Assembly (NCBI RefSeq): GCF_018205345.1 | Contig: NZ_JADRHM010000007.1 | Span: 1-54,234, forward strand | Direction: 5' to 3' | Source of the DNA: Fusobacterium sp. DD2 | GTDB lineage: Bacteria; Fusobacteriota; Fusobacteriia; Fusobacteriales; Fusobacteriaceae | DNA length: 54,234 nt | Part shown: one piece after another, positions 1-54,234 of the stretch | Position numbering within the stretch: position 1 is the stretch's first letter | How the letters are laid out: each line of letters begins with the position of its first letter | Program-made: the position numbers and the translations under genes | The notes under the pieces: generated by a model | What the model was told of the DNA's origin: nothing | The model's input: only the letters and a program-made list of their open reading frames with translations | Database searches by the model: none

Positions 1-28
1 GGGACTCATGTGAGTCCCCTTTTCTTTA
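1..28. terminator. Terminator hairpin beyond nifJ
   Basis: An 8-bp perfect stem (GGGACTCA at 1-8, TGAGTCCC at 11-18) is followed on the plus strand by a T-rich stretch (21-27). It lies 22 bases past the nifJ stop, so it probably ends nifJ transcription. The matching minus-strand T tract would lie outside the window. The plus-strand T tract suggests it also serves a convergent gene beyond the left edge. Confidence 0.6.
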
Positions 29-40
29 TGTTATATGGTA

Positions 41-3000
41 CTATTTGTCAGCTTCTTCAGAATAATCTAAGCTTGCTAGACGTTTATATTGTCTCCATCT
101 CTTTTGAGAGTCTTTTTGGTTTTGTTTGAATAATCTGTCAGCAGCAGCTGGGTTAGTTTTCTTCAATGACATATATCTAGTTTCACCCATTAGGTAATCT
201 TGATATAGTTCCCATTTAGGTTCTTTACAGTCTATTTGAAGAGGGTTCTTTCCTTCAGCTTCTAATGCAGGATTGTATCTGAATATTGGCCAGTATCCGC
301 ATTCTGTAGCTAACTTCATTTCTAATTGAGATTTATCCATACCTTTTTTAACTCCGTGGTTAATACAAGGTGCATAAGCAATTATAATTGAAGGTCCTTT
401 GTGAGCTTCTGCTTCTTGGATAGCTTTCAAGTATTGTTGTTGGTTAGCTCCCATAGAAACTTGTCCAACATAGATGTGTCCATAGCTCATGCAGATAGCT
501 GCAAGGTCTTTTTTCTTAATTGGTTTTCCTGCTGCAGCGAATTTAGCAACTGCTCCTGTAGGAGTTGCTTTAGAAGCTTGTCCTCCAGTATTTGAGTAAA
601 CTTCTGTATCCATAACGATTACGTTGATATCTTCGTTAGTTGCAAGAACGTGGTCTAATCCACCATAACCGATGTCATATGCCCATCCGTCTCCACCGAT
701 GATCCATTGAGATTTTTTAACAAGATATTGTTTTAATCCCATGATTTCTTTTGCATATTCTTCATTAGATTTTTCTAATATAGCTATAATCTTAGGAGAT
801 ACTTCTCTAGTTGCAGCAGCATATGCTCTTCCTTCTATCCATTTTTGGAATAGATCTTTTAATTCAGGAGATACTGTATCCATATTCTTTTCCATTACAT
901 GTTGAATTCTATCTCTTAAAGCTTCAACACCTATATGCATACCAAATCCATACTCAGCGTTGTCTTCAAATAGAGATGAAGCCCATGATGGTCCTTCTCC
1001 ATTACAGTTTTTAGTATATGGAGTTGATGGAGCAGATCCACTGTATACTGATGAACATCCTGATGCGTTAGAAGCCATCATTCTGTCTCCGAATAATTGA
1101 GAAATAACTTTCAAGTAAGGAGTTTCTCCACATCCTGGACAAGCACCATTGAATTCAAATAGTGGTTGACAGAATTGAGATCCTTTTACTGTTGAAGTTG
1201 ATAATCTATCATTTTTGTATGATACTTTTCCATATAAGTAAGTAGCTTTAACGTCTTCTTTGCTTTCAATTGATTCAGCAAGAGGTTTCATGATTAAAGC
1301 TTTCTTAGGAGCTGGACATACGTTAGCACATGATCCACATCCAACACAGTCAAGTGGAGTAACTTGCATTCTGTATGTTACATCTTCTAATCCTTTTCCA
1401 ATAGCTTTAACTGTAGTTAATTCTACTGGTGATGCATCTTTTTCTTCCTTAGTAATTAAGAAAGGTCTGATAGCAGCATGTGGACATACGAATGAACATT
1501 GGTTACATTGGATACAGTTTTCAGGTTGCCAAACTGGTACGTTAACTGCAACTCCTCTCTTTTCGAATGAAGCAGTTCCGTTTTCAAATGTTCCATCTTC
1601 TCTTCCATTAAATGCTGATACTGGAAGTTCATTTCCTTTTAGTGCTCCTATTGGATTAACGATATCTTTTACGAAGTTAGTTAGTACTTCAGTTTTACAG
1701 TTACATGTATCGTTTTCTACAGCTTCTACTTTCTTTTCTTCAACTGGTAAGTTAGCCCAAGCTGGATCAACTTCAATTTCAACGATTCCTGAAGCTCCCA
1801 TATCTATAGCTTTATAGTTTAATTGAACTATGTCGTCACCTTTTTTACCATAAGATTTTAAAGCATAGTCTTTCATATATTGTTGTGCTTCTTCAAATGG
1901 AATAATTTCAGCTAATTTGAAGAATGCAGCTTGCATTATTGTATTAGTTCTTCTTCCTAATCCAATTTCTTCAGCAAGTTTAGTAGCGTTGATTATAAAT
2001 AATTTAGCTTTTGCTTTAGCTAAGTCTCTCTTAACGTTGTTAGGAATTAGACGAATTGCTTCTTCTTTATCCCAAATACAGTTTAGTAGGAATTTTCCTC
2101 CTTCTTTGATACCTGAAGTCATATCATAGTGATATAAGTATGAAGGAACTGAACATGCTACGAAGTTAGGACTTGAAACTAAATATGTAGATTTAATAGG
2201 GTTCTTACCAAATCTTAAGTGAGATCTAGTAACTCCTCCTGATTTTTTAGAGTCATATGCGAAGTATCCTTGTGCATATAAATCAGTTTTATCTCCGATA
2301 ATTTTGATTGAGTTTTTGTTTGCTCCAACTGTACCGTCTGCTCCTAATCCATAGAATAGACAAGCTTTTGTAGATGGATCAGCAACTGGTAAAGTTTCTC
2401 CAACTTCTAGTGAAGTGAATTTAACGTCATCAATGATACCAACTGTAAAGTTATCTTTTGGTTGGTCTTGTTTTAAGTTATCTAAAGCAGCTTTGATTTG
2501 AGCTGGAGTAGTATCTTTAGAAGAAAGTCCATATCTTCCACCAACGATTACTGGTGCATTTTCTCTACCATAGTAGATTCCTCTTACATCTAGTAATAAT
2601 GGTTCTCCTGGAGCTCCTGGCTCTTTAGTTCTTTCCATTACTGCAATTTTTTCAACTGTTTTAGGCATTTCTTTAAAGAAGTATTCTCTAGAGAATGGTC
2701 TGTATAGGTGAACTGTTAATAATCCAACTTTTTCACCTTTTGCTGCTAAGTATTCAACTGTTTCTTCTGCAGCTTGACATATAGATCCCATAGCTACAAT
2801 TACACGAGTTGCATCTTTAGCTCCTGTATATTTAAATGGTTTATAAACTCTTCCTGTTTCTTTAGAAATTTCTTCCATATAGTGAGCAGCGATATCAGGT
2901 ACTGCATCATAGAATTTGCTTTGTGCTTCTCTTGTTTGGAAGTAAATGTCGTCGTTTTGAGCTGTACCTCTAGTAACTGGATGTTCTGGGTTTAAAGCTC

Positions 3001-3616
3001 TGTCTCTGAATTCTTGAATTGCTTTGTAGTCAACTAATCTCTTACATACATCGTAATCCATCAATTCAATTTTTTGAATTTCGTGTGAAGTTCTGAATCC
3101 ATCAAAGAAGTGTAATACTGGAACTCTTGATTTAATAGCAACTAAGTGTGCTACTGTACCTAAGTCCATAGCTTCTTGAACTGATCCACTGGCAATCATA
3201 GTAAATCCAGTTTGTCTAGCTGCATATATATCTTGGTGGTCACCAAAGATTGATAGAGCTTGAACTGAAAGTGATCTTGCTGATACATGAATAACTCCTG
3301 GTAATAATTCTCCTGCAATTTTGTACATGTTAGGAATTTTAAGTAGTAATCCTTGAGAAGCTGTATATGTAGTTGTTAGTGCACCTGCTTGAAGAGATCC
3401 ATGAACTGATCCTGCAGCTCCCCCTTCTGATTGTAGCTCAACTAATTTTACAGGAACATCAAAAATGTTTTTCATTCCTTTAGAAGCCCATTCATCAACA
3501 TACTCTGCCATAGGTGATGATGGAGTGATAGGATAGATCCCAGCAACTTCTGTAAATGCATAAGACGCATAAGCCGCAGCTGCGTTACCATCCATGGTTT
3601 TCATTACTTTTTTCAT
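41..3616 (-). CDS. nifJ: Pyruvate:ferredoxin (flavodoxin) oxidoreductase
   Basis: Oxidises pyruvate to acetyl-CoA and CO2 and passes electrons to ferredoxin or flavodoxin; a central cytoplasmic enzyme of anaerobic fermentation. At 1191 aa it is the usual single-chain, homodimeric form with all domains fused. Two 4Fe-4S ferredoxin motifs are visible (CIQCNQCSFVCP at 701-712 and CVGCGSCANVCP at 757-768). The thiamine diphosphate domain has CPGCG at 826-830, which supplies ligands of the third cluster, GDGWA at 975-979 and TEVYSNTGGQ at 1004-1013. The N-terminal pyruvate-binding part starts with a YPITPSS motif near residue 28. The ATG start has a GGAGG ribosome site at 3627-3631. It is monocistronic between terminators. 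No clear promoter could be fixed in the AT-rich leader. Confidence 0.97.
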   Translation of the reverse strand: MKKVMKTMDGNAAAAYASYAFTEVAGIYPITPSSPMAEYVDEWASKGMKNIFDVPVKLVELQSEGGAAGSVHGSLQAGALTTTYTASQGLLLKIPNMYKIAGELLPGVIHVSARSLSVQALSIFGDHQDIYAARQTGFTMIASGSVQEAMDLGTVAHLVAIKSRVPVLHFFDGFRTSHEIQKIELMDYDVCKRLVDYKAIQEFRDRALNPEHPVTRGTAQNDDIYFQTREAQSKFYDAVPDIAAHYMEEISKETGRVYKPFKYTGAKDATRVIVAMGSICQAAEETVEYLAAKGEKVGLLTVHLYRPFSREYFFKEMPKTVEKIAVMERTKEPGAPGEPLLLDVRGIYYGRENAPVIVGGRYGLSSKDTTPAQIKAALDNLKQDQPKDNFTVGIIDDVKFTSLEVGETLPVADPSTKACLFYGLGADGTVGANKNSIKIIGDKTDLYAQGYFAYDSKKSGGVTRSHLRFGKNPIKSTYLVSSPNFVACSVPSYLYHYDMTSGIKEGGKFLLNCIWDKEEAIRLIPNNVKRDLAKAKAKLFIINATKLAEEIGLGRRTNTIMQAAFFKLAEIIPFEEAQQYMKDYALKSYGKKGDDIVQLNYKAIDMGASGIVEIEVDPAWANLPVEEKKVEAVENDTCNCKTEVLTNFVKDIVNPIGALKGNELPVSAFNGREDGTFENGTASFEKRGVAVNVPVWQPENCIQCNQCSFVCPHAAIRPFLITKEEKDASPVELTTVKAIGKGLEDVTYRMQVTPLDCVGCGSCANVCPAPKKALIMKPLAESIESKEDVKATYLYGKVSYKNDRLSTSTVKGSQFCQPLFEFNGACPGCGETPYLKVISQLFGDRMMASNASGCSSVYSGSAPSTPYTKNCNGEGPSWASSLFEDNAEYGFGMHIGVEALRDRIQHVMEKNMDTVSPELKDLFQKWIEGRAYAAATREVSPKIIAILEKSNEEYAKEIMGLKQYLVKKSQWIIGGDGWAYDIGYGGLDHVLATNEDINVIVMDTEVYSNTGGQASKATPTGAVAKFAAAGKPIKKKDLAAICMSYGHIYVGQVSMGANQQQYLKAIQEAEAHKGPSIIIAYAPCINHGVKKGMDKSQLEMKLATECGYWPIFRYNPALEAEGKNPLQIDCKEPKWELYQDYLMGETRYMSLKKTNPAAADRLFKQNQKDSQKRWRQYKRLASLDYSEEADK

Positions 3617-3763
3617 AATTTAACTTCCTCCTTTTACTAGTACCATTTCTTAACTTAACTTAAAAATATTTATCTACTAAAATATAAATATATTAAAAGT
3701 ATATTTATAATAATTGTAGGCAATCACATTGTTACAAATATAATTTCAAACAACCCTCATACT

Positions 3764-3811
3764 GAAAAAGCGTATCACCAAATAATAATATTTTTCGTTA
3801 TTTGGTGATAC
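3764..3811 (-). terminator. Terminator of the megL-nhaC operon
   Basis: A 14-bp perfect inverted repeat (3772-3785 and 3798-3811, loop 12) is followed in the minus direction by CTTTTTC. It lies about 65 bases after the stop of the NhaC-family gene. The plus side is also T-rich, but no plus-strand gene feeds it. Confidence 0.75.
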
Positions 3812-3876
3812 CTTTTCCTTAAATACTTTAAAAAAGACTTATGATCTTAATACATATTAGTATTATATCATATTTT

Positions 3877-5250
3877 TTATTCAAAATCTGCATTTTCTTC
3901 TAATTTTTCAGATACCGGAGTTTTATTGACAAATGCAAGAACTGCATCACTAATCTTAGGTATCATAATATAAACTATTGTTACTACCCCTAGTAACATT
4001 TGATACCAAAGTAATGGAATTAGTTGTGCTGGAGATACTCCATTTTGAGTAAATCCTAACAGAATTAACATCTGTGCCCCATATGGTATAGCTCCTTGTG
4101 CAATACATGAGAATATATCTAGAATAGCAGCACTTTCTCTTAAGTCTACGTCATATTTAACAGCTAATTGTTTAGCAATTTGACCATTAACAATTATGGC
4201 AACTGTGTTATTTGCAACAGCTATATCTGTAACTGTTACTAGCATACCAATTCCAAATTTTGCACTTTTCTTACCTATTACCATGTTTTGGATTTTATCA
4301 ATAACCCATTGAACTCCACCCTCTTTTGTAACCATGCTGGCCATTCCACCTGTGATCATTGATAATAGGAATATTTCATTCATTCCTGTAAATCCATTAT
4401 ATATTTCTTTACCAAATTCCAATAGTGTAAAGTTTCCATAAGCTAACCCTATTACTCCAGAAAGTACAACTCCTGAAGCTAAAACTACGAAAACGTTTAC
4501 TCCTACAAGTGCCATGACTAGAACAAATATATAAGGTAATATCTTAATAAATGTATAGTCATGTACCATTGCTTCTGGAACTACATCTGGTCTTCCAAAG
4601 ATGAAAAGCAATACTATTGTTGCAATAGCTGCTGGCGCTGCGATAAATAAGTTAATTCTGAACTTATCTCTCATTGCAACTCCTTGAGTTTTAGTTGCAG
4701 CGATAGTTGTGTCAGATATAACTGATAAGTTATCTCCAAACATTGCTCCACCCATTACTGATGCAAGAATAAGTGCCATAGAAATTCCACTTTTCTCTCC
4801 TAGCCCAACTGCTATCGGTCCAAGTGCAACAATTGCACCAACTGATGTACCAGTGGCTGTAGAAATAAATGCCCCTATGATAAATAATCCAACTGCAATA
4901 TAATGAGGTGGAATATAAGTTATTCCAAAGTTTACTGTTGAGTCAACTCCACCCATTGCTTTTGAAACTGATGCGAATGCTCCAGCAAGTAGATATATTA
5001 TACACATAGTAATTATATCTTCATGCCCACATCCTTTGAGGAATGTATTAAACTTTTCTTCAATTTTCCCTTTGAAGCATAGGAATGCAACAACTACACC
5101 AGCTCCTGCTGCAACTGGTCCAGGTAATTGATAGAAAGCCAGTTCTACGCCTTGGAAGTGTAACACAATCCCAGTTCCTAAATAAATAACGATAAAAACA
5201 ATAAACGGAATCAAACCTTTAAAACTTCCTTTGATTTGCTTTTCTATCAT
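3877..5250 (-). CDS. NhaC-family antiporter/transporter, co-transcribed with megL
   Basis: A 457-aa integral membrane protein with about eleven hydrophobic segments. The motif GDNLSVISDT (172-181) is the hallmark of the NhaC Na+/H+ antiporter superfamily. The family contains true sodium/proton antiporters and also members linked by genome context to sulfur amino acid transport (MetT type). Here the gene starts 25 bases after the end of a methionine gamma-lyase and shares its promoter and terminator. Transport of methionine, a related amino acid, or the 2-oxobutyrate and ammonium-linked products is therefore as plausible as plain pH homeostasis. Family assignment is firm; substrate is inference. 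Confidence 0.85.
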   Translation of the reverse strand: MIEKQIKGSFKGLIPFIVFIVIYLGTGIVLHFQGVELAFYQLPGPVAAGAGVVVAFLCFKGKIEEKFNTFLKGCGHEDIITMCIIYLLAGAFASVSKAMGGVDSTVNFGITYIPPHYIAVGLFIIGAFISTATGTSVGAIVALGPIAVGLGEKSGISMALILASVMGGAMFGDNLSVISDTTIAATKTQGVAMRDKFRINLFIAAPAAIATIVLLFIFGRPDVVPEAMVHDYTFIKILPYIFVLVMALVGVNVFVVLASGVVLSGVIGLAYGNFTLLEFGKEIYNGFTGMNEIFLLSMITGGMASMVTKEGGVQWVIDKIQNMVIGKKSAKFGIGMLVTVTDIAVANNTVAIIVNGQIAKQLAVKYDVDLRESAAILDIFSCIAQGAIPYGAQMLILLGFTQNGVSPAQLIPLLWYQMLLGVVTIVYIMIPKISDAVLAFVNKTPVSEKLEENADFE

Positions 5251-5275
5251 ATATTTTCCCCCATCTTAATATATT

Positions 5276-6463
5276 TTATATTTTATCTAAACCATATTCC
5301 AAATCAGCAATAATATCTTCGATATTTTCTAACCCAACTGATAATCTTACTAATCCGTCAGTAATTCCAGCTGCTTCTCTTTCTTCTTTACTGTATGGTG
5401 AGTGAGTCATTGATGCAGGGTGTTGAATTAGAGTTTCTGTATCTCCTAAAGAAACTGCCAGTGAGCAAAGTTTTACATTATTTAGTAATGTCTTACCAGC
5501 TTCAAATCCACCTTTAAGTTCAAATGAAATCATTGCTCCAAAGTCTTTCATTTGTTTTTTAGCAACTTCATGTCCTGGATGAGTAGCTATTCCTGGGTAG
5601 TATACTCTTTCAACTTTTGGATGATTATTTAAGAATTCAGCAACTTTTCTAGCATTTGCACAGTGACGTTGCATTCTGATTTCCATAGTTTTTAATCCTC
5701 TGATGATATAGAAAGCTTCCTGAGGTCCTAATACAGCTCCTGTCATGTCTTTTACACCAACAAGTCTGATTTGGTCAGCAAGTTCTTTTCTACTTACAGC
5801 GAATCCAGCAACTACGTCTCCGTGTCCATTTATATATTTAGTAGCTGAGTGAACAACTATGTCTACACCTAAAGTTAAAGGTCTTTGTAAATATGGAGTC
5901 GCAAATGTATTGTCAACTATTACTAATGTATTAGGATTAGTATGTGCAACATCCACTATTTTCTTTAAGTCAACTATTTTTAAGTTAGGGTTTGCAGGTG
6001 TTTCTAAGTATACTATACGAGTATTTGGTTTCATTGCTTTTTTAACTGCTTCAGCATCTGATGTATCTAGGAAAGTAACTTCTACACCGAATCTAGTTAA
6101 TCCGTGATTCATTAAAGCAAATGTACATCCATATAGAGTTGTATCAGTTATAACATGATCTCCAGCTTTTAAGAATGTCCATAGAGTTGATGAGATTGCT
6201 CCAATTCCTGATGATGTTGCAACTGCTGCTTCTCCTTCTTCTAATGCTGCAACTCTAGCTTCTGCTATTGCAGTTGTAGGGTTTCCTAAACGAGAATAAA
6301 TAAATCCATCTTCTTGAAGAGCAAAACGTCTTCCACCTTGTTCTGCAGAATCAAATACGAATGTAGATGTTTGATAAATAGGTACTGCTAATGCACCATA
6401 ACCATTTTTTGTTGCTCCAGCATGTATTGCTTTTGTTCCAAATCCAAAATTTTTTTCTTTCAT
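5276..6463 (-). CDS. megL: Methionine gamma-lyase, copy 1
   Basis: A PLP enzyme of the Cys/Met metabolism family that splits L-methionine to methanethiol, 2-oxobutyrate and ammonia; also expected to act on homocysteine and cysteine. Visible landmarks are the YSRLGNP phosphate-binding segment (Tyr56, Arg58), Tyr111 and Cys113 in TTLYGCTF (a Cys at this place is typical of methionine gamma-lyases), Asp184, and the PLP lysine Lys209 in SATKY. At 395 aa it is full length. It differs from the copy at 9721-10911 at only 16 aligned positions by my hand alignment. It is first in an operon with the NhaC-family gene. The promoter block upstream is shared with copy 2. Confidence 0.95.
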   Translation of the reverse strand: MKEKNFGFGTKAIHAGATKNGYGALAVPIYQTSTFVFDSAEQGGRRFALQEDGFIYSRLGNPTTAIAEARVAALEEGEAAVATSSGIGAISSTLWTFLKAGDHVITDTTLYGCTFALMNHGLTRFGVEVTFLDTSDAEAVKKAMKPNTRIVYLETPANPNLKIVDLKKIVDVAHTNPNTLVIVDNTFATPYLQRPLTLGVDIVVHSATKYINGHGDVVAGFAVSRKELADQIRLVGVKDMTGAVLGPQEAFYIIRGLKTMEIRMQRHCANARKVAEFLNNHPKVERVYYPGIATHPGHEVAKKQMKDFGAMISFELKGGFEAGKTLLNNVKLCSLAVSLGDTETLIQHPASMTHSPYSKEEREAAGITDGLVRLSVGLENIEDIIADLEYGLDKI

Positions 6464-6506
6464 TTTAAACCCCCTCGTATTTTTTTACAGAATTCAACAT
6501 AAATTC

Positions 6507-6577
6507 CTATAGTATAATAATAGTATAATTTGAACTATAAATCAATACTTTTTACTAAAAACTGTCATAGTACAGTT
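6507..6577 (-). promoter_or_regulatory. Promoter/operator block of megL copy 1
   Basis: Minus-strand promoter: -35 TTGATT (6540-6545), 17-bp spacer, -10 TATTAT (6517-6522). Just upstream is an 18-bp interrupted palindrome AACTGT-N6-ACAGTT (6560-6577). The whole 71-bp block matches the block in front of megL copy 2 (10964-11034) at 65 of 71 positions with no gap. The palindrome and -35 are identical in both. It is a likely binding site for the MocR regulator coded beside copy 2. Confidence 0.75.
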
Positions 6578-6590
6578 AAAAAAAGCTTTT

Positions 6591-6622
6591 TTAAAAAAAC
6601 AGAAGAGAAAAATCTCTTCTGT
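6591..6622 (-). terminator. Terminator of the abgB-yfcC operon
   Basis: A 10-bp perfect stem (ACAGAAGAGA at 6599-6608, TCTCTTCTGT at 6613-6622, loop of four) is followed on the minus strand by a run of T. It lies 22 bases past the yfcC-type stop. Confidence 0.8.
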
Positions 6623-6643
6623 TTTAAAGATAATTTTTATCAA

Positions 6644-8047
6644 TTATACATAACTTATTTTTACTGCAACAGCAAGTGAAATCAGTGCAATAATAGTTAA
6701 TATAACAATGAGTGGCATCAAGAACTTATACCATTTTTTTAATGGAACTCTTGACCAAGATAACAACATCAAAAGTGTTCCGTATGTAAACCATGTCATA
6801 TTAGTTATACCGTCACCAAACTGGTAAGCTAATATTGCAGTCTGTCTTGTTAAACCAACTAAATCTGCTAAAGGAATAACTAAAGGCATCAAAGCCATTG
6901 CTTTTCCTGATCCTGAAGGAACAAGACCATTAAGAAGAGATACTATGATAAATATACCAATTGCTGAAGCTACTGGTGGCCAACCTTGAATTGCATTTGA
7001 TAATGTGTGAATTATTGGGTCAACTGCTCCACCTGCATCAAGTATCCATTGTACCCCTCTTGCAATACCAACTATTAAAGCACCATTTATTGAGTTTTTC
7101 ATACCTTGTATCATATGATTAACTATTGTATCTACACCCATCTTATTGATTATTCCTAACAGAATTCCATAAGCCAGAAATGCAGCTGTCATATCATTTA
7201 TATTCCATCCAAGTTTCATCATACCAAATACAATGAATATAAATGTAATAGCTAAAGTTATAAGTGATAATTTTTGAGCAAAAGTCATTTCCTGTTTATT
7301 TAACTCTTCAAAATCCATCTTAAGATCAGATACATCTACGTCTTTAGTTAGTGATAGTTCTGGATTTTTCTTAACTTTATTTGCATACCTTACTGTATAT
7401 ATCATAGCAACAGCAACAAATATCACAAATACAACAGTTCTGAATCCCATACCAGAAAATAATTTTAATTCAGCAATTTCATGGCTTACTCCAACTGTAT
7501 ACATATTTGTTGGCCCAATAGCAAATGATACAAATAGTCCTAAGATTACAACTGCAGCTGCAGTCATTGCATCATAACCAAGAGAGATAATAATTGGAAT
7601 TACTATTGGTACAAAAGGAATAGCTGCTTCTATCCACCCTAAAAATCCACCAAGTATTGAGAAGAAAATCATAAAAATCCAAATCAGTGCATTACTGTCT
7701 TTCTTTTTACCTGTAGCTTTAACCAGCATTGAAATACCCATTCCTAAAGCCCCACTCTGTGTAAGTACTTCAACTACTCCTCCAACTATAAGTATTAAGA
7801 ATACAATACTTCCTGAACCAATAAGTCCATATGGAACTGCTCTAAAAAAGTCTAGAAAATCAACTGGTGAACGAGAAACAGCATGATATGATGTTGGATC
7901 AATAACTGTTCTGCCATTTACAACAACTCTTTCATAAGCCCCAGGACTTACAACAAAACTTAGTAATCCAGCAATTATTATTACCGCAAATAACAATGCA
8001 TATGGATTTATATTTCTGCTTTTCTTTTCTTTATTCTTATTAAACAT
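6644..8047 (-). CDS. YfcC/DcuC-type membrane carrier
   Basis: A 467-aa protein with about twelve hydrophobic segments and a basic N-terminus. Its overall look, including the GGFLGWIEAAIPF segment and the C-terminal GLVPSGSGKAMALMPL segment, fits the YfcC family of the DcuC/AbgT-like ion transporter group. These are proton- or sodium-driven carriers of carboxylates, peptides or aminoacyl compounds. It lies 42 bases after the M20 amidohydrolase gene and is transcribed with it, so it most likely imports the amidohydrolase substrate. Family is well supported; substrate is not known. Confidence 0.8.
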   Translation of the reverse strand: MFNKNKEKKSRNINPYALLFAVIIIAGLLSFVVSPGAYERVVVNGRTVIDPTSYHAVSRSPVDFLDFFRAVPYGLIGSGSIVFLILIVGGVVEVLTQSGALGMGISMLVKATGKKKDSNALIWIFMIFFSILGGFLGWIEAAIPFVPIVIPIIISLGYDAMTAAAVVILGLFVSFAIGPTNMYTVGVSHEIAELKLFSGMGFRTVVFVIFVAVAMIYTVRYANKVKKNPELSLTKDVDVSDLKMDFEELNKQEMTFAQKLSLITLAITFIFIVFGMMKLGWNINDMTAAFLAYGILLGIINKMGVDTIVNHMIQGMKNSINGALIVGIARGVQWILDAGGAVDPIIHTLSNAIQGWPPVASAIGIFIIVSLLNGLVPSGSGKAMALMPLVIPLADLVGLTRQTAILAYQFGDGITNMTWFTYGTLLMLLSWSRVPLKKWYKFLMPLIVILTIIALISLAVAVKISYV

Positions 8048-8089
8048 AAAAAACCTCCACTTTTAGTAATTGCTCTGTAACCCTATATT

Positions 8090-9532
8090 CTATTTTTCTA
8101 TTTCTGGATTTCTTGGTTTAATCTCCTTAGGAACAGATGTAACATAATCTCCTACTACATCTTTAAATTCCTTTTTAGCTTTTTCAATAAGTTCAGGATG
8201 TTTTACCATATTGATTGCTGCTGTTGCCATTCCACCAACTGCTGCAAAAAGTCCTTTTTTAGCAATATCTGATTTTGCCTGAGAACACATTTGCCATGAA
8301 TGCAATGGAGTTCCAACTGCAGCTGTAGCCATAAACATCTGTGCTGTAGGAATATAATGGCTTAACTCTCCTGCATCTGATGTTATAACTTGAGGTGCTC
8401 CGTATTTTCCATCAAATGGAGCCATCTCTGTATCTAACCCATTTGAAATCATCTTATCTGCTAATTCTGTTCCTAACTGGTTGATAAGCTGTTTTCTTGC
8501 ACTGTTACGTGCTTCATCACTTAAAGAATTATAAAACTCTTTAGCTAGTTTTATATCCTTTTCATCAAACTTAGGTAAACCAAATTCTTTTATAGAATCA
8601 TATAAAACTTTAGACATAACTAAGTTTGGAACAAAATCTGCAATAGCTATTTTAAAGTCTATCTCAACTTCTGTACCACACATCATTGCAGCACCTTTAG
8701 CTATATTATTTATTCTATGATATATCTCTGTTGAATCCTGAATTTTATTACTTCTTATGAAATAGTATAAAGTTGCATTTGGTTGTACAACGTTAGGTGC
8801 CTTACTTCCAGCATCTAAGTAAGAGTAATGTATTCTTGCATCTGATACAACATGTTCTCTTAAGTAATTTACACCAACATTCATCAGTTCAGCACTATCT
8901 AAAGCGGATCTTCCTAATTCAGGTGCAGCAGCAGCATGTGAAGGTATTCCTTTAAATTTGTACACTGCTATGGTATTAGCTAATGATCCTCCATCCCATA
9001 TTGCGTTATAAAAAGCTGGATGCCATGTAAAAGCAAAATCTACTCCTTTGTAGACTCCGTCACGTCCAAAAAAAACTTTGGCTGCGTCCCTTTCTTCTGA
9101 AGGAGATCCAAATAGTTTAACAGTTCCAGGGATATTGTGTCTTTCAAGATAATCGGCAATAACAAGAGCCGCACCCACAGTTCCACTACCTAAAAGGTTG
9201 TGTCCACAACCATGACCTGCTTCCTGATTTTCTATTGCTTGTTCTACTGGTTTAGACGCTACTTGGCTAAGTCCTGGTAATGCATCATATTCACAAGATA
9301 TACCTATAACTGGTTTTCCTGATCCTTTTGTTGCTACAAAAGCTGTTTTCATTCCAGAAATACCTGTTTCTACAGAAAAACCTTTTTCTTTCATTACTTT
9401 AATGATTTCCTCTGCAGATTTATACTCTTCCAATCCTAATTCAGGATTATCCCATAAATAATTACAAAGATTCTCATATATTGGTCTATTTTCTTCAACT
9501 ATATTTTTAATTTCATTTATAAATTTATCCAA
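8090..9532 (-). CDS. M20-family amidohydrolase, AbgB-like (TTG start)
   Basis: A zinc-dependent amidohydrolase of the M20 family, closest in look to AbgB, the p-aminobenzoyl-glutamate hydrolase B subunit. Visible motifs are EYDALPG (81-87), HGCGHN (107-112), SPSEERD (143-149), a histidine at 171, and PSHAAAAP in the dimerisation domain. Length 480 aa is normal for AbgB. The start is TTG (9530-9532), eight bases after a strong GGGGAGG site at 9541-9547; no in-frame ATG lies near. There is no abgA partner. Co-transcription with a YfcC carrier and position between two methionine gamma-lyase genes suggest it may deacylate an N-acyl or peptidyl sulfur amino acid rather than a folate fragment; that is inference. 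Confidence 0.85.
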   Translation of the reverse strand: MDKFINEIKNIVEENRPIYENLCNYLWDNPELGLEEYKSAEEIIKVMKEKGFSVETGISGMKTAFVATKGSGKPVIGISCEYDALPGLSQVASKPVEQAIENQEAGHGCGHNLLGSGTVGAALVIADYLERHNIPGTVKLFGSPSEERDAAKVFFGRDGVYKGVDFAFTWHPAFYNAIWDGGSLANTIAVYKFKGIPSHAAAAPELGRSALDSAELMNVGVNYLREHVVSDARIHYSYLDAGSKAPNVVQPNATLYYFIRSNKIQDSTEIYHRINNIAKGAAMMCGTEVEIDFKIAIADFVPNLVMSKVLYDSIKEFGLPKFDEKDIKLAKEFYNSLSDEARNSARKQLINQLGTELADKMISNGLDTEMAPFDGKYGAPQVITSDAGELSHYIPTAQMFMATAAVGTPLHSWQMCSQAKSDIAKKGLFAAVGGMATAAINMVKHPELIEKAKKEFKDVVGDYVTSVPKEIKPRNPEIEK

Positions 9533-9663
9533 GATGATAACCTCCCCTTGAGTATTGAAATGTAATATTTTATTCCTATGTATTGCTCAAAAGAAGCAAT
9601 TTTTAGTCAATTACTCCAATATTCTTTTTTTATAAAAAGATTAATTAACAATATTATATATTT

Positions 9664-9687
9664 GGCGTAGTAGATATCTACTACGCC
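9664..9687. repeat. 24-bp perfect palindrome between abgB and megL copy 2
   Basis: GGCGTAGTAGAT followed by its exact complement, with no loop base. It lies 33 bases after the megL stop and 132 bases before the abgB start. It could end megL transcription (but no T run follows on the minus strand) or be an operator for abgB-yfcC. The GC-rich ends stand out from the AT-rich surroundings. Confidence 0.6.
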
Positions 9688-9720
9688 TATATACACTATA
9701 TAAATTTAATTTTCAAATTA

Positions 9721-10911
9721 CTATTTAATTTGATCTAATCCGTATTCTAAGTCAGCAATAATATCTTCAATATTTTCTAATCCTATTGATAATCTTACTA
9801 ATCCGTCAGTAATTCCTGCTGCTTCTCTTTCTTCTTTACTGTATGGTGAGTGAGTCATTGATGCAGGGTGTTGAATTAGAGTTTCAGTATCTCCTAGTGA
9901 AACTGCCAGTGAGCAAAGTTCAACATTGTTTAGAAGTGTTTTACCAGCTTCGAATCCACCTTTAAGTTCAAATGAAATCATTGCTCCAAAGTCTTTCATT
10001 TGTTTTTTAGCAACTTCATGTCCTGGATGAGATGCTAATCCTGGGTAGTAAACTCTTTCTACTTTTGGATGATTATTTAAGAATTCAGCAACTTTTCTAG
10101 CATTTGCACAGTGACGTTGCATTCTGATTTCCATAGTTTTTAATCCTCTGATGATGTAGAAAGCTTCTTGAGGTCCTAATACAGCTCCTGTCATATCTTT
10201 TACACCAACAAGTCTGATTTGATCAGCTAATTCTTTTCTACTTACAGCGAATCCAGCAACTACGTCTCCGTGTCCATTTATATATTTAGTAGCTGAGTGA
10301 ACTACAATATCTACACCTAATTTTAAAGGATTTTGTAAATATGGAGTAGCGAATGTATTATCAACTACTACTAATGTATTTGGGTTAGTGTGTGCTACTT
10401 TAACTATTTTTTCAAGGTCAACAATTTTTAAGTTAGGGTTTGCAGGTGTTTCTAAGTATACAACACGTGTATTAGGTTTCATTGCTTTTTTAACTGCTTC
10501 AGCATCTGATGTATCCAAGAAAGTAACTTCTACACCAAATCTAGTTAATCCGTGGTTCATTAAAGCAAATGTACATCCGTATAGAGTTGTATCAGTTATA
10601 ACGTGATCTCCAGCTTTTAAGAATGTCCATAGAGTTGATGAGATTGCTCCGATTCCTGATGATGTTGCTACTGCAGCTTCTCCACCTTCTAATGCTGCAA
10701 CTCTAGCTTCTGCTATTGCAGTTGTAGGGTTTCCTAAACGAGAATAGATAAATCCATCTTCTTGAAGAGCAAAACGTCTTCCACCTTGTTCTGCAGAATC
10801 AAATACGAAAGTTGATGTTTGATAAATAGGTACTGCTAATGCTCCGTATCCATTTTTTGTTGCTCCAGCATGTATTGCTGTTGTTCCGAATCCAAATTTT
10901 TTGTTTTCCAT
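9721..10911 (-). CDS. megL: Methionine gamma-lyase, copy 2
   Basis: A 396-aa PLP enzyme that splits methionine to methanethiol, 2-oxobutyrate and ammonia. It keeps all landmarks of copy 1: YSRLGNP, the Tyr-Gly-Cys segment, the PLP aspartate and the SATKY lysine. The 16 differences between the copies are mostly conservative (I/V, K/E, T/S), so both are probably active and recently duplicated or kept alike by gene conversion. Long nucleotide stretches are also the same. It is transcribed alone, divergent from the MocR regulator 143 bases away. Confidence 0.95.
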   Translation of the reverse strand: MENKKFGFGTTAIHAGATKNGYGALAVPIYQTSTFVFDSAEQGGRRFALQEDGFIYSRLGNPTTAIAEARVAALEGGEAAVATSSGIGAISSTLWTFLKAGDHVITDTTLYGCTFALMNHGLTRFGVEVTFLDTSDAEAVKKAMKPNTRVVYLETPANPNLKIVDLEKIVKVAHTNPNTLVVVDNTFATPYLQNPLKLGVDIVVHSATKYINGHGDVVAGFAVSRKELADQIRLVGVKDMTGAVLGPQEAFYIIRGLKTMEIRMQRHCANARKVAEFLNNHPKVERVYYPGLASHPGHEVAKKQMKDFGAMISFELKGGFEAGKTLLNNVELCSLAVSLGDTETLIQHPASMTHSPYSKEEREAAGITDGLVRLSIGLENIEDIIADLEYGLDQIK

Positions 10912-10957
10912 TTTTTAACCCCCTATAAGTTTGTTTAAGTAAAATCTTTTAATTTAT

Positions 10958-10986
10958 TTGTTTCTATAGTATAATGTTAGTATAAA
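10958..10986 (+). promoter_or_regulatory. Promoter of the MocR gene
   Basis: Plus-strand -35 TTGTTT (10958-10963), 17-bp spacer and -10 TATAAA (10981-10986). It overlaps the divergent megL promoter. The operator palindrome at 11017-11034 then falls in the 5' leader of the MocR transcript, which would allow autoregulation. Confidence 0.5.
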
Positions 10987-11034
10987 ATGAACTATAAATC
11001 AATAGTTTTTCCTAAAAACTGTCATAGTACAGTT
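10964..11034 (-). promoter_or_regulatory. Promoter/operator block of megL copy 2
   Basis: Second copy of the 71-bp block. Minus-strand -35 TTGATT sits at the same place as in copy 1; the matching -10 reads TAACAT after a 17-bp spacer. The palindrome AACTGT-N6-ACAGTT is at 11017-11034. Only six substitutions separate it from the block at 6507-6577. It lies in the divergent space between megL and the MocR gene. Confidence 0.75.
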
Positions 11035-11054
11035 CAAAAACCCAAGGAGGATAT

Positions 11055-12482
11055 ATGCGCACGAAAATAAACAGAGATTCACAAATTACTATTTCTACTC
11101 AGTTATTTGAGATTTTAAAGCGAGATATTCTACAAAATAATTGGAAAGAAAATTCTCGCTTTTATTCAATACGACAGGTATCTATAAAATACGATGTAAA
11201 TCCAAATACTGTTTTAAAAGTATTTCAAACTCTTGAAGAACAGGGATATCTATTCAGTATCCAGGGAAAAGGAAGCTATATAAAGAAAGGTTATAATCTT
11301 GATGTCAGTGAAAGAATGGCACCGATTTTAAACACTTTTAAATTAGGACAGGATAATAAAAAAGGGGAAATTAATCTATCTAACGGAGCTCCACCAAGTG
11401 AATTCTTTCCTACAGAGGCATATAGAAAGATTTTAGGAGCAATACTTTCAGATAAAGAGGAAAGTAAAATACTTCTTGGATATCAAAACATTCAAGGTCT
11501 TGAAAGTTTAAGAAAAGTAATACCAAACTATTTAAAGAAATTTAAAATTAATGTTAGTAAAGATGATATTATTATCGGCACATGTACACAGAGCATCCTG
11601 AGCCTTATATGTACAACATTCAATCAAATGCCAAAAAAAACCATGCTACTATCTAAACCTACATATCAGAATGCTGTTAGAATATTTGAAAATTACTATA
11701 ATATTGAAAATATCAATCTGCTTCCTGATGGTTGGGACATGGAAGAATTTGAACTGCTTTTAAAAAGAAAAAAAATTGATTTTATTTATGTAATGACCAA
11801 TTTCCAGAATCCAACTGGAATTACCTGGTCAGAGAAAAAGAAAAGAAAACTTTTGGAATTATCTCTAAAATATGACTTTTATATCATAGAGGATGAATGT
11901 TTCTGTGATTTCTACTATGATGGTAATATTCCAACCTCTTTAAAATCTATAGATACTAAAGAGAGAGTATTCTACTTAAAAACATTTTCTAAAAGTGTAA
12001 TGCCTGGTATAAGTTTGGCACTGTTTATACCTCCAAAATCATTTTTAGAAAAATTCAGCTTAAATAAATACTTTGTAGATACTACTACATCTGGAATAAA
12101 TCAAAAATTTCTTGAGATATATATAAAAAATGGAATGATGGAAGAACACCTTGAAAAATTGAGAGAGATTTTCTCTAAAAAGATGGAATATGTAATAAAT
12201 AAACTTTATAATATTCCACATTTGAGAATTACACATATACCTAAAGGAGGTTTTTTCCTATGGATAGAGCTTGCTAACTATATCGATGGGGAAAAGTTTT
12301 ACTACAAATGTAGGTTGAGAGGTCTATCAATACTTCCTGGATTTTTATTTGATTCCACTGGTCGAACATCTTGCAACATTAGAATCAGTATTGTATCAGC
12401 AAACCTTGATGAAATTGATGCTGGATTTGACATTATTGCTGATATTCTAAAGCACTGTAACGGCATACCAAAATCTGTATAA
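11055..12482 (+). CDS. MocR-type regulator (GntR helix-turn-helix fused to aminotransferase)
   Basis: A 475-aa transcription factor. Residues 10-80 form a GntR winged helix (YSIRQVSIKYDVNPNTVLK, then a GKGSY turn). Residues 105-470 form a fold-type I aminotransferase domain with NPTG (252-255), Asp280 and the PLP lysine Lys313 in TFSKSVMPG. In this family PLP or an amino acid adduct acts as the effector sensor. It diverges from megL copy 2, whose operator block is repeated at megL copy 1, so it is the obvious candidate regulator of both lyases. The ATG has an AAGGAGG site at 11044-11050. Confidence 0.92.
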   Translation: MRTKINRDSQITISTQLFEILKRDILQNNWKENSRFYSIRQVSIKYDVNPNTVLKVFQTLEEQGYLFSIQGKGSYIKKGYNLDVSERMAPILNTFKLGQDNKKGEINLSNGAPPSEFFPTEAYRKILGAILSDKEESKILLGYQNIQGLESLRKVIPNYLKKFKINVSKDDIIIGTCTQSILSLICTTFNQMPKKTMLLSKPTYQNAVRIFENYYNIENINLLPDGWDMEEFELLLKRKKIDFIYVMTNFQNPTGITWSEKKKRKLLELSLKYDFYIIEDECFCDFYYDGNIPTSLKSIDTKERVFYLKTFSKSVMPGISLALFIPPKSFLEKFSLNKYFVDTTTSGINQKFLEIYIKNGMMEEHLEKLREIFSKKMEYVINKLYNIPHLRITHIPKGGFFLWIELANYIDGEKFYYKCRLRGLSILPGFLFDSTGRTSCNIRISIVSANLDEIDAGFDIIADILKHCNGIPKSV

Positions 12483-12525
12483 TAAAATGTTATTCTGTAT
12501 AAAATATTATTAGGAGTTGTGAGAT

Positions 12526-13416
12526 ATGTATTATATGGCATCTAAAAAAAGCACGGCCAGAATATATGCTTTTTTGTCAATTTTTCTCTGGTCTACATCT
12601 TTTGTATCTACTAATATTATTATATCTACAGACGCATTGAACCTGAGAGAGGTTCATACGCTTAAATTTTTATTAGCATCAATTATTTTACTGTTTTTAG
12701 TTTTTATTTTAAAAATGCAGATACCATCATTTATGGATTTGGTAAAATTTTCCCTGTGTGGGATTTTTGGGTACACTGCATATATTTATTTTCTTCATAA
12801 GGGGATTGAAACACTACCTGCACACAATATCTATTTTACCAATGCACTATGTCCAATAATGATTATATTTTTAAGCTATAGTCTTTTTAGGACACGTACA
12901 ACGGGACTTGCTAAACTTGGCCTTTTTATTTCAATGGTTGGAGTTATAGCCCTCTATGTCAATATGAATAAGTTTAAAATAAACACTGGTATTCTTTATA
13001 TGTTTGTTGCAACTGTATTTTTTTCCTTTTACAGTATTTTGCAAAAGCTCGTAGTAAAGAAATATCGACCTATAGAAGCTATGGCATACAGTTTAATTAC
13101 TGGAAGTATATTTATTATCCTTATGAATTATGATACAATATTAGTAATAAAGGATCTAAGTTATAAATCTTATTTCCATCTTTTATACCTTGCTATTTTC
13201 CCTGGTATATTGGGATTTTATTTTTGGAGCAAAGGAATCGAAGTTTGTCATAATACAGTTGATGTGGCTTACTGGATGTTTTTACTTCCAGTTGCTGCTG
13301 TAATTTATTCTGTTTTATTTTTAAATACGCCACTTAATATTTATATATGTATTGGCCTATTTTTGATACTTCTAGGTATGATAATATTTTCAATATATAG
13401 AAGATATAACTATTAA
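12526..13416 (+). CDS. EamA/DMT-family transporter
   Basis: A 296-aa membrane protein with about ten hydrophobic segments and the internal twofold repeat of EamA drug/metabolite transporters, a family of amino acid and metabolite exporters. It starts 43 bases after the MocR stop, so it is likely in the same transcript. MocR regulators often sit beside such exporters; here it might export methionine or a related compound (inference). The first ATG at 12526 is preferred because AGGAG at 12512-12516 is nine bases away; a second ATG at 12535 is possible. Confidence 0.85.
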   Translation: MYYMASKKSTARIYAFLSIFLWSTSFVSTNIIISTDALNLREVHTLKFLLASIILLFLVFILKMQIPSFMDLVKFSLCGIFGYTAYIYFLHKGIETLPAHNIYFTNALCPIMIIFLSYSLFRTRTTGLAKLGLFISMVGVIALYVNMNKFKINTGILYMFVATVFFSFYSILQKLVVKKYRPIEAMAYSLITGSIFIILMNYDTILVIKDLSYKSYFHLLYLAIFPGILGFYFWSKGIEVCHNTVDVAYWMFLLPVAAVIYSVLFLNTPLNIYICIGLFLILLGMIIFSIYRRYNY

Positions 13417-13441
13417 CTTTGTCAGGAATAGAGGTGAAAAT

Positions 13442-13744
13442 ATGAAACTTGATGAAAAGAGAAAACTTGAAAAAGCAAGACAGAAAGTTCACCAACAAAT
13501 TTTTACTAATCAATTATCTCCACTTACTAAAGAGCATGTGAAAAATAAGATACTTGATGAAGCAGCAAAGAAAATAGCTGAGGGAAAGCTTACTACTGAT
13601 AAGGAGATCAAAGATTTTATTTTGGAAAAAGATAGTGATTATGCTGGTGACAATGATATATTCAAAATCATACTTAAAATTGCACCTTTAGCACTGGTTT
13701 TGTTTTTCATTTTTATTTTTGTATTTCAGTCTTTATATATGTAA
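13442..13744 (+). CDS. Small protein with C-terminal membrane anchor, unknown
   Basis: A 100-aa protein not assigned to a family. Residues 1-75 are charged and probably helical, rich in Lys and Glu. Residues 77-97 are one hydrophobic segment, so it should be tail-anchored with the charged part in the cytoplasm. It follows the EamA gene by 25 bases with an AGAGGTG ribosome site and precedes another small gene by 18 bases. Confidence 0.65.
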   Translation: MKLDEKRKLEKARQKVHQQIFTNQLSPLTKEHVKNKILDEAAKKIAEGKLTTDKEIKDFILEKDSDYAGDNDIFKIILKIAPLALVLFFIFIFVFQSLYM

Positions 13745-13762
13745 TCTGAGGGAGGGATTTAT

Positions 13763-13963
13763 ATGAAAAATCTTAAGGAACTATATAAGAAATGGAGAGA
13801 AGAGATAGAAAAACTACACAGTAGTAAAGAGAAAGCAAAAGAGTATTTTGACTCAAGTGACCCAGCTGTTAGAAAAGAGTTTTCTAAATGGGTAGGATTA
13901 GAAGATGAGATCTCTTATGATGAGATGTTTGAACTGGAAAATGAATTTGATATTGAACGGTAA
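13763..13963 (+). CDS. Small acidic protein, unknown
   Basis: A 66-aa soluble, charged protein, probably helical, with an acidic C-terminal half. No family recognised. A GGGAGGG ribosome site precedes the ATG. It is the last gene before a bidirectional terminator and is likely co-transcribed with the tail-anchored protein upstream. Confidence 0.6.
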   Translation: MKNLKELYKKWREEIEKLHSSKEKAKEYFDSSDPAVRKEFSKWVGLEDEISYDEMFELENEFDIER

Positions 13964-13969
13964 ATAATT

Positions 13970-14040
13970 AAAAAGAGCTGTACAGATCTATGATAGTTGT
14001 GGTGCACCACTAAGTCACAGATTTGTTACAGCTCCTTTTT
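13970..14040. terminator. Bidirectional terminator with an elaborate arm
   Basis: An outer 8-bp stem (GAGCTGTA at 13975-13982, TACAGCTC at 14027-14034) is flanked by A5 on the left and T6 on the right. It can therefore stop both the small-gene transcript and the converging rnmV transcript. Unusually, 44 bases lie between the arms, with a perfect 12-bp palindrome GTGGTGCACCAC at 13999-14010. Confidence 0.75.
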
Positions 14041-14585
14041 TATATAGTTTTTACAGCTTTATCAAACTCTTCTCTTGTTATTCCATAACGGTTTAATTTT
14101 GAAAGTAGTTGTTTTCCATTAGAATACCCAATTCCTAATGCTTTTCCAAGGTTTTCTCTCTTAGTTTTAGAATCTTCGTGTCCCACAAGTCCTAATTCTA
14201 TCAAATCCGCCATTTTATAGTTTTCCTGAACATCTGCTTCAACTGTACATCTGGCCATTTCTAAAGCCCTAATTATAGCCTCTGGAGCAGCATTTTCAAC
14301 TCCTACATCTCCATCCTTAGTTCCTTCTTTTCTATTTATAAAGGCATCTTTGGCATTTGGGAAAAATTTATGTATATGTTTTCTAATCTCATTTCCTGCA
14401 AAATCAGGGTCTGTAAGTACAATTATCCCCTTATTTTTTTCTGCTGTTCTTATCTTGTCAATATTCTCTTTCTTTCTAACTGCAAATCCATTTACCTGAA
14501 TAACTTCAGCATCTACAGCAACTTTAACAGCAGTTATATCATCTCTTCCTTCAACTACAATAATCTCTTTTATTACTTTTTTCAT
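14040..14585 (-). CDS. rnmV: Ribonuclease M5
   Basis: A Toprim-domain nuclease that matures 5S rRNA by cutting both strands of the precursor stem, with ribosomal protein L18 as cofactor in Bacillus. At 181 aa it has the normal length. The Toprim motifs IIVVEGRDD (8-16) and LTDPDFAG (57-64) carry the catalytic Glu and DxD. The ATG has a GAGGAG site. No rRNA gene is in the window. It converges on the 13763-13963 gene and shares its terminator. Confidence 0.92.
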   Translation of the reverse strand: MKKVIKEIIVVEGRDDITAVKVAVDAEVIQVNGFAVRKKENIDKIRTAEKNKGIIVLTDPDFAGNEIRKHIHKFFPNAKDAFINRKEGTKDGDVGVENAAPEAIIRALEMARCTVEADVQENYKMADLIELGLVGHEDSKTKRENLGKALGIGYSNGKQLLSKLNRYGITREEFDKAVKTI

Positions 14586-14620
14586 TTGAACTCCTCAAAA
14601 TTAACTCTTTATAATAACTA

Positions 14621-14657
14621 AAAGACTGACCAGTAAATACAAATCAAGTCAGTCTTT
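14621..14657 (-). terminator. Terminator-like hairpin after the esterase gene
   Basis: A 10-bp perfect stem (AAAGACTGAC at 14621-14630, GTCAGTCTTT at 14648-14657) lies just past the esterase stop. The T run after it on the minus strand is short, so it may be leaky into rnmV. Confidence 0.55.
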
Positions 14658-14663
14658 CTGCTC

Positions 14664-15686
14664 TTACTTTATCTTTTCATCAAAATATACAAGGAAGTTA
14701 GCAAGGTCTCTTGACACATACTCCCATGTATGAACCTCATCTTCACATAGATATCCAATGAAGTTGTATTTATATTTTTTCATTCTTCCAACTGTATCAG
14801 TCCATTGCTGAAGCATAAGATGGCTTACAACATCATTTTCTCCAACACTTGCATAGAAATATTTATCTTTAAACTTGTTGATATCAAGCTTTTTAGTAAG
14901 AGTATATGGATCCTCTTTTAGAATCTCATAACCCCATGAACTGAAAACATTTAAGAATTGAAGTTTATCTTCGCTTTTAAATAAAAACTTAGGTATATAC
15001 AAAAATTTAAATAGTCTTATTACTCTTCTATTTACACTCATTCTGATAATACTGATTGCACCTGAAAAACTTCCAACTACATCAAAGACATCTGGATGCT
15101 TTAGTCCTAATTTAAAAGCTCCATATCCCCCCATTGAGAAACCGGCAATTCCAAACTTTGATTTTGGAAAGATGCCTTTAAACATTGGAATAAGCTCTTT
15201 CATAATGTAATCTTCATATCTAAAACTGTCATTTTTATAAAAATTGGTATACCAACTTGTTCCCTGATATCCTGAATCAATTAAAATAATATTGATTGGA
15301 TCAATTTTATTATTCAATCTCAACAGCAGATAATTTTCACAAATTTTAGCTCTATCAAGCCAATCATTTGATGAGTCTCTAAGTCCATGTAAAAGAACAA
15401 GACATGGGATGTCATCCCTATCCACATCTCTATTGGTGATAATTGTATACTCTAAATTTTCTTTAATATAGTTACTATTAGAAAATCTTTTTTTCTCTAT
15501 TCTCAGATATTTATCCAAAACTTCCTGAGATATTGAGCTAAAATCCTTATCAATATTTTTTATATGTGTTACTTGGCCAAAACCTAGAACACGTCTTAAC
15601 TTTCTAGCCAGTCTAAATTTGTATGGATATGTCAAGATATAAAATAGCAACCCCAAAGCTATAAAGAAATATAATATATATATCAT
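14664..15686 (-). CDS. Membrane-anchored esterase of the esterase D/FrmB type
   Basis: A 340-aa protein with an N-terminal hydrophobic segment (2-22) that is a likely membrane anchor. An alpha/beta hydrolase domain follows. Motifs are LVLLHGLRDSSNDW (oxyanion region) and the nucleophile elbow GFSMGGYGAFKLG. The fold fits the putative esterase family that includes S-formylglutathione hydrolase and mycolyl transferases; the true substrate is unknown. It lies 13 bases after asnS and shares its transcript. Confidence 0.8.
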   Translation of the reverse strand: MIYILYFFIALGLLFYILTYPYKFRLARKLRRVLGFGQVTHIKNIDKDFSSISQEVLDKYLRIEKKRFSNSNYIKENLEYTIITNRDVDRDDIPCLVLLHGLRDSSNDWLDRAKICENYLLLRLNNKIDPINIILIDSGYQGTSWYTNFYKNDSFRYEDYIMKELIPMFKGIFPKSKFGIAGFSMGGYGAFKLGLKHPDVFDVVGSFSGAISIIRMSVNRRVIRLFKFLYIPKFLFKSEDKLQFLNVFSSWGYEILKEDPYTLTKKLDINKFKDKYFYASVGENDVVSHLMLQQWTDTVGRMKKYKYNFIGYLCEDEVHTWEYVSRDLANFLVYFDEKIK

Positions 15687-15699
15687 AAAATCAACTTAA

Positions 15700-17091
15700 T
15701 TAAAACTCTGCATTATTTGGTGTTCTTGGGAATGGGATTACGTCACGGATGTTAGTCATTCCAGTGATATACATAATCATTCTTTCAAATCCAAGACCGT
15801 ATCCTGAATGTGGGAAACTTCCAAATCTTCTTAAATCTAAATAAAATTCATAATCTTCAGGGTTCATTCCTAACTCATTGATTCTATTTTCAAGAATTTC
15901 TAAGCTATCTTCTCTTTGAGATCCACCTATTATCTCTCCAATTCCAGGAGCTAATAAGTCCATTGCTCTAACTGTTTTTCCATCTGGATTAAGTTTCATA
16001 TAGAAAGCTTTAATATCTTTTGGATAGTCAGTTAAGAATACTGGCTTCTTAAAGTGTTGTTCTGCAAGATATCTTTCATGTTCACTTTGTAAGTCGATTC
16101 CCCATTCTACTGGATAATCAAATTTCTTACCTGATTTTAATAGGATATCAATTGCTTCTGTATATGTAAGTCTTGCAAAGTCGTTATTTAATACGTTATT
16201 TAATTTGTCAATTAATCCTTTTTCAATAAATTTATTGAAGAATTCTATCTCTTCAGGACACTCATCCATAACATATTTGATTATATATTTAACCATTGCT
16301 TCAGCAAGTTCCATATTTGCATTAAGGTCAGCAAAAGCGATTTCAGGTTCTATCATCCAGAATTCTGAAGCGTGTCTTGCTGTATTTGAGTTTTCTGCTC
16401 TAAATGTTGGTCCAAATGTATAGATATTTCTAAATGCTGAACAGAAAGTTTCTCCACTTAATTGTCCACTTACTGTTAAGTTAGTTTCTTTACCAAAGAA
16501 GTCTTTAGACTCATCTACTGTTCCATCTTCTTTTTTAGGAAGATTGTTTAGATCAAGAGTAGTTACTCTGAACATCTCTCCTGCACCTTCACAGTCAGAT
16601 CCTGTTATAATTGGAGTGTGAACATATACAAATCCATTTTCTTGGAAGAATTTGTGAATTGCATAAGCAACAACAGATCTTACTCTGAATACTGCAGCAA
16701 ATGTATTTGTTCTTGGTCTTAAGTGAGCTTTTGTTCTTAAGAATTCAAAAGTATGTCTTTTATTTTGTAATGGATAGCTTAAATCAGCTTTTTGGAATAC
16801 ATTAACTTCAGTTGCAGCGATCTCTACATCCTGTCCTGCACCTTGTGATTTTATTAATTTTCCTTTTACTTCTACTGAAGATATGATAGATAAGTGAGAA
16901 ATTTCATCGTAGTTTGGTAATTCATTTGTGAATACTACTTGAATTCCTTTAAAGAAAGATCCATCATTAACTTCCATAAATCCGAAGTTTTTCTGGTCTC
17001 TCATTTTTTTAACCCAACCAGTTATTACCACTTCTTTATCTAAATATTTTTCTGTCTCTCTAAAAAGAGATTTTACTGTAACTTTTTCCAT
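15700..17091 (-). CDS. asnS: Asparaginyl-tRNA synthetase
   Basis: A class IIb synthetase that charges tRNA-Asn with asparagine. At 463 aa it is full length. The N-terminal OB fold (about 15-110) binds the anticodon. The catalytic core has motif 2 in [21 protein letters not shown] and motif 3 in [12 protein letters not shown] near the C-terminus. The fit to AsnRS rather than AspRS rests on the overall sequence look. It starts 21 bases after the DUF896 gene and ends 13 bases before the esterase gene. No T-box leader was seen. Confidence 0.95.
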
Positions 17092-17112
17092 TTCTATATG
17101 CCCCCGTAAAAA

Positions 17113-17319
17113 TTATATTAATTTATTATCATCTTTTCCGTCGTCTATATTATCAACGATTTTAATACTGTCCAGATGTCCCTTTACCTGTGCTTTAAAC
17201 TTTTCAAGATACATCTTTCTGTATTTTTCTCTTTCTTCCTGTTCTTCCTTTGTAAGTTCTCTTTCTCTTGCCAATTTTGAGAAATAATTTACTTTGGCTA
17301 TTATATCTTTCATTTCCAT
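17113..17319 (-). CDS. DUF896 (YnzC-like) small protein
   Basis: A helical protein of 68 aa of the DUF896/UPF0291 family, recognised by ELTKEEQEEREKYRKMYL followed by a VKGHLDSIKIV segment. Function is unknown; Bacillus relatives are SOS-linked or of unknown role. A frame extends to a GTG at 17328, but that GTG is part of the likely AGGTG ribosome site; the ATG at 17319 is six bases further on and is preferred. First gene of the ynzC-asnS-esterase transcript. Confidence 0.85.
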   Translation of the reverse strand: MEMKDIIAKVNYFSKLARERELTKEEQEEREKYRKMYLEKFKAQVKGHLDSIKIVDNIDDGKDDNKLI

Positions 17320-17355
17320 TATTTTCACCTACAATTTTTTGTTATAACAAGGAGT

Positions 17356-17385
17356 ATTATAACATTTTTTTTATATAGTCCGCAA
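17356..17385 (-). promoter_or_regulatory. Promoter of the DUF896-asnS-esterase operon
   Basis: Minus-strand -35 TTGCGG (17380-17385), 18-bp spacer and -10 TATAAT (17356-17361) with an extended TG just before it. About 30 bases of leader follow. Confidence 0.6.
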
Positions 17386-17404
17386 CTTTTTTTAATTTTC
17401 CCTA

Positions 17405-18106
17405 TTATATATCCAAATTTATATGCTTTTTAATCTCTTTTCTACTAAATTTGAAAACAGGCATACCACTTGAGTGAGGTCCTAAATCATATTCCTGAAA
17501 TACAAATACCAAGTCCTCTCCTTCAAAATAGAAAACAGCATTTCTTATATCTGCTTCAGCTTCTTCATATAAGTCACATGGAGCACCTTGAATATTTTTT
17601 ATCTGTACATGGTTTCTTATTTTATCATTAATAAGCATATTAAAATGCTCAATATCATCATCACTAAAAAGTTTTTCAAAAGTCATCAATGAATTATCTT
17701 TTTTATTTATGTTATAAGCTTCAAGTGTTGTATCATAATGAGCTCCACCAACTGTGTGAATACTTCTCAGTAAAGTGATAGATACCATATTGTAATCATT
17801 TTTATGCTCTTCAAAAGAGATATTGGCATCCTGTATTCCCCACTCATCTTTATTTGCTAAATCATCAATTATAGTACGGATATTCTCTTGCATAGTAAGA
17901 TTGAAATAGACTATGTCTTCACTTTCAGCATTTGATATCTGTGGAATTCTTAAATTATATTCATAATAATCACTTTTATCTGTACTTTCTAAAGCTGTAA
18001 CTTCTATTTCAGGCTTTGGAATAGCAGTGGTTTTTTGTTCTCCATCGCAAGCTAAAAATAAAAAAGATAAAAAAATAGAAAACACTAAGTTTCTAAATAT
18101 TTTCAT
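17405..18106 (-). CDS. Lipoprotein with DUF3298-type domain
   Basis: A 233-aa secreted protein. The N-terminal signal has a lipobox FLAC with Cys at residue 20, so it should be lipidated and held at the membrane. The rest resembles the DUF4163/DUF3298 module found in PdaC and RsiV: a GGAHYDTTLEAYN segment in the middle and a VFVFQEYDLGPHSSGMP segment near the end. Those domains are extracellular and in RsiV bind lysozyme; no such role can be claimed here. Confidence 0.8.
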   Translation of the reverse strand: MKIFRNLVFSIFLSFLFLACDGEQKTTAIPKPEIEVTALESTDKSDYYEYNLRIPQISNAESEDIVYFNLTMQENIRTIIDDLANKDEWGIQDANISFEEHKNDYNMVSITLLRSIHTVGGAHYDTTLEAYNINKKDNSLMTFEKLFSDDDIEHFNMLINDKIRNHVQIKNIQGAPCDLYEEAEADIRNAVFYFEGEDLVFVFQEYDLGPHSSGMPVFKFSRKEIKKHINLDI

Positions 18107-18148
18107 AAATTCATCTCCTCACATTGAACACCATATGTTGTCCTTTTT

Positions 18149-19018
18149 TTATCTAACCCCAGTTATTTCATATTTTTTCAAAAGAAATTCTGGATGATAA
18201 GATTCCTTTGCTTCTCTTAGTCCCTCATCTCCAAAATCGTCTTCTCTATTTATATATTTCAGATTTTCAAATTCATTTTGAATAAAAAGTTGATTAATCA
18301 TCTGATAGCTTCCAGTATAGTCGTTTAATGCTTTTTCTATATGAATGATTGCATAATCCTCTGTTAACTGTTCACCTAATGTATAGGCAACAATCTTACC
18401 ATCAACTTTTATTAAGCCACCTTTTATTCCCAAATACTTATAATTTTTAAGAAGATTTAAAATACCTAAATGTTCATTTTTAAGTACTTCTAAACTTCCA
18501 TTGTCATGATACCAGTGATTTTGAAAATCAACTACATCTTTTACATTATCATCATTAAGTTTTTCATATTCGTAAATATATGATTTTCTAAAGTTGTTGA
18601 TCCTGTTTTTTTTCTTAGAGTATTTTCTTCCTTTTAAGTATGCAAGGTCAAATCCATTGTAAACATAGTCAAAGCTGTCACGACGTTCTTCTAATACAAA
18701 ATCTTTCTCCAACAGATTTTTCCAGTATTCAGGAACAAATACAATCTGTCCACCCTCATTTAGAATACCTTTTATTACCTCTTTCCATGATTTAAGATTT
18801 ACTTCACTTTCACTTTTAGGAATAGGCATATAGTAGTAGTCCTTATCCATATATGTACCTTTTAATATAAGAACATCATCAACTATTCTAAATTTTGTAT
18901 TCTCTCCCTCACTCCAAAGCACCTGATTTGAAAAGTTCAAATCACATGTAGTAAATCTTCCTTTGGTGTATTCATCAATGACCTCTTTGTCATTTATTGT
19001 AAGTTCTTTCCAGTCCAT
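18149..19018 (-). CDS. DUF2156 (phosphatidylglycerol lysyltransferase C-terminal-like) protein
   Basis: A 289-aa soluble protein with the GNAT-like fold of the DUF2156 family, related to the synthase domain of MprF. The match is by overall look: a YMPIP segment, a DFQNHWYHDNG segment, and VDGKIVAYTLGEQL followed by HIEKA. It lacks the flippase membrane part of MprF, so it is a free-standing aminoacyl- or acyltransferase-like protein. The frame reaches 19042, but AAAGGAGAG sits inside that extension and points to the ATG at 19018. Confidence 0.75.
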   Translation of the reverse strand: MDWKELTINDKEVIDEYTKGRFTTCDLNFSNQVLWSEGENTKFRIVDDVLILKGTYMDKDYYYMPIPKSESEVNLKSWKEVIKGILNEGGQIVFVPEYWKNLLEKDFVLEERRDSFDYVYNGFDLAYLKGRKYSKKKNRINNFRKSYIYEYEKLNDDNVKDVVDFQNHWYHDNGSLEVLKNEHLGILNLLKNYKYLGIKGGLIKVDGKIVAYTLGEQLTEDYAIIHIEKALNDYTGSYQMINQLFIQNEFENLKYINREDDFGDEGLREAKESYHPEFLLKKYEITGVR

Positions 19019-19109
19019 TATTTTATTCTCTCCTTTTATCATATTATATTAAAGATATCTACTATTATACTATAGATATCAAATTTTTCTACTTTTTTTA
19101 TCAACTTTA

Positions 19110-19391
19110 TTATTTCAATCTATACTTAGATGGTTTTTTTCTAAGTTTTTTCAATCTCAGATTTAAAAATAAAGTAATTATAAAAGGAATGATTGATATG
19201 ATAAGTACAGTAAGAATAAAACATGTTTTTAATGGAATAGCTGTCTTAACTGACAGAGTCATTGATAATGAGTGTAATATATCCAGCAAATCCTTAAAAT
19301 ACAACTTACCAAAAGGTGGTAAGATTAGCTCAATTCCATAAGTAAGTGCTGCAAATAATCCACAAAATAAAAATAAACTCAGTAATAACAT
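19110..19391 (-). CDS. Small membrane protein, unknown
   Basis: A 93-aa protein with two hydrophobic segments (about 2-25 and 50-78) and a very basic C-terminal tail, so the tail should face the cytoplasm. No family recognised. A GGGGGG stretch lies five bases before the ATG. It sits between dinB and the DUF2156 gene. Confidence 0.6.
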   Translation of the reverse strand: MLLLSLFLFCGLFAALTYGIELILPPFGKLYFKDLLDILHSLSMTLSVKTAIPLKTCFILTVLIISIIPFIITLFLNLRLKKLRKKPSKYRLK

Positions 19392-19427
19392 ATAATCCCC
19401 CCAGATATCTGTATAATCCTATTATAC

Positions 19428-20474
19428 CTAAAAAAATGTCAATTGCCTAACAGATTTTTTGATTAAATTGCTAAATGACACACCTACAAGTTTTATTGGA
19501 AATTGTAATTCCACCTCTCCAATGAGTTCTTCCATATTTAAATAGAGAATATCTCTGTCATCTGTTGGGTCGAAAATGGTCTTTGCCCTTGTAATTGTCT
19601 TACCTTTTTCAAATTTAAGCTTTATATTTATTGTCTTAGCAAGAACCTTTTTTTCAACTAATCTTTCATATGAGTGATTGAATATATCAAAGAACTCTTT
19701 TTTTAACTCCACTTCATCTGTTATAGCATATCTATAGCTGTTTTCATTACCGATTGAAAATCTCTCTCTGTCATACTCAACTTTTGAGTGGTCAATCCCT
19801 CTTATGGATAGGTATAAAAGTTCTCCTCTTGCCTTACCATATGTTGCAACCAGCTCATTTAAACTATACGGATACAGGTCCTTTACTAAGAAAATATTGT
19901 TTTTATTAAGAACAGCTTTGAATTTCTTCCCAACTCCTGGAATAATTCCTATATCCTTCTCTTTAATATATTTCACAAACTGTTTTTTATCGTAAAATAT
20001 ATACTGACCACGAGGTTTATTCATATTGCTTCCCATTTTAGCTGTGAGCTTATTAAAGCCTATTCCTACAGAGCAGGTAAGTTTGGTATGATAGAATATA
20101 CGCTCTCTGAATTTTTGTGCAAATCTGGCAAATTCAGATGGGTCAGTTAAAATTCCAGTCATATCTATATATCCCTCATCTAAAGCTATAAACTCAATCT
20201 TCTCAGTGATTTTTAAAACAAGTGAGTGTATAAAATCAGATATCTCAATATATTTATCTTTATTTACAGGAACAACTATAAGATTGCTGCATAGTCTTTT
20301 AGCTTCAAATGTACTCATTGCAGAGTGTATTCCAAATCTTCTTGCTTCATAACTGGCTGTAGTGACTATACTGCTTCCAACTACTATTGGCAAACCTTTT
20401 AATTTTGGGTTATCTCTTATCTCTATAGAAGCATAAAATGCATCCATATCATAGTGCAGAATAACTCTTCTCAT
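19428..20474 (-). CDS. dinB: DNA polymerase IV (Y family)
   Basis: An error-prone translesion polymerase. The catalytic DMDAF is at residues 9-13 from the chosen start and LDEGYID carries the second acidic pair (the usual form is SIDEAYLD). A helix-hairpin-helix thumb (IGIIPGVGKKF) and a little-finger domain follow. Length 348 aa is normal. The frame reaches 20504, but a GGAGAGG ribosome site lies inside that extension and points to the ATG at 20474. No LexA-type box was looked for in detail. Confidence 0.92.
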   Translation of the reverse strand: MRRVILHYDMDAFYASIEIRDNPKLKGLPIVVGSSIVTTASYEARRFGIHSAMSTFEAKRLCSNLIVVPVNKDKYIEISDFIHSLVLKITEKIEFIALDEGYIDMTGILTDPSEFARFAQKFRERIFYHTKLTCSVGIGFNKLTAKMGSNMNKPRGQYIFYDKKQFVKYIKEKDIGIIPGVGKKFKAVLNKNNIFLVKDLYPYSLNELVATYGKARGELLYLSIRGIDHSKVEYDRERFSIGNENSYRYAITDEVELKKEFFDIFNHSYERLVEKKVLAKTINIKLKFEKGKTITRAKTIFDPTDDRDILYLNMEELIGEVELQFPIKLVGVSFSNLIKKSVRQLTFF

Positions 20475-20581
20475 TTTAACACCTCTCCAATATATTAATA
20501 GCATAATTATATGGATTTTTAAAGAGGCGAAAAAAATTAACTATAAAAAAACTGAACCCAGATTTGAGCTCAGTTTTCTAT

Positions 20582-21145
20582 TTAAGAACCTGGTGGTGTA
20601 ACTGTATAGACAACTACACTCTCTTTCTCATGAATATTCGTCCACTTATGTGGGATTAAGGCAGGTATCTGTATAGAATCCCCTTCTAACATCTCACAGT
20701 CTTCTTCTCCAATAGTGATCTTTACTTTCCCACTAAGCACTAAAGCAACTTCTTCCCCCTCATGTGATAAAGGCTTTTTAGATGATTCACTGTTCTTTTT
20801 ACTTAGAACCATCTTCATACATTCAAGTTTTTTAGTTCCCTCAGGTGTTAATACCTCATATATAACCCCTTCATCCAAAATTACCTTTCTGTCCTCTTTT
20901 TTTAGTACATTTGCTGAATACAAGCTCATTTCAGGTTCAATAAAAAACTTGAACATTGGAATTTCCAGTGCTTTTGCTATTGTTTTGATGGTATTTAAAG
21001 AAGGATTGGCATTGCCTTTTTCAATCTGACTTAACATAGAAGATGAGATTCCACATTCTTTTGCCAAATCTTTTAAAAGAATTCCCTTTGCTAAACGTAC
21101 ACTTTTTACTCTTTTGCCAATATTAATTTCTACACCCATACTCAT
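20582..21145 (-). CDS. XRE-cupin transcriptional regulator
   Basis: A two-domain regulator of 187 aa. The N-terminal half is an XRE helix-turn-helix (LKDLAKECGISSSMLSQIEKG). The C-terminal half is a cupin (HEGEEVALVLSGKVKI, then PALIPHKW) that probably binds a small ligand. Such proteins often control amino acid or polyamine catabolic genes. It diverges from the D-serine dehydratase/D-threonine aldolase-like gene, its likely target. Start chosen at 21145 because AAAGGA lies five bases before; a longer frame to 21163 has no ribosome site. Confidence 0.88.
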   Translation of the reverse strand: MSMGVEINIGKRVKSVRLAKGILLKDLAKECGISSSMLSQIEKGNANPSLNTIKTIAKALEIPMFKFFIEPEMSLYSANVLKKEDRKVILDEGVIYEVLTPEGTKKLECMKMVLSKKNSESSKKPLSHEGEEVALVLSGKVKITIGEEDCEMLEGDSIQIPALIPHKWTNIHEKESVVVYTVTPPGS

Positions 21146-21305
21146 AGCTATCCTTTCATACATGATATTGTTATCCTAATTATACACTATCTGTGCCCTT
21201 TTCTCCACATATTTTTTATTGATATACAGGATATTTTTTAAAAAAATTTAATTATAATTAATTTTTATTTTGGTAACTTTTTTTATTCAAGGTAAAAATA
21301 TAATC

Positions 21306-21368
21306 ATTCCACTATCGGAATAGTAAAAACAATGTTTTATTATACTATACAAATCTCAATTATGACAA
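21306..21368 (-). promoter_or_regulatory. Promoter and operator of the XRE-cupin gene
   Basis: Minus-strand -35 TTGTCA (21363-21368), 18-bp spacer and -10 TATAAT (21339-21344). An inverted repeat ATTCC-N6-GGAAT (21306-21321) lies about ten bases downstream of the expected start of transcription, in a good place for a repressor. The leader to the start codon would be about 185 bases. The divergent plus-strand gene has an extended -10 (TGGTATAAT) at 21471-21479. Confidence 0.5.
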
Positions 21369-21515
21369 TACAAAACTTTTATAATTTTTAATAAAGTTTA
21401 ATACAATTTAATTTTTAAGAAAAAAATTTGTGTTTTTTTTCTTTAATTTCCCCTACTATTGACACTTTAATGGTATAATTGAATTGAAACATATAAATAT
21501 GAAGGGGGAGATTTT

Positions 21516-22628
21516 ATGAAAAAAGTTGAACTAAAGACTCCAGCAATAGTGTTAAATTTAAAAGCCTTAAAGAACAATATAAAACTTTATCAGGCATTAT
21601 GTACAAATTATCACAAAGAGATGTGGCCAATGATGAAGACACATAAGAGTATGGAGATCTTGAAAATGCAGGTGGAAGCTGGGGCAACTGGTGTCCTGTG
21701 TGGAACTTTAGATGAAGCTGAAGCATGTGCAGAGAACAATATTCCAAAGATTATGTATGCATACCCTGTGGCAAGTAAAGAGAGCATTGATAGGGTAATA
21801 GCTCTTACTAAGAAAAGTGATTTTATTACAAGAATAGATTCATATGAGGGTGCAAAACTATTAAATGACCAAGCTGTCAAAAATGGAGTTGAGGTAAGCT
21901 ACACAATAATTATAGACAGCGGTCTACATAGATTTGGAATAGCTCCTGAAAAGGTTGTGGAGTTTGCTGACAGGTTAAAAGAGTTTAAGGGATTAAAGTT
22001 CAGAGGTATCTCATCTCATCCAGGACATGTATATGGTGCTACATCTAATGAAGAGATTGAAAGCTATGTAAAAGATGAGTGTGACTCTTTAAACAAAGCA
22101 GTTACATTTTTAAAAGAAGCAGGTTATGAACCTGAGTATGTTACAAGTGGTTCTACACCTACATTTGCTGGTGCTATAACTGATAAGAATATAAATGTAT
22201 ACCATCCTGGTAACTATGTCTTTTTAGATACAATTCAGCTATCTCTGGGAAAAGCCAAAGAGAAAGATTGTGCTCTAAGAGTCTATGCTACAATTATTTC
22301 TCATCCAAGAGAGGATCTCTATCTCTGTGATGCTGGAGCAAAATGCTTAGGACTTGATAAAGGTGCTCATGGGAATTCATCTATTGTTGGATATGGAACT
22401 GTAGTTGGACATCCTGAAGCTATAGTTGACTCACTTTCTGAAGAGGTTGGAAAGATACATATAGATGGAAAGACAGATCTTAAAATAGGAGATAAGATAG
22501 AGATAATTCCAAATCACTCATGTTCTACTGCTAATCTTTGCAGTTATTATACTGTGATTGATGGAGATGAAGTAATTGGGAGCATTGAGGTAGATGTAAG
22601 AGGAAACTCTATAAAATTAGCAAAGTAA
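21516..22628 (+). CDS. D-serine dehydratase/D-threonine aldolase-like PLP enzyme
   Basis: A 370-aa fold-type III PLP enzyme with an N-terminal alanine racemase barrel and a C-terminal metal-binding domain. The PLP lysine is probably Lys41 in MKTHK. The C-terminal PNHSC motif gives a His334-x-Cys336 pair: in this family His-x-Cys is known from zinc-dependent eukaryotic D-serine dehydratase, while D-threonine aldolases have His-x-Asp. D-serine (or a 3-hydroxy-D-amino acid) deamination is therefore favoured, by inference. It is alone in its transcript; a GGGGGAG site precedes the ATG. The divergent XRE-cupin protein is the probable regulator. Confidence 0.85.
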   Translation: MKKVELKTPAIVLNLKALKNNIKLYQALCTNYHKEMWPMMKTHKSMEILKMQVEAGATGVLCGTLDEAEACAENNIPKIMYAYPVASKESIDRVIALTKKSDFITRIDSYEGAKLLNDQAVKNGVEVSYTIIIDSGLHRFGIAPEKVVEFADRLKEFKGLKFRGISSHPGHVYGATSNEEIESYVKDECDSLNKAVTFLKEAGYEPEYVTSGSTPTFAGAITDKNINVYHPGNYVFLDTIQLSLGKAKEKDCALRVYATIISHPREDLYLCDAGAKCLGLDKGAHGNSSIVGYGTVVGHPEAIVDSLSEEVGKIHIDGKTDLKIGDKIEIIPNHSCSTANLCSYYTVIDGDEVIGSIEVDVRGNSIKLAK

Positions 22629-22658
22629 ATGTAAAAAGTTTATATATTAGAGAATTTT
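22629..22658. repeat. Right-end remnant of the 142-bp repeat
   Basis: This stretch matches the last 28 or so bases of the repeat copies that follow, ending in the terminal GAATTTT, but the rest of the unit is missing. It implies a third tandem copy lost or partly deleted here. Confidence 0.6.
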
Positions 22659-22685
22659 ATTCATCTTTTCACAGCATTATAATTT

Positions 22686-22827
22686 AAAATTCACGGCATT
22701 AGAAATTGTTTCGTAATTTATGAAGCGAAGCAGAATACGGAAAAGCCGACTGTCTGAACGAAGTGAGTTTCAAATTCGCTTCCTGTAAGCGAGATAAATG
22801 GAAAAAGTTTATAGATTAGAGAATTTT
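22686..22827 (+). repeat. Dispersed 142-bp repeat, copy 1
   Basis: Starts AAAATTC and ends GAATTTT (terminal inverted repeats). It carries the shared landmarks CATTAGAAATTGTTTCG, AGCGAAGCAGAATAC and CTGAACGAAGTGAGTTTC. It is the most degenerate copy: the inner stem is imperfect. It forms a tandem pair with copy 2, with a period of 169 bases that also includes 27 bases of flanking DNA. No ORF is inside. Confidence 0.85.
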
Positions 22828-22854
22828 ATTCATCTTTTCACAACATTATAATTT

Positions 22855-22996
22855 AAAATTCTTAGCATTAGAAATTGTTTCGTTATTTATGAAGCGAAGC
22901 AGAATACGGAAAATCCGACTGTCTGAACGAAGTGAGTTTCGGATTTTCTTTCTGCAAGCAAAATAAATAGAAAGAATTTATAGCCTAGAGAATTTT
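22855..22996 (+). repeat. Dispersed 142-bp repeat, copy 2
   Basis: Same length and ends as copy 1. The inner stem is complete: GCAGAA pairs with TTCTGC and GAAAATCCGA with TCGGATTTTC, around a loop holding CTGAACGAAGTGAG. An ATTTAT/ATAAAT pair extends the stem outward. Confidence 0.9.
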
Positions 22997-23016
22997 AAAT
23001 TAATTACTCCAGGAAT

Positions 23017-23058
23017 AAAAAAAAAGCTGAGATCCAACTTTTTTCAGTTAATCTCAGC
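23017..23058 (-). terminator. Terminator of the polA-corA operon
   Basis: An 8-bp stem (GCTGAGAT at 23026-23033, ATCTCAGC at 23051-23058) with a smaller inner hairpin (ACT/AGT) is followed on the minus strand by nine T. It lies 11 bases past the corA stop. Confidence 0.85.
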
Positions 23059-23069
23059 CTTATTTTCTA

Positions 23070-24137
23070 TTAGAACCATTTCTTATTTTTGAAATACGCA
23101 ATCATACCAAGTACCAGCACAAACATAGCTCCTAAAAGGAAGAAATATCCATACCTGGTGTGTAGTTCAGGCATATTATCAAAGTTCATACCATAAAGGC
23201 TCGTAAGGAAGCTCAATGGCATAAATACAGTTGATATAATAGCAAGAATTTTCATTATCTCATTCATTCCATTACTGATTGTAGAGTGATACAACTGAAT
23301 AAGCTCTGTAACACGAGTATTCAGTATATCCAAAGTATCATAAACAATTATTCCATGGTCAGACAGGTCTGTCAGATATATCTTTATATCCTCATTTAAA
23401 TACTCTGCAACACTTTTAGTCTGAAGTCTTGTAATAAGCTCTCTGATTGGTCCAATAGTTCTTTTCAGTGTAGAAACCTTCTGTTTCAATGTGATTATAG
23501 ATTGAAGGTCTTCTCTTTCAGAATCATTTATAACCTTTGATTCAAGCTTATCTATCTCTATCTCCACTTCATCTAAAACCATAAAATAATAGTCAACAAT
23601 ACTATCTAATATTGCATATGTAAGATAACCTATACTCTTCTTTCTCATCTTGTAGTTTGGAGACTCAATTCTTGCCCTTACAGAATCAAGTACATCTCCT
23701 GGTGTCTCCTGGAAGGTCAACAGATAATCCTCTCCAACTATAAAAGAGATTTGCTCATATGTAATATCCTTAGATATGAGATTTATATTAAGCATCTTAA
23801 GAACTATAAAAAGATAATCCTCTCTTTCTTCTACCTTTGCACGTTGAGTGGAGTTTGCCACATCTTCCATTACAAGGTTATCCAGATTAAATAAATCTCC
23901 AATCTTCTTAATGAGGGCAATATTGTGTATCCCATCAATATTTATCCATTTTACCCCTTTAAAATCTTTTTTTAGGACATCTAAATTTTCATCTTCATCA
24001 AATATCTCTCTTTTAATTACACTGTCATTATATGCAATCATCTCTATATTTACTTTATGTTGAGGATTTTCACCTGTGTATAGAATACTACCTGGTGGAA
24101 GTCCTATCTTCTTCTTTCTGTTCTTTGACTCATCCAT
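23070..24137 (-). CDS. corA: CorA-family magnesium/cobalt channel
   Basis: A pentameric Mg2+ channel of 355 aa. A large cytoplasmic domain with a long helix (about 150-290) is followed by two C-terminal membrane segments. The signature GMN is present in YGMNFDNMPE at the end of the first segment, and the C-terminus is basic (KNKKWF), as in the family. It is the last gene of a seven-gene operon, 15 bases after the methyltransferase gene. Confidence 0.93.
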   Translation of the reverse strand: MDESKNRKKKIGLPPGSILYTGENPQHKVNIEMIAYNDSVIKREIFDEDENLDVLKKDFKGVKWINIDGIHNIALIKKIGDLFNLDNLVMEDVANSTQRAKVEEREDYLFIVLKMLNINLISKDITYEQISFIVGEDYLLTFQETPGDVLDSVRARIESPNYKMRKKSIGYLTYAILDSIVDYYFMVLDEVEIEIDKLESKVINDSEREDLQSIITLKQKVSTLKRTIGPIRELITRLQTKSVAEYLNEDIKIYLTDLSDHGIIVYDTLDILNTRVTELIQLYHSTISNGMNEIMKILAIISTVFMPLSFLTSLYGMNFDNMPELHTRYGYFFLLGAMFVLVLGMIAYFKNKKWF

Positions 24138-24152
24138 TTTGTCACCTCCAGT

Positions 24153-25676
24153 TTATTTACAATAAACTTTTATAAAATAATTTTCTATCTCCTGTTGAAT
24201 ATTTTCATCATAATTTTTTATCTGTTTTCTAACTAAATCCTCAATATATCCAAGTTCATCACTATTTTCAGGATAATATATAGGTGTCTCTTTTAAAGGT
24301 GTAGCATAAAACTCATAGTTTTTCCCTTTAAACTTACCATTTAATTTAAACCACTCCAAAAATATCTTTGAGTTCATAAATCCCAAAATATAGAAAAGAT
24401 TTACCTGAGGATTTTTCCCAGTTATAAAATATATATCAGCACTTCCATAAAACTTCCCATCATCATAAGAAAAACGGTTAGTCTTACAACGCTGTCTAAC
24501 TAAAATCTTAGGACCTTCAAATATCTCCTTTTCTCTTGCCCACTGCAATTGCCACCATTTGATTCTGTCAAATACAACCTCTCTTCTTTTTGCAAGTTTA
24601 TCATAAAAAGGTCTTAAGTAATTTTCAAGTTTCTCATTTAAAGGCGTATCCTTATCCAGATACAATATCCAGTACTGATTTTTCTCATTGGAATACAGCC
24701 CTATATCCTTACTCTTGTAAAAGGGCTTAAGATACTCTTTAAACTCATTTTCATATTTATCAAATACAAATGCCTTATCATGCCCAGAGATTATCCCCTG
24801 ATTGACATTTACAAGGTCATCTAATATATAGTTTGATTTTTCTATAAACAGTCTATTAAATTCCCTGCTTTTTCTATCTGCAAGGACAATTTTTCCATTA
24901 TTATCATATATTTCACTATTTGAAGTTGTGAACTTATCCCCTGAAATATCTACCTCTATTATATCAGATATTTCCAGAGATTTTTTCCAGATAAAGATTA
25001 TATTGTGCTGACCAGTTGCCTCACTGAAAAGTGAACTGTCAAATATCTTCATCACACTGTACTTTCCATTTACTTTAAGGGTATCTCTTAACTTTACTCC
25101 ACTGTCTGCTCTAAGCCAGTAGTTAGTAGTTAAATATACCATTATTCCATCTTTTTTCAAAAGCTCAACTGCTTTTTCTATAAAAAAGTAAAAATAGTCC
25201 ATTCTGGGCTCATAGTATTTTTTCCCAAACTCAGTAGACTTTATATTTCTAAATATCTCTCTGTTGTTTTTCTCACCAAGATATGGTGGATTTCCAAATA
25301 TGATATTGTATTTTTCCCCCTCTAAAGAAAGAGAATCCATCTCCTGAAATTTTACATTACATGAAATTCCATACTTTTTTAATAATCTCTTTGTCTTGCA
25401 TCTCGCCTCTTCAAGAGCAAAAGCATCAATATCATAACCTGTTACCCACTGACTTTTAAAAGTATACTCTCCATACACCTTCTTAGAAAGGATTATAAGT
25501 TGTTCTATAGCAGGAATTAAAAGATTGCCATTTCCACATGAAATGTCACATATCCTTATCTTATCCATTTTCTCCTTTATATCTCCTGTTGAAAAATACA
25601 GTGCAAGTCCTCTTGCCACCATACTTTTAGCAATATCCTCTGGAGTATAAATACTATAGTTAAGCTCCCTATTCAT
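24153..25676 (-). CDS. N6-adenine DNA methyltransferase, Eco57I/TaqI-like, no nuclease partner
   Basis: A 507-aa methyltransferase. The SAM-binding motif DISCGNG is at 44-50 and the catalytic NPPY at 129-132, typical of gamma-class N6-adenine enzymes. The C-terminal half (about 280-480) looks like a TaqI-type target-recognition domain. No nuclease motif is visible and no restriction gene is beside it. Its start codon overlaps the murJ stop by one base (TAATG) and corA follows at 15 bases, so it is tied into a housekeeping operon. It is probably an orphan methyltransferase with an epigenetic role; a modification half of a lost system is also possible. Confidence 0.82.
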   Translation of the reverse strand: MNRELNYSIYTPEDIAKSMVARGLALYFSTGDIKEKMDKIRICDISCGNGNLLIPAIEQLIILSKKVYGEYTFKSQWVTGYDIDAFALEEARCKTKRLLKKYGISCNVKFQEMDSLSLEGEKYNIIFGNPPYLGEKNNREIFRNIKSTEFGKKYYEPRMDYFYFFIEKAVELLKKDGIMVYLTTNYWLRADSGVKLRDTLKVNGKYSVMKIFDSSLFSEATGQHNIIFIWKKSLEISDIIEVDISGDKFTTSNSEIYDNNGKIVLADRKSREFNRLFIEKSNYILDDLVNVNQGIISGHDKAFVFDKYENEFKEYLKPFYKSKDIGLYSNEKNQYWILYLDKDTPLNEKLENYLRPFYDKLAKRREVVFDRIKWWQLQWAREKEIFEGPKILVRQRCKTNRFSYDDGKFYGSADIYFITGKNPQVNLFYILGFMNSKIFLEWFKLNGKFKGKNYEFYATPLKETPIYYPENSDELGYIEDLVRKQIKNYDENIQQEIENYFIKVYCK

Positions 25677-27136
25677 TAAAACACTTCCATTTTATTTTTA
25701 TAAAGGTCCCTTCCCCAAAAAGCCAGATAGATAACTCCAAATACAACAAGTTTAAGTAAAGAGAAATCTATTTTAAAACTTACTAAAAAAGCAATAAATG
25801 ATATAACTGAACTTTTAATAAGGAATTTAAATGTATTTTTAAGATTAAAGCAGATATATTTTCTTCTATACTCAAATAGAAGCTGCATAAAGTTAACTCC
25901 AGCAGCAATAGCAGTAGATAGTGCAAGTCCTTTATATCCAAATGGTCCTATGAATACAAAGTTTAAAACTATATTTATAACTATTGAGATTGCTGAAGAT
26001 ATCACTGGAAATTTGCTGTTTTCCATACTATAGAAAGCACGAGTCATTAAAAATACCCCTGTATAGAAATATAGTCCAACAGAGTAATATAGAAGTGCTT
26101 CAGATGTAACTTTAACAGCATCCTCACCAAATTTACCATATGATAGTGTAAGTCTTACTACATCTTCACTGAAAAAAGTAAGAACAAATATTGATGGTAT
26201 TACTAAAAATAGAAGGATATTCAGTCCTTTTACAATATATCTTTCAGCTATATCTGTTTTTTTCTTTGCAATAGCCTGTGCAAGTGATGGGTATATAACT
26301 GTACTAAGTGACACTCCAAATACCCCTACAGGTAGTAAATACAGTCTTGTAGCATTTTCAAGAGCAGTTACAGCACCTGTCTCAAGACCTGATGCAAACC
26401 ACTGGTCTACAACTGTATTAAGCTGTCTTGCCATTATACCTACAAGCATAGGCAGAGTCATAATTACCAGTTTTTTAATATATGGATCTTTCCAATTTAT
26501 TTTAAAAGAATAAGTTTTTACTATTTTAAAAAAAGTTGGCAAAACTACCAAAAACTGCAATACTCCACCAATTACAACACCCCATGCAAGAGCATTTATT
26601 CCATATTTTCTACCACATAGGATTGCAGACCCTATTATTGCAAGGTTAAAAAATATAGATGTAGATGCAGGAACCAGAAAGTGTCTAAAGTTGTTAAGCA
26701 TTGCTCCTATCATTCCAGATAGACTTATAAAGACAAAATATATAGACATTATCTTTAAAAGCTCTGATGCCAAAGCCTTTGTTTCAGGTGGAAACCCTCC
26801 AACAATAGCTGATATTATCCCATCTGAAAATATAATCATTATAATAGTTACAACTGTTGAAAATATAAATAGAAGATTTAAAACGGAGAAAATAAACTCT
26901 TTTCCTCTTTTTTCTCCCTCATTTTCTTCCAGTTTGTTATACAAAGGTATAAAGGAATTTCCCAAAGCTCCCTCTCCCAGAAGCTGTCTAAAGAAGTTAC
27001 TGATTTTAAAGGCACTGAAATAGGCATCAGTGACTCCTGATGACCCAAAATAATAAGCTATTAAAAATGCTCTGAAAAAACCTGTAATTCTACTTATAAA
27101 TGTAATTGCACCAACTGAAATTCCCTGTCTTAACAT
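25676..27136 (-). CDS. murJ: Lipid II flippase MurJ
   Basis: A 486-aa membrane protein of the MOP superfamily with about fourteen hydrophobic segments. It flips lipid II across the inner membrane for peptidoglycan synthesis. The family signature is seen near the N-terminus: SRITGFFRAFLIAYYFG, then a DAYFSAFKISNFFRQLLGEGAL segment. It starts 18 bases after scpA and overlaps the methyltransferase gene by one base. Confidence 0.93.
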   Translation of the reverse strand: MLRQGISVGAITFISRITGFFRAFLIAYYFGSSGVTDAYFSAFKISNFFRQLLGEGALGNSFIPLYNKLEENEGEKRGKEFIFSVLNLLFIFSTVVTIIMIIFSDGIISAIVGGFPPETKALASELLKIMSIYFVFISLSGMIGAMLNNFRHFLVPASTSIFFNLAIIGSAILCGRKYGINALAWGVVIGGVLQFLVVLPTFFKIVKTYSFKINWKDPYIKKLVIMTLPMLVGIMARQLNTVVDQWFASGLETGAVTALENATRLYLLPVGVFGVSLSTVIYPSLAQAIAKKKTDIAERYIVKGLNILLFLVIPSIFVLTFFSEDVVRLTLSYGKFGEDAVKVTSEALLYYSVGLYFYTGVFLMTRAFYSMENSKFPVISSAISIVINIVLNFVFIGPFGYKGLALSTAIAAGVNFMQLLFEYRRKYICFNLKNTFKFLIKSSVISFIAFLVSFKIDFSLLKLVVFGVIYLAFWGRDLYKNKMEVF

Positions 27137-27154
27137 ATCTGTTTAAACTCCTTG

Positions 27155-27832
27155 TTATCTAGTTATTTTTGATACAACATCCCCTTCTATCAGAATAAGT
27201 CCCTCTTTATAAAGCTCAAGTATTGAGAGAAATATATATATTAGATGCATTCTATTCTCTGCCTCTCTAAATAATGAATCAAAAGTTCTGTTCTCTTTAT
27301 ATAATTTTAAGTATAAACTATCCATCTCATCTTTTAAGGTATAGTTTTTATCAAGTTTCAGCTCCATAACCTCTTCTTCAAACTCCACAAGATACCTCTT
27401 ATAGGCACTATACAGGTCAGAAGCCTTAAGTTTTGATAAATCATACTCCTTAGGAGCTTTTTTAATTATCTTTCTACCCTCTCCTCTGGAATATGATATA
27501 TTGTATTCATTTTCAAGTTCTGCAAGTTTTAGTGAGACCTCTTTGAAAAGTTTATAATCTTCAAGTCTTCTTTTTAACTCCTTCTCCTTATTCTCCTCTT
27601 CATTTATTTGTAGAAGTGCAGAAGCCTTAATCTCTAAAAGCTCAGAAGCAATAACTAAAAATTCAACTTTTATTTTAAGATTCTCTTCCTTTGCCTCTTC
27701 TAAAACTGCCAAATATTCATCTATCAATTGAGAAATCTTAATCTCTGCAATCTTCACCTTTTTTTTATCTATAAGATGAAGAAGAAGATCCAAAGGACCT
27801 TCAAAGTTATCTATCTTCAGTACTATTTCCAT
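27155..27832 (-). CDS. scpA: Segregation and condensation protein A
   Basis: The kleisin subunit of the SMC-ScpAB condensin, which joins the SMC heads and organises the chromosome. The hallmark FEGPLDLLLHLI stands near the N-terminus; a winged-helix end (YLFLSILELYKEGL-like) closes the protein. About 225 aa. The frame extends to a GTG at 27844, but the ATG at 27832 has a GAGAGA site and is preferred. It overlaps the ribF 3' end. scpB is not in the window. Confidence 0.92.
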   Translation of the reverse strand: MEIVLKIDNFEGPLDLLLHLIDKKKVKIAEIKISQLIDEYLAVLEEAKEENLKIKVEFLVIASELLEIKASALLQINEEENKEKELKRRLEDYKLFKEVSLKLAELENEYNISYSRGEGRKIIKKAPKEYDLSKLKASDLYSAYKRYLVEFEEEVMELKLDKNYTLKDEMDSLYLKLYKENRTFDSLFREAENRMHLIYIFLSILELYKEGLILIEGDVVSKITR

Positions 27833-28766
27833 TATCTCTCTCACTTACAATATCTTTCCATTCCTGTACATCAGAAGCTATCTGAGCTTTTAATGTCTCA
27901 ATGGAATTAAATTTTCTCTCTTCTCTTAGGTATTTAATAAGCTCTACAGCTACAATCTTTCCATAGATAAGTCTGTCAAAGTTTAAAATATTTACCTCAA
28001 CGCTCTTTTCTCCTGGTTTAAGTGTTGGATTGACCCCAATATTTACAACTCCATCTCTATAGAAATCTTCTCCTTCAATTTTAACTCTTGCACCATATAT
28101 TCCAGTTTTTGGATAGATTCTCTGTGCAAGTTTTATATTTGCAGTTGGAAAACCTAAGATCTCTCCAGCAAGTTTTTTACCATGCACTACCTCTCCCATT
28201 ATTACAAAATAATGTCCAAGGTATCTATTTATATCCTCTATATTCCCATCTGATATCTGACTTCTTATAAATGTTGAACTAATAAGCTCTCCATCAAGAT
28301 AAACTGCTGGTATCTCATGAACTAATATCCCTCTTTCATTTCCAAGTTTGATTAAATCTCCTGTATCTGATTTACCTCCCTCACCAAATGAGAAGTTAAA
28401 TCCAACAAAGACCTCTACACTTCCTACTTTTTCCTTTAAAATATCTACAAACTCCTCTGCTGTAAGATCTGCAAACTCCCTGTTAAAAGGTTGTAATATA
28501 ACACAGTCTACACCTAGATTTTCAAGAAGATATAGTTTTTCCTCTATTGTATTGATACTTTTAGGAGCTCTATGCTTGTTTATAAGCTCCAAAGGGTGAC
28601 TTGAAAAAGTGAATACTACTGATGTACCACCTTTTTTCTTTGCAGTTTCCACTGCCTCTTTTATAAGTTTTTGATGTCCATAATGTACTCCATCAAATGT
28701 TCCAATAGCTACATATGTGTTCTTTAGATTTTCTTCCAACTCAAGTATATTTCTTATTATTCTCAT
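27807..28766 (-). CDS. ribF: Bifunctional riboflavin kinase/FAD synthetase
   Basis: Makes FMN from riboflavin and then FAD from FMN. The N-terminal FAD synthetase domain has the nucleotidyltransferase motif GTFDGVHYGHQ (23-33) and SSTFIRSQISDG (about 167-178). The C-terminal kinase domain has the GFPTANI motif and VVNIGVNPTL. At 319 aa it is of normal length. It overlaps whiA by four bases (ATGA) and scpA by about 26 bases, so translation of the three is probably coupled. Confidence 0.95.
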   Translation of the reverse strand: MRIIRNILELEENLKNTYVAIGTFDGVHYGHQKLIKEAVETAKKKGGTSVVFTFSSHPLELINKHRAPKSINTIEEKLYLLENLGVDCVILQPFNREFADLTAEEFVDILKEKVGSVEVFVGFNFSFGEGGKSDTGDLIKLGNERGILVHEIPAVYLDGELISSTFIRSQISDGNIEDINRYLGHYFVIMGEVVHGKKLAGEILGFPTANIKLAQRIYPKTGIYGARVKIEGEDFYRDGVVNIGVNPTLKPGEKSVEVNILNFDRLIYGKIVAVELIKYLREERKFNSIETLKAQIASDVQEWKDIVSERDNGNSTEDR

Positions 28767-29671
28767 TCTTCTTCCTCAGTTTCTTCCTTGATTAAATTAT
28801 TATATACATCTTCGATTCTTCTGAATCTATTTCTAACTCCTGATTTTGATATTCCTATCATATCAGCTATCTCCTGAAGTGAACTTTCAGGATTATCAAG
28901 TCTTACGTATGCTATTTCCTGCAGAACAGAACTTAGTGTATCAAGTCCTATTGTCTTTTCAATATAGTTTATCATTTTTATCTGGTTATTTCCAGTATTT
29001 AGTGTCTTTGTTTCATTGGCAACTTCCCAGTTCATCTCTCTTATAGTCTTATTCTTAAGATCTTTAATCATAGTCATCTCTTCATACTTAAAAAATGACT
29101 GAAGAGAACCTATAAGTACCATAATATCCATTATATCCTCTGAGTTACGAAGATATACCAGAGGTTTATTCCTCTTTTGTGTCTTAAATACTTTCTTACC
29201 CTTTTCCAAAAGAATATTGTAAAACTTATCTGCAGTTTCCTCATCATCCATAAAGAAATCCAGTGCATACTCTTTTTTAGGGTCCTTAATATATCCACAT
29301 GATAGAAATACCCCTCTTATAAATCCTTTAAGTATCTCCTCACTTGCAAGTATTATCTCATATGAGAAATTATGCATAATCTCATAGAATTTTTTAAATC
29401 CCTTCTGATTTGGAATAGCTATAATATATACATTATGCTCTCCCAATCTTTTGGATACCAGGTATTTTACCTCAATTTTAAGCTCTGTTGTCTCTCTTAT
29501 AAATTTATATATTCTCTTTGCAAGAGAGATATTTTCAAGACGAAGCTCTATTTTTTTATCATAAAATGCATTTTTACTGTGTAAAACAGCAGATATCTCT
29601 GCTGTTTTCTCCAGATCAGTTATTAAATCATTATTTAAAATCTCTAATTTGACATCATAGGTATAAGACAT
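28763..29671 (-). CDS. whiA: DNA-binding protein WhiA
   Basis: A 302-aa protein with a LAGLIDADG-like N-terminal domain (about 1-200) and a C-terminal helix-turn-helix (LQEIADMIGISKSGVRNRFRR). In Gram-positive bacteria WhiA affects cell division and chromosome segregation. It is usually beside yvcK/rapZ; here it sits between polA and ribF instead, and the chromosome-related gene scpA is in the same operon. Confidence 0.9.
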   Translation of the reverse strand: MSYTYDVKLEILNNDLITDLEKTAEISAVLHSKNAFYDKKIELRLENISLAKRIYKFIRETTELKIEVKYLVSKRLGEHNVYIIAIPNQKGFKKFYEIMHNFSYEIILASEEILKGFIRGVFLSCGYIKDPKKEYALDFFMDDEETADKFYNILLEKGKKVFKTQKRNKPLVYLRNSEDIMDIMVLIGSLQSFFKYEEMTMIKDLKNKTIREMNWEVANETKTLNTGNNQIKMINYIEKTIGLDTLSSVLQEIAYVRLDNPESSLQEIADMIGISKSGVRNRFRRIEDVYNNLIKEETEEEE

Positions 29672-29689
29672 CTTATCCTCCCTATAGAT

Positions 29690-32383
29690 TTATTTTGTTT
29701 CTGCCCAGTTTACTCCTATATTAGTATTTATCTCTAAAGGAACATCATTAAATTTTACACTATTTCTCATGATATTTTCAATATCCTTTTTATATTCTTC
29801 CACTTTTTCTTTCTTAATTTCAAATATAAGTTCGTCATGAACCTGTAGAAGAAGTGAGATTCCCTCTTTATCCTTCATATAATCATAAACAGCTATCATT
29901 ACTTTTTTGATTATTTCAGCAGCAGTACCTTGTATTACACTGTTTACTGCCATTCTTTCAGCCTGATTTTTAATGTTCTTATTTTTAGAATTGATTCCAT
30001 CTATGATTCTTCTTCTTCCAAAATAAGTTTCTGTAAATCCATTCTTTTCAGTCTGCTCAACTATTTCACGTTCAAATTCCTTAACTCTAGGATATTGATT
30101 GAAATACTTATCTATATACTCTCCAGCTTCTTTAGGTGTAATTCCAAGCTCTTTAGATAGTCCAAAAGCAGTCTTACCATATATGATACTGAAGTTAATT
30201 GTTTTAGCTATAATTCTTTGTTCTCTTCCAACCTCTACATCATCTGGAAGGTCAAATATCTTTCTTGCAGTTAAACTGTGAAGGTCTGCATTATTATTAT
30301 ACGCAGCTCTTAGATTTGCATCTCCAGAAAGTTGAGCTAGAACTCTAAGTTCTATTTGAGAGTAGTCAATTCCCATAAGTTCGCAACCACTTTCGGCTAC
30401 AAATCCCTGTCTTATCTTTATTCCCTCATCTGATTTTACAGGAATATTTTGAAGGTTTGGATCTGATGATGAAAGTCTTCCAGTTACAGTTCCTATCTGA
30501 TTGAATGTAGTGTGAATTCTATTTTCCTCATCTCTTAATTTTGGTATAGCATCAACATATGTATTTTTAAGTTTTGAAAGTTTTCTATAATCAAGTATAT
30601 ATGATGCAATCTCTGCTCCATTTGCTTTTAAAGTCTCTAAAACCTCCTCATTAGTTGAAAGTCCAGTTTTAGTCTTTTTAACAGGTGGAAGGTTAAGTTT
30701 AAAGAATAAAATCTCTGCAAGCTGTTTAGGAGAATTGATATTAAACTCCTCTCCTGCTATCTCATATATACTCTTTTGAAGCCCATCTAATGCATCTTCA
30801 AGTTCTTTTCCATATTTGCTGAAATACTCAGGATCTATCTTTATACCCTTTCTTTCCATAGCTGAAAGTATCTCAATAAGTGGCATCTCTATCTCATTTA
30901 ACACCTTTAGAAGATCTCTGTCATCTAGCTCTTCATGTAGTATCTTATATGATTCTAAAAGCCCATAAGATCTTTGAGTTACAAATTTACCATACTCATC
31001 TTCAGGTAGATTTTCTGGTTTTTCCTTTCCAAATTTATCTACATAACTTTGAAGTGGTGCATTTGTAAGTTTAGTAATAGGAAGTTCTACATCTTCAGTA
31101 GTTTGAGAGCTTATAAGGTGGTATCCTATCATAGCATCCATATCACAGTTTGATATTTTCATTCCCTGATTTAAGAACTTTTTCAGATTGTAAGTAATGA
31201 TTTTTCCCTTGTATCCGTCAAAAAATTCCTGAATATCAATATCTTCACTCTCCTCTTTCTTTTGAGGTTCCATACCAAATAGTGAGATATTTTCTCCTAT
31301 CTTACTTTCACTTTTCTTTGCAAATGGAAGATAGTAGTCGTTCTCTTCAGAACTTATTCCAATACCAAGATCTGTATAATATATACCTATTCTTCCAACT
31401 TTAGAAAGAGTCTTTTGCATCTTATCAAAATCTTTTTTATCCTTTATCAAAGCAAATACTCTTTCAACTTTTTTAACTGGAGCAGCACTTTCCTCTTCTC
31501 CCAGTCCAAGTTTTTTAATAAATACTTTAAATTCAAGCTCTTTAAAAAGCTCATATAGTTTTTCTCTATCCATTTTAAAGCCCATATTTTCAACTTTAAA
31601 ATCTATAGGTAGAGTCTTACAGATAGTAGCAAGTTTTCTACTTAGGAAAGCAAGCTCTTTGTCCTCTTCCATATTTTTAATTATTGTCTTACCAATTCCT
31701 GGAATCTCAGTAAGTTTATCTATATTTTCATAGACACCTTCAAGTGTTCCATACTTTTCAATCATTGGAATAGCCTTTTTAGGTCCAACTTTTCTTACAC
31801 CTGGAATACCGTCACTTGTATCTCCAATAAGTCCAAATAGCTCTATAATCTTGTCACTAGGTACACCTAGATGCTCTATTACATCATCATCTGTTGAAAG
31901 TATCTTAAATTTACCATCTGCACCTTGTCCTAAAAGTGCAATGTGGATATTTTCATCTAAGATCTGAGCCAGGTCTTTATCCCCTGTAATTACATATGTC
32001 TCTATTCCCTCATCTGAAAAATCCTTTGCAAGCGTTCCCAATACGTCGTCTGCCTCGTATCCTTCCACTTTATATCTATTGATATTTAAACAATCAAGAA
32101 GCTCTTCTATCCTTGGTATCTGTTTTAAAAGATCTTCAGGTACAGCCTCTCTATGTGCTTTATACTCTTTATATGCTTCACTTCTTTTAAGTGATGATCT
32201 CTTAACGTCAAAAGCCGCTCCAATATAATCAGGAGAAAATTCATTTATTATGCTCAATAAAGTATTTACAAATCCGTAAATAGCTCCTGTAGGTTCATTT
32301 TTTGTTCTAAAACTCATATTAGCATAGTAAGCTCTAAACATCATAGCACTTACATCCAATAATACCGCTCTTTTCTTTTCCAT
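29690..32383 (-). CDS. polA: DNA polymerase I
   Basis: Repair and Okazaki-fragment polymerase of 897 aa. Residues 1-290 are the 5'-3' exonuclease (EGYEADDVLGTLA, then GDKDLAQ). Residues 300-480 keep the 3'-5' exonuclease fold but not its catalytic residues: the DxE of motif I is replaced by IGIYYTDLG and the NLKYD motif by NLKKF. The polymerase domain has motif A (DYSQIELRVLAQLSGD), the O-helix (RIIAKTINFSIIYG) and motif C (QVHDELIFE). So proofreading is probably absent, as in Bacillus and Thermus enzymes. First gene of the operon ending with corA. Confidence 0.96.
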   Translation of the reverse strand: MEKKRAVLLDVSAMMFRAYYANMSFRTKNEPTGAIYGFVNTLLSIINEFSPDYIGAAFDVKRSSLKRSEAYKEYKAHREAVPEDLLKQIPRIEELLDCLNINRYKVEGYEADDVLGTLAKDFSDEGIETYVITGDKDLAQILDENIHIALLGQGADGKFKILSTDDDVIEHLGVPSDKIIELFGLIGDTSDGIPGVRKVGPKKAIPMIEKYGTLEGVYENIDKLTEIPGIGKTIIKNMEEDKELAFLSRKLATICKTLPIDFKVENMGFKMDREKLYELFKELEFKVFIKKLGLGEEESAAPVKKVERVFALIKDKKDFDKMQKTLSKVGRIGIYYTDLGIGISSEENDYYLPFAKKSESKIGENISLFGMEPQKKEESEDIDIQEFFDGYKGKIITYNLKKFLNQGMKISNCDMDAMIGYHLISSQTTEDVELPITKLTNAPLQSYVDKFGKEKPENLPEDEYGKFVTQRSYGLLESYKILHEELDDRDLLKVLNEIEMPLIEILSAMERKGIKIDPEYFSKYGKELEDALDGLQKSIYEIAGEEFNINSPKQLAEILFFKLNLPPVKKTKTGLSTNEEVLETLKANGAEIASYILDYRKLSKLKNTYVDAIPKLRDEENRIHTTFNQIGTVTGRLSSSDPNLQNIPVKSDEGIKIRQGFVAESGCELMGIDYSQIELRVLAQLSGDANLRAAYNNNADLHSLTARKIFDLPDDVEVGREQRIIAKTINFSIIYGKTAFGLSKELGITPKEAGEYIDKYFNQYPRVKEFEREIVEQTEKNGFTETYFGRRRIIDGINSKNKNIKNQAERMAVNSVIQGTAAEIIKKVMIAVYDYMKDKEGISLLLQVHDELIFEIKKEKVEEYKKDIENIMRNSVKFNDVPLEINTNIGVNWAETK

Positions 32384-32416
32384 AGTTTCCTCCTTGGATT
32401 TTACATTTACTAAAAT

Positions 32417-32422
32417 ATTATA
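32417..32422 (-). promoter_or_regulatory. Extended -10 promoter of the polA operon
   Basis: Minus-strand TGTTATAAT gives an extended -10 (TATAAT at 32417-32422) with no good -35. A GGAGGAAAC ribosome site follows before the polA ATG. Confidence 0.45.
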
Positions 32423-32625
32423 ACATAAAATTAAAGAATTAGTAATACACGAGATTACAAGGGTTGCAACTCACGCTAATACTCCTAGATATCGAGGTTC
32501 TAATCTTTTTTGCAGTTGTTTTCTAATACAACATAGGATAAGGACATCGCTATTATTCGACTTTCCATAATAGTTATACCCTCTTTTTTTATACTCAGGA
32601 TTATCAAGTGTTCTTAATTTTTTGT

Positions 32626-32656
32626 ATAAAAAAACCTCAGTAATGCTACTGAGGTT
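32626..32656 (-). terminator. Terminator of the abi gene
   Basis: A 10-bp perfect stem (AACCTCAGTA at 32633-32642, TACTGAGGTT at 32647-32656, loop ATGC) is followed on the minus strand by seven T. It lies six bases past the abi stop. The remaining 230 bases to polA hold no recognisable gene. Confidence 0.9.
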
Positions 32657-32661
32657 AAAAA

Positions 32662-33564
32662 TTATTTGTTCTTTAATATAGTCTCCCAATTTTCTGGAAA
32701 ACCAATGCATTTTATATCTATATATGAAGCAAACTCATTGAAAACATCTCTTATATCTATTATTATTTTATTATCCCATTCCTCTTTGTCTAAAACTAAA
32801 TATTTCATTACCAATACATAATCAAAAATTTTATTAGTAGTTATATTATTTTCTTTTTTCTTTGCTGGAGTGAAGATTACTTTTGAATTATATAATCTTG
32901 TATCATGTGCCAACATATTTCTAAATCTTCTCATTGCTTCTATCCAATTTGCCAATTGAAATTTACTACAATCATATTCTTTGGCTATTTTCTTTTGTGT
33001 AGGCGTATTTAATAAAGAATAAAAATTTTCTAAATTCCCCAATGTAAAAACTTCTATTGCTACCCATGTGGGATAATAACCTTGATAATTTTGCTTATGA
33101 TGTTGAATAAATGGCAAATCTTCATTATTATCTATATTCTTTTTTACATAACTTATAAACTTAGAATGTTTATCCTTATTTTCAAAATCTCTATCAAAAA
33201 AATAAGAAATATTCCCATTGGGATAATTATGTGAGAAATAATAGGAAATATTAGTTTTTAAACTTCTTTCTATCATTTCCATTGCATATAAAAATATGCT
33301 TCTCAATCTCATATCAAACTTAATTATTTTATATATATGATTAAAAGTTATACCATTTATATAATTATCACTATCTTTTTCCTTAAAGTTATGTAAATAT
33401 CCAGTAATATAATAATAATTTATTCTTTTTAATATTTGTAAAGCATATTCTCTGTCTTCTATAATCAAATTTCTTTTTTCTAATTTGTTTAACTGTTCTT
33501 CAAATGTTGTTGGTTGCTTTAACTGTGAACTAATGAAATCTATACTCCAATGATTTTCAACCAT
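32662..33564 (-). CDS. Abi_2/AbiF-like HEPN protein
   Basis: A 300-aa protein of the Abi_2 group (AbiD/AbiF), known from phage abortive infection. The N-terminal part has the usual PTTFEEQLNKLEKRNLII opening. A conserved helix carries EMIERSLKTNISYYFSH (96-112) and the end of the domain holds RNMLAHD, where Arg215 and His220 form the R-x4-H HEPN ribonuclease motif. It is predicted to cut RNA and stop growth on infection. It lies alone between polA and ssb with its own terminator. The region before it encodes a strong promoter and a small RNA, so it is probably the toxin half of an RNA-controlled pair. A GGGAGAG site lies right after the T8 tract. Confidence 0.88.
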   Translation of the reverse strand: MVENHWSIDFISSQLKQPTTFEEQLNKLEKRNLIIEDREYALQILKRINYYYITGYLHNFKEKDSDNYINGITFNHIYKIIKFDMRLRSIFLYAMEMIERSLKTNISYYFSHNYPNGNISYFFDRDFENKDKHSKFISYVKKNIDNNEDLPFIQHHKQNYQGYYPTWVAIEVFTLGNLENFYSLLNTPTQKKIAKEYDCSKFQLANWIEAMRRFRNMLAHDTRLYNSKVIFTPAKKKENNITTNKIFDYVLVMKYLVLDKEEWDNKIIIDIRDVFNEFASYIDIKCIGFPENWETILKNK

Positions 33565-33578
33565 CTTATTCTCTCCCT

Positions 33579-33641
33579 AAAAAAAACGACCCCAACATGG
33601 GCCACATGACATTGTCAGAGGTGTGAAGAGGTCTATATCAT
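33579..33641 (-). ncRNA. Putative small RNA antitoxin/guide-like RNA ahead of the Abi HEPN gene
   Basis: A transcript of about 60 nt is predicted from the promoter at 33648-33676 to an eight-T tract (33579-33586), 15 bases before the abi start. The ends can pair: GACCTC near the 5' end with GGGGTC next to the T tract. Inside, CACA-CCTC-TGAC-AAT-GTCA-TGTG folds as a hairpin with a bulged CCTC. A rival terminator-like hairpin is GGCCC/GGGTC (33588-33603), and the bulged CCTC could pair with GGGG as a pseudoknot. No ORF is inside. AbiF-type HEPN toxins with an upstream regulatory RNA have been reported and linked to the origin of Cas13; this matches that layout, but the role here is inferred. 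Confidence 0.65.
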
Positions 33642-33647
33642 ATTTAA

Positions 33648-33676
33648 ATTATATATGATATAACAGGATTTGTCAA
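33648..33676 (-). promoter_or_regulatory. Perfect consensus promoter for the abi-associated RNA
   Basis: TTGACA (33671-33676), exactly 17 bp, TATAAT (33648-33653): a full sigma-70 consensus, the strongest-looking protein-gene promoter in the window. The start of transcription should be near 33641, which leaves only about 60 bases before the T8 tract. Confidence 0.85.
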
Positions 33677-33718
33677 TAAATTTTCCAGTTATTAACTTCT
33701 CTACACTCCTTATAACCG

Positions 33719-33889
33719 CTATTTCCATTCGATTTTATTTTTTCTTTTATCACTTTCATTTTTGAGCATTATTAACTCTGGTTCTCTCGTACAGCCACAA
33801 ATGAAATTGCCTGTTTCTATCAAGTCTTCAAGAACCTTAGTTATAAAAAAAGAACAGAAAATTAGTCCAATATAAAATTGTAAGTAAAT
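33719..33889 (-). pseudogene. Open 3' gene remnant between abi and ssb
   Basis: A minus-strand frame of 56 codons without a start, ending in a plausible protein-like C-terminus (VLEDLIETGNFICGC, then TREPELIMLKNES). The CxC pair and charged end look coded, but no family is recognised. It overlaps the ssb promoter on the other strand. It may be the tail of a gene removed when the abi cassette arrived; chance is not excluded. Confidence 0.3.
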
Positions 33890-33906
33890 TTAAGATATGA
33901 TATAAT
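33878..33906 (+). promoter_or_regulatory. Promoter of ssb
   Basis: -35 TTGTAA (33878-33883), 17-bp spacer, -10 TATAAT (33901-33906) with the extended TG dinucleotide. A GGGAGG ribosome site follows at about 33941-33946. Confidence 0.7.
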
Positions 33907-33955
33907 AATGTTACTTAATTAATTAGGAATAAATTATTTTTGGGAGGTATATATA

Positions 33956-34417
33956 ATGAATACAATAATTCTTACTGGAAGATTAACAAGAGATCCAGAA
34001 TTGAAATTTGGGCAAAGTGGAAAAGCATACTCAAGATTTTCACTTGCTGTAGATAGAGCATTTTCAAAAGATGAAGTTGACTTTATAAACTGTGTTGCTT
34101 TTGGTAAAACAGCAGAATTAATAGGGGAATATTTAAGAAAAGGAAAAAAAGCTGGTGTAACAGGAAGACTTCAGATGAATAGATATGAATTCAATGGGGA
34201 GAAAAGAACTAGCTACGATGTTATCGTTGACACTGTAGAATTCTTAGAACCTAAAAATTCATCTGGTTCATACAATGGTCCAGACCCATATGAACCTTAT
34301 GAACCTGAATACTCAGCTCCAAAACCTACACAATCTCGTGCTGCTGAACCAGATTTCCACAGCGTACCAGATAATGATGTTAGTGAAACTGAAGACGATG
34401 ATGAATTCCCATTCTAG
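33956..34417 (+). CDS. ssb: Single-stranded DNA-binding protein
   Basis: A 153-aa SSB with an N-terminal OB fold (1-105) that opens with the typical NTIILTGRLTRDPEL. A flexible Pro/Glu-rich linker follows, then the acidic tip DDDEFPF that binds partner proteins. It is monocistronic: the gene has its own promoter and terminator and stands outside the usual rpsF-ssb-rpsR group, so it may be an extra copy. Position between an Abi gene and mcrBC is notable, but the sequence itself is ordinary. Confidence 0.95.
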   Translation: MNTIILTGRLTRDPELKFGQSGKAYSRFSLAVDRAFSKDEVDFINCVAFGKTAELIGEYLRKGKKAGVTGRLQMNRYEFNGEKRTSYDVIVDTVEFLEPKNSSGSYNGPDPYEPYEPEYSAPKPTQSRAAEPDFHSVPDNDVSETEDDDEFPF

Positions 34418-34435
34418 TTTGATATAAGAACTGAG

Positions 34436-34471
34436 ATAGCTTTCTATAGTGATATAGAAGGCTATTTTTTT
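34436..34471 (+). terminator. Terminator of ssb
   Basis: A 13-bp stem with one G-T pair (34436-34448 with 34453-34465, loop GTGA) is followed by seven T. It lies 18 bases past the ssb stop. Confidence 0.88.
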
Positions 34472-34490
34472 ATAAAAAATGATTCATGAT

Positions 34491-34648
34491 ATAAAAATAA
34501 AATTCACGGCATTAGAAATTGTTTCGTAATTTATGCAGCGAAACAGAATACAGAAAATTTGACTGTTTGAACGTAGTGAGTTTCAAATTTTCTTTCTGTA
34601 AGCAAAATAAATAGAAAGAATTGATAGCTTAGGGAATTTTATTTTTAT
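34491..34648 (+). repeat. Dispersed repeat, copy 3, with 15-bp terminal inverted repeats
   Basis: The 142-bp unit is 34499-34640. Here the ends extend outward as a perfect 15-bp inverted pair (ATAAAAATAAAATTC at 34491-34505 and its complement at 34634-34648). The inner stem differs from copy 2 but still pairs: ACAGAA with TTCTGT and GAAAATTTGA with TCAAATTTTC. Changes on both arms keep the pairing, which points to selection on a folded nucleic acid. It lies between ssb and mcrC. Confidence 0.9.
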
Positions 34649-34671
34649 GGATACAGCAACCTCATTTTTTT

Positions 34672-34703
34672 GTAAAAAAGCCTCCTATAATTTTAGGAGG
34701 CTT
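34672..34703 (-). terminator. Terminator of mcrBC
   Basis: A 10-bp perfect stem (AAGCCTCCTA at 34678-34687, TAGGAGGCTT at 34694-34703) is followed on the minus strand by six T. It lies just past the mcrC stop. Confidence 0.88.
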
Positions 34704-34711
34704 AAATAAAA

Positions 34712-35986
34712 CTAATTATTATTATAAGACATTTGTAAATGACTTAACAAATTATTTATACTTTGTTCCATATCTTTCAAATCTATAAAGCATATCCTTA
34801 CATTAATATCATGCCCGATATAGCTAATCTCATCATCAGTTATGCCACTCTTGGGATAAAGCAAAAATATATTCTCACAATTATAGAGCTTGGAATAGGC
34901 AAACATCTGATACATATCCCCTTGAGAAATTCCATAATTTGACATATCATTACTAAGTATTTTCCATTTTGTATCCATTATTCCAATAGTTTTTCCATCC
35001 TTTTTAATAACAATATCAGGAATCAATCTAAAACTTCTAGGCTCATCAAAGAGATATTTCCCTTTTGCCTGTAAAGTAACTTCATACCCAAACTCTGCAA
35101 ATTTTTTCTTTATCCATTTTCCAACATAAGCTTCAAATAGCTGCTCCATTGGGAAGAGTAAAGCCCTTGTACTATTATCACCTGAAACTGATGAAAAACT
35201 TTTATCCTTTAATATTATCCAGGACCAATCTATAATACTCTTATAGTGCTTATTCTTTCTGCTTATTACAATCTCTTTGAATTCTTTTTCAATATTTTTC
35301 GTATCTTTAACTCTATCAAAATGTGGAAGCAGTCTTATTGCCAATTTCTGATTTTTAGCATTCCTTGAAATCTTTCTCAATCTCTCTATGCATCTTTTCA
35401 TGACCCTATTTTCAGCTATATCCATATTGTACTCATCAAATTGCATCCTGGTTTTATCTTTTCTGTTGAAATTTTCTTTTACATGTGTAGTTATCTGAAA
35501 TTTCCCTCTGAAAAATCTAAGATTATCTTCCATATTTACATAATCAGATACCAATCCTCTTTTTACTATCTCCATTGCTTCTACAAGATACATGTTGATA
35601 AATATCTCAAAAATATTCATTTCATAGGCTCTTGTGTTGGCACTTCTATATATTTTCATGGGGAATCTGTCCATAGCCTTTATCATATTCATTAAAATTT
35701 CTCTTGTTTCATTAAAGCTATTATATCCAGCTATTTTAGGTAATATCTCTATTTGAAAGCTATTTCCCAGTTCTATTACCCCTACATAGTTTTGAATCTG
35801 AATATATTCTCCAATTTCCCTGTGATAACCTATATCAAAAAAACTTAATGGGCTATCTTCTCCAATATTTTCTTTTGTAAATATAAATCTTTTTAACTTT
35901 TCAAATTCCACTTTTTCAACAAAGCTATCCAATTGGCTGTTAAAACTATGAATTCTATCATACTCCCTAACTACTATTTTTTTCAT
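34712..35986 (-). CDS. mcrC: McrC, nuclease subunit of the McrBC restriction system
   Basis: The endonuclease partner of McrB, which cuts DNA with modified cytosines between two recognition sites. About 424 aa. The C-terminal PD-(D/E)xK nuclease is visible as IPDIVIKKDG followed by IMDTKWK. The N-terminal part has the family look (IGEYIQIQNYVGVIEL, QIEILPKI). The frame extends to a TTG at 35995 that overlaps the mcrB stop. AAGGA sits directly before that TTG and nine bases before the ATG at 35986, so the ATG is preferred. Translation is coupled to mcrB. Confidence 0.92.
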   Translation of the reverse strand: MKKIVVREYDRIHSFNSQLDSFVEKVEFEKLKRFIFTKENIGEDSPLSFFDIGYHREIGEYIQIQNYVGVIELGNSFQIEILPKIAGYNSFNETREILMNMIKAMDRFPMKIYRSANTRAYEMNIFEIFINMYLVEAMEIVKRGLVSDYVNMEDNLRFFRGKFQITTHVKENFNRKDKTRMQFDEYNMDIAENRVMKRCIERLRKISRNAKNQKLAIRLLPHFDRVKDTKNIEKEFKEIVISRKNKHYKSIIDWSWIILKDKSFSSVSGDNSTRALLFPMEQLFEAYVGKWIKKKFAEFGYEVTLQAKGKYLFDEPRSFRLIPDIVIKKDGKTIGIMDTKWKILSNDMSNYGISQGDMYQMFAYSKLYNCENIFLLYPKSGITDDEISYIGHDINVRICFIDLKDMEQSINNLLSHLQMSYNNN

Positions 35987-35991
35987 AGTTA

Positions 35992-38900
35992 TCAATCCTT
36001 AATATTCTTTTGATATATTCCAATATAGCTGTCGGGATTTAAAAATGCACCATCCTGTATCTCATATATTTTTTCTGAAAAATCAAAACTTTCAGTGCTA
36101 TCTCCAAATAATCCCTTTTCAACCTTCTTATCAATTATAAATTTCACACTATCCTCTTTCTGATTGTCCCCTAATACAAGTTGTATTTTTTCATAATCCT
36201 CATAGAAGTACTCCTGTAATAAAGGGATAATTTTTTCTCTAAATATCAGTGCTAAATTTTCTATACTATTGTCATCTTTTAATGGCATAAAATATGAATG
36301 ACCTATTGTATGATCTCTATCATATAGGTAAGCTATCCTTTTATTCATTATCTCAAACATGTTTTTTATATCTACATCTTCAACCTTAATACCTTCAAGT
36401 AAAGCTGAATCAGGCATCATCTCTTTAAATACAAATCTTCTTCTTAATGCACTGTCCATTATTGCAATAGAACGGTCCGCTGTATTCATTGTTCCAAGAA
36501 TATAAAGATTATCAGGTATTGAAAACTCATCCCCAGAGTATGGCAAAATAGCCAAAGTCTCTTCAGGTTTTCCCAGCCTTTTACTCTCTTCAATAAGAGT
36601 TATAAGTTCTCCAAATATTTTTGAGATATTTCCTCTGTTTATCTCATCAATTATAAAAACATATGGTTTTGGATTTTCTTTTTCTTTATCTATTATACTT
36701 TTGAGTTCTTTTCTATACTCCTCTTCTGAATATCCTATTTTTTTAAATAATTCAAGATATTTATTCTTTTCATTCATTGCAGCAGGTGGAAAAACTGTAT
36801 ATCTGGTAAATATCTTTTTGTTATTTAAATCAAAAACATCTACCTCTTCATTCTTTTTTATATACCTAATCTTCCTCATTCTTGGATAATCTGGAAAAAC
36901 ATCTTCAGAATAATCATAATCGCTTTCCACTATTCCTATTCCATCAACTAATCCCTCTTGATTTTTAAAAATCAGTACAATATCCCCAATCTGCATCCTT
37001 ACTTTCATATTTTTAACTGATGATTGTTCTTCAAATTCATCAGCTGTTTCTACGTTGTTAACATCCCAACCGATTCTTATTTCATCATGATCAAAACAAT
37101 ACTCTTTCAAATCCTGTTTTTCGTTTTTTAAATGTACACACCATATTACTGGAGCCCTTTTTTCTAAAAATACACTCTTTTCATCTAATATATTAGTTTT
37201 GCTTTCTATCCCCTTTGCTTTTTTACAAAAGGTCTTAAATATTCCATCTTTCAACTCATAATCAAGCTTATTATCTTCATCAAAGCAAGGTTTTATCCCC
37301 TCGATAAATTCCTCATAGCTATATGATTGATGAAATGTACTGAATTTTATCCTTTCTCCTTCCTGTAATTCTGCATATCTTTTTGAAATATCCTCATATT
37401 TTTCTTTTTTAACTTCTTCTATACTTTTCCCATCACAAATTGCTACTGCATATATTTTAGTATTATATGTTTTCCCAGTTCCTGGTGGTCCATAAAGTAT
37501 AATGTTTTTGTTTTTAACCATTTCCACTTCTCCCCTTTGCACAGCTATAGATAGTTCAATCAAATTATCATAATCTAAATTTCCTGAATCTAGCTCACTG
37601 TTTATAATCTTACATATTTTTAGATAATCTTCCCCAGATATCTTGTTTCTAAATCCCTCTATAGTGCTTACTGCCTCTTTATTTAAGCCATTTAATTTAG
37701 TTAGAAAATTTCTTGCCTTTCCTTCAAAATAGAAAAAGTTCAAAGGTCTCATCCAGAAAAGCCCACAGGTTATGTTGGTTTTCACCCCTTTAAAAGTCTG
37801 GAGCTTATCAAATGACTGTATAAACCTCTCTCTATTATTTTTATTCTCTTTTTTACTATAATCTATTGCTATCTCGTAAAAATTCCACAGTTCATCTATA
37901 ACTACCTCTTTGTTAGAATCATTGATATCATAGAAAAGTGTATGAAGATTACTAAAAATTGGCAGCCCTGGAAATTCTTTAGGTACATCTGCTTTGATAT
38001 TTAAATACTCCTTAAATTTTGTAAGAAAAGTTATTCTGCTCTCATCTGCCATTGTTCTGGTAAACATTGCAAAAATTGTAAAAGGATCCAGATTTGTTGG
38101 ATCTTCTCCCGTTTCTGTAAATTTTGATATATCTTTCCATATGATTCTAAATATCTCCATTCCCATATCAGCAATAACTTTTCTGTTATTTTTATATTCT
38201 AAGAGTTTATCTGCAAACTCTTGAAAGTATTCTACCCACACTGGATAATTTGTTTCATTGTCCTGCTTTTCATAGGCATTCCAAGAAAGTTCCACAAAAT
38301 TTTTAAATTCAAATCTATTATTTTCTATTTCTTTTTTTAAACTATTACAAAATTCAAGATATTTTTCCCCTGTTAATTCATCTTCCAGTGAACTAAGCTG
38401 ATTTTTTATATCTTCTGAGAAACCCTTATTTTTTAATATAAACTCACGATTTTTGCTATCAAGATTTATATAGGTATCAGGTCTTATCCAGAATAAACCA
38501 AGAGTTATGTTATATCTAATTCCCTTTATTTTTAAACAATCATCCAGACTCATTATAAATGTATTTGTATTAGTTTCATTCGCTTCTTCTGAGTAATTGA
38601 CTGCTGCTTTAAATAACCTCCACAAATTTGGTATATCACTTTCTTCTCTTTCATCTTCAAATTTATAAAAAAGTGCTGCCTGATTATTCAGCAGTGGAAT
38701 GCCTCCAAAGTTTATCTCATCTACTTTTTCATTTATATCAAAAATTCTCTTAATATTTTCAACTATTTTCTTTCTATTTTCATTCGTTAAACCTCTATTA
38801 AAGATACCAAATATCGTAAATGGATCTATGTCTGTTGTTCTTTCTCCATTTTTTCCTAAATAATTAGATTTTATCTTACTCTCTTCTAATGTTTTATAAA

Positions 38901-38994
38901 TATTATCCAAAAGTAATTCCCTTCTGTTTTCATATTCAACAAGCTTAGTAGCAAACTCCTTGTAAAAATCTATCCAAGTAAAATTTTTCTCCAT
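35992..38994 (-). CDS. mcrB: McrB-type AAA+ GTPase with duplicated N-terminal module and inserted PUA/EVE-like domain
   Basis: The motor subunit of a modification-dependent restriction system. Two related modules come first: residues 7-240 and 253-485 both open with W(I/V)-x-(F/Y)-x-x-EFA-x-K-L and share DPFTIF, FY-x4-D and LFW(I/M)RP landmarks. The AAA+ domain has Walker A GPPGTGKT (502-509), Walker B FIIDEINRG (780-788) and the McrB motif NTADRS (837-842). Between Walker A and B, about 600-765, is an extra block with IRIGWDV, MQIGDIVLIFKN and VDGIGIVES, like the PUA/EVE fold that reads modified bases. At 1000 aa it is twice the size of E. coli McrB. A GGGGGAGG site precedes the ATG. Family is certain; the domain reading of the insert is my inference. 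Confidence 0.9.
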   Translation of the reverse strand: MEKNFTWIDFYKEFATKLVEYENRRELLLDNIYKTLEESKIKSNYLGKNGERTTDIDPFTIFGIFNRGLTNENRKKIVENIKRIFDINEKVDEINFGGIPLLNNQAALFYKFEDEREESDIPNLWRLFKAAVNYSEEANETNTNTFIMSLDDCLKIKGIRYNITLGLFWIRPDTYINLDSKNREFILKNKGFSEDIKNQLSSLEDELTGEKYLEFCNSLKKEIENNRFEFKNFVELSWNAYEKQDNETNYPVWVEYFQEFADKLLEYKNNRKVIADMGMEIFRIIWKDISKFTETGEDPTNLDPFTIFAMFTRTMADESRITFLTKFKEYLNIKADVPKEFPGLPIFSNLHTLFYDINDSNKEVVIDELWNFYEIAIDYSKKENKNNRERFIQSFDKLQTFKGVKTNITCGLFWMRPLNFFYFEGKARNFLTKLNGLNKEAVSTIEGFRNKISGEDYLKICKIINSELDSGNLDYDNLIELSIAVQRGEVEMVKNKNIILYGPPGTGKTYNTKIYAVAICDGKSIEEVKKEKYEDISKRYAELQEGERIKFSTFHQSYSYEEFIEGIKPCFDEDNKLDYELKDGIFKTFCKKAKGIESKTNILDEKSVFLEKRAPVIWCVHLKNEKQDLKEYCFDHDEIRIGWDVNNVETADEFEEQSSVKNMKVRMQIGDIVLIFKNQEGLVDGIGIVESDYDYSEDVFPDYPRMRKIRYIKKNEEVDVFDLNNKKIFTRYTVFPPAAMNEKNKYLELFKKIGYSEEEYRKELKSIIDKEKENPKPYVFIIDEINRGNISKIFGELITLIEESKRLGKPEETLAILPYSGDEFSIPDNLYILGTMNTADRSIAIMDSALRRRFVFKEMMPDSALLEGIKVEDVDIKNMFEIMNKRIAYLYDRDHTIGHSYFMPLKDDNSIENLALIFREKIIPLLQEYFYEDYEKIQLVLGDNQKEDSVKFIIDKKVEKGLFGDSTESFDFSEKIYEIQDGAFLNPDSYIGIYQKNIKD

Positions 38995-39106
38995 ATTCCT
39001 CCCCCTTAATTCTGTAATCTCTAGCCCTACACTTCTATTTTACCATTTATTTTTTTTATTTCATCTAAAATATGGATTTTTCTATTATACTGTTCTTATA
39101 AAAAAT

Positions 39107-39249
39107 AAAATTCACGGGCATTAGAAATTGTTTCGTAATTTATGTAGCGAAACAGAATACTGAAAATTCGACTGTCTGAACGAAGTGAGTTTCGGATTTT
39201 CTTTCTGTGAGCAAAATAAATAGAAAAAATTGATAGCTAAGAGAATTTT
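39107..39249 (+). repeat. Dispersed repeat, copy 4
   Basis: A 143-bp copy (one extra G near the left end) in the same orientation as copy 3, on the other side of mcrBC. The inner stem pairs ACAGAA with TTCTGT and GAAAATTCGA with TCGGATTTTC through one G-T pair. The ends extend outward as an almost perfect inverted repeat. Confidence 0.9.
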
Positions 39250-39265
39250 ATTTTATAACATTAAA

Positions 39266-39302
39266 TAAAAAAAAGCTGTGCAAATAATTATTCACACAGC
39301 TT
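39266..39302 (-). terminator. Terminator of the PBP1A gene
   Basis: An 8-bp stem (AAGCTGTG at 39273-39280, CACAGCTT at 39295-39302) is followed on the minus strand by an unbroken T run. It lies five bases past the stop. Confidence 0.85.
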
Positions 39303-39307
39303 AATGT

Positions 39308-41485
39308 CTAATTTCCTAAAAGTCTTTGTAACAATGGGTCAGTAGACTCATTTGTATCAGGTTGGTTGTTGATATCATGATTTGGCATCTGTGTATTCTG
39401 ATTTCCAGTATTTGGAGTCACAGCTTGAGTATTATTATAATATCCCATATTTTCACAGATTCCCTGTATTCCCTTAGAATACTTAGCATCACTTTCTATC
39501 TCAACCCTTCCTCTTCTCATAACAAAGTTTCTTCCACTGTCTACCAAAAGTCCAGATGTAAGTGATAAAGTCTCATTTACAAGATCTCCAGATTTTAAAT
39601 AGTTATCAAGGAAAGAGAACTTAGCAGTAGTGTCATACATTCCCTTATTTACAAGTGCCTGATAATATTCTCCCCACAATGGAGCAACACCTGTACCACC
39701 ACTTATACGTCCTGGTATAGGCTTATTATCATCATACCCAACATAGACAGTTGTTACATAGTTAGGAGTGATTCCAGCATACCAAAGAGTTCTATTTTCA
39801 TTAGTTGTTCCAGTTTTACCACCCTGTTCAATTCTACGTTTATTAGCATCATAAACTGAAGCTCTATTAGAACTTCCAAACATTACAGAGCTCTTTAACA
39901 TATATGTAATAAGGCTTGTATCCAGACTGTCATAGATTTTTTCCTTCTTACCATGATTTTCATAAAGCACGTTACCATATTTATCTACAACAGATGTTAC
40001 AATTACAGGTTCTATCTTGTATCCACCATTTGCAAATACACTGTAATTAAGTGCCTGCTGAAGTGGTGTACGTTCAACAGTTCCTAAAGAAGCTGTAAGG
40101 TTATCAGGTATTTTAAGTTCTGGATCTAAAAGTGCCATATTTTTCTTAAAAGTACTTATTCCAACTTTTTCTAATAGCTGAACAGATACAGTATTTACAG
40201 ATCTATCAAGAGCTGTAACTAAAGTCATATTTCTATTGTATCTGCTACCATAGTTTTTAGGTATCCAGTTACCATATTGCAGATATCTGTCTTCAACTAT
40301 TGTATTAAGTTCAAATCCATTTTGCAGAGCTGTAAAGTATAGGAATGGTTTAAAAGATGAACCTAACTGACGTTTTGCCATTGTGGCTCTATTAAATCCA
40401 CCAATTTTGAAGTTCTTACCTGCAACGATACTTATTACCTCACCATTATTTGGGTCAATGGTAATCATACCACCTTGCATATTCTCTCTTTTTAAAAGAG
40501 GGTAGTTTTCAAAAGTCTCTTTTGCAACTTTCTGCATATCAAGGTCAAGTGTTGTATATATCTTAAGTCCACCTGTATACAGGGTGTTCTCCTCAAATTC
40601 CTTTGAAAGAATATCCAAAACAAGAGTTGAAAAGTCAGGTACATTGTACTCTACAAAGTTTTTATCACCATATATTATAGTGGTATTATCATCCATTACA
40701 AAATCCTTTGGAAGATTTTTATCATTGTAGAATTTATGTGCTAAAGCCTTGTCATACTCCTCTTTTGTTATCTTACCATCTTTATACATCTCAGAAAGTA
40801 TAAGTCTCATTCTATTTAGAGCATTATCGAGCTTTCTGGTAGGATTATATCTTTCAGGTCTATTTGGAATACCTGCAAGTAAAGCTGCCTCAGGAAGATT
40901 TACCTGAGAAATATCCTTTCTATAGAATCTCTCTGCAGCAGTTTTTATACCATATGCTCCAGCTCCAAAATATATCTCATTTAAATATTTTGTAAATATC
41001 TCATCCTTTGTATATTTTCTCTCTATCTCAAAGGTAATAAGTGCCTCTTTTATCTTTCTGTCAAGACTCTTTTCATGTGAAAGAAAGGCATTTCTTGCAA
41101 GTTGCTGAGTAAATGAGCTCGCTCCCTGCACTGCACGTCCACTTTTTAGGTTAGCTACAATAGCTCCTATAAGTCTTTTAAAATGGATACCATGATGTTC
41201 ATAAAACTTTTTGTCTTCAATAGCTAAAAATGCATTTCTAACATTCAGAGGTATCTCTTTAAACTTTGCTATATCCCTTGTTTCTTTTGAAATTACATCT
41301 ATTACTCTACCTTTTCTATCATAAACAGTACTAGGTACTGATGGAGAATACTCCTCAATGATATTTGAAATATCAGGAAGAGCTTTGTAATACTTATTTA
41401 AAATATAAAAACCAGCTCCTGCTGTTGCTATTCCACCGACTATAATGATAACCAGTAGAAATTTCAAAAAGTTCTTTAACTTCAT
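39308..41485 (-). CDS. Class A penicillin-binding protein (PBP1A type)
   Basis: A bifunctional peptidoglycan glycosyltransferase/transpeptidase of 725 aa. A short cytoplasmic start and membrane anchor (about 7-29) are followed by the GT51 domain with IEDKKFYEHHG (catalytic Glu) and SSFTQQLARN. The transpeptidase domain has SSFKPF (SxxK), SVN and KTGTT. The C-terminal 40 residues are Asn/Gln/Thr-rich and probably disordered. It is followed by a strong terminator; rlmN lies 23 bases upstream and may be in the same transcript. Confidence 0.94.
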   Translation of the reverse strand: MKLKNFLKFLLVIIIVGGIATAGAGFYILNKYYKALPDISNIIEEYSPSVPSTVYDRKGRVIDVISKETRDIAKFKEIPLNVRNAFLAIEDKKFYEHHGIHFKRLIGAIVANLKSGRAVQGASSFTQQLARNAFLSHEKSLDRKIKEALITFEIERKYTKDEIFTKYLNEIYFGAGAYGIKTAAERFYRKDISQVNLPEAALLAGIPNRPERYNPTRKLDNALNRMRLILSEMYKDGKITKEEYDKALAHKFYNDKNLPKDFVMDDNTTIIYGDKNFVEYNVPDFSTLVLDILSKEFEENTLYTGGLKIYTTLDLDMQKVAKETFENYPLLKRENMQGGMITIDPNNGEVISIVAGKNFKIGGFNRATMAKRQLGSSFKPFLYFTALQNGFELNTIVEDRYLQYGNWIPKNYGSRYNRNMTLVTALDRSVNTVSVQLLEKVGISTFKKNMALLDPELKIPDNLTASLGTVERTPLQQALNYSVFANGGYKIEPVIVTSVVDKYGNVLYENHGKKEKIYDSLDTSLITYMLKSSVMFGSSNRASVYDANKRRIEQGGKTGTTNENRTLWYAGITPNYVTTVYVGYDDNKPIPGRISGGTGVAPLWGEYYQALVNKGMYDTTAKFSFLDNYLKSGDLVNETLSLTSGLLVDSGRNFVMRRGRVEIESDAKYSKGIQGICENMGYYNNTQAVTPNTGNQNTQMPNHDINNQPDTNESTDPLLQRLLGN

Positions 41486-41508
41486 AACTCTCCTCCCTAA
41501 TCAGTTAG

Positions 41509-42561
41509 TTATTTTTTAGGAGTTTTCTGTCTCAATTGTCCACAGGCACCATCTATATCAGTACCTTTTTCTCTTCTTATTGTAACATTTACCTTTCTAA
41601 CTGTTTCAAGGAAATTTACAAATTTTTCTATCTTCTTATCTGATGGTCTTTCAAGATCTGTTCCCTCAACTGGGTTGCAAGGGATTAGATTTACAACGTG
41701 ATCAAAGTCATGTACAAAGTCTGCAAGTGCATTTGCATCATTTTCAGATACGTTGAAGTTATTGATTAAGATATATTCAAATGTAATTCTTCTCTTAGTC
41801 TGTCTTTGGTATTCCTGTAAAACAGCATGTAAATCTTCCAATGGATATTTTTTATTGATTGGAATAATCTGATCTCTTTTATCATTTATTGCACTGTGTA
41901 AAGAGATTGCAAGTTCTACTGGAAGTTTTTCAAGTAAGATTTTTTCTATACTTGGTACTATTCCACAAGTAGAGATAGTGATCTTTCTTTTTGAGATATT
42001 TATTCCATTTTCATTTGATAGTATCTCAAGTGCTTTTGACACATTTGAAAGGTTAAGTAATGGTTCTCCCATTCCCATAAATACGATATTATTAAGGTTT
42101 GTTCCCTGTTTTACAAGTCTTCTTTCAACTGTATACACCTGATTTATAATCTCACTTACATTAAGGTTTCTTACAAATCCACCTTGTCCTGTAGCACAGA
42201 ATGCACATTTTACTGCACATCCAACCTGTGATGAGATACATAGTGTATTTCTCTTATCCTTGTGTCTTAAAAGTACAGTTTCAATTGTATTTCCATCTTC
42301 TAATTGGAATAGGAATTTTTCTGTTTTATCTATTTTTGAAACCTGATGTCTTAAAAGATTTAAAAATGGTATATATGCTTTTTCAGAAAGCAGTTCTCTA
42401 TCCTTTAAAGATAGGTTTGTTATATCATTAAGATCTCTAACTATTTTTTTATGTAACCAGTTGAATAACTGTTTCCCGTAAAACTTCTTCATCCCCAGTG
42501 AAACAACTAATTCTACTAGTTCCTCTTGATTTAAATTAAGTAAATTTATTTTTTCTGACAT
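41509..42561 (-). CDS. rlmN: 23S rRNA (adenine-2503-C2)-methyltransferase RlmN
   Basis: A radical SAM enzyme that methylates A2503 of 23S rRNA and A37 of some tRNAs. The CAVKCAFC motif (C-x3-C-x2-C) holds the 4Fe-4S cluster and VFMGMGEPL is the SAM-binding GxGE-like region. A C-terminal cysteine in [10 protein letters not shown] is one of the pair used in the methyl-transfer cycle. About 350 aa. The frame reaches 42573, but GGAGG lies inside that extension and points to the ATG at 42561. Confidence 0.95.
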
Positions 42562-42626
42562 TATTTCCTCCATATTAATTCATTAGCAATGTATTATATC
42601 AGAATATACAAAGAATTACAACTAAA

Positions 42627-43748
42627 TTAGATACTCTTTATATACCCCTCAACACACTCTTTTAGCCTGTCCTGACTAATTACACCTTTAAAGTTTCCTC
42701 TTACCTTGCTTCCTCCACCTTTTATTCCACTTTCATTTTTCATAATATATCCAATTAACCCTTTACAATCAACACTTTGTGAAGCAACTGAGTAATTTTC
42801 TCCATGATTTGTAATAAGTATAACATCCCCATCACTTATATTTTTATGAAGATCCTCTCCTACAAGTTTATTTCCTGAATATAGTACAACTCTGTGATCT
42901 CCAATTTTTACAGCTTCAGCTAAAAGTTTTTTACTTAAAAGTTCTGAATATTCAAAAGCAAGGCTCTTCATTTCATTTTCAAGCTCCTGTTTTGCCTCAT
43001 TCATCTTATCTACCATATCAAGTATTTGGCTCTCTTTACAACTGAACATATGACATAGATCTCTGCTCATCAGATGCTTGTATGAATAATCTTTAAGTGC
43101 TCTATCTCCAGCTATAAAGTAGAATCTTGTATATCCACCTTTTACTCTTTCATAATTTATAATCTTGAAAAGTCTCATCTCTCTTGTGTTCCCAACATGA
43201 AATCCAGCACATGCTCCAAGATCTATATGAGGTATCTCAACAAATCTTACATCACCAGTTATTTTCTCCTTTATTGGTTTACGAAGTCCTGTTTTCTCCA
43301 TAGCCTCCTCATGGTTTAATGTGTAGATTTTGATATCAATTCCTGAATTTATAATATCATTTACTTTCTTCTCTATCTTGTTTATTATCTCATCTGTAAG
43401 ATCATTAGAATCAAGGTCAACTGTTGTATAATCATCACTCATTCTAAATCCCACAGTATTATAATCATAGTCATTAAAAGCTACTGCTGAAAAAGTATGC
43501 TGTGCTGTATGTTGCTGAGCTATATCTTTACGTCTTCCTTCATCAATAGTATAGTCATGTTCTCCAACCTCTAATCTACGATTTACATAGATCTTACCTT
43601 CTAATACTTCTAAAACATCTGAATTTCCAATAGTACCTCTATCTCCAAGCTGTCCGCCTTTTCCATCTACATAAAATATATCCTTAGGTTCAACTACTAT
43701 ACTAAATCTATTTTTTTCCTCTTTACATTCTAATACTTTAATTCCCAT
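42627..43748 (-). CDS. AlaX-type alanyl-tRNA editing protein with DHHA1 domain
   Basis: A free-standing trans-editing hydrolase that removes mischarged amino acids (usually serine or glycine) from tRNA-Ala. The zinc site is HTAQH (H-x3-H) and CAGFH (C-x3-H), as in the AlaRS editing domain. A coiled stretch (about 255-290) and a DHHA1 domain with GIKGGGSKVRG follow, giving the long AlaX form of about 373 aa. The frame reaches 43784, but AAGGAGGG lies inside that extension and points to the ATG at 43748. Confidence 0.9.
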   Translation of the reverse strand: MGIKVLECKEEKNRFSIVVEPKDIFYVDGKGGQLGDRGTIGNSDVLEVLEGKIYVNRRLEVGEHDYTIDEGRRKDIAQQHTAQHTFSAVAFNDYDYNTVGFRMSDDYTTVDLDSNDLTDEIINKIEKKVNDIINSGIDIKIYTLNHEEAMEKTGLRKPIKEKITGDVRFVEIPHIDLGACAGFHVGNTREMRLFKIINYERVKGGYTRFYFIAGDRALKDYSYKHLMSRDLCHMFSCKESQILDMVDKMNEAKQELENEMKSLAFEYSELLSKKLLAEAVKIGDHRVVLYSGNKLVGEDLHKNISDGDVILITNHGENYSVASQSVDCKGLIGYIMKNESGIKGGGSKVRGNFKGVISQDRLKECVEGYIKSI

Positions 43749-43857
43749 CTTACTTTCCCTCCTTAATACAAATTGTCCATTCATATTATATCATATTTCC
43801 ATTATTTTGATTAATTTTTATTCCCTCTATTTAAATATATTTTTTCTTTGAAAGATG

Positions 43858-43866
43858 TGATATAAT
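43858..43866 (+). promoter_or_regulatory. Extended -10 promoter of the RluA-family gene
   Basis: TGATATAAT (TATAAT at 43861-43866) with no good -35. Transcription would start about 22 bases before the start codon. Confidence 0.5.
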
Positions 43867-43895
43867 AGGGAGTAAATATATTAATGGAGGAAAAT

Positions 43896-44768
43896 ATGGC
43901 TAAACAAAATACAGTATTTAAAGTTGATAACAGTATGGAACTTATGAAGTTTTTAATGGAAAAAATGCCTGAAAACAGTCGTAACAGTATAAAATCTATG
44001 CTTACACATAAAAGAGTCCTAGTTGATGACGAGGTTGTATCACAATATAACTATCTTTTAAAGGCAGGTCAAACTGTAAGCATTGGTAAAGCAAAAATAA
44101 GTAAACAGGATCTTAAAGGGGTAACTATTCTTTATGAGGATAAGGATATAATAGTTATTGAAAAGGCAAAAGGTCTTCTTTCAGTGGCTACTGCTAAAGA
44201 AAAGGATAATACAGCTTACTCTATTCTAAAAAAATATCTGAAGGAAAAAGATCCTAAAAATATGATTTTTGTTGTACATCGTTTAGATAGAGATACATCA
44301 GGAGTTATGCTTTTTGCTAAAACTGCAAAGGCTCAGGATATTTTACAGACAAATTGGAATGATATGGTAAAAGAAAGAACTTATGTTGCAGTGGTAGAAG
44401 GAACTATGGAAAAAGACAGTGATACTATTACTTCTTACCTTGCTGAGAACAAGGCTTATATAACTTATTCTACTGACAATAAAGAGGAAGGAAAGAAAGC
44501 TATCTCTACATACAAGGTTCTTAAAAAGAATAAGAGATACTCTATGGTAGAAGTAAATATTGAAACTGGTAGAAAAAATCAGATTCGTGTTCATATGCAG
44601 GAGCTTGGACACAGTGTAATTGGAGATAAAAAATATGGTGCAACTACTAACCCAATTAAGAGATTGGGACTTCATGCACACTCAATTGTTTTTACACATC
44701 CAATAACAAAAGAGGTATTCTCTTTTACAAGTGAAATACCTAATGAATTCAACAGCTTATTCAGATAA
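43896..44768 (+). CDS. RluA-family RNA pseudouridine synthase
   Basis: A 290-aa enzyme that isomerises uridine to pseudouridine in rRNA or tRNA. An N-terminal S4 RNA-binding domain (about 20-75) precedes the catalytic domain. The motif HRLDRDTSG holds the catalytic aspartate, and a GRKNQIRVHM segment closes the active site. Which of RluA, RluC or RluD it matches cannot be fixed by eye. The frame starts earlier at 43884, but GGAGG at 43886-43890 shows that the ATG at 43896 is the start. Confidence 0.93.
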   Translation: MAKQNTVFKVDNSMELMKFLMEKMPENSRNSIKSMLTHKRVLVDDEVVSQYNYLLKAGQTVSIGKAKISKQDLKGVTILYEDKDIIVIEKAKGLLSVATAKEKDNTAYSILKKYLKEKDPKNMIFVVHRLDRDTSGVMLFAKTAKAQDILQTNWNDMVKERTYVAVVEGTMEKDSDTITSYLAENKAYITYSTDNKEEGKKAISTYKVLKKNKRYSMVEVNIETGRKNQIRVHMQELGHSVIGDKKYGATTNPIKRLGLHAHSIVFTHPITKEVFSFTSEIPNEFNSLFR

Positions 44769-44788
44769 AAATATCACTAATTTTTTCC

Positions 44789-44817
44789 TTGACAAAAGAG
44801 CCGAAATATTGTAATAT
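44789..44817 (+). promoter_or_regulatory. Promoter of the tRNA-Leu gene
   Basis: TTGACA (44789-44794), 17-bp spacer, TAATAT (44812-44817). The tRNA starts 30 bases further on. Confidence 0.8.
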
Positions 44818-44846
44818 AGACAGGTAAACGAAATAATAAACCCAAA

Positions 44847-44933
44847 GCCCGGGTGATGAAATTGGTAAACGTGACAGACTCAAAATCTGTTGGCAGTAAT
44901 GCCTTGCGGGTTCGAGTCCCGCTCCGGGCACCA
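44847..44933 (+). tRNA. tRNA-Leu (anticodon CAA)
   Basis: An 87-nt class II tRNA with coded CCA. The acceptor stem pairs GCCCGGG with CCCGGGC-type bases at the end (CCGGGC visible), and the anticodon stem ACAGA/TCTGT closes a loop CTCAAAA, giving anticodon CAA (codon UUG). A long variable arm (TGGCAGTAATGCC) and the TTCGAGTCC T loop are clear. It has its own promoter and terminator. Confidence 0.96.
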
Positions 44934-44946
44934 TTTGAGAATAATT

Positions 44947-44979
44947 ACCGTATATTTATATAAATATACGGTTTTTTTA
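44947..44979 (+). terminator. Terminator of the tRNA gene
   Basis: A 12-bp perfect stem (44947-44958 with 44961-44972) is followed by seven T. Confidence 0.9.
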
Positions 44980-45044
44980 TTGCAAACTCTCTTCATTTCA
45001 TTGTTTCCACCATTTTAAGCTAAAAAATCGTCCGTTTTCAAACT

Positions 45045-45353
45045 TCAAAACATCAAATATAAAACCATATCTACAAGAATAGCAACAACAACACAAATAA
45101 TAACAGGACATTTTTTCCATGCTAGTAATCCTGCAACAACCCCTCCAATGATACCAATTTCAAGTCTTTCATTATCAACAAAGACAATACCTGGAAAGAT
45201 AAGTGATGCCATTGCTGTAAAAGGAATAAGACTTAAAAACTTTTTAGCCTTTGGAGAAAAAGTAAGATGTTCAACAACAACAGCAGGCAATGCTCTTGGG
45301 ATGTATGTAACAAGTGCCATTCCAATAATAAGTAAAATAATAGGATAGTTCAT
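45045..45353 (-). CDS. azlD: AzlD-like small subunit of amino acid exporter
   Basis: A 102-aa protein with about four hydrophobic segments of the AzlD family. It works with AzlC to export branched-chain amino acids or related compounds (BrnEF in Corynebacterium). Motif TYIPRALPAVV near the N-terminus is typical. It starts one base after the azlC stop. Confidence 0.88.
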   Translation of the reverse strand: MNYPIILLIIGMALVTYIPRALPAVVVEHLTFSPKAKKFLSLIPFTAMASLIFPGIVFVDNERLEIGIIGGVVAGLLAWKKCPVIICVVVAILVDMVLYLMF

Positions 45354-45354
45354 T

Positions 45355-46047
45355 TTATGCCTCCTTTTCTGCTACTAAAGTTTCATCATCTACCAACCAT
45401 ACACCTATCAGTGCACCAGATATCATAGACAAAATTACCGACCAGCTTGCAGGTAAAAAACATTGGTAAATACAGTTTAAAAGACCAGTTATGATAACCA
45501 GCATAATTAATTTTACATTATGCTTAATTCCAGGAACAAGTAATCCCAAGAAAGCTGCATAAAATGCAATACCAAAGCTATCAACAACAATTTGTGGTAA
45601 AAAACTAGTTATAAAACTACCAATAACCGTACTTCCAACAAAACTGACATATAAAGCAGTATTAGAACCTAAAAGAAATGAATAATCACTATTATCTGAT
45701 AGGGAAAAAACAGCAAAAGATTCATCACACAGTGCAAAAGCACCTAAAAGCCGTTTAAACAATGTTGTTCCTTTTATTCTATGCATTGCAGAACTGCTCA
45801 TTACTATATGACGCAGGTTAATAAAGAAAGTTCCAATAATGATAGTTGATAAGGCTGCTCCCTGTGTAATCATACTAATTGCCATTAATTGAGATGAACC
45901 AGCCATAACCATTACAGACATTAAAATTATTTCAATCTCTGTTAACCCTGCACGCACCCCTAACATTCCTATAGAAATCCCAACTGGAATAACACCAAGG
46001 CATGCAGGAATAGATGCTCTCACTCCTGATATAAAATGTTTATTCAT
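45355..46047 (-). CDS. azlC: AzlC-like large subunit of amino acid exporter
   Basis: A 230-aa membrane protein with the AzlC family look: GVIPVGISIGMLGVRAGL, then VMAGSSQLMAISM and the FINLRHIVMS segment. Works with AzlD to export branched-chain amino acids, perhaps also methionine. The ATG at 46047 is preferred because GGGG lies eight bases before it; an ATG two codons upstream (46053) is possible. The azlCD pair is a two-gene transcript. Confidence 0.88.
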   Translation of the reverse strand: MNKHFISGVRASIPACLGVIPVGISIGMLGVRAGLTEIEIILMSVMVMAGSSQLMAISMITQGAALSTIIIGTFFINLRHIVMSSSAMHRIKGTTLFKRLLGAFALCDESFAVFSLSDNSDYSFLLGSNTALYVSFVGSTVIGSFITSFLPQIVVDSFGIAFYAAFLGLLVPGIKHNVKLIMLVIITGLLNCIYQCFLPASWSVILSMISGALIGVWLVDDETLVAEKEA

Positions 46048-46147
46048 AACCATATCCCCAATCTTCCAAATTTTAGTATTTAATATGCTCTATTAATGGT
46101 AAGTATAGCATAAGATAAATGTCCTTACAATAAAAATATAACTCCCT

Positions 46148-46663
46148 CTATTTTTTCTTTTTCATCTTAGGTTTAAAAGAGGTTTTTAAGTCAAAGCCAT
46201 GCTCCTCAATCTTTATATCATTGTGAATTTCCGGCATAACCTCTTTTTCACTTCTTTTTCGAGAGAGAAATTCTACCAGACTCTGCCAGACAATATCAGA
46301 GTCTATATAGATGCCCATTTGACTTAAATTAGGATTGTACTTAAATTTAAAAATTTTATGACATTTTCTCGTATCAAAGTCTATGATTGTATGTAAGTAC
46401 TCAATCAATACGATTGGTTCACTTAAAAATTGACCTGAGATTTTTTCATTTAAAACTAAGGTTTTCCCTCTATAATATCCCATACAATTGCTAAAATAAT
46501 GGAGCATTTTATCTCTATTTGCACTTAACATCTCATTGAATAAAGCTCCAAATTCAGTTATGAGAGGGATCTTTATACCATTTTTTAGATCTAAGTAAAA
46601 TGTTTGCCAATAATTCTTATTTTTCCAGATTAAATATTTTTGTATAATGTTTTCAGAGTCCAT
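46148..46663 (-). CDS. Unknown protein with basic tail
   Basis: A 171-aa soluble protein, not assigned to a family. It is mostly mixed alpha/beta by composition with several aromatic residues and ends in a very basic tail (KPKMKKKK). Its start overlaps the stop of the 76-aa gene upstream by one base (TAATG), so the two are translated together. First of the accessory array that runs to the window end. Confidence 0.6.
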   Translation of the reverse strand: MDSENIIQKYLIWKNKNYWQTFYLDLKNGIKIPLITEFGALFNEMLSANRDKMLHYFSNCMGYYRGKTLVLNEKISGQFLSEPIVLIEYLHTIIDFDTRKCHKIFKFKYNPNLSQMGIYIDSDIVWQSLVEFLSRKRSEKEVMPEIHNDIKIEEHGFDLKTSFKPKMKKKK

Positions 46664-46893
46664 TAAATCGAAATGTGTATAGATTCTATTTCATTTTTTA
46701 ATAGATAAAATGTTTTGTCTCCAATCAACAATACCAAATGATTTCTTCCGGTAGAATCCTTTTTGACTTCATAATTTTGAGATGGTTCATGGCAATATTC
46801 ACTTGTTTTTCTATTGAAGATTAGCTTTTCATCAATACCGTATTTTACCATCTCAAAGTCGTAGAAATCTTTGAATTTACTTATGATTTTCAA
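46663..46893 (-). CDS. Small unknown protein (TTG start)
   Basis: A 76-aa protein starting IISKFKDFYDFEMVKYG, a kind of opening seen in hypothetical proteins of many bacteria. No function can be given. The start is TTG, seven bases after GGAAGGCGG. It is coupled to the 171-aa gene that follows. Confidence 0.6.
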   Translation of the reverse strand: MKIISKFKDFYDFEMVKYGIDEKLIFNRKTSEYCHEPSQNYEVKKDSTGRNHLVLLIGDKTFYLLKNEIESIHISI

Positions 46894-47012
46894 GCTATTA
46901 CCGCCTTCCTACTATAAATATTTCATACTACAAACATGACCACTATAGTCCGTTTCTATAATGATATTCAAAATATTATTTACTTGTTCTTCTCTCAAGT
47001 TTCTACACCTTT

Positions 47013-47214
47013 TCATATAATTTCTCCATTTAATAGGAATTGGATCGTTATCCCCATGTATCTCAAATACGCATCGCATAGAATAATTAAATGTTCCTGT
47101 TCTTCTTTTTTAAAGCACCAACAATCAATTCTCTCTATAATCAAAATTAGGTTTAACTTTGACACATAAAATTTCATTATTTCTTATCTCTTCCACCAAT
47201 GTTTTTTCTTCACT
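47013..47214 (-). pseudogene. Frameshifted small gene of the accessory array
   Basis: One minus-strand frame reads EEKTLVEEIRNNEILCVKV, then PNFDYREN and a stop. A second frame, overlapping at the RE, reads on with CWCFKKEEQEHLIILCDAY and RYMGITIQFLLNGEII to a stop at 47013. Joined they give one plausible charged protein. The second frame alone has an ATG at 47177 (54 aa), so a short intact gene is the alternative, but it lacks a good ribosome site. The rest of 46894-47237 holds nothing I recognise. Confidence 0.5.
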
Positions 47215-47237
47215 TCATAGGAGATTTTAAGTGTATC

Positions 47238-47966
47238 CTACTCTGGAAGTGCAACTCCCTTGCTAAGCTTAATCTCATGAATATCCTTTTTTGAAAATCC
47301 AATGGTTTCTCCATCTTTCAGTTCTACATCTTCTTCTATGACATAGCTTGCCAAAGTGATAAGAAATTCATATATCTTTTCAGCATCATCTTTGGCATCT
47401 AAAATTTCAATCTCATTTTTTCCAAACACGTCCATTCCATAGGTATAGCCTGAAATCCCATTGTCTGTTGTATACAATCCAAACCATATCCAATTTAGAA
47501 TAGGTAGTTCGTCCTTTTTCATAGATTGTGCAACATCAAAATAATAGTTTGGCTCAAATACCACTCCACTTGTAAATACTCCAATAGCATATTTTTGCTT
47601 TGTGCAAATTGACATAATTTTTGTATAAATTAGACCACGATCTATTAAATCTGTCCCATCACCTAATACTGCAATAAGAATGTGTGCTTTGTGAGTACTT
47701 GTGACTTCCACTGCCTCCTGCCACATATAATTATTTTCTGCGTTTACTTCTGCCTCATGATTGGGAACAGGCATGGGGAATTTGCTTATAACAATTCTAT
47801 AACCATTCACATCACCAATAACGTTATCATTATCTTCTTCAGTCCCTTCTGGAGAAATTTCAATTCCCCATTCTTCCTTTAAATCATTTAATAACTGCTG
47901 TTTGTCCCACATATTTTCAGAAAGCAAAACACTTCCACAAAATTTACCAACTGACGTATTTTCCAT
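47238..47966 (-). CDS. DUF4261-like protein
   Basis: A 242-aa soluble protein with the look of the DUF4261 family: GSVLLSENMWDKQQL opening, then a HEAEVNAENNYMWQEA segment and a YTYGMDVFGKNEIEI end segment. Genes of this family often lie in arrays with other DUF proteins, including polymorphic toxin immunity loci; no activity is known. The frame reaches 48026, but a GAGGGGGA site precedes the ATG at 47966. Confidence 0.7.
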   Translation of the reverse strand: MENTSVGKFCGSVLLSENMWDKQQLLNDLKEEWGIEISPEGTEEDNDNVIGDVNGYRIVISKFPMPVPNHEAEVNAENNYMWQEAVEVTSTHKAHILIAVLGDGTDLIDRGLIYTKIMSICTKQKYAIGVFTSGVVFEPNYYFDVAQSMKKDELPILNWIWFGLYTTDNGISGYTYGMDVFGKNEIEILDAKDDAEKIYEFLITLASYVIEEDVELKDGETIGFSKKDIHEIKLSKGVALPE

Positions 47967-48069
47967 AATAAATTCCCCCTCTATTAATTTAATAACCATT
48001 GACTTTATTTTTAAGTATTTTATCAACTATTTTGACTCATTCTGTTTAGCTCCTCTCTCATTCTTTTAA

Positions 48070-48434
48070 TTAATATCCCTCATATTCTCTATCAAACACA
48101 AACTTTTCAGAATGAGCTTTGAACATTAATCGTAAAATCATCCCAGCAAGGATAGGAATTCTCATTCTTTATTTTAATTTTCACCATTGGGAAAATAGAA
48201 TCTTCATCCAAATCCTCTGGAAATTCCGCCTTTGATAATGCAGACAAATCTTCAAACCAATAGACTTTTATTCCACATTTATCCTTTGGATCAAACCCAG
48301 CTGGTTCAGATACTACTGAGTAGAAAAAAGTCTATAAGAGATCATCTTTGCTATCCATGACATCGTAGCAGTCATTTTTTAATTTCCTCTATGAAATCAT
48401 ATTTTTTTATAGTCTTCAAACTACTATTCTCCAT
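48070..48434 (-). pseudogene. Broken gene with two frameshifts and an in-frame stop
   Basis: From the ATG at 48434 a frame reads MENSSLKTIKKYDFIEEIKK and stops in an A run. The next frame reads NDCYDVMDSKDDLL, an in-frame TAG, then FFYSVVSEPAGFDPKDK and on through VKIKIKNENSYPCWDDF. A last shift gives LMFKAHSEKFVFDREYEGY and a stop at 48070. Read together this is one protein of about 120 aa, acidic and with the style of small immunity proteins. Three lesions make it non-functional. It fills most of the 500-base gap between the two intact neighbours. Confidence 0.7.
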
Positions 48435-48465
48435 TTATTCAATACCTCATAGCTCTGAGATATAT

Positions 48466-49038
48466 CTATTTTCTAAAACATTTAGGAATTTTAGAATATA
48501 CTTCTTTTGTATAATCAAGCTGAGAATTTTTAATATGCTCATTCATTTCATCAGAAAACATTATTCCACTATCAATTATGAACCCTTTCCCATTTGCTTT
48601 ATTATTCATTTTAACCAATAGATCAGCAAAGTCTTTATTATACTCCTCATTACAGTTTTCTGGCCCACCAAATTCATCATAGTAATAATCAGGTGCTGAA
48701 AGCCAATAAATCATTTGAGCAGTCTCAATAGCACAGTTAGGATTATCTATTATTTGTTCAAGCAAAAAGGTTCCATCGTCATAATTATGACTATATGCCA
48801 TAAAATGAAGTTCTTCAGATGAACAAATCTTCTGAATTTCTTTTTTAACTTGATTAGCATACTCTTCAAATCCAATTTTTCTTTGCTTTGAAAATTCCTT
48901 ATATACAATCCATTCTTCATCCTGCTCGATTTCTTCTGCAAATTCTTCTTCTGTCATATCAAAGCAATCTTTATTTCCTGCAACACTTGCTTTAAATACT
49001 AACTCCTCTAAAACTTCTTTTCTTTCATCTGTTATCAT
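48466..49038 (-). CDS. DUF4274-like protein
   Basis: An acidic protein of 190 aa. The C-terminal half has SHNYDDGTFLLEQIIDNPNC, then AIETAQMIYWLSAPDYYYDE, which resembles the DUF4274 family (a conserved YDDG motif followed by a YW motif). Function unknown; the neighbourhood suggests an immunity-type role, by inference only. The frame extends to a GTG at 49056, but GGAG sits inside that extension and points to the ATG at 49038. Confidence 0.65.
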   Translation of the reverse strand: MITDERKEVLEELVFKASVAGNKDCFDMTEEEFAEEIEQDEEWIVYKEFSKQRKIGFEEYANQVKKEIQKICSSEELHFMAYSHNYDDGTFLLEQIIDNPNCAIETAQMIYWLSAPDYYYDEFGGPENCNEEYNKDFADLLVKMNNKANGKGFIIDSGIMFSDEMNEHIKNSQLDYTKEVYSKIPKCFRK

Positions 49039-49085
49039 AGTAATTTTCTCCATCACTAAAAAATAAAATTTTGTAATCTCAAAAA

Positions 49086-49364
49086 ACTAAGGTCCCACAT
49101 AATCCATATTTTTATATCTATCTGCAACAAAAGCCGAAAGAGTAATCTGAGATATATTCCATTCTCCAGCTAAATAAATTATACATCCGATACTATCTCC
49201 TTTGGAATTTGTTGCCACAAATTGATATCGTCCTATTTTTTATTATTAGAAAGACGCTGAATATTTTTTATATATGTTTTTTCAAAAAATATATTAAATT
49301 CATTCCAGATAAGTTCTCGAGAAAAATATTTAGATGCTATCTCAAAAATATCTAAATTTTCCAT
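49086..49364 (-). pseudogene. Frameshifted small gene of the accessory array
   Basis: From the ATG at 49364 a frame reads MENLDIFEIASKYFSREL and on to SNNKK and a stop. One base away, the frame KIGRYQFVATNSKGDSIG continues through IIYLAGEWNISQITLSAF to a stop at 49086. The break is at a six-base run (49236-49241). Repaired, it codes about 92 aa. Family not recognised. A phase-variable homopolymer is the alternative to decay. Confidence 0.65.
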
Positions 49365-49445
49365 GCAAGTCACTGCCTTTGAAAACTCTTATTTATCACT
49401 CTATCTATTTCTAAAATTTACTATTCCAGTTGCTATCTTAGATAA

Positions 49446-50438
49446 TTATACTGTTTCTACTTCAATACCTGCATTCTCAAAAATAGTTTTTATCTCATCA
49501 AAATTACTGCTCATTATCGTCGCTTTTTTTAAATTTGGAAATTGTTGTAATTCTCCCAAGGTAATTTCATTCAGATCAAAAGTGCCATCTTCTCCGCTCC
49601 ATTGAGGTATAATGTTCATATAAATATTATTTCCACCATCCATATAAATTTCTTCAACCTTAGATGCAAGTGCTTTAGGTATGGGTAATCTTTTAAAAAA
49701 ATTAAGAGCTGGCTTTATTATTTTATCGCTTTCAGTATCAATCTCTTTACCCCTATATTGCAAAGCAAAATCATATATATCAAAGTACGGCTCTAAAACT
49801 TCCAATTCATACATTAATACTTGAATAATTGATAATTTAAAATTCATATTATCAAAATGCAAAGCGTCTTCTACATTCTTCTTAATTGTATAATTTGCAG
49901 GTTCACTAATTCTTTTAGGTGAAAAAGTAATTGATAATGGATAAGTTAAATTATCAATCTCTCCACATACATCTTCTCCATAGGGAGCCCACAAAATTAA
50001 TCTAAAATCTCCACATTCCCCTCGGTCAGAAAAGAAATACGGAATTCTGCTTTCGAATGTAACTTTGGCTTTACATATTTTTTTAGGCAACTCATCTATC
50101 GTATCGTGATACATCGGCACAACCTTATTCCCAAAATAGAGTTTTAGCATGTATATAGTATGGTATTCGTCAATATAGACATTGCATTTTTTATAATAAT
50201 TTTTAAATGTATTCATTAAATCAGCCTCGAATACTATTCCCATACTATCATAGATATACAAAATACTTTGATGAGTTTGCCACTCTCTATTAGTCTTATA
50301 TTGTCTACTAGGCTTTCCTAAAACCTCTTCAATATCAGCAAGTGCCAAAGGAAAACTTAAAATTTTATCATCAATCACTATTTTATTTTCAAATATATCA
50401 ATCTTAGAAATTTCCTTTTTCTGTCCAGAAAACCACAT
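49446..50438 (-). CDS. Unknown protein, DUF6892-like
   Basis: A 330-aa soluble protein. The C-terminal third has a YMDGGNNIYMNIIPQWSGED segment followed by a short leucine-rich-like end (LGELQQFPNLKKATIM), which recalls the DUF6892 group of hypothetical proteins; this match is from memory and tentative. The N-terminal part has the GKPSRQYKTN segment with an IYDSMGIVFEAD strand. A GGGAGAG site precedes the ATG. It lies between a TPR gene and a broken gene. Confidence 0.6.
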   Translation of the reverse strand: MWFSGQKKEISKIDIFENKIVIDDKILSFPLALADIEEVLGKPSRQYKTNREWQTHQSILYIYDSMGIVFEADLMNTFKNYYKKCNVYIDEYHTIYMLKLYFGNKVVPMYHDTIDELPKKICKAKVTFESRIPYFFSDRGECGDFRLILWAPYGEDVCGEIDNLTYPLSITFSPKRISEPANYTIKKNVEDALHFDNMNFKLSIIQVLMYELEVLEPYFDIYDFALQYRGKEIDTESDKIIKPALNFFKRLPIPKALASKVEEIYMDGGNNIYMNIIPQWSGEDGTFDLNEITLGELQQFPNLKKATIMSSNFDEIKTIFENAGIEVETV

Positions 50439-50499
50439 ATATTATCTCTCCCTTTTTAGTCTTTCTGATAAGTTTCAATGTTTTACGCAAACATATCAA

Positions 50500-53214
50500 T
50501 CAAGAAAAATATACAGTGCTGGAAATTAACTTCCTAACACTTTCAAAATCTTTTTTTACGTCTGGATCTGATTCAATTTCTCTACCAATATACTTCCTTG
50601 TTTCATCTAAGTATACCTTTGCTTTTTCTTTCTCGTCAATTAGAGCATAACACCAGGCGAGTTCTAAATCTGTCCACCCTTTAAACTGTCCACTTTCTAT
50701 AACTACTTCAAGTAAGTTCAAGGCTTTTTCTATTTCTCCTGTTTCTCTATACATAGCAGCTAAATTATAGTTTATCCACTGATTACTCATGTCACTAACT
50801 CTAGCCTTTTCGAAATAAGAAATAGCCTCATTTAATTTACCAAATTTTTTATAGATAAACCCTATTTGAGACATAAGCCACGAATCATCTCTTCCAAGTT
50901 CCTTAGCTCTATTTAGATATTCCAAAGCTTTTTGAAGATTAACTGTTTTTTCCTGAGTATTTTCAATTTCATCACAGATATTTGATAAATTCCAACCTAT
51001 TTCTGAGCAAATCCATATATCATCATTTTTTATTTTTTCAGCTTCATACAGATATTTTAAAGCTTCACTATAATTTCCCTTTTCTTGTCCATATAATCTT
51101 CCAAGTTCACCTTTTATAAATAATTCATCACACTCTTCAAAAGTAAGAGCTTCTTTCAATTTAACGATAGCCTGTTCTATTTTCCCCAAGTTTTCTAAGC
51201 ACTCAGCCAAGGCACAATTTAACCACTCATCATTTCTGCCCAGTTTTTCAGCCTTTTTATAAAAACTTAAAGCTTCCTCATATCTTCCCAGATTTTTTAA
51301 ACAAAACCCCATTTCCGAATTAAACCATTCGTCATTTTTGCTCTCTTCCACTGCTTGTTCTAAGTAAAACAATCCATCTTCATATCTTTCTAGTCTATTC
51401 AAACAGTAACCAATTTCTGAATTTATCCAACTGTCTTCCCTTTTTTCTCTGGCTTTCATAAGATATGGCAAAGCATCTTCATATCTATCCACCCTATTTA
51501 AACAGTAGGCAATCTCAGAAAAAAGCCACTCATCAGTTTTTCCTAACTTTTCTGCTTTAAACAAATATTCTAAAGCTTCCTCTCCTCTCTCCATTCTACC
51601 AAGAGAATATCCTAATTCATAATTGATCCATTGGTCATCCCTTCCAAGTTCCTGAGCCTTTAATAAATGTTTTAATCCTCTAGGATAATCTTTCAACTCA
51701 TTATATACCCAACCAAATTCAGAATTAATCCAAATATCATCTCTACCTAATTTTTTTGCCTTTTCTAAGTACTCCAATCCTTTTGCATAATCTGATTTCT
51801 TATTATAAATCCAAGCAATTTCAGAAAGTAACCAACTTAAATCAGTATTTCTTGCCTTAACTTTACTGGCTTTTAAGAAAAATTTTAAAGCTTCATCATA
51901 TTTTTCTAATTCTTCATATGCAACTCCAATTCTTTCATATATCCAGCTATCATTTCTTCCCAGCTCAATAGCTCTTTCAAAATATTTTATGGCCTCTTCA
52001 AATTTTTTTAATCCACCCAAACAAAATCCTAATTCAGAATTGACCCAAATATCATCTACTCCCAATAAAACAGCATTTTGTAAATAAGGATAAGCCTTTG
52101 TATACTCTTCCATGTGATCATATGCCCATCCTAAATCTTCCTCAGTCAAAATAATATGTTCTTCATCTAATGCTAATTCTCTGGCCTTCAAAAGATATTT
52201 TAATCCATCCTCATATTTTTCTGATTCAACCTTACTTTTCCCCAGCTTTGTACATATTATCATATACAATATCGTTGATTTTTCTCCTTTAGGATCTATC
52301 TCTAAGGATTTTCTAATATATTTTTCAGCTTCTTCCAAGCTCTCTATATTTAGTGGCAGATCAGGATTTATACTATTTATTTGTAAATATAAGTATGCCA
52401 TTCGATGATTCCAAAGAGCCGTATTCTTTTCTTCATCTTCCATTGTAAATAAAGTTTGTATAGCTTTTTCAACTTCACCATTATCTTGATATGCTTTAGA
52501 AAGAGAATAAATAATATTATTAGTCAATTTTTCTTTAGGAAGAGAAGATATTAAATCTATTATCTCTTGAAATTTTTCTAATTCATCTAAAATTATAATC
52601 TCTTTTTCTAGCTCACTTCTATTTAAAAATTCATTATAGAGCTTTTCATCCTCAATATTAAGAAGTTCTTCCCTGTCTTCATCTTTGTCTGCTTCCTCAT
52701 CAACATAGTGAGTAAGACAAAAAGCAAATCCTCTATTATTATCTATATCATCCTTTAAAGTTAAAAAAGTATACTCATTGGGTTTCAACTGCAAACCTCT
52801 TTCAATTGCTTTATAAGCTTCATCTAATAAACCAAACTTATAATAAATCTTTGCAAGTTCCAACCATGCCCAAACAAAATCAGGATTAATCTCTACAGAT
52901 TTTTTACAATATTCTAAGGCTTCTTCAAATCTTCTTAAATAAACTATTGCACAAGCATATCTATAACACCATTCATGATTTTTAACTCCCTCTTCTTTAA
53001 CATTAGAAAGGACTTTTTCTGTCAATTCAAAAAATTCATACTTATTCACGTTTATGTAAGCATAAGATTTCCAAAGTACAACTTCTAAATCGCTATTCAT
53101 CTCTTCATCAGAATAATTGTGTTCTTCTTGAAATTTATCCAGTATTGGTAAAACATCCACTGCATATTCCTGTTTTTCCAATTTTTTAATTACTTCTTTT
53201 GTTAAAATTCCCAT
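50500..53214 (-). CDS. Large TPR repeat protein with a conserved tryptophan in each unit
   Basis: A 904-aa soluble protein made almost wholly of tetratricopeptide repeats. From about residue 330 on, ten or more units of 34-36 aa share a (G/N)(R/K)(D/N)D-x-W-(I/L)-x-S-E-x-G opening, for example DDIWINSEFGWVYNEL and NDEWFNSEMGFCLKNL, and end in ALxxLxKAxxLG. The tryptophan is unusual for plain TPR. No signal peptide or catalytic domain is visible, so it is probably a cytoplasmic scaffold or binding protein. A GGGGGAG site precedes the ATG. Confidence 0.85.
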   Translation of the reverse strand: MGILTKEVIKKLEKQEYAVDVLPILDKFQEEHNYSDEEMNSDLEVVLWKSYAYINVNKYEFFELTEKVLSNVKEEGVKNHEWCYRYACAIVYLRRFEEALEYCKKSVEINPDFVWAWLELAKIYYKFGLLDEAYKAIERGLQLKPNEYTFLTLKDDIDNNRGFAFCLTHYVDEEADKDEDREELLNIEDEKLYNEFLNRSELEKEIIILDELEKFQEIIDLISSLPKEKLTNNIIYSLSKAYQDNGEVEKAIQTLFTMEDEEKNTALWNHRMAYLYLQINSINPDLPLNIESLEEAEKYIRKSLEIDPKGEKSTILYMIICTKLGKSKVESEKYEDGLKYLLKARELALDEEHIILTEEDLGWAYDHMEEYTKAYPYLQNAVLLGVDDIWVNSELGFCLGGLKKFEEAIKYFERAIELGRNDSWIYERIGVAYEELEKYDEALKFFLKASKVKARNTDLSWLLSEIAWIYNKKSDYAKGLEYLEKAKKLGRDDIWINSEFGWVYNELKDYPRGLKHLLKAQELGRDDQWINYELGYSLGRMERGEEALEYLFKAEKLGKTDEWLFSEIAYCLNRVDRYEDALPYLMKAREKREDSWINSEIGYCLNRLERYEDGLFYLEQAVEESKNDEWFNSEMGFCLKNLGRYEEALSFYKKAEKLGRNDEWLNCALAECLENLGKIEQAIVKLKEALTFEECDELFIKGELGRLYGQEKGNYSEALKYLYEAEKIKNDDIWICSEIGWNLSNICDEIENTQEKTVNLQKALEYLNRAKELGRDDSWLMSQIGFIYKKFGKLNEAISYFEKARVSDMSNQWINYNLAAMYRETGEIEKALNLLEVVIESGQFKGWTDLELAWCYALIDEKEKAKVYLDETRKYIGREIESDPDVKKDFESVRKLISSTVYFS

Positions 53215-53292
53215 AAACTCCCCCTTAACTCCAAGTAGGTTTATACCTCTCTTTTGTATAATCTTCCTTTGGAATTTTTTTTAACTATTTTA

Positions 53293-53541
53293 TTAATTTC
53301 TTCTATAATAGTGATTTAACTCTTTTATATTTTTTATAATAGATTCATAATAAGTATCTTTGGTATATTTCCCTCAATCCTTTGATAACGATATATATTC
53401 TTCATATTCTTTTACCCAATTATTTTCTTCAAGAACTGCACCAGTATTTATATCAAGTTGAACTTTTTTATTGCAAACCTCTATTGTTGTTTCAAAATAA
53501 TCAGTATTAAAATCTACATCTTTAAAATATTTTATATCCAT
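53293..53541 (-). pseudogene. Small gene interrupted by an in-frame TGA
   Basis: From the ATG at 53541 the frame reads MDIKYFKDVDFNTDYFETT and on through GAVLEENNWVKEYEEYISLSKD to a TGA at 53374-53376. The same frame then goes on with GKYTKDTYYESIIKNIKELN to a stop at 53293. The likely ancestor had Trp (TGG) or another codon there and 82 aa. As it stands a 55-aa protein could be made. Family not recognised. The remaining 80 bases to the TPR gene hold nothing I recognise. Confidence 0.6.
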
Positions 53542-53555
53542 AGCTCCTTCTTATA

Positions 53556-54113
53556 TTAATAAATAATTTTATCCCATAAAATATATCTGCTTGGAATGTC
53601 ATCACTTAACCATATTTTATTCTCTGATAGATAAAATTTATGTCCTATCTTCTTTAAACCCTCTATATCTATTGGTAAAATAACTACTTCCCCATGTCTT
53701 TTTCCAACATTTTTAGCTGTTTCTATATCTTTAGATAGATGAACATATTGCCTATTTCCTTTTATTATCCCTTTTTCTCTAATACTTTCCAAAAATCTAG
53801 TTGCTGTTCCATGATATAGAATAGTTGGAGGTGTCATCTCTTTTAAATTTAACTCTACTTCAATAGAGTGTCCTTGACTAGCTCTTATTTTCTTTTTATT
53901 TTCATCAAAAGAGTATCTCTTCTTATTATTTTCTCTAACTATTCTTTCCAGTATTTCCATATCAATATATCTACCTGAAAGTTTTATTTTTTCTATTAAC
54001 TCATTTACATTTACCCAACCATTTTTATCTAAAGTTATTCCTATTGTTTCTGGTTTATGTCTAAGAATAAGACTTAAAAATTTTCCAAGTTTTACATCAT
54101 CTAATTTTCTCAT
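53556..54113 (-). CDS. kptA: RNA 2'-phosphotransferase (KptA/Tpt1)
   Basis: Removes a 2'-phosphate from RNA with NAD+, giving ADP-ribose cyclic phosphate; in eukaryotes it ends tRNA splicing, in bacteria the role is unclear. About 185 aa, the usual length. Visible motifs are KFLSLILRHKPETIGI, then RASQGHS (catalytic region), LYHGTA and the HLS of the ADP-ribose fold. It stands in an accessory array rather than by tRNA ligase genes. The frame extends to 54128, but GGAGG lies inside that extension and points to the ATG at 54113. Confidence 0.92.
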   Translation of the reverse strand: MRKLDDVKLGKFLSLILRHKPETIGITLDKNGWVNVNELIEKIKLSGRYIDMEILERIVRENNKKRYSFDENKKKIRASQGHSIEVELNLKEMTPPTILYHGTATRFLESIREKGIIKGNRQYVHLSKDIETAKNVGKRHGEVVILPIDIEGLKKIGHKFYLSENKIWLSDDIPSRYILWDKIIY

Positions 54114-54132
54114 TTCTCCTCCATACAATCCG

Positions 54133-54234
54133 CTAATTTTTATAATTCTCCAATTCTTTTAACCAACTATTATAAACATCATCTATAACTTTTTTCATAT
54201 CTTGATAATATTTTTCATCAAATTTAAGATATAA
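54133..54234 (-). CDS. C-terminal end of a gene cut by the window edge
   Basis: An open frame from the window edge reads LYLKFDEKYYQDMKKVIDD, then VYNSWLKELENYKN and a TAG at 54133-54135. The acidic and aromatic style matches the other small proteins of this array. Family not recognised. It ends 20 bases before kptA. Confidence 0.55.
   Translation of the reverse strand, partial: LYLKFDEKYYQDMKKVIDDVYNSWLKELENYKN

What the first reader, a model, noticed from the sequence alone, without database searches (positions are those of the whole stretch)
6507..11034. Two nearly identical methionine gamma-lyase genes share one 71-bp promoter/operator block
The proteins differ at 16 positions and the two upstream blocks at 6 of 71, including an identical AACTGT-N6-ACAGTT palindrome and -35. 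The MocR-type regulator is divergent from copy 2. The duplication thus kept control with the gene and made a small regulon: megL-nhaC, megL and the regulator itself. Methanethiol and hydrogen sulfide output would be set by one PLP-sensing regulator.
Basis: partly seen in the sequence, partly recalled or inferred. Interest (0 to 1): 0.6.

Follow-up and report, generated by a model that had tools for sequence, protein, structure and literature searches.

The report
Duplicated MocR-controlled methionine gamma-lyase promoter
A Fusobacterium-family genome carries two copies of the gene that breaks methionine down to smelly methanethiol, each with its own copy of the same switch; that switch recurs at a fixed distance from the promoter in many related bacteria, so it is probably a landing site for the neighbouring vitamin-B6-type regulator, acting as an activator.

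Summary
MegL1 (5276-6463, -) and MegL2 (9721-10911, -) differ at 16 residues plus one extra C-terminal Lys. Their upstream blocks differ at 6 of 71 bases, and both carry AACTGTCATAGTACAGTT, the only two exact AACTGT-N6-ACAGTT sites in the 2.36-Mb genome. A MocR regulator (11055-12482, +) diverges from copy 2. The four closest relatives have the single-copy form PFOR-nhaC-megL<>mocR with the same operator, so the window shows a tandem duplication of operator, promoter and megL, with an unrelated M20-DcuC gene pair between the copies. The operator is one instance of a family-wide MocR operator class (AASTGT-N6-ACASTT). In 26 of 26 megL promoters that carry it, the predicted -35 starts 14-15 nt beyond it or, in one genus, 4 nt (one helical turn nearer); shuffled sequence gives about 2.5% per position. 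This geometry, shared with most pdxS, patB and AlaX-like divergons, argues that MocR activates megL-nhaC and represses itself. "One regulator sets output" is not: published F. nucleatum work shows ModR and CarR also control megL. PLP and methionine sensing remain inferred. New member of a known kind (MocR divergon).

The parts
5276..6463 (-). megL copy 1, methionine gamma-lyase, 395 aa, followed by nhaC
   Evidence: NCBIfam TIGR01328 E 9e-187, above cut-off; 96% identical to copy 2
3877..5250 (-). nhaC-type transporter; gene order matches metT of F. nucleatum, cotranscribed with megL copy 1 by inference
   Evidence: Pfam Na_H_antiporter E 7e-19; megL-metT cotranscription shown in F. nucleatum (PMC9600241); synteny
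6507..6577 (-). 71-bp operator/promoter block of copy 1
   Evidence: 6/71 differences from copy 2
6560..6577 (.). operator palindrome AACTGTCATAGTACAGTT, copy 1
   Evidence: one of two exact sites in the genome
6540..6545 (-). predicted -35 TTGATT of megL copy 1, 14 nt beyond the operator
6517..6522 (-). predicted -10 TATTAT of megL copy 1 (spacer 17)
9721..10911 (-). megL copy 2, methionine gamma-lyase, 396 aa
   Evidence: NCBIfam TIGR01328 E 1e-187
10964..11034 (-). 71-bp operator/promoter block of copy 2, shared with the mocR divergent region
11017..11034 (.). operator palindrome, copy 2; ends 20 bp before the mocR ATG
10997..11002 (-). predicted -35 TTGATT of megL copy 2
10974..10979 (-). 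predicted -10 TAACAT of megL copy 2 (spacer 17)
11055..12482 (+). MocR-type regulator: GntR HTH plus class I aminotransferase-like domain; PLP lysine K313 in KTFSK
   Evidence: Pfam GntR and Aminotran_1_2; PdxR NCBIfam model E 1e-83 but below its cut-off
12526..13416 (+). EamA-family transporter downstream of mocR; same position in G036 and G037
8090..9532 (-). M20 amidohydrolase lying between the two megL copies; no operator upstream
   Evidence: at most 45% to any other hit in the family
6644..8047 (-). DcuC/YfcC-type transporter, second gene of the pair between the copies
   Evidence: Pfam DcuC E 2e-81
6599..6622 (-). hairpin with U-run, likely terminator insulating DcuC from megL copy 1
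   Evidence: read from sequence

Best explanation
The locus derives from the fusobacterial arrangement PFOR-nhaC-megL divergent from mocR, in which a MocR regulator binds one AASTGT-N6-ACASTT operator in the shared intergenic region. In the window, operator, promoter and megL were tandemly duplicated, so megL1-nhaC and the single-gene megL2 each carry an intact operator. MocR bound there would sit about 58 bp upstream of each megL start, on a fixed face of the helix, and most likely recruits RNA polymerase; the copy-2 site lies just before mocR and would repress it. The likely signal is PLP together with a sulfur amino acid, by analogy with GabR. Shown: duplication, operator identity and rarity, conservation and fixed spacing in relatives, intact PLP residues. 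Inferred: binding by this MocR, activation, autorepression, the signal.
For: Ancestral single-copy divergon with the same operator in G036, G037, G016 and G015; their MocRs and the window's form one 100/100 clade. Only two exact sites in the genome. All 26 operator-bearing megL promoters have the -35 at 14 (20), 15 (3) or 4 (3) nt, against 2.5% and 2.3% expected at 14 and 4 in shuffles. The same spacing (13-14) holds in most pdxS, PatB-type and AlaX-like MocR divergons and similar spacing in nhaC promoters elsewhere; PdxR is a published activator with autorepression in other bacteria (PMC5320631). The palindrome ends 20 bp before the mocR ATG. Active-site Asn, Asp, Lys and Arg motifs are kept.
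Against: No binding or expression data exist for this genome. PdxR in the same genome has an operator of the same class, so the binder could be shared. In several genomes megL keeps the operator without an adjacent mocR, and the MocR found there has no such operator upstream of itself. megL-linked MocRs are not one clade. Positions of -35 and -10 are predictions. Published regulators of F. nucleatum megL (ModR, CarR) are different proteins.
Confidence: 0.72

Rival explanations
1. MocR is a repressor of megL at this operator, relieved by methionine and PLP, rather than an activator.
For: The operator lies in a shared divergent region; ModR represses megL in F. nucleatum, so negative control of this gene is precedented (PMC9600241).
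Against: The site lies entirely upstream of the -35 with a conserved 14-nt gap, shifting by exactly 10 bp in one genus. This is expected of an activator contacting polymerase, not of occlusion. Described MocR proteins usually activate the divergent target (PMC5320631).
Confidence: 0.18
2. The palindromes are bound mainly by the genome's PdxR (contig C9, next to pdxS), tying methionine breakdown to vitamin B6 status; the local MocR has another role.
For: The PdxR divergon carries AAGTGTACCCATACACTT, the same operator class, with a similar spacing.
Against: The central six bases differ between megL sites (mostly a TAT core) and pdxS sites (ACCGAT or ACCCAT type). The local mocR has stayed next to megL, with the operator, in G015, G016, G036 and G037.
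Confidence: 0.12
3. The 71-bp similarity is simply what remains of a recent tandem duplication, with no retained regulatory role for copy 1's operator.
For: The genes are 93% identical, so some promoter similarity is expected. Against raw third-position divergence the block's conservation is only marginal (P 0.057).
Against: The block diverged less than synonymous sites (P 0.003) while the leader next to it is diverged. The operator and its spacing are conserved across genera.
Confidence: 0.1

Closest known systems
MocR/GabR-subfamily divergons (PdxR-pdxST, GabR-gabTD, TauR; PMC5320631)
   Same: GntR HTH plus aminotransferase-like domain, divergent target, TGT-containing repeats, operator in the shared intergenic region
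   Different: Target is a methionine gamma-lyase with an NhaC transporter. Methionine and Fusobacterium are not mentioned in the survey's main text (its supplementary tables were not read). Operator is a single 18-bp inverted repeat, whereas two-inverted-box motifs are 20% of the regulons in that survey.
F. nucleatum megL-metT operon (PMC9600241)
   Same: megL followed by a methionine transporter gene metT; nifJ (PFOR) nearby in the gene numbering (PMC12186487)
   Different: Single megL; described control is by ModR and CarR; no MocR control mentioned in the passages read
Fusobacterial PatB-NhaC(-MegL) clusters divergent from another MocR (own contig C29, G024, G025, G027)
   Same: PLP-dependent C-S lyase plus NhaC next to a MocR
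   Different: Different MocR clade; own site is degenerate (AACTGTTATATACCAGAA) though also 14 nt from TTGACA

Membership tests
MocR subfamily of GntR regulators | N-terminal GntR winged helix-turn-helix | tested here: met
   Pfam GntR 28.4 bits, cut-off 27
MocR subfamily of GntR regulators | C-terminal class I aminotransferase-like domain with PLP lysine | tested here: met
   Aminotran_1_2 E 6e-26; K313 aligns with the Lys of TFSK in solved aminotransferases
MocR subfamily of GntR regulators | PLP-dependent DNA binding and effector response | not testable with these tools
   needs purified protein
PdxR (B6 biosynthesis regulator) | Score above NCBIfam NF052282 cut-off | tested here: not met
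   281.9 bits, cut-off 320; the genome has a separate MocR beside pdxS
PdxR (B6 biosynthesis regulator) | Linked to pdxS/pdxT | tested here: not met
   Linked to megL and eamA
MocR divergon | Regulator divergent from target with a shared operator | tested here: met
MocR divergon | Activation of target and autorepression | tested here: inconclusive
   Geometry fits; no expression data
Methionine gamma-lyase | Equivalog model score | tested here: met
   TIGR01328 623 and 621 bits, cut-off 549.7; full-length best match to solved L-methionine gamma-lyase 7bqw

The most novel reading that the evidence does not exclude
A family-wide class of MocR activators in Fusobacteriaceae is phase-locked to its promoters: one 18-bp inverted repeat 14 nt, or exactly one turn less, from the -35. 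Here a MocR senses PLP plus a sulfur amino acid to switch on C-S lyases and NhaC-type transporters. This would be a sulfur-amino-acid counterpart of GabR controlling methanethiol and H2S.
Probability: 0.45. Interest if true: 0.5.

Novelty: new member of a known kind. Interest (0 to 1): 0.36.

Why it matters
MegL is a major H2S-producing enzyme of F. nucleatum and contributes to virulence in a mouse preterm-birth model (PMC9600241). I found no paper in the held library that assigns it a cognate MocR regulator. The conserved operator, its fixed spacing and the existing F. nucleatum genetics make a direct test easy. The locus is also a clear case of a gene duplicated together with its switch.

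Tried and rejected
A second half-palindrome AACTAT-N6-ATAGTT (10990-11007), found at 2 mismatches, is absent from copy 1 and relatives; with 199 sites against 143 in control at that stringency it is near chance level. A CarR-like 17-mer in the -10 region matches 13/17 in both copies, but shuffles reach this in 22-25%: inconclusive. No Rfam riboswitch lies in the region. The genome-contig scan with the MocR protein alone found nothing; the scan with a MegL alignment named one relative, F. gastrosuis, whose 1,816,688-bp contig equals G015. Gene conversion between the megL copies: longest identical run 95 nt, P 0.06, not claimed. The fourth own-genome site (C18) lies 17 nt from its -35, before a 139-aa gene of unknown function, and is not added to the regulon. 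Structure prediction was not run because sequence matches already fix the fold.

Full report
OBSERVATION. Both megL genes, the 71-bp blocks and the palindromes are as described. The proteins differ at 16 positions plus one extra Lys in copy 2; 54 codons differ silently; dN 0.026, dS 0.25, so both copies are under purifying selection. The blocks differ at 6 of 71. That is less than synonymous divergence (about 21.6%, binomial P 0.003), though only marginally less than raw third-position divergence (15.7%, P 0.057). The leader between the -10 and the start codon has diverged. Exact AACTGT-N6-ACAGTT occurs only at these two places in 2.36 Mb, with no hit for the reversed pattern. AASTGT-N6-ACASTT occurs four times, with no control hits.

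ORIGIN OF THE ARRANGEMENT. In the window, megL copy 1 has the ancestral left side (nhaC, PFOR) and copy 2 the ancestral right side (mocR, eamA). So operator, promoter and megL were duplicated in tandem. An M20 amidohydrolase and a DcuC-type transporter lie between the copies with no operator of their own; the M20 has a match in only 9 of 61 family genomes, the window's own included, at up to 45% identity elsewhere. The locus itself looks laterally acquired. DNA polymerase I of the same contig is 71-74% identical to five same-genus genomes and 56-57% to G036/G037, whereas MegL is 83% identical to G036/G037 (77% at best in its own genus), NhaC 80% (72%) and MocR 67% (49%).

OPERATOR AND GEOMETRY. 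Upstream of megL in 24 other family genomes a site of the form AASTGT-N6-ACASTT with up to 2 mismatches is found. An independent promoter score places the -35 hexamer 14 nt (20 promoters), 15 nt (3) or 4 nt (3) beyond the site in all 26 promoters, including both own copies. Shuffled downstream sequence gives 2.5% at 14 and 2.3% at 4. The three 4-nt cases are all in one genus (G030, G033, G034), exactly 10 bp nearer. Many of these genomes are close kin, so 26 is not 26 independent events; several genera are nevertheless represented. The operator centre then lies about 58 (or 48) bp upstream of the start, a position typical of activators (general knowledge of activator-dependent promoters). The same class of site with the -35 at 13-14 nt occurs in most other MocR divergons examined: pdxS, PatB-type, AlaX-like. 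It also occurs before nhaC in G034 (15 nt) and G001 (read by eye at 13 nt), and in degenerate form before patB in the own genome (14 nt, read by eye; PatB identity). The central six bases differ between megL sites and pdxS sites, which may set specificity.

REGULATOR. The protein has GntR and class I aminotransferase-like domains. It scores below the PdxR cut-off and groups with the MocRs of G036, G037, G016 and G015 with 100/100 support. NPTG, the ED motif, K313 in KTFSK and the C-terminal Arg are kept. The palindrome ends 20 bp before the mocR start codon, consistent with autorepression. megL-linked MocRs elsewhere (G001; G052 and G056) fall in other parts of the tree, so the pairing of megL with a MocR was probably formed or swapped more than once.

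WHAT IS KNOWN. A survey of MocR regulons (PMC5320631) describes MocR proteins as often activating a divergent target and repressing themselves; its main text mentions neither Fusobacterium nor methionine. In F. nucleatum, megL and the downstream metT, a methionine transporter, are cotranscribed from a promoter upstream of megL, and ModR represses megL (PMC9600241). CarR binds the megL promoter (PMC12186487). No paper on MocR control of a methionine gamma-lyase was found in the held library.

VERDICT. The regulon is well supported by sequence, with a predicted direction (activation of megL-nhaC and megL2, autorepression of mocR). The claim of a single controlling regulator is not supported, and the signal is untested. 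It is a new member of the MocR divergon kind.

Noticed in passing
window 41-13416: The PFOR-nhaC-megL-mocR segment is much closer to G036/G037 than the chromosome backbone is (MegL 83%, MocR 67% against DNA polymerase I 56-57%), suggesting lateral acquisition of the locus.
   Followed up: partly
L125 (own contig C29), 1335-5529: A second C-S lyase (PatB family) with an NhaC gene is divergent from another MocR; a degenerate operator sits 14 nt from its TTGACA. PLP-dependent C-S lyases next to MocR genes may be a general fusobacterial theme.
   Followed up: partly
L186, 1501-1518 (own contig C18): Fourth operator-class site in the genome, AAGTGTTTTATCACACTT, 17 nt from a TTGACA, upstream of a 139-aa protein of unknown function.
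   Followed up: partly
L143, 3993-4010 and L130, 5851-5868: AACTGTACTCATACAGTT and AACTGTAGTCATACAGTT sites, the latter shared by several g3 genomes, lie inside open reading frames rather than promoters; probably conserved coding sequence.
   Followed up: no
window 8090-9532 and 6644-8047: M20 amidohydrolase plus DcuC/YfcC-type transporter pair between the megL copies; substrate unknown, M20 patchy in the family.
   Followed up: partly

Follow-up and report, generated by a model that had tools for sequence, protein, structure and literature searches.

A Fusobacterium McrB with a doubled N-terminal module and a predicted YTH/EVE-fold domain inside its motor

The reader domain of T. gammatolerans McrB has been reported to bind m6A in DNA (Bell 2020; PMC7641849), while PcdA of Staphylococcus aureus, likewise of the McrB family, carries two tandem EVE domains and a degenerate motor and comes without McrC (PMC10602043). 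CoCoNuT systems are defined by an NxD signature. Bell et al. 2024, who announce a separate census, note in a single sentence that the GTPase domains of McrB proteins 'frequently contained insertions', 'likely encoding specificity domains' (PMC11090510); the theme of an inserted domain was thus already known. In the passages of PMC11090510 considered here, neither the position nor the identity of an insert as described below is given. We analyzed a 54,234-nucleotide stretch of DNA from Fusobacterium sp. DD2—the whole stretch is referred to as the window—and found in it an McrB that is a real observation and a rare architecture on this partly known theme.

The mcrBC operon

The mcrB open reading frame starts at an ATG and encodes 1000 amino acids. 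Its features, and those of the adjacent gene, are as follows:

35992..38994, minus strand: mcrB, arranged as N1, N2 and an AAA+ motor whose Walker A and Walker B are separated by an inserted reader domain (PDB sequence matches, Pfam, self-alignment)
38284..38979, minus strand: N-module 1 (N1), residues 6–237, all-helical in its model, no Pfam family (self-alignment, AlphaFold, conservation)
37549..38241, minus strand: N-module 2 (N2), residues 252–482, diverged copy (self-alignment, conservation)
37468..37491, minus strand: Walker A, GPPGTGKT, residues 502–509 (motif)
36691..37209, minus strand: inserted reader domain of predicted YTH/EVE fold, residues about 596–768 (motif spacing, profiles, AlphaFold model)
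36634..36663, minus strand: Walker B, YVFIIDEINR, residues 778–787 (motif)
36475..36486, minus strand: McrB signature NTAD of the NxxD type, residues 837–840 (motif)
34712..35995, minus strand: mcrC (PF10117, Pfam E 4.9e-88), with the nuclease motif PD-x(n)-DTK read in the sequence

Searched against PDB sequences, the motor matched T. gammatolerans McrB best (6ut3, E 8.5e-60) and also E. coli McrB (6hz4, E 8e-37). Walker A, Walker B and the NxxD signature—part of the string TMNTADR that begins at residue 835—are all present in this AAA+ GTPase, and the identification as McrB made from the sequence alone thus stands. The N-terminal domain of the E. coli type, DUF3578, had no Pfam match in the mcrB product. 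Downstream on the same strand lies an intact-looking mcrC, the only match to PF10117 in the 2.36-Mb genome; as read from its sequence, the ATG at 35986 is a likelier start for McrC than the TTG at 35995. Given an McrB-like motor with an intact-looking mcrC next to it, the pair most likely forms an McrBC-type (type IV) restriction operon, which includes no gene for a helicase or coiled-coil partner. DNA polymerase I of the host is 55% identical to that of F. vincentii, its best match in the plasmid collection, which makes a relationship of the host to Fusobacterium probable.

The N-terminal modules

The sequence-only reading had taken residues 7–240 and 253–485 for a duplicated module, and alignment confirmed this: N1 and N2 are identical at 76 of 235 positions (32%; BLASTP E 3e-48), with an alignment score of 410, whereas 1000 shuffles averaged 41 and peaked at 73. 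The question of whether the two modules might fail to superpose was therefore decided by alignment rather than by superposition, and they appear to be homologous. Since the copies are only 32% identical, an assembly artefact was ruled out as the source of the doubling.

A scan with the N-module across contigs from 84,980 species gave 349 pattern matches and 291 relatives; the best 80 by similarity to N1, caught by two peptide patterns, were kept and, together with seven relatives from viral contigs, make up a set of 87 ORFs (one of them, L030, a truncated copy). An McrC-like gene follows within 400 nt on the same strand in 71 of the 87, and 73 are McrBs possessing both a complete motor and a base reader. 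The module also occurs elsewhere: a Parabacteroides plasmid protein (L128) of the candidate defence family PDC-S15 joins it to an FRG domain (E 1e-39), and in Deinococcus psychrotolerans it sits on an ATPase/AAA-like protein near BREX-annotated genes (E 9e-60). Its fusion to an FRG-type candidate defence protein makes the N-module look like a portable sensor passed between defence proteins, as judged from the company the domain keeps. No Pfam or PADLOC family was significant for it, and its profile retrieved no usable relative among PDB sequences. Among the papers listed in literature searches, with passages of PMC11078745 and PMC13160076 consulted, we recognized none on the module, nor on an architecture joining its doubled form to a reader in the motor. 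The N-module is an unannotated domain family worth a structure.

Doubling was found only in the window's McrB among the sets searched. None of the 87 other ORFs carries two N-modules, a check that covers, for the species contigs, the best 80 of the 291 relatives. Across 98 genomes of the window's phylum, three have the module and the window's genome alone has it doubled; in 391 genomes of another class, it occurs in 13 (14 places; the 87 ORFs draw on at least three of these genomes) and nowhere in tandem. A query with the tandem matched 25 plasmid records, every listed place spanning at most one module of DNA, and had no match in phages.

The two copies are not equal. At 57 positions conserved in at least 85% of the 87 other modules, N1 retains the common residue at 49 and N2 at 31, the lowest count of all 89 modules. 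This comparison is tilted towards N1, which served to gather the set, and conservation at the pattern positions (about 55–62 and 96–104) partly reflects selection by the peptide patterns. Conserved sites substituted in N2 correspond to D55→N, N66→T, N73→S, R116→N, D120→V and D179→E, so that E424 stands where N1 retains D179. In the module tree, N1 is nearest by path to L033 and L031, both of which have one N-module and an in-motor reader. N2 forms a long branch (2.09). A constraint placing N1 and N2 together was not rejected (p-AU 0.316), and N2 may or may not have arisen from N1. Much of what N1-type modules conserve is gone from N2, and its sequence marks it as the diverged copy. That N2 is a non-functional remnant of the duplication, as the low count and the long branch might imply, we nevertheless regard as rather unlikely: it is full length and in frame, with no stop or large deletion, and it keeps the hydrophobic core and the W, P and F landmarks.

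The AlphaFold model of N1 (pLDDT 91.9, pTM 0.91) is all-helical, with 11 helices, and its first-ranked PDB match by Foldseek is 3fhg, an 8-oxoguanine glycosylase of the Ogg type. Moreover, OGG1, MutY, MagIII or Ogg account for 28 of the 50 listed VIA rows, mostly aligned over most of the module, and Ogg sequences, ranked against 475 neighbour ORFs, occupy ranks 2–7 in a maximum-sensitivity HMMER search with the N-module profile. In the HhH-GPD layout, the catalytic Asp lies just before a helix, following the helix-hairpin-helix. D179, invariant in all of the 87 relatives that have a residue there, follows a helix-turn-helix stretch in the N1 model and directly precedes a helix; it may be placed like that Asp, an equivalence drawn from the family layout and not from an alignment. 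The N-modules could accordingly be divergent relatives of HhH-GPD DNA glycosylases, serving as base-flipping sensors or, for N1, as an active glycosylase working with the nuclease.

Against this, the VIA matches reach a Z of only 4.4, with rmsd values of 4.6–5.2 Å over 153–159 residues, and together with TM-scores of 0.33/0.37 and a Foldseek E of 0.4 these values are too weak to establish a common fold. Profile–profile comparison gave 0.82 for Nth and 0.061 for Ogg; as a reversed profile gave 0.039 with Nth, these matches are at chance level. The top score of the HMMER search went to an unrelated neighbour ORF, and hhalign did not reproduce the Ogg ranks: its medians (Ogg 16.7, Nth 14.6) lie beside a background of 14.1, with all 20 Ogg rows from one family and the Ogg alignments mostly covering C-terminal residues away from the Asp motif. 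Taken together, the profile comparison and the two rankings put HhH-GPD homology at chance or barely above it. Pfam HhH-GPD and Ogg-HhH matched none of the 89 modules, and the N-module model matched no viral structure under E 0.8. We thus consider a glycosylase origin unlikely, if a shade short of what we would dismiss, and treat the modelled resemblance to HhH-GPD as a lead only.

The domain between Walker A and Walker B

In the window's McrB, 276 residues separate Walker A from Walker B. Among the 81 N-module ORFs showing both motifs, this distance is 73–104 in 75 and 266–276 in six, and the longer spacing therefore reflects an insert of about 170–190 residues, bearing out the earlier proposal that a block at about 600–765 interrupts the AAA+ core. 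An AlphaFold model of the insert, built from an alignment of 77 rows, has a mean pLDDT of 73.3, with core strands mostly at 86–92 and low confidence in model residues 1–24 and a loop at about 57–76. Foldseek placed VcaM4I EVE-HNH first (E 3.8e-4) and YTHDF2 next (E 5.5e-4); VIA aligned the model with the YTH domain of Mmi1 (Z 11.4, 2.7 Å, 114 aligned), the EVE protein PH1033 (Z 10.2, 2.9 Å, 112 aligned) and the T. gammatolerans McrB N-terminal domain (6p0f; Z 9.2, 3.0 Å, 123 aligned). As modelled, the insert is a YTH/EVE-fold domain, and its fold suggests that it reads bases. The PUA/EVE-like domain suspected from the sequence is therefore recovered at the level of the predicted fold, with a Pfam EVE score below the curated cut-off (14.3 vs 23 bits, E 0.042). 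Among the 77 members of the reader alignment, only two match Pfam EVE at E 0.1 and all 77 match the PADLOC candidate family PDC-S02; the reader profile returned nothing usable from PDB sequences.

Residues 643, 693, 695 and 711 are aromatic in all seven in-motor domains of alignment A7, taken as sequence positions only; in the window's own reader they are W643, Y693, Y695 and Y711. Among the front-placed readers introduced below (70 rows), an aromatic residue occupies position 643 in 90% and each of the remaining positions in 100%. Position 711 is a W in 70 of 70 of them vs Y in the window's, a departure that counts against the interpretation as a reader. W618 is likewise conserved, in six of seven in-motor and all 70 front-placed domains. 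At the level of the modelled fold, then, the insert does not look like the plain AAA+ insertion lacking an aromatic pocket that had been named as the alternative.

Of the 87 N-module ORFs, 67 carry the reader ahead of a motor that is not interrupted, and six carry it between Walker A and Walker B; three further ORFs have a reader with no Walker pair seen, and 11 have no reader. Beyond these six, the insert is present in nine other McrB relatives examined. A profile of 16 in-motor readers recovered the front-placed domain in 71 of 71 stretches (worst E 6.4e-10), and a profile of front-placed readers in turn recovered 16 of 16 in-motor readers (worst E 2.1e-7); run against two control sets (neighbour ORFs plus glycosylases, and N-modules), the in-motor profile listed no match. 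By these reciprocal searches, in-motor and front-placed readers share ancestry. Location within the motor, together with its absence from some members of the same branch (e.g., L050), could be taken to mean that the insert is a structural AAA+ decoration with no reading function; yet 71 of 71 comparisons identify it with the domain placed in front of other motors, and it has a predicted YTH/EVE fold and conserved aromatics, and we give the decoration scarcely any credence.

In a tree of 100 motors—a quick search with the insert removed (cut by motif, or at a fixed length where the motif was not found) and with several long branches—16 in-motor proteins and five reader-less ones, L050 among them, fall on one side of a branch with SH-aLRT 99, and 69 front-placed and ten reader-less proteins on the other. 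The separate branches argue that the in-motor position is old and branch-wide, and that motors of both kinds have acquired the N-module. Some proteins with an in-motor reader lack an N-module, e.g., on Priestia and Exiguobacterium plasmids. As far as these sequences indicate, the in-motor insert is thus a branch-wide arrangement not unique to the window's McrB. The full architecture was found in no other protein examined: a search of 120 relatives with the whole protein matched ten genomes (its own included), and 282 plasmid records matched, ten of which were examined. A whole-protein scan of the species contigs gave no relative, the chosen peptides probably being too specific.

Proposed mechanism and comparison with known systems

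We think it likely that the locus is a type IV operon with a YTH/EVE reader inside the motor, N1 as a second sensor, N2 as a diverged copy and McrC as the nuclease. McrB would form a GTP-driven AAA+ ring, each subunit presenting a YTH/EVE domain seated between the Walker B strand and the final helix ahead of it. There the domain may flip out or hold a modified base beside the ring, such that recognition would be built into the motor instead of being tethered in front of it and could be coupled to GTP hydrolysis. N1 would independently sense nucleic acid or an invader as a second check; N2 would most likely tune or space N1 rather than read the same thing, and McrC would be the nuclease that the motor activates. 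As the target, we infer DNA.

A contending explanation, to which we give somewhat less than even weight, holds that the N-modules bind protein—a phage component, a partner or another McrB—and have no role with nucleic acid, the in-motor domain alone reading DNA. It fits a module that fronts several effectors (McrB, the FRG protein and the AAA-like protein beside BREX-annotated genes), as a trigger module would, and that matches no DNA-binding family; it sits less well with the 73 of 87 bearers that are complete-motor McrBs also carrying a base reader, and the weak resemblance to glycosylases favours DNA instead. Modified RNA as the target, as proposed for CoCoNuTs, is in our view very improbable: although RNA m6A readers give the highest Z among the matching reader folds, the signature is NxxD and not NxD, the operon has no helicase or coiled-coil partner gene, and the McrB reader 6p0f has the same fold.

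More speculatively, and improbable on present evidence, the N-module might be a new family of glycosylase-like base-flipping sensors in McrBC and FRG defence. The window's McrB would then read invading DNA three times, through the intact N1, a diverged N2 with altered specificity and the in-ring YTH/EVE reader, and only the right combination of marks would license GTP hydrolysis and cutting.

Whichever of these applies to the N-module, in-ring and front-tethered readers both occur with the same module and offer natural variants for testing whether the two arrangements couple recognition to GTP hydrolysis differently. An unannotated module with 291 relatives in one scan raises the question of what it senses, and its doubled form provides an internal comparison of an intact with a diverged copy.

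With the McrBC of E. coli K-12, the system has in common a GTPase motor with an NxxD signature and the McrC nuclease; where the E. coli McrB has DUF3578, the window's has N-modules and an inserted reader. The McrBC of T. gammatolerans (6ut3, 6ut5; reader 6p0f) provides the best PDB match to the motor and a matching reader fold (Z 9.2), yet its reader is N-terminal, whereas that of the window's McrB lies inside the motor behind two helical modules. PcdA likewise belongs to the McrB family and has tandem N-terminal domains; these are EVE domains, in contrast to the helical tandem and intact motor motifs here, and assignment as a PcdA-like McrB was ruled out by the all-helical N-terminal module and the intact Walker motifs. 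Membership in the CoCoNuTs was ruled out by the signature, NTAD, which is of the NxxD type. The candidate defence protein L128 shares the N-module but has an FRG domain as its effector and no motor.

Similar in layout are L031 (Intestinibacter bartlettii), L033 (Clostridium sp.), L066 (Romboutsia), L074, L083 and L103, which combine an N-module with an in-motor reader and are each followed by McrC (six of six); they have one N-module each, as compared to two in the window's McrB. Finally, L007, L008 and L024, McrBs with the order N-module, reader and AAA+ motor, carry the same N-module and the same reader domain as the window's protein, but their reader stands ahead of an uninterrupted motor from a separate branch of the motor tree, whereas the window's lies within.

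Repeats and neighboring genes around mcrBC

The two-gene mcrBC operon lies between two copies of a short interspersed repeat, additional pieces of which occur elsewhere in the window:

34493-34645, repeat copy 1, on one side of mcrBC
39095-39275, repeat copy 2, on the other side
22619-23024, additional pieces of the repeat

The flanking copies are in direct orientation and share 92% identity across their common part; the repeat itself has inverted ends of 12-14 bp (AAAATAAAATTC) and 42 matches genome-wide. It looks MITE-like and may have contributed to moving the operon.

Past mcrC, at a distance of ~1.1 kb, we observed an abortive-infection gene, with ssb in between:

32662-33564, minus strand, AbiD/Abi_2 (PADLOC AbiD, E 4.5e-83)
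33956-34417, plus strand, ssb

Variant placements of the reader

In Methanobrevibacter (L092, L104), two predicted YTH/EVE-fold reader domains flank the all-helical N-terminal module (N-module), one on each side and all ahead of the motor. The Lachnospiraceae NC2004 protein (L050) also carries the N-module and has a motor of the branch with the reader inside the AAA+ core, yet lacks the insert; ~160 residues ahead of its P-loop have no domain assignment. Loss or relocation of its reader is possible.

The N-module on other proteins

The N-module is also fused to proteins of other kinds:

L128:4989-6473, fusion to an FRG domain (PDC-S15), Parabacteroides plasmid
L129:6001-7953, fusion to an ATPase-like protein, Deinococcus psychrotolerans, adjoining BREX-annotated genes

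On the D. psychrotolerans plasmid unnamed3 (L129, L015), a block of genes for a BREX-type ATP-binding protein, a DEAD/DEAH helicase and an HNH protein occurs twice in tandem. An N-module protein comes after each copy, and the one after the second copy is an McrB.
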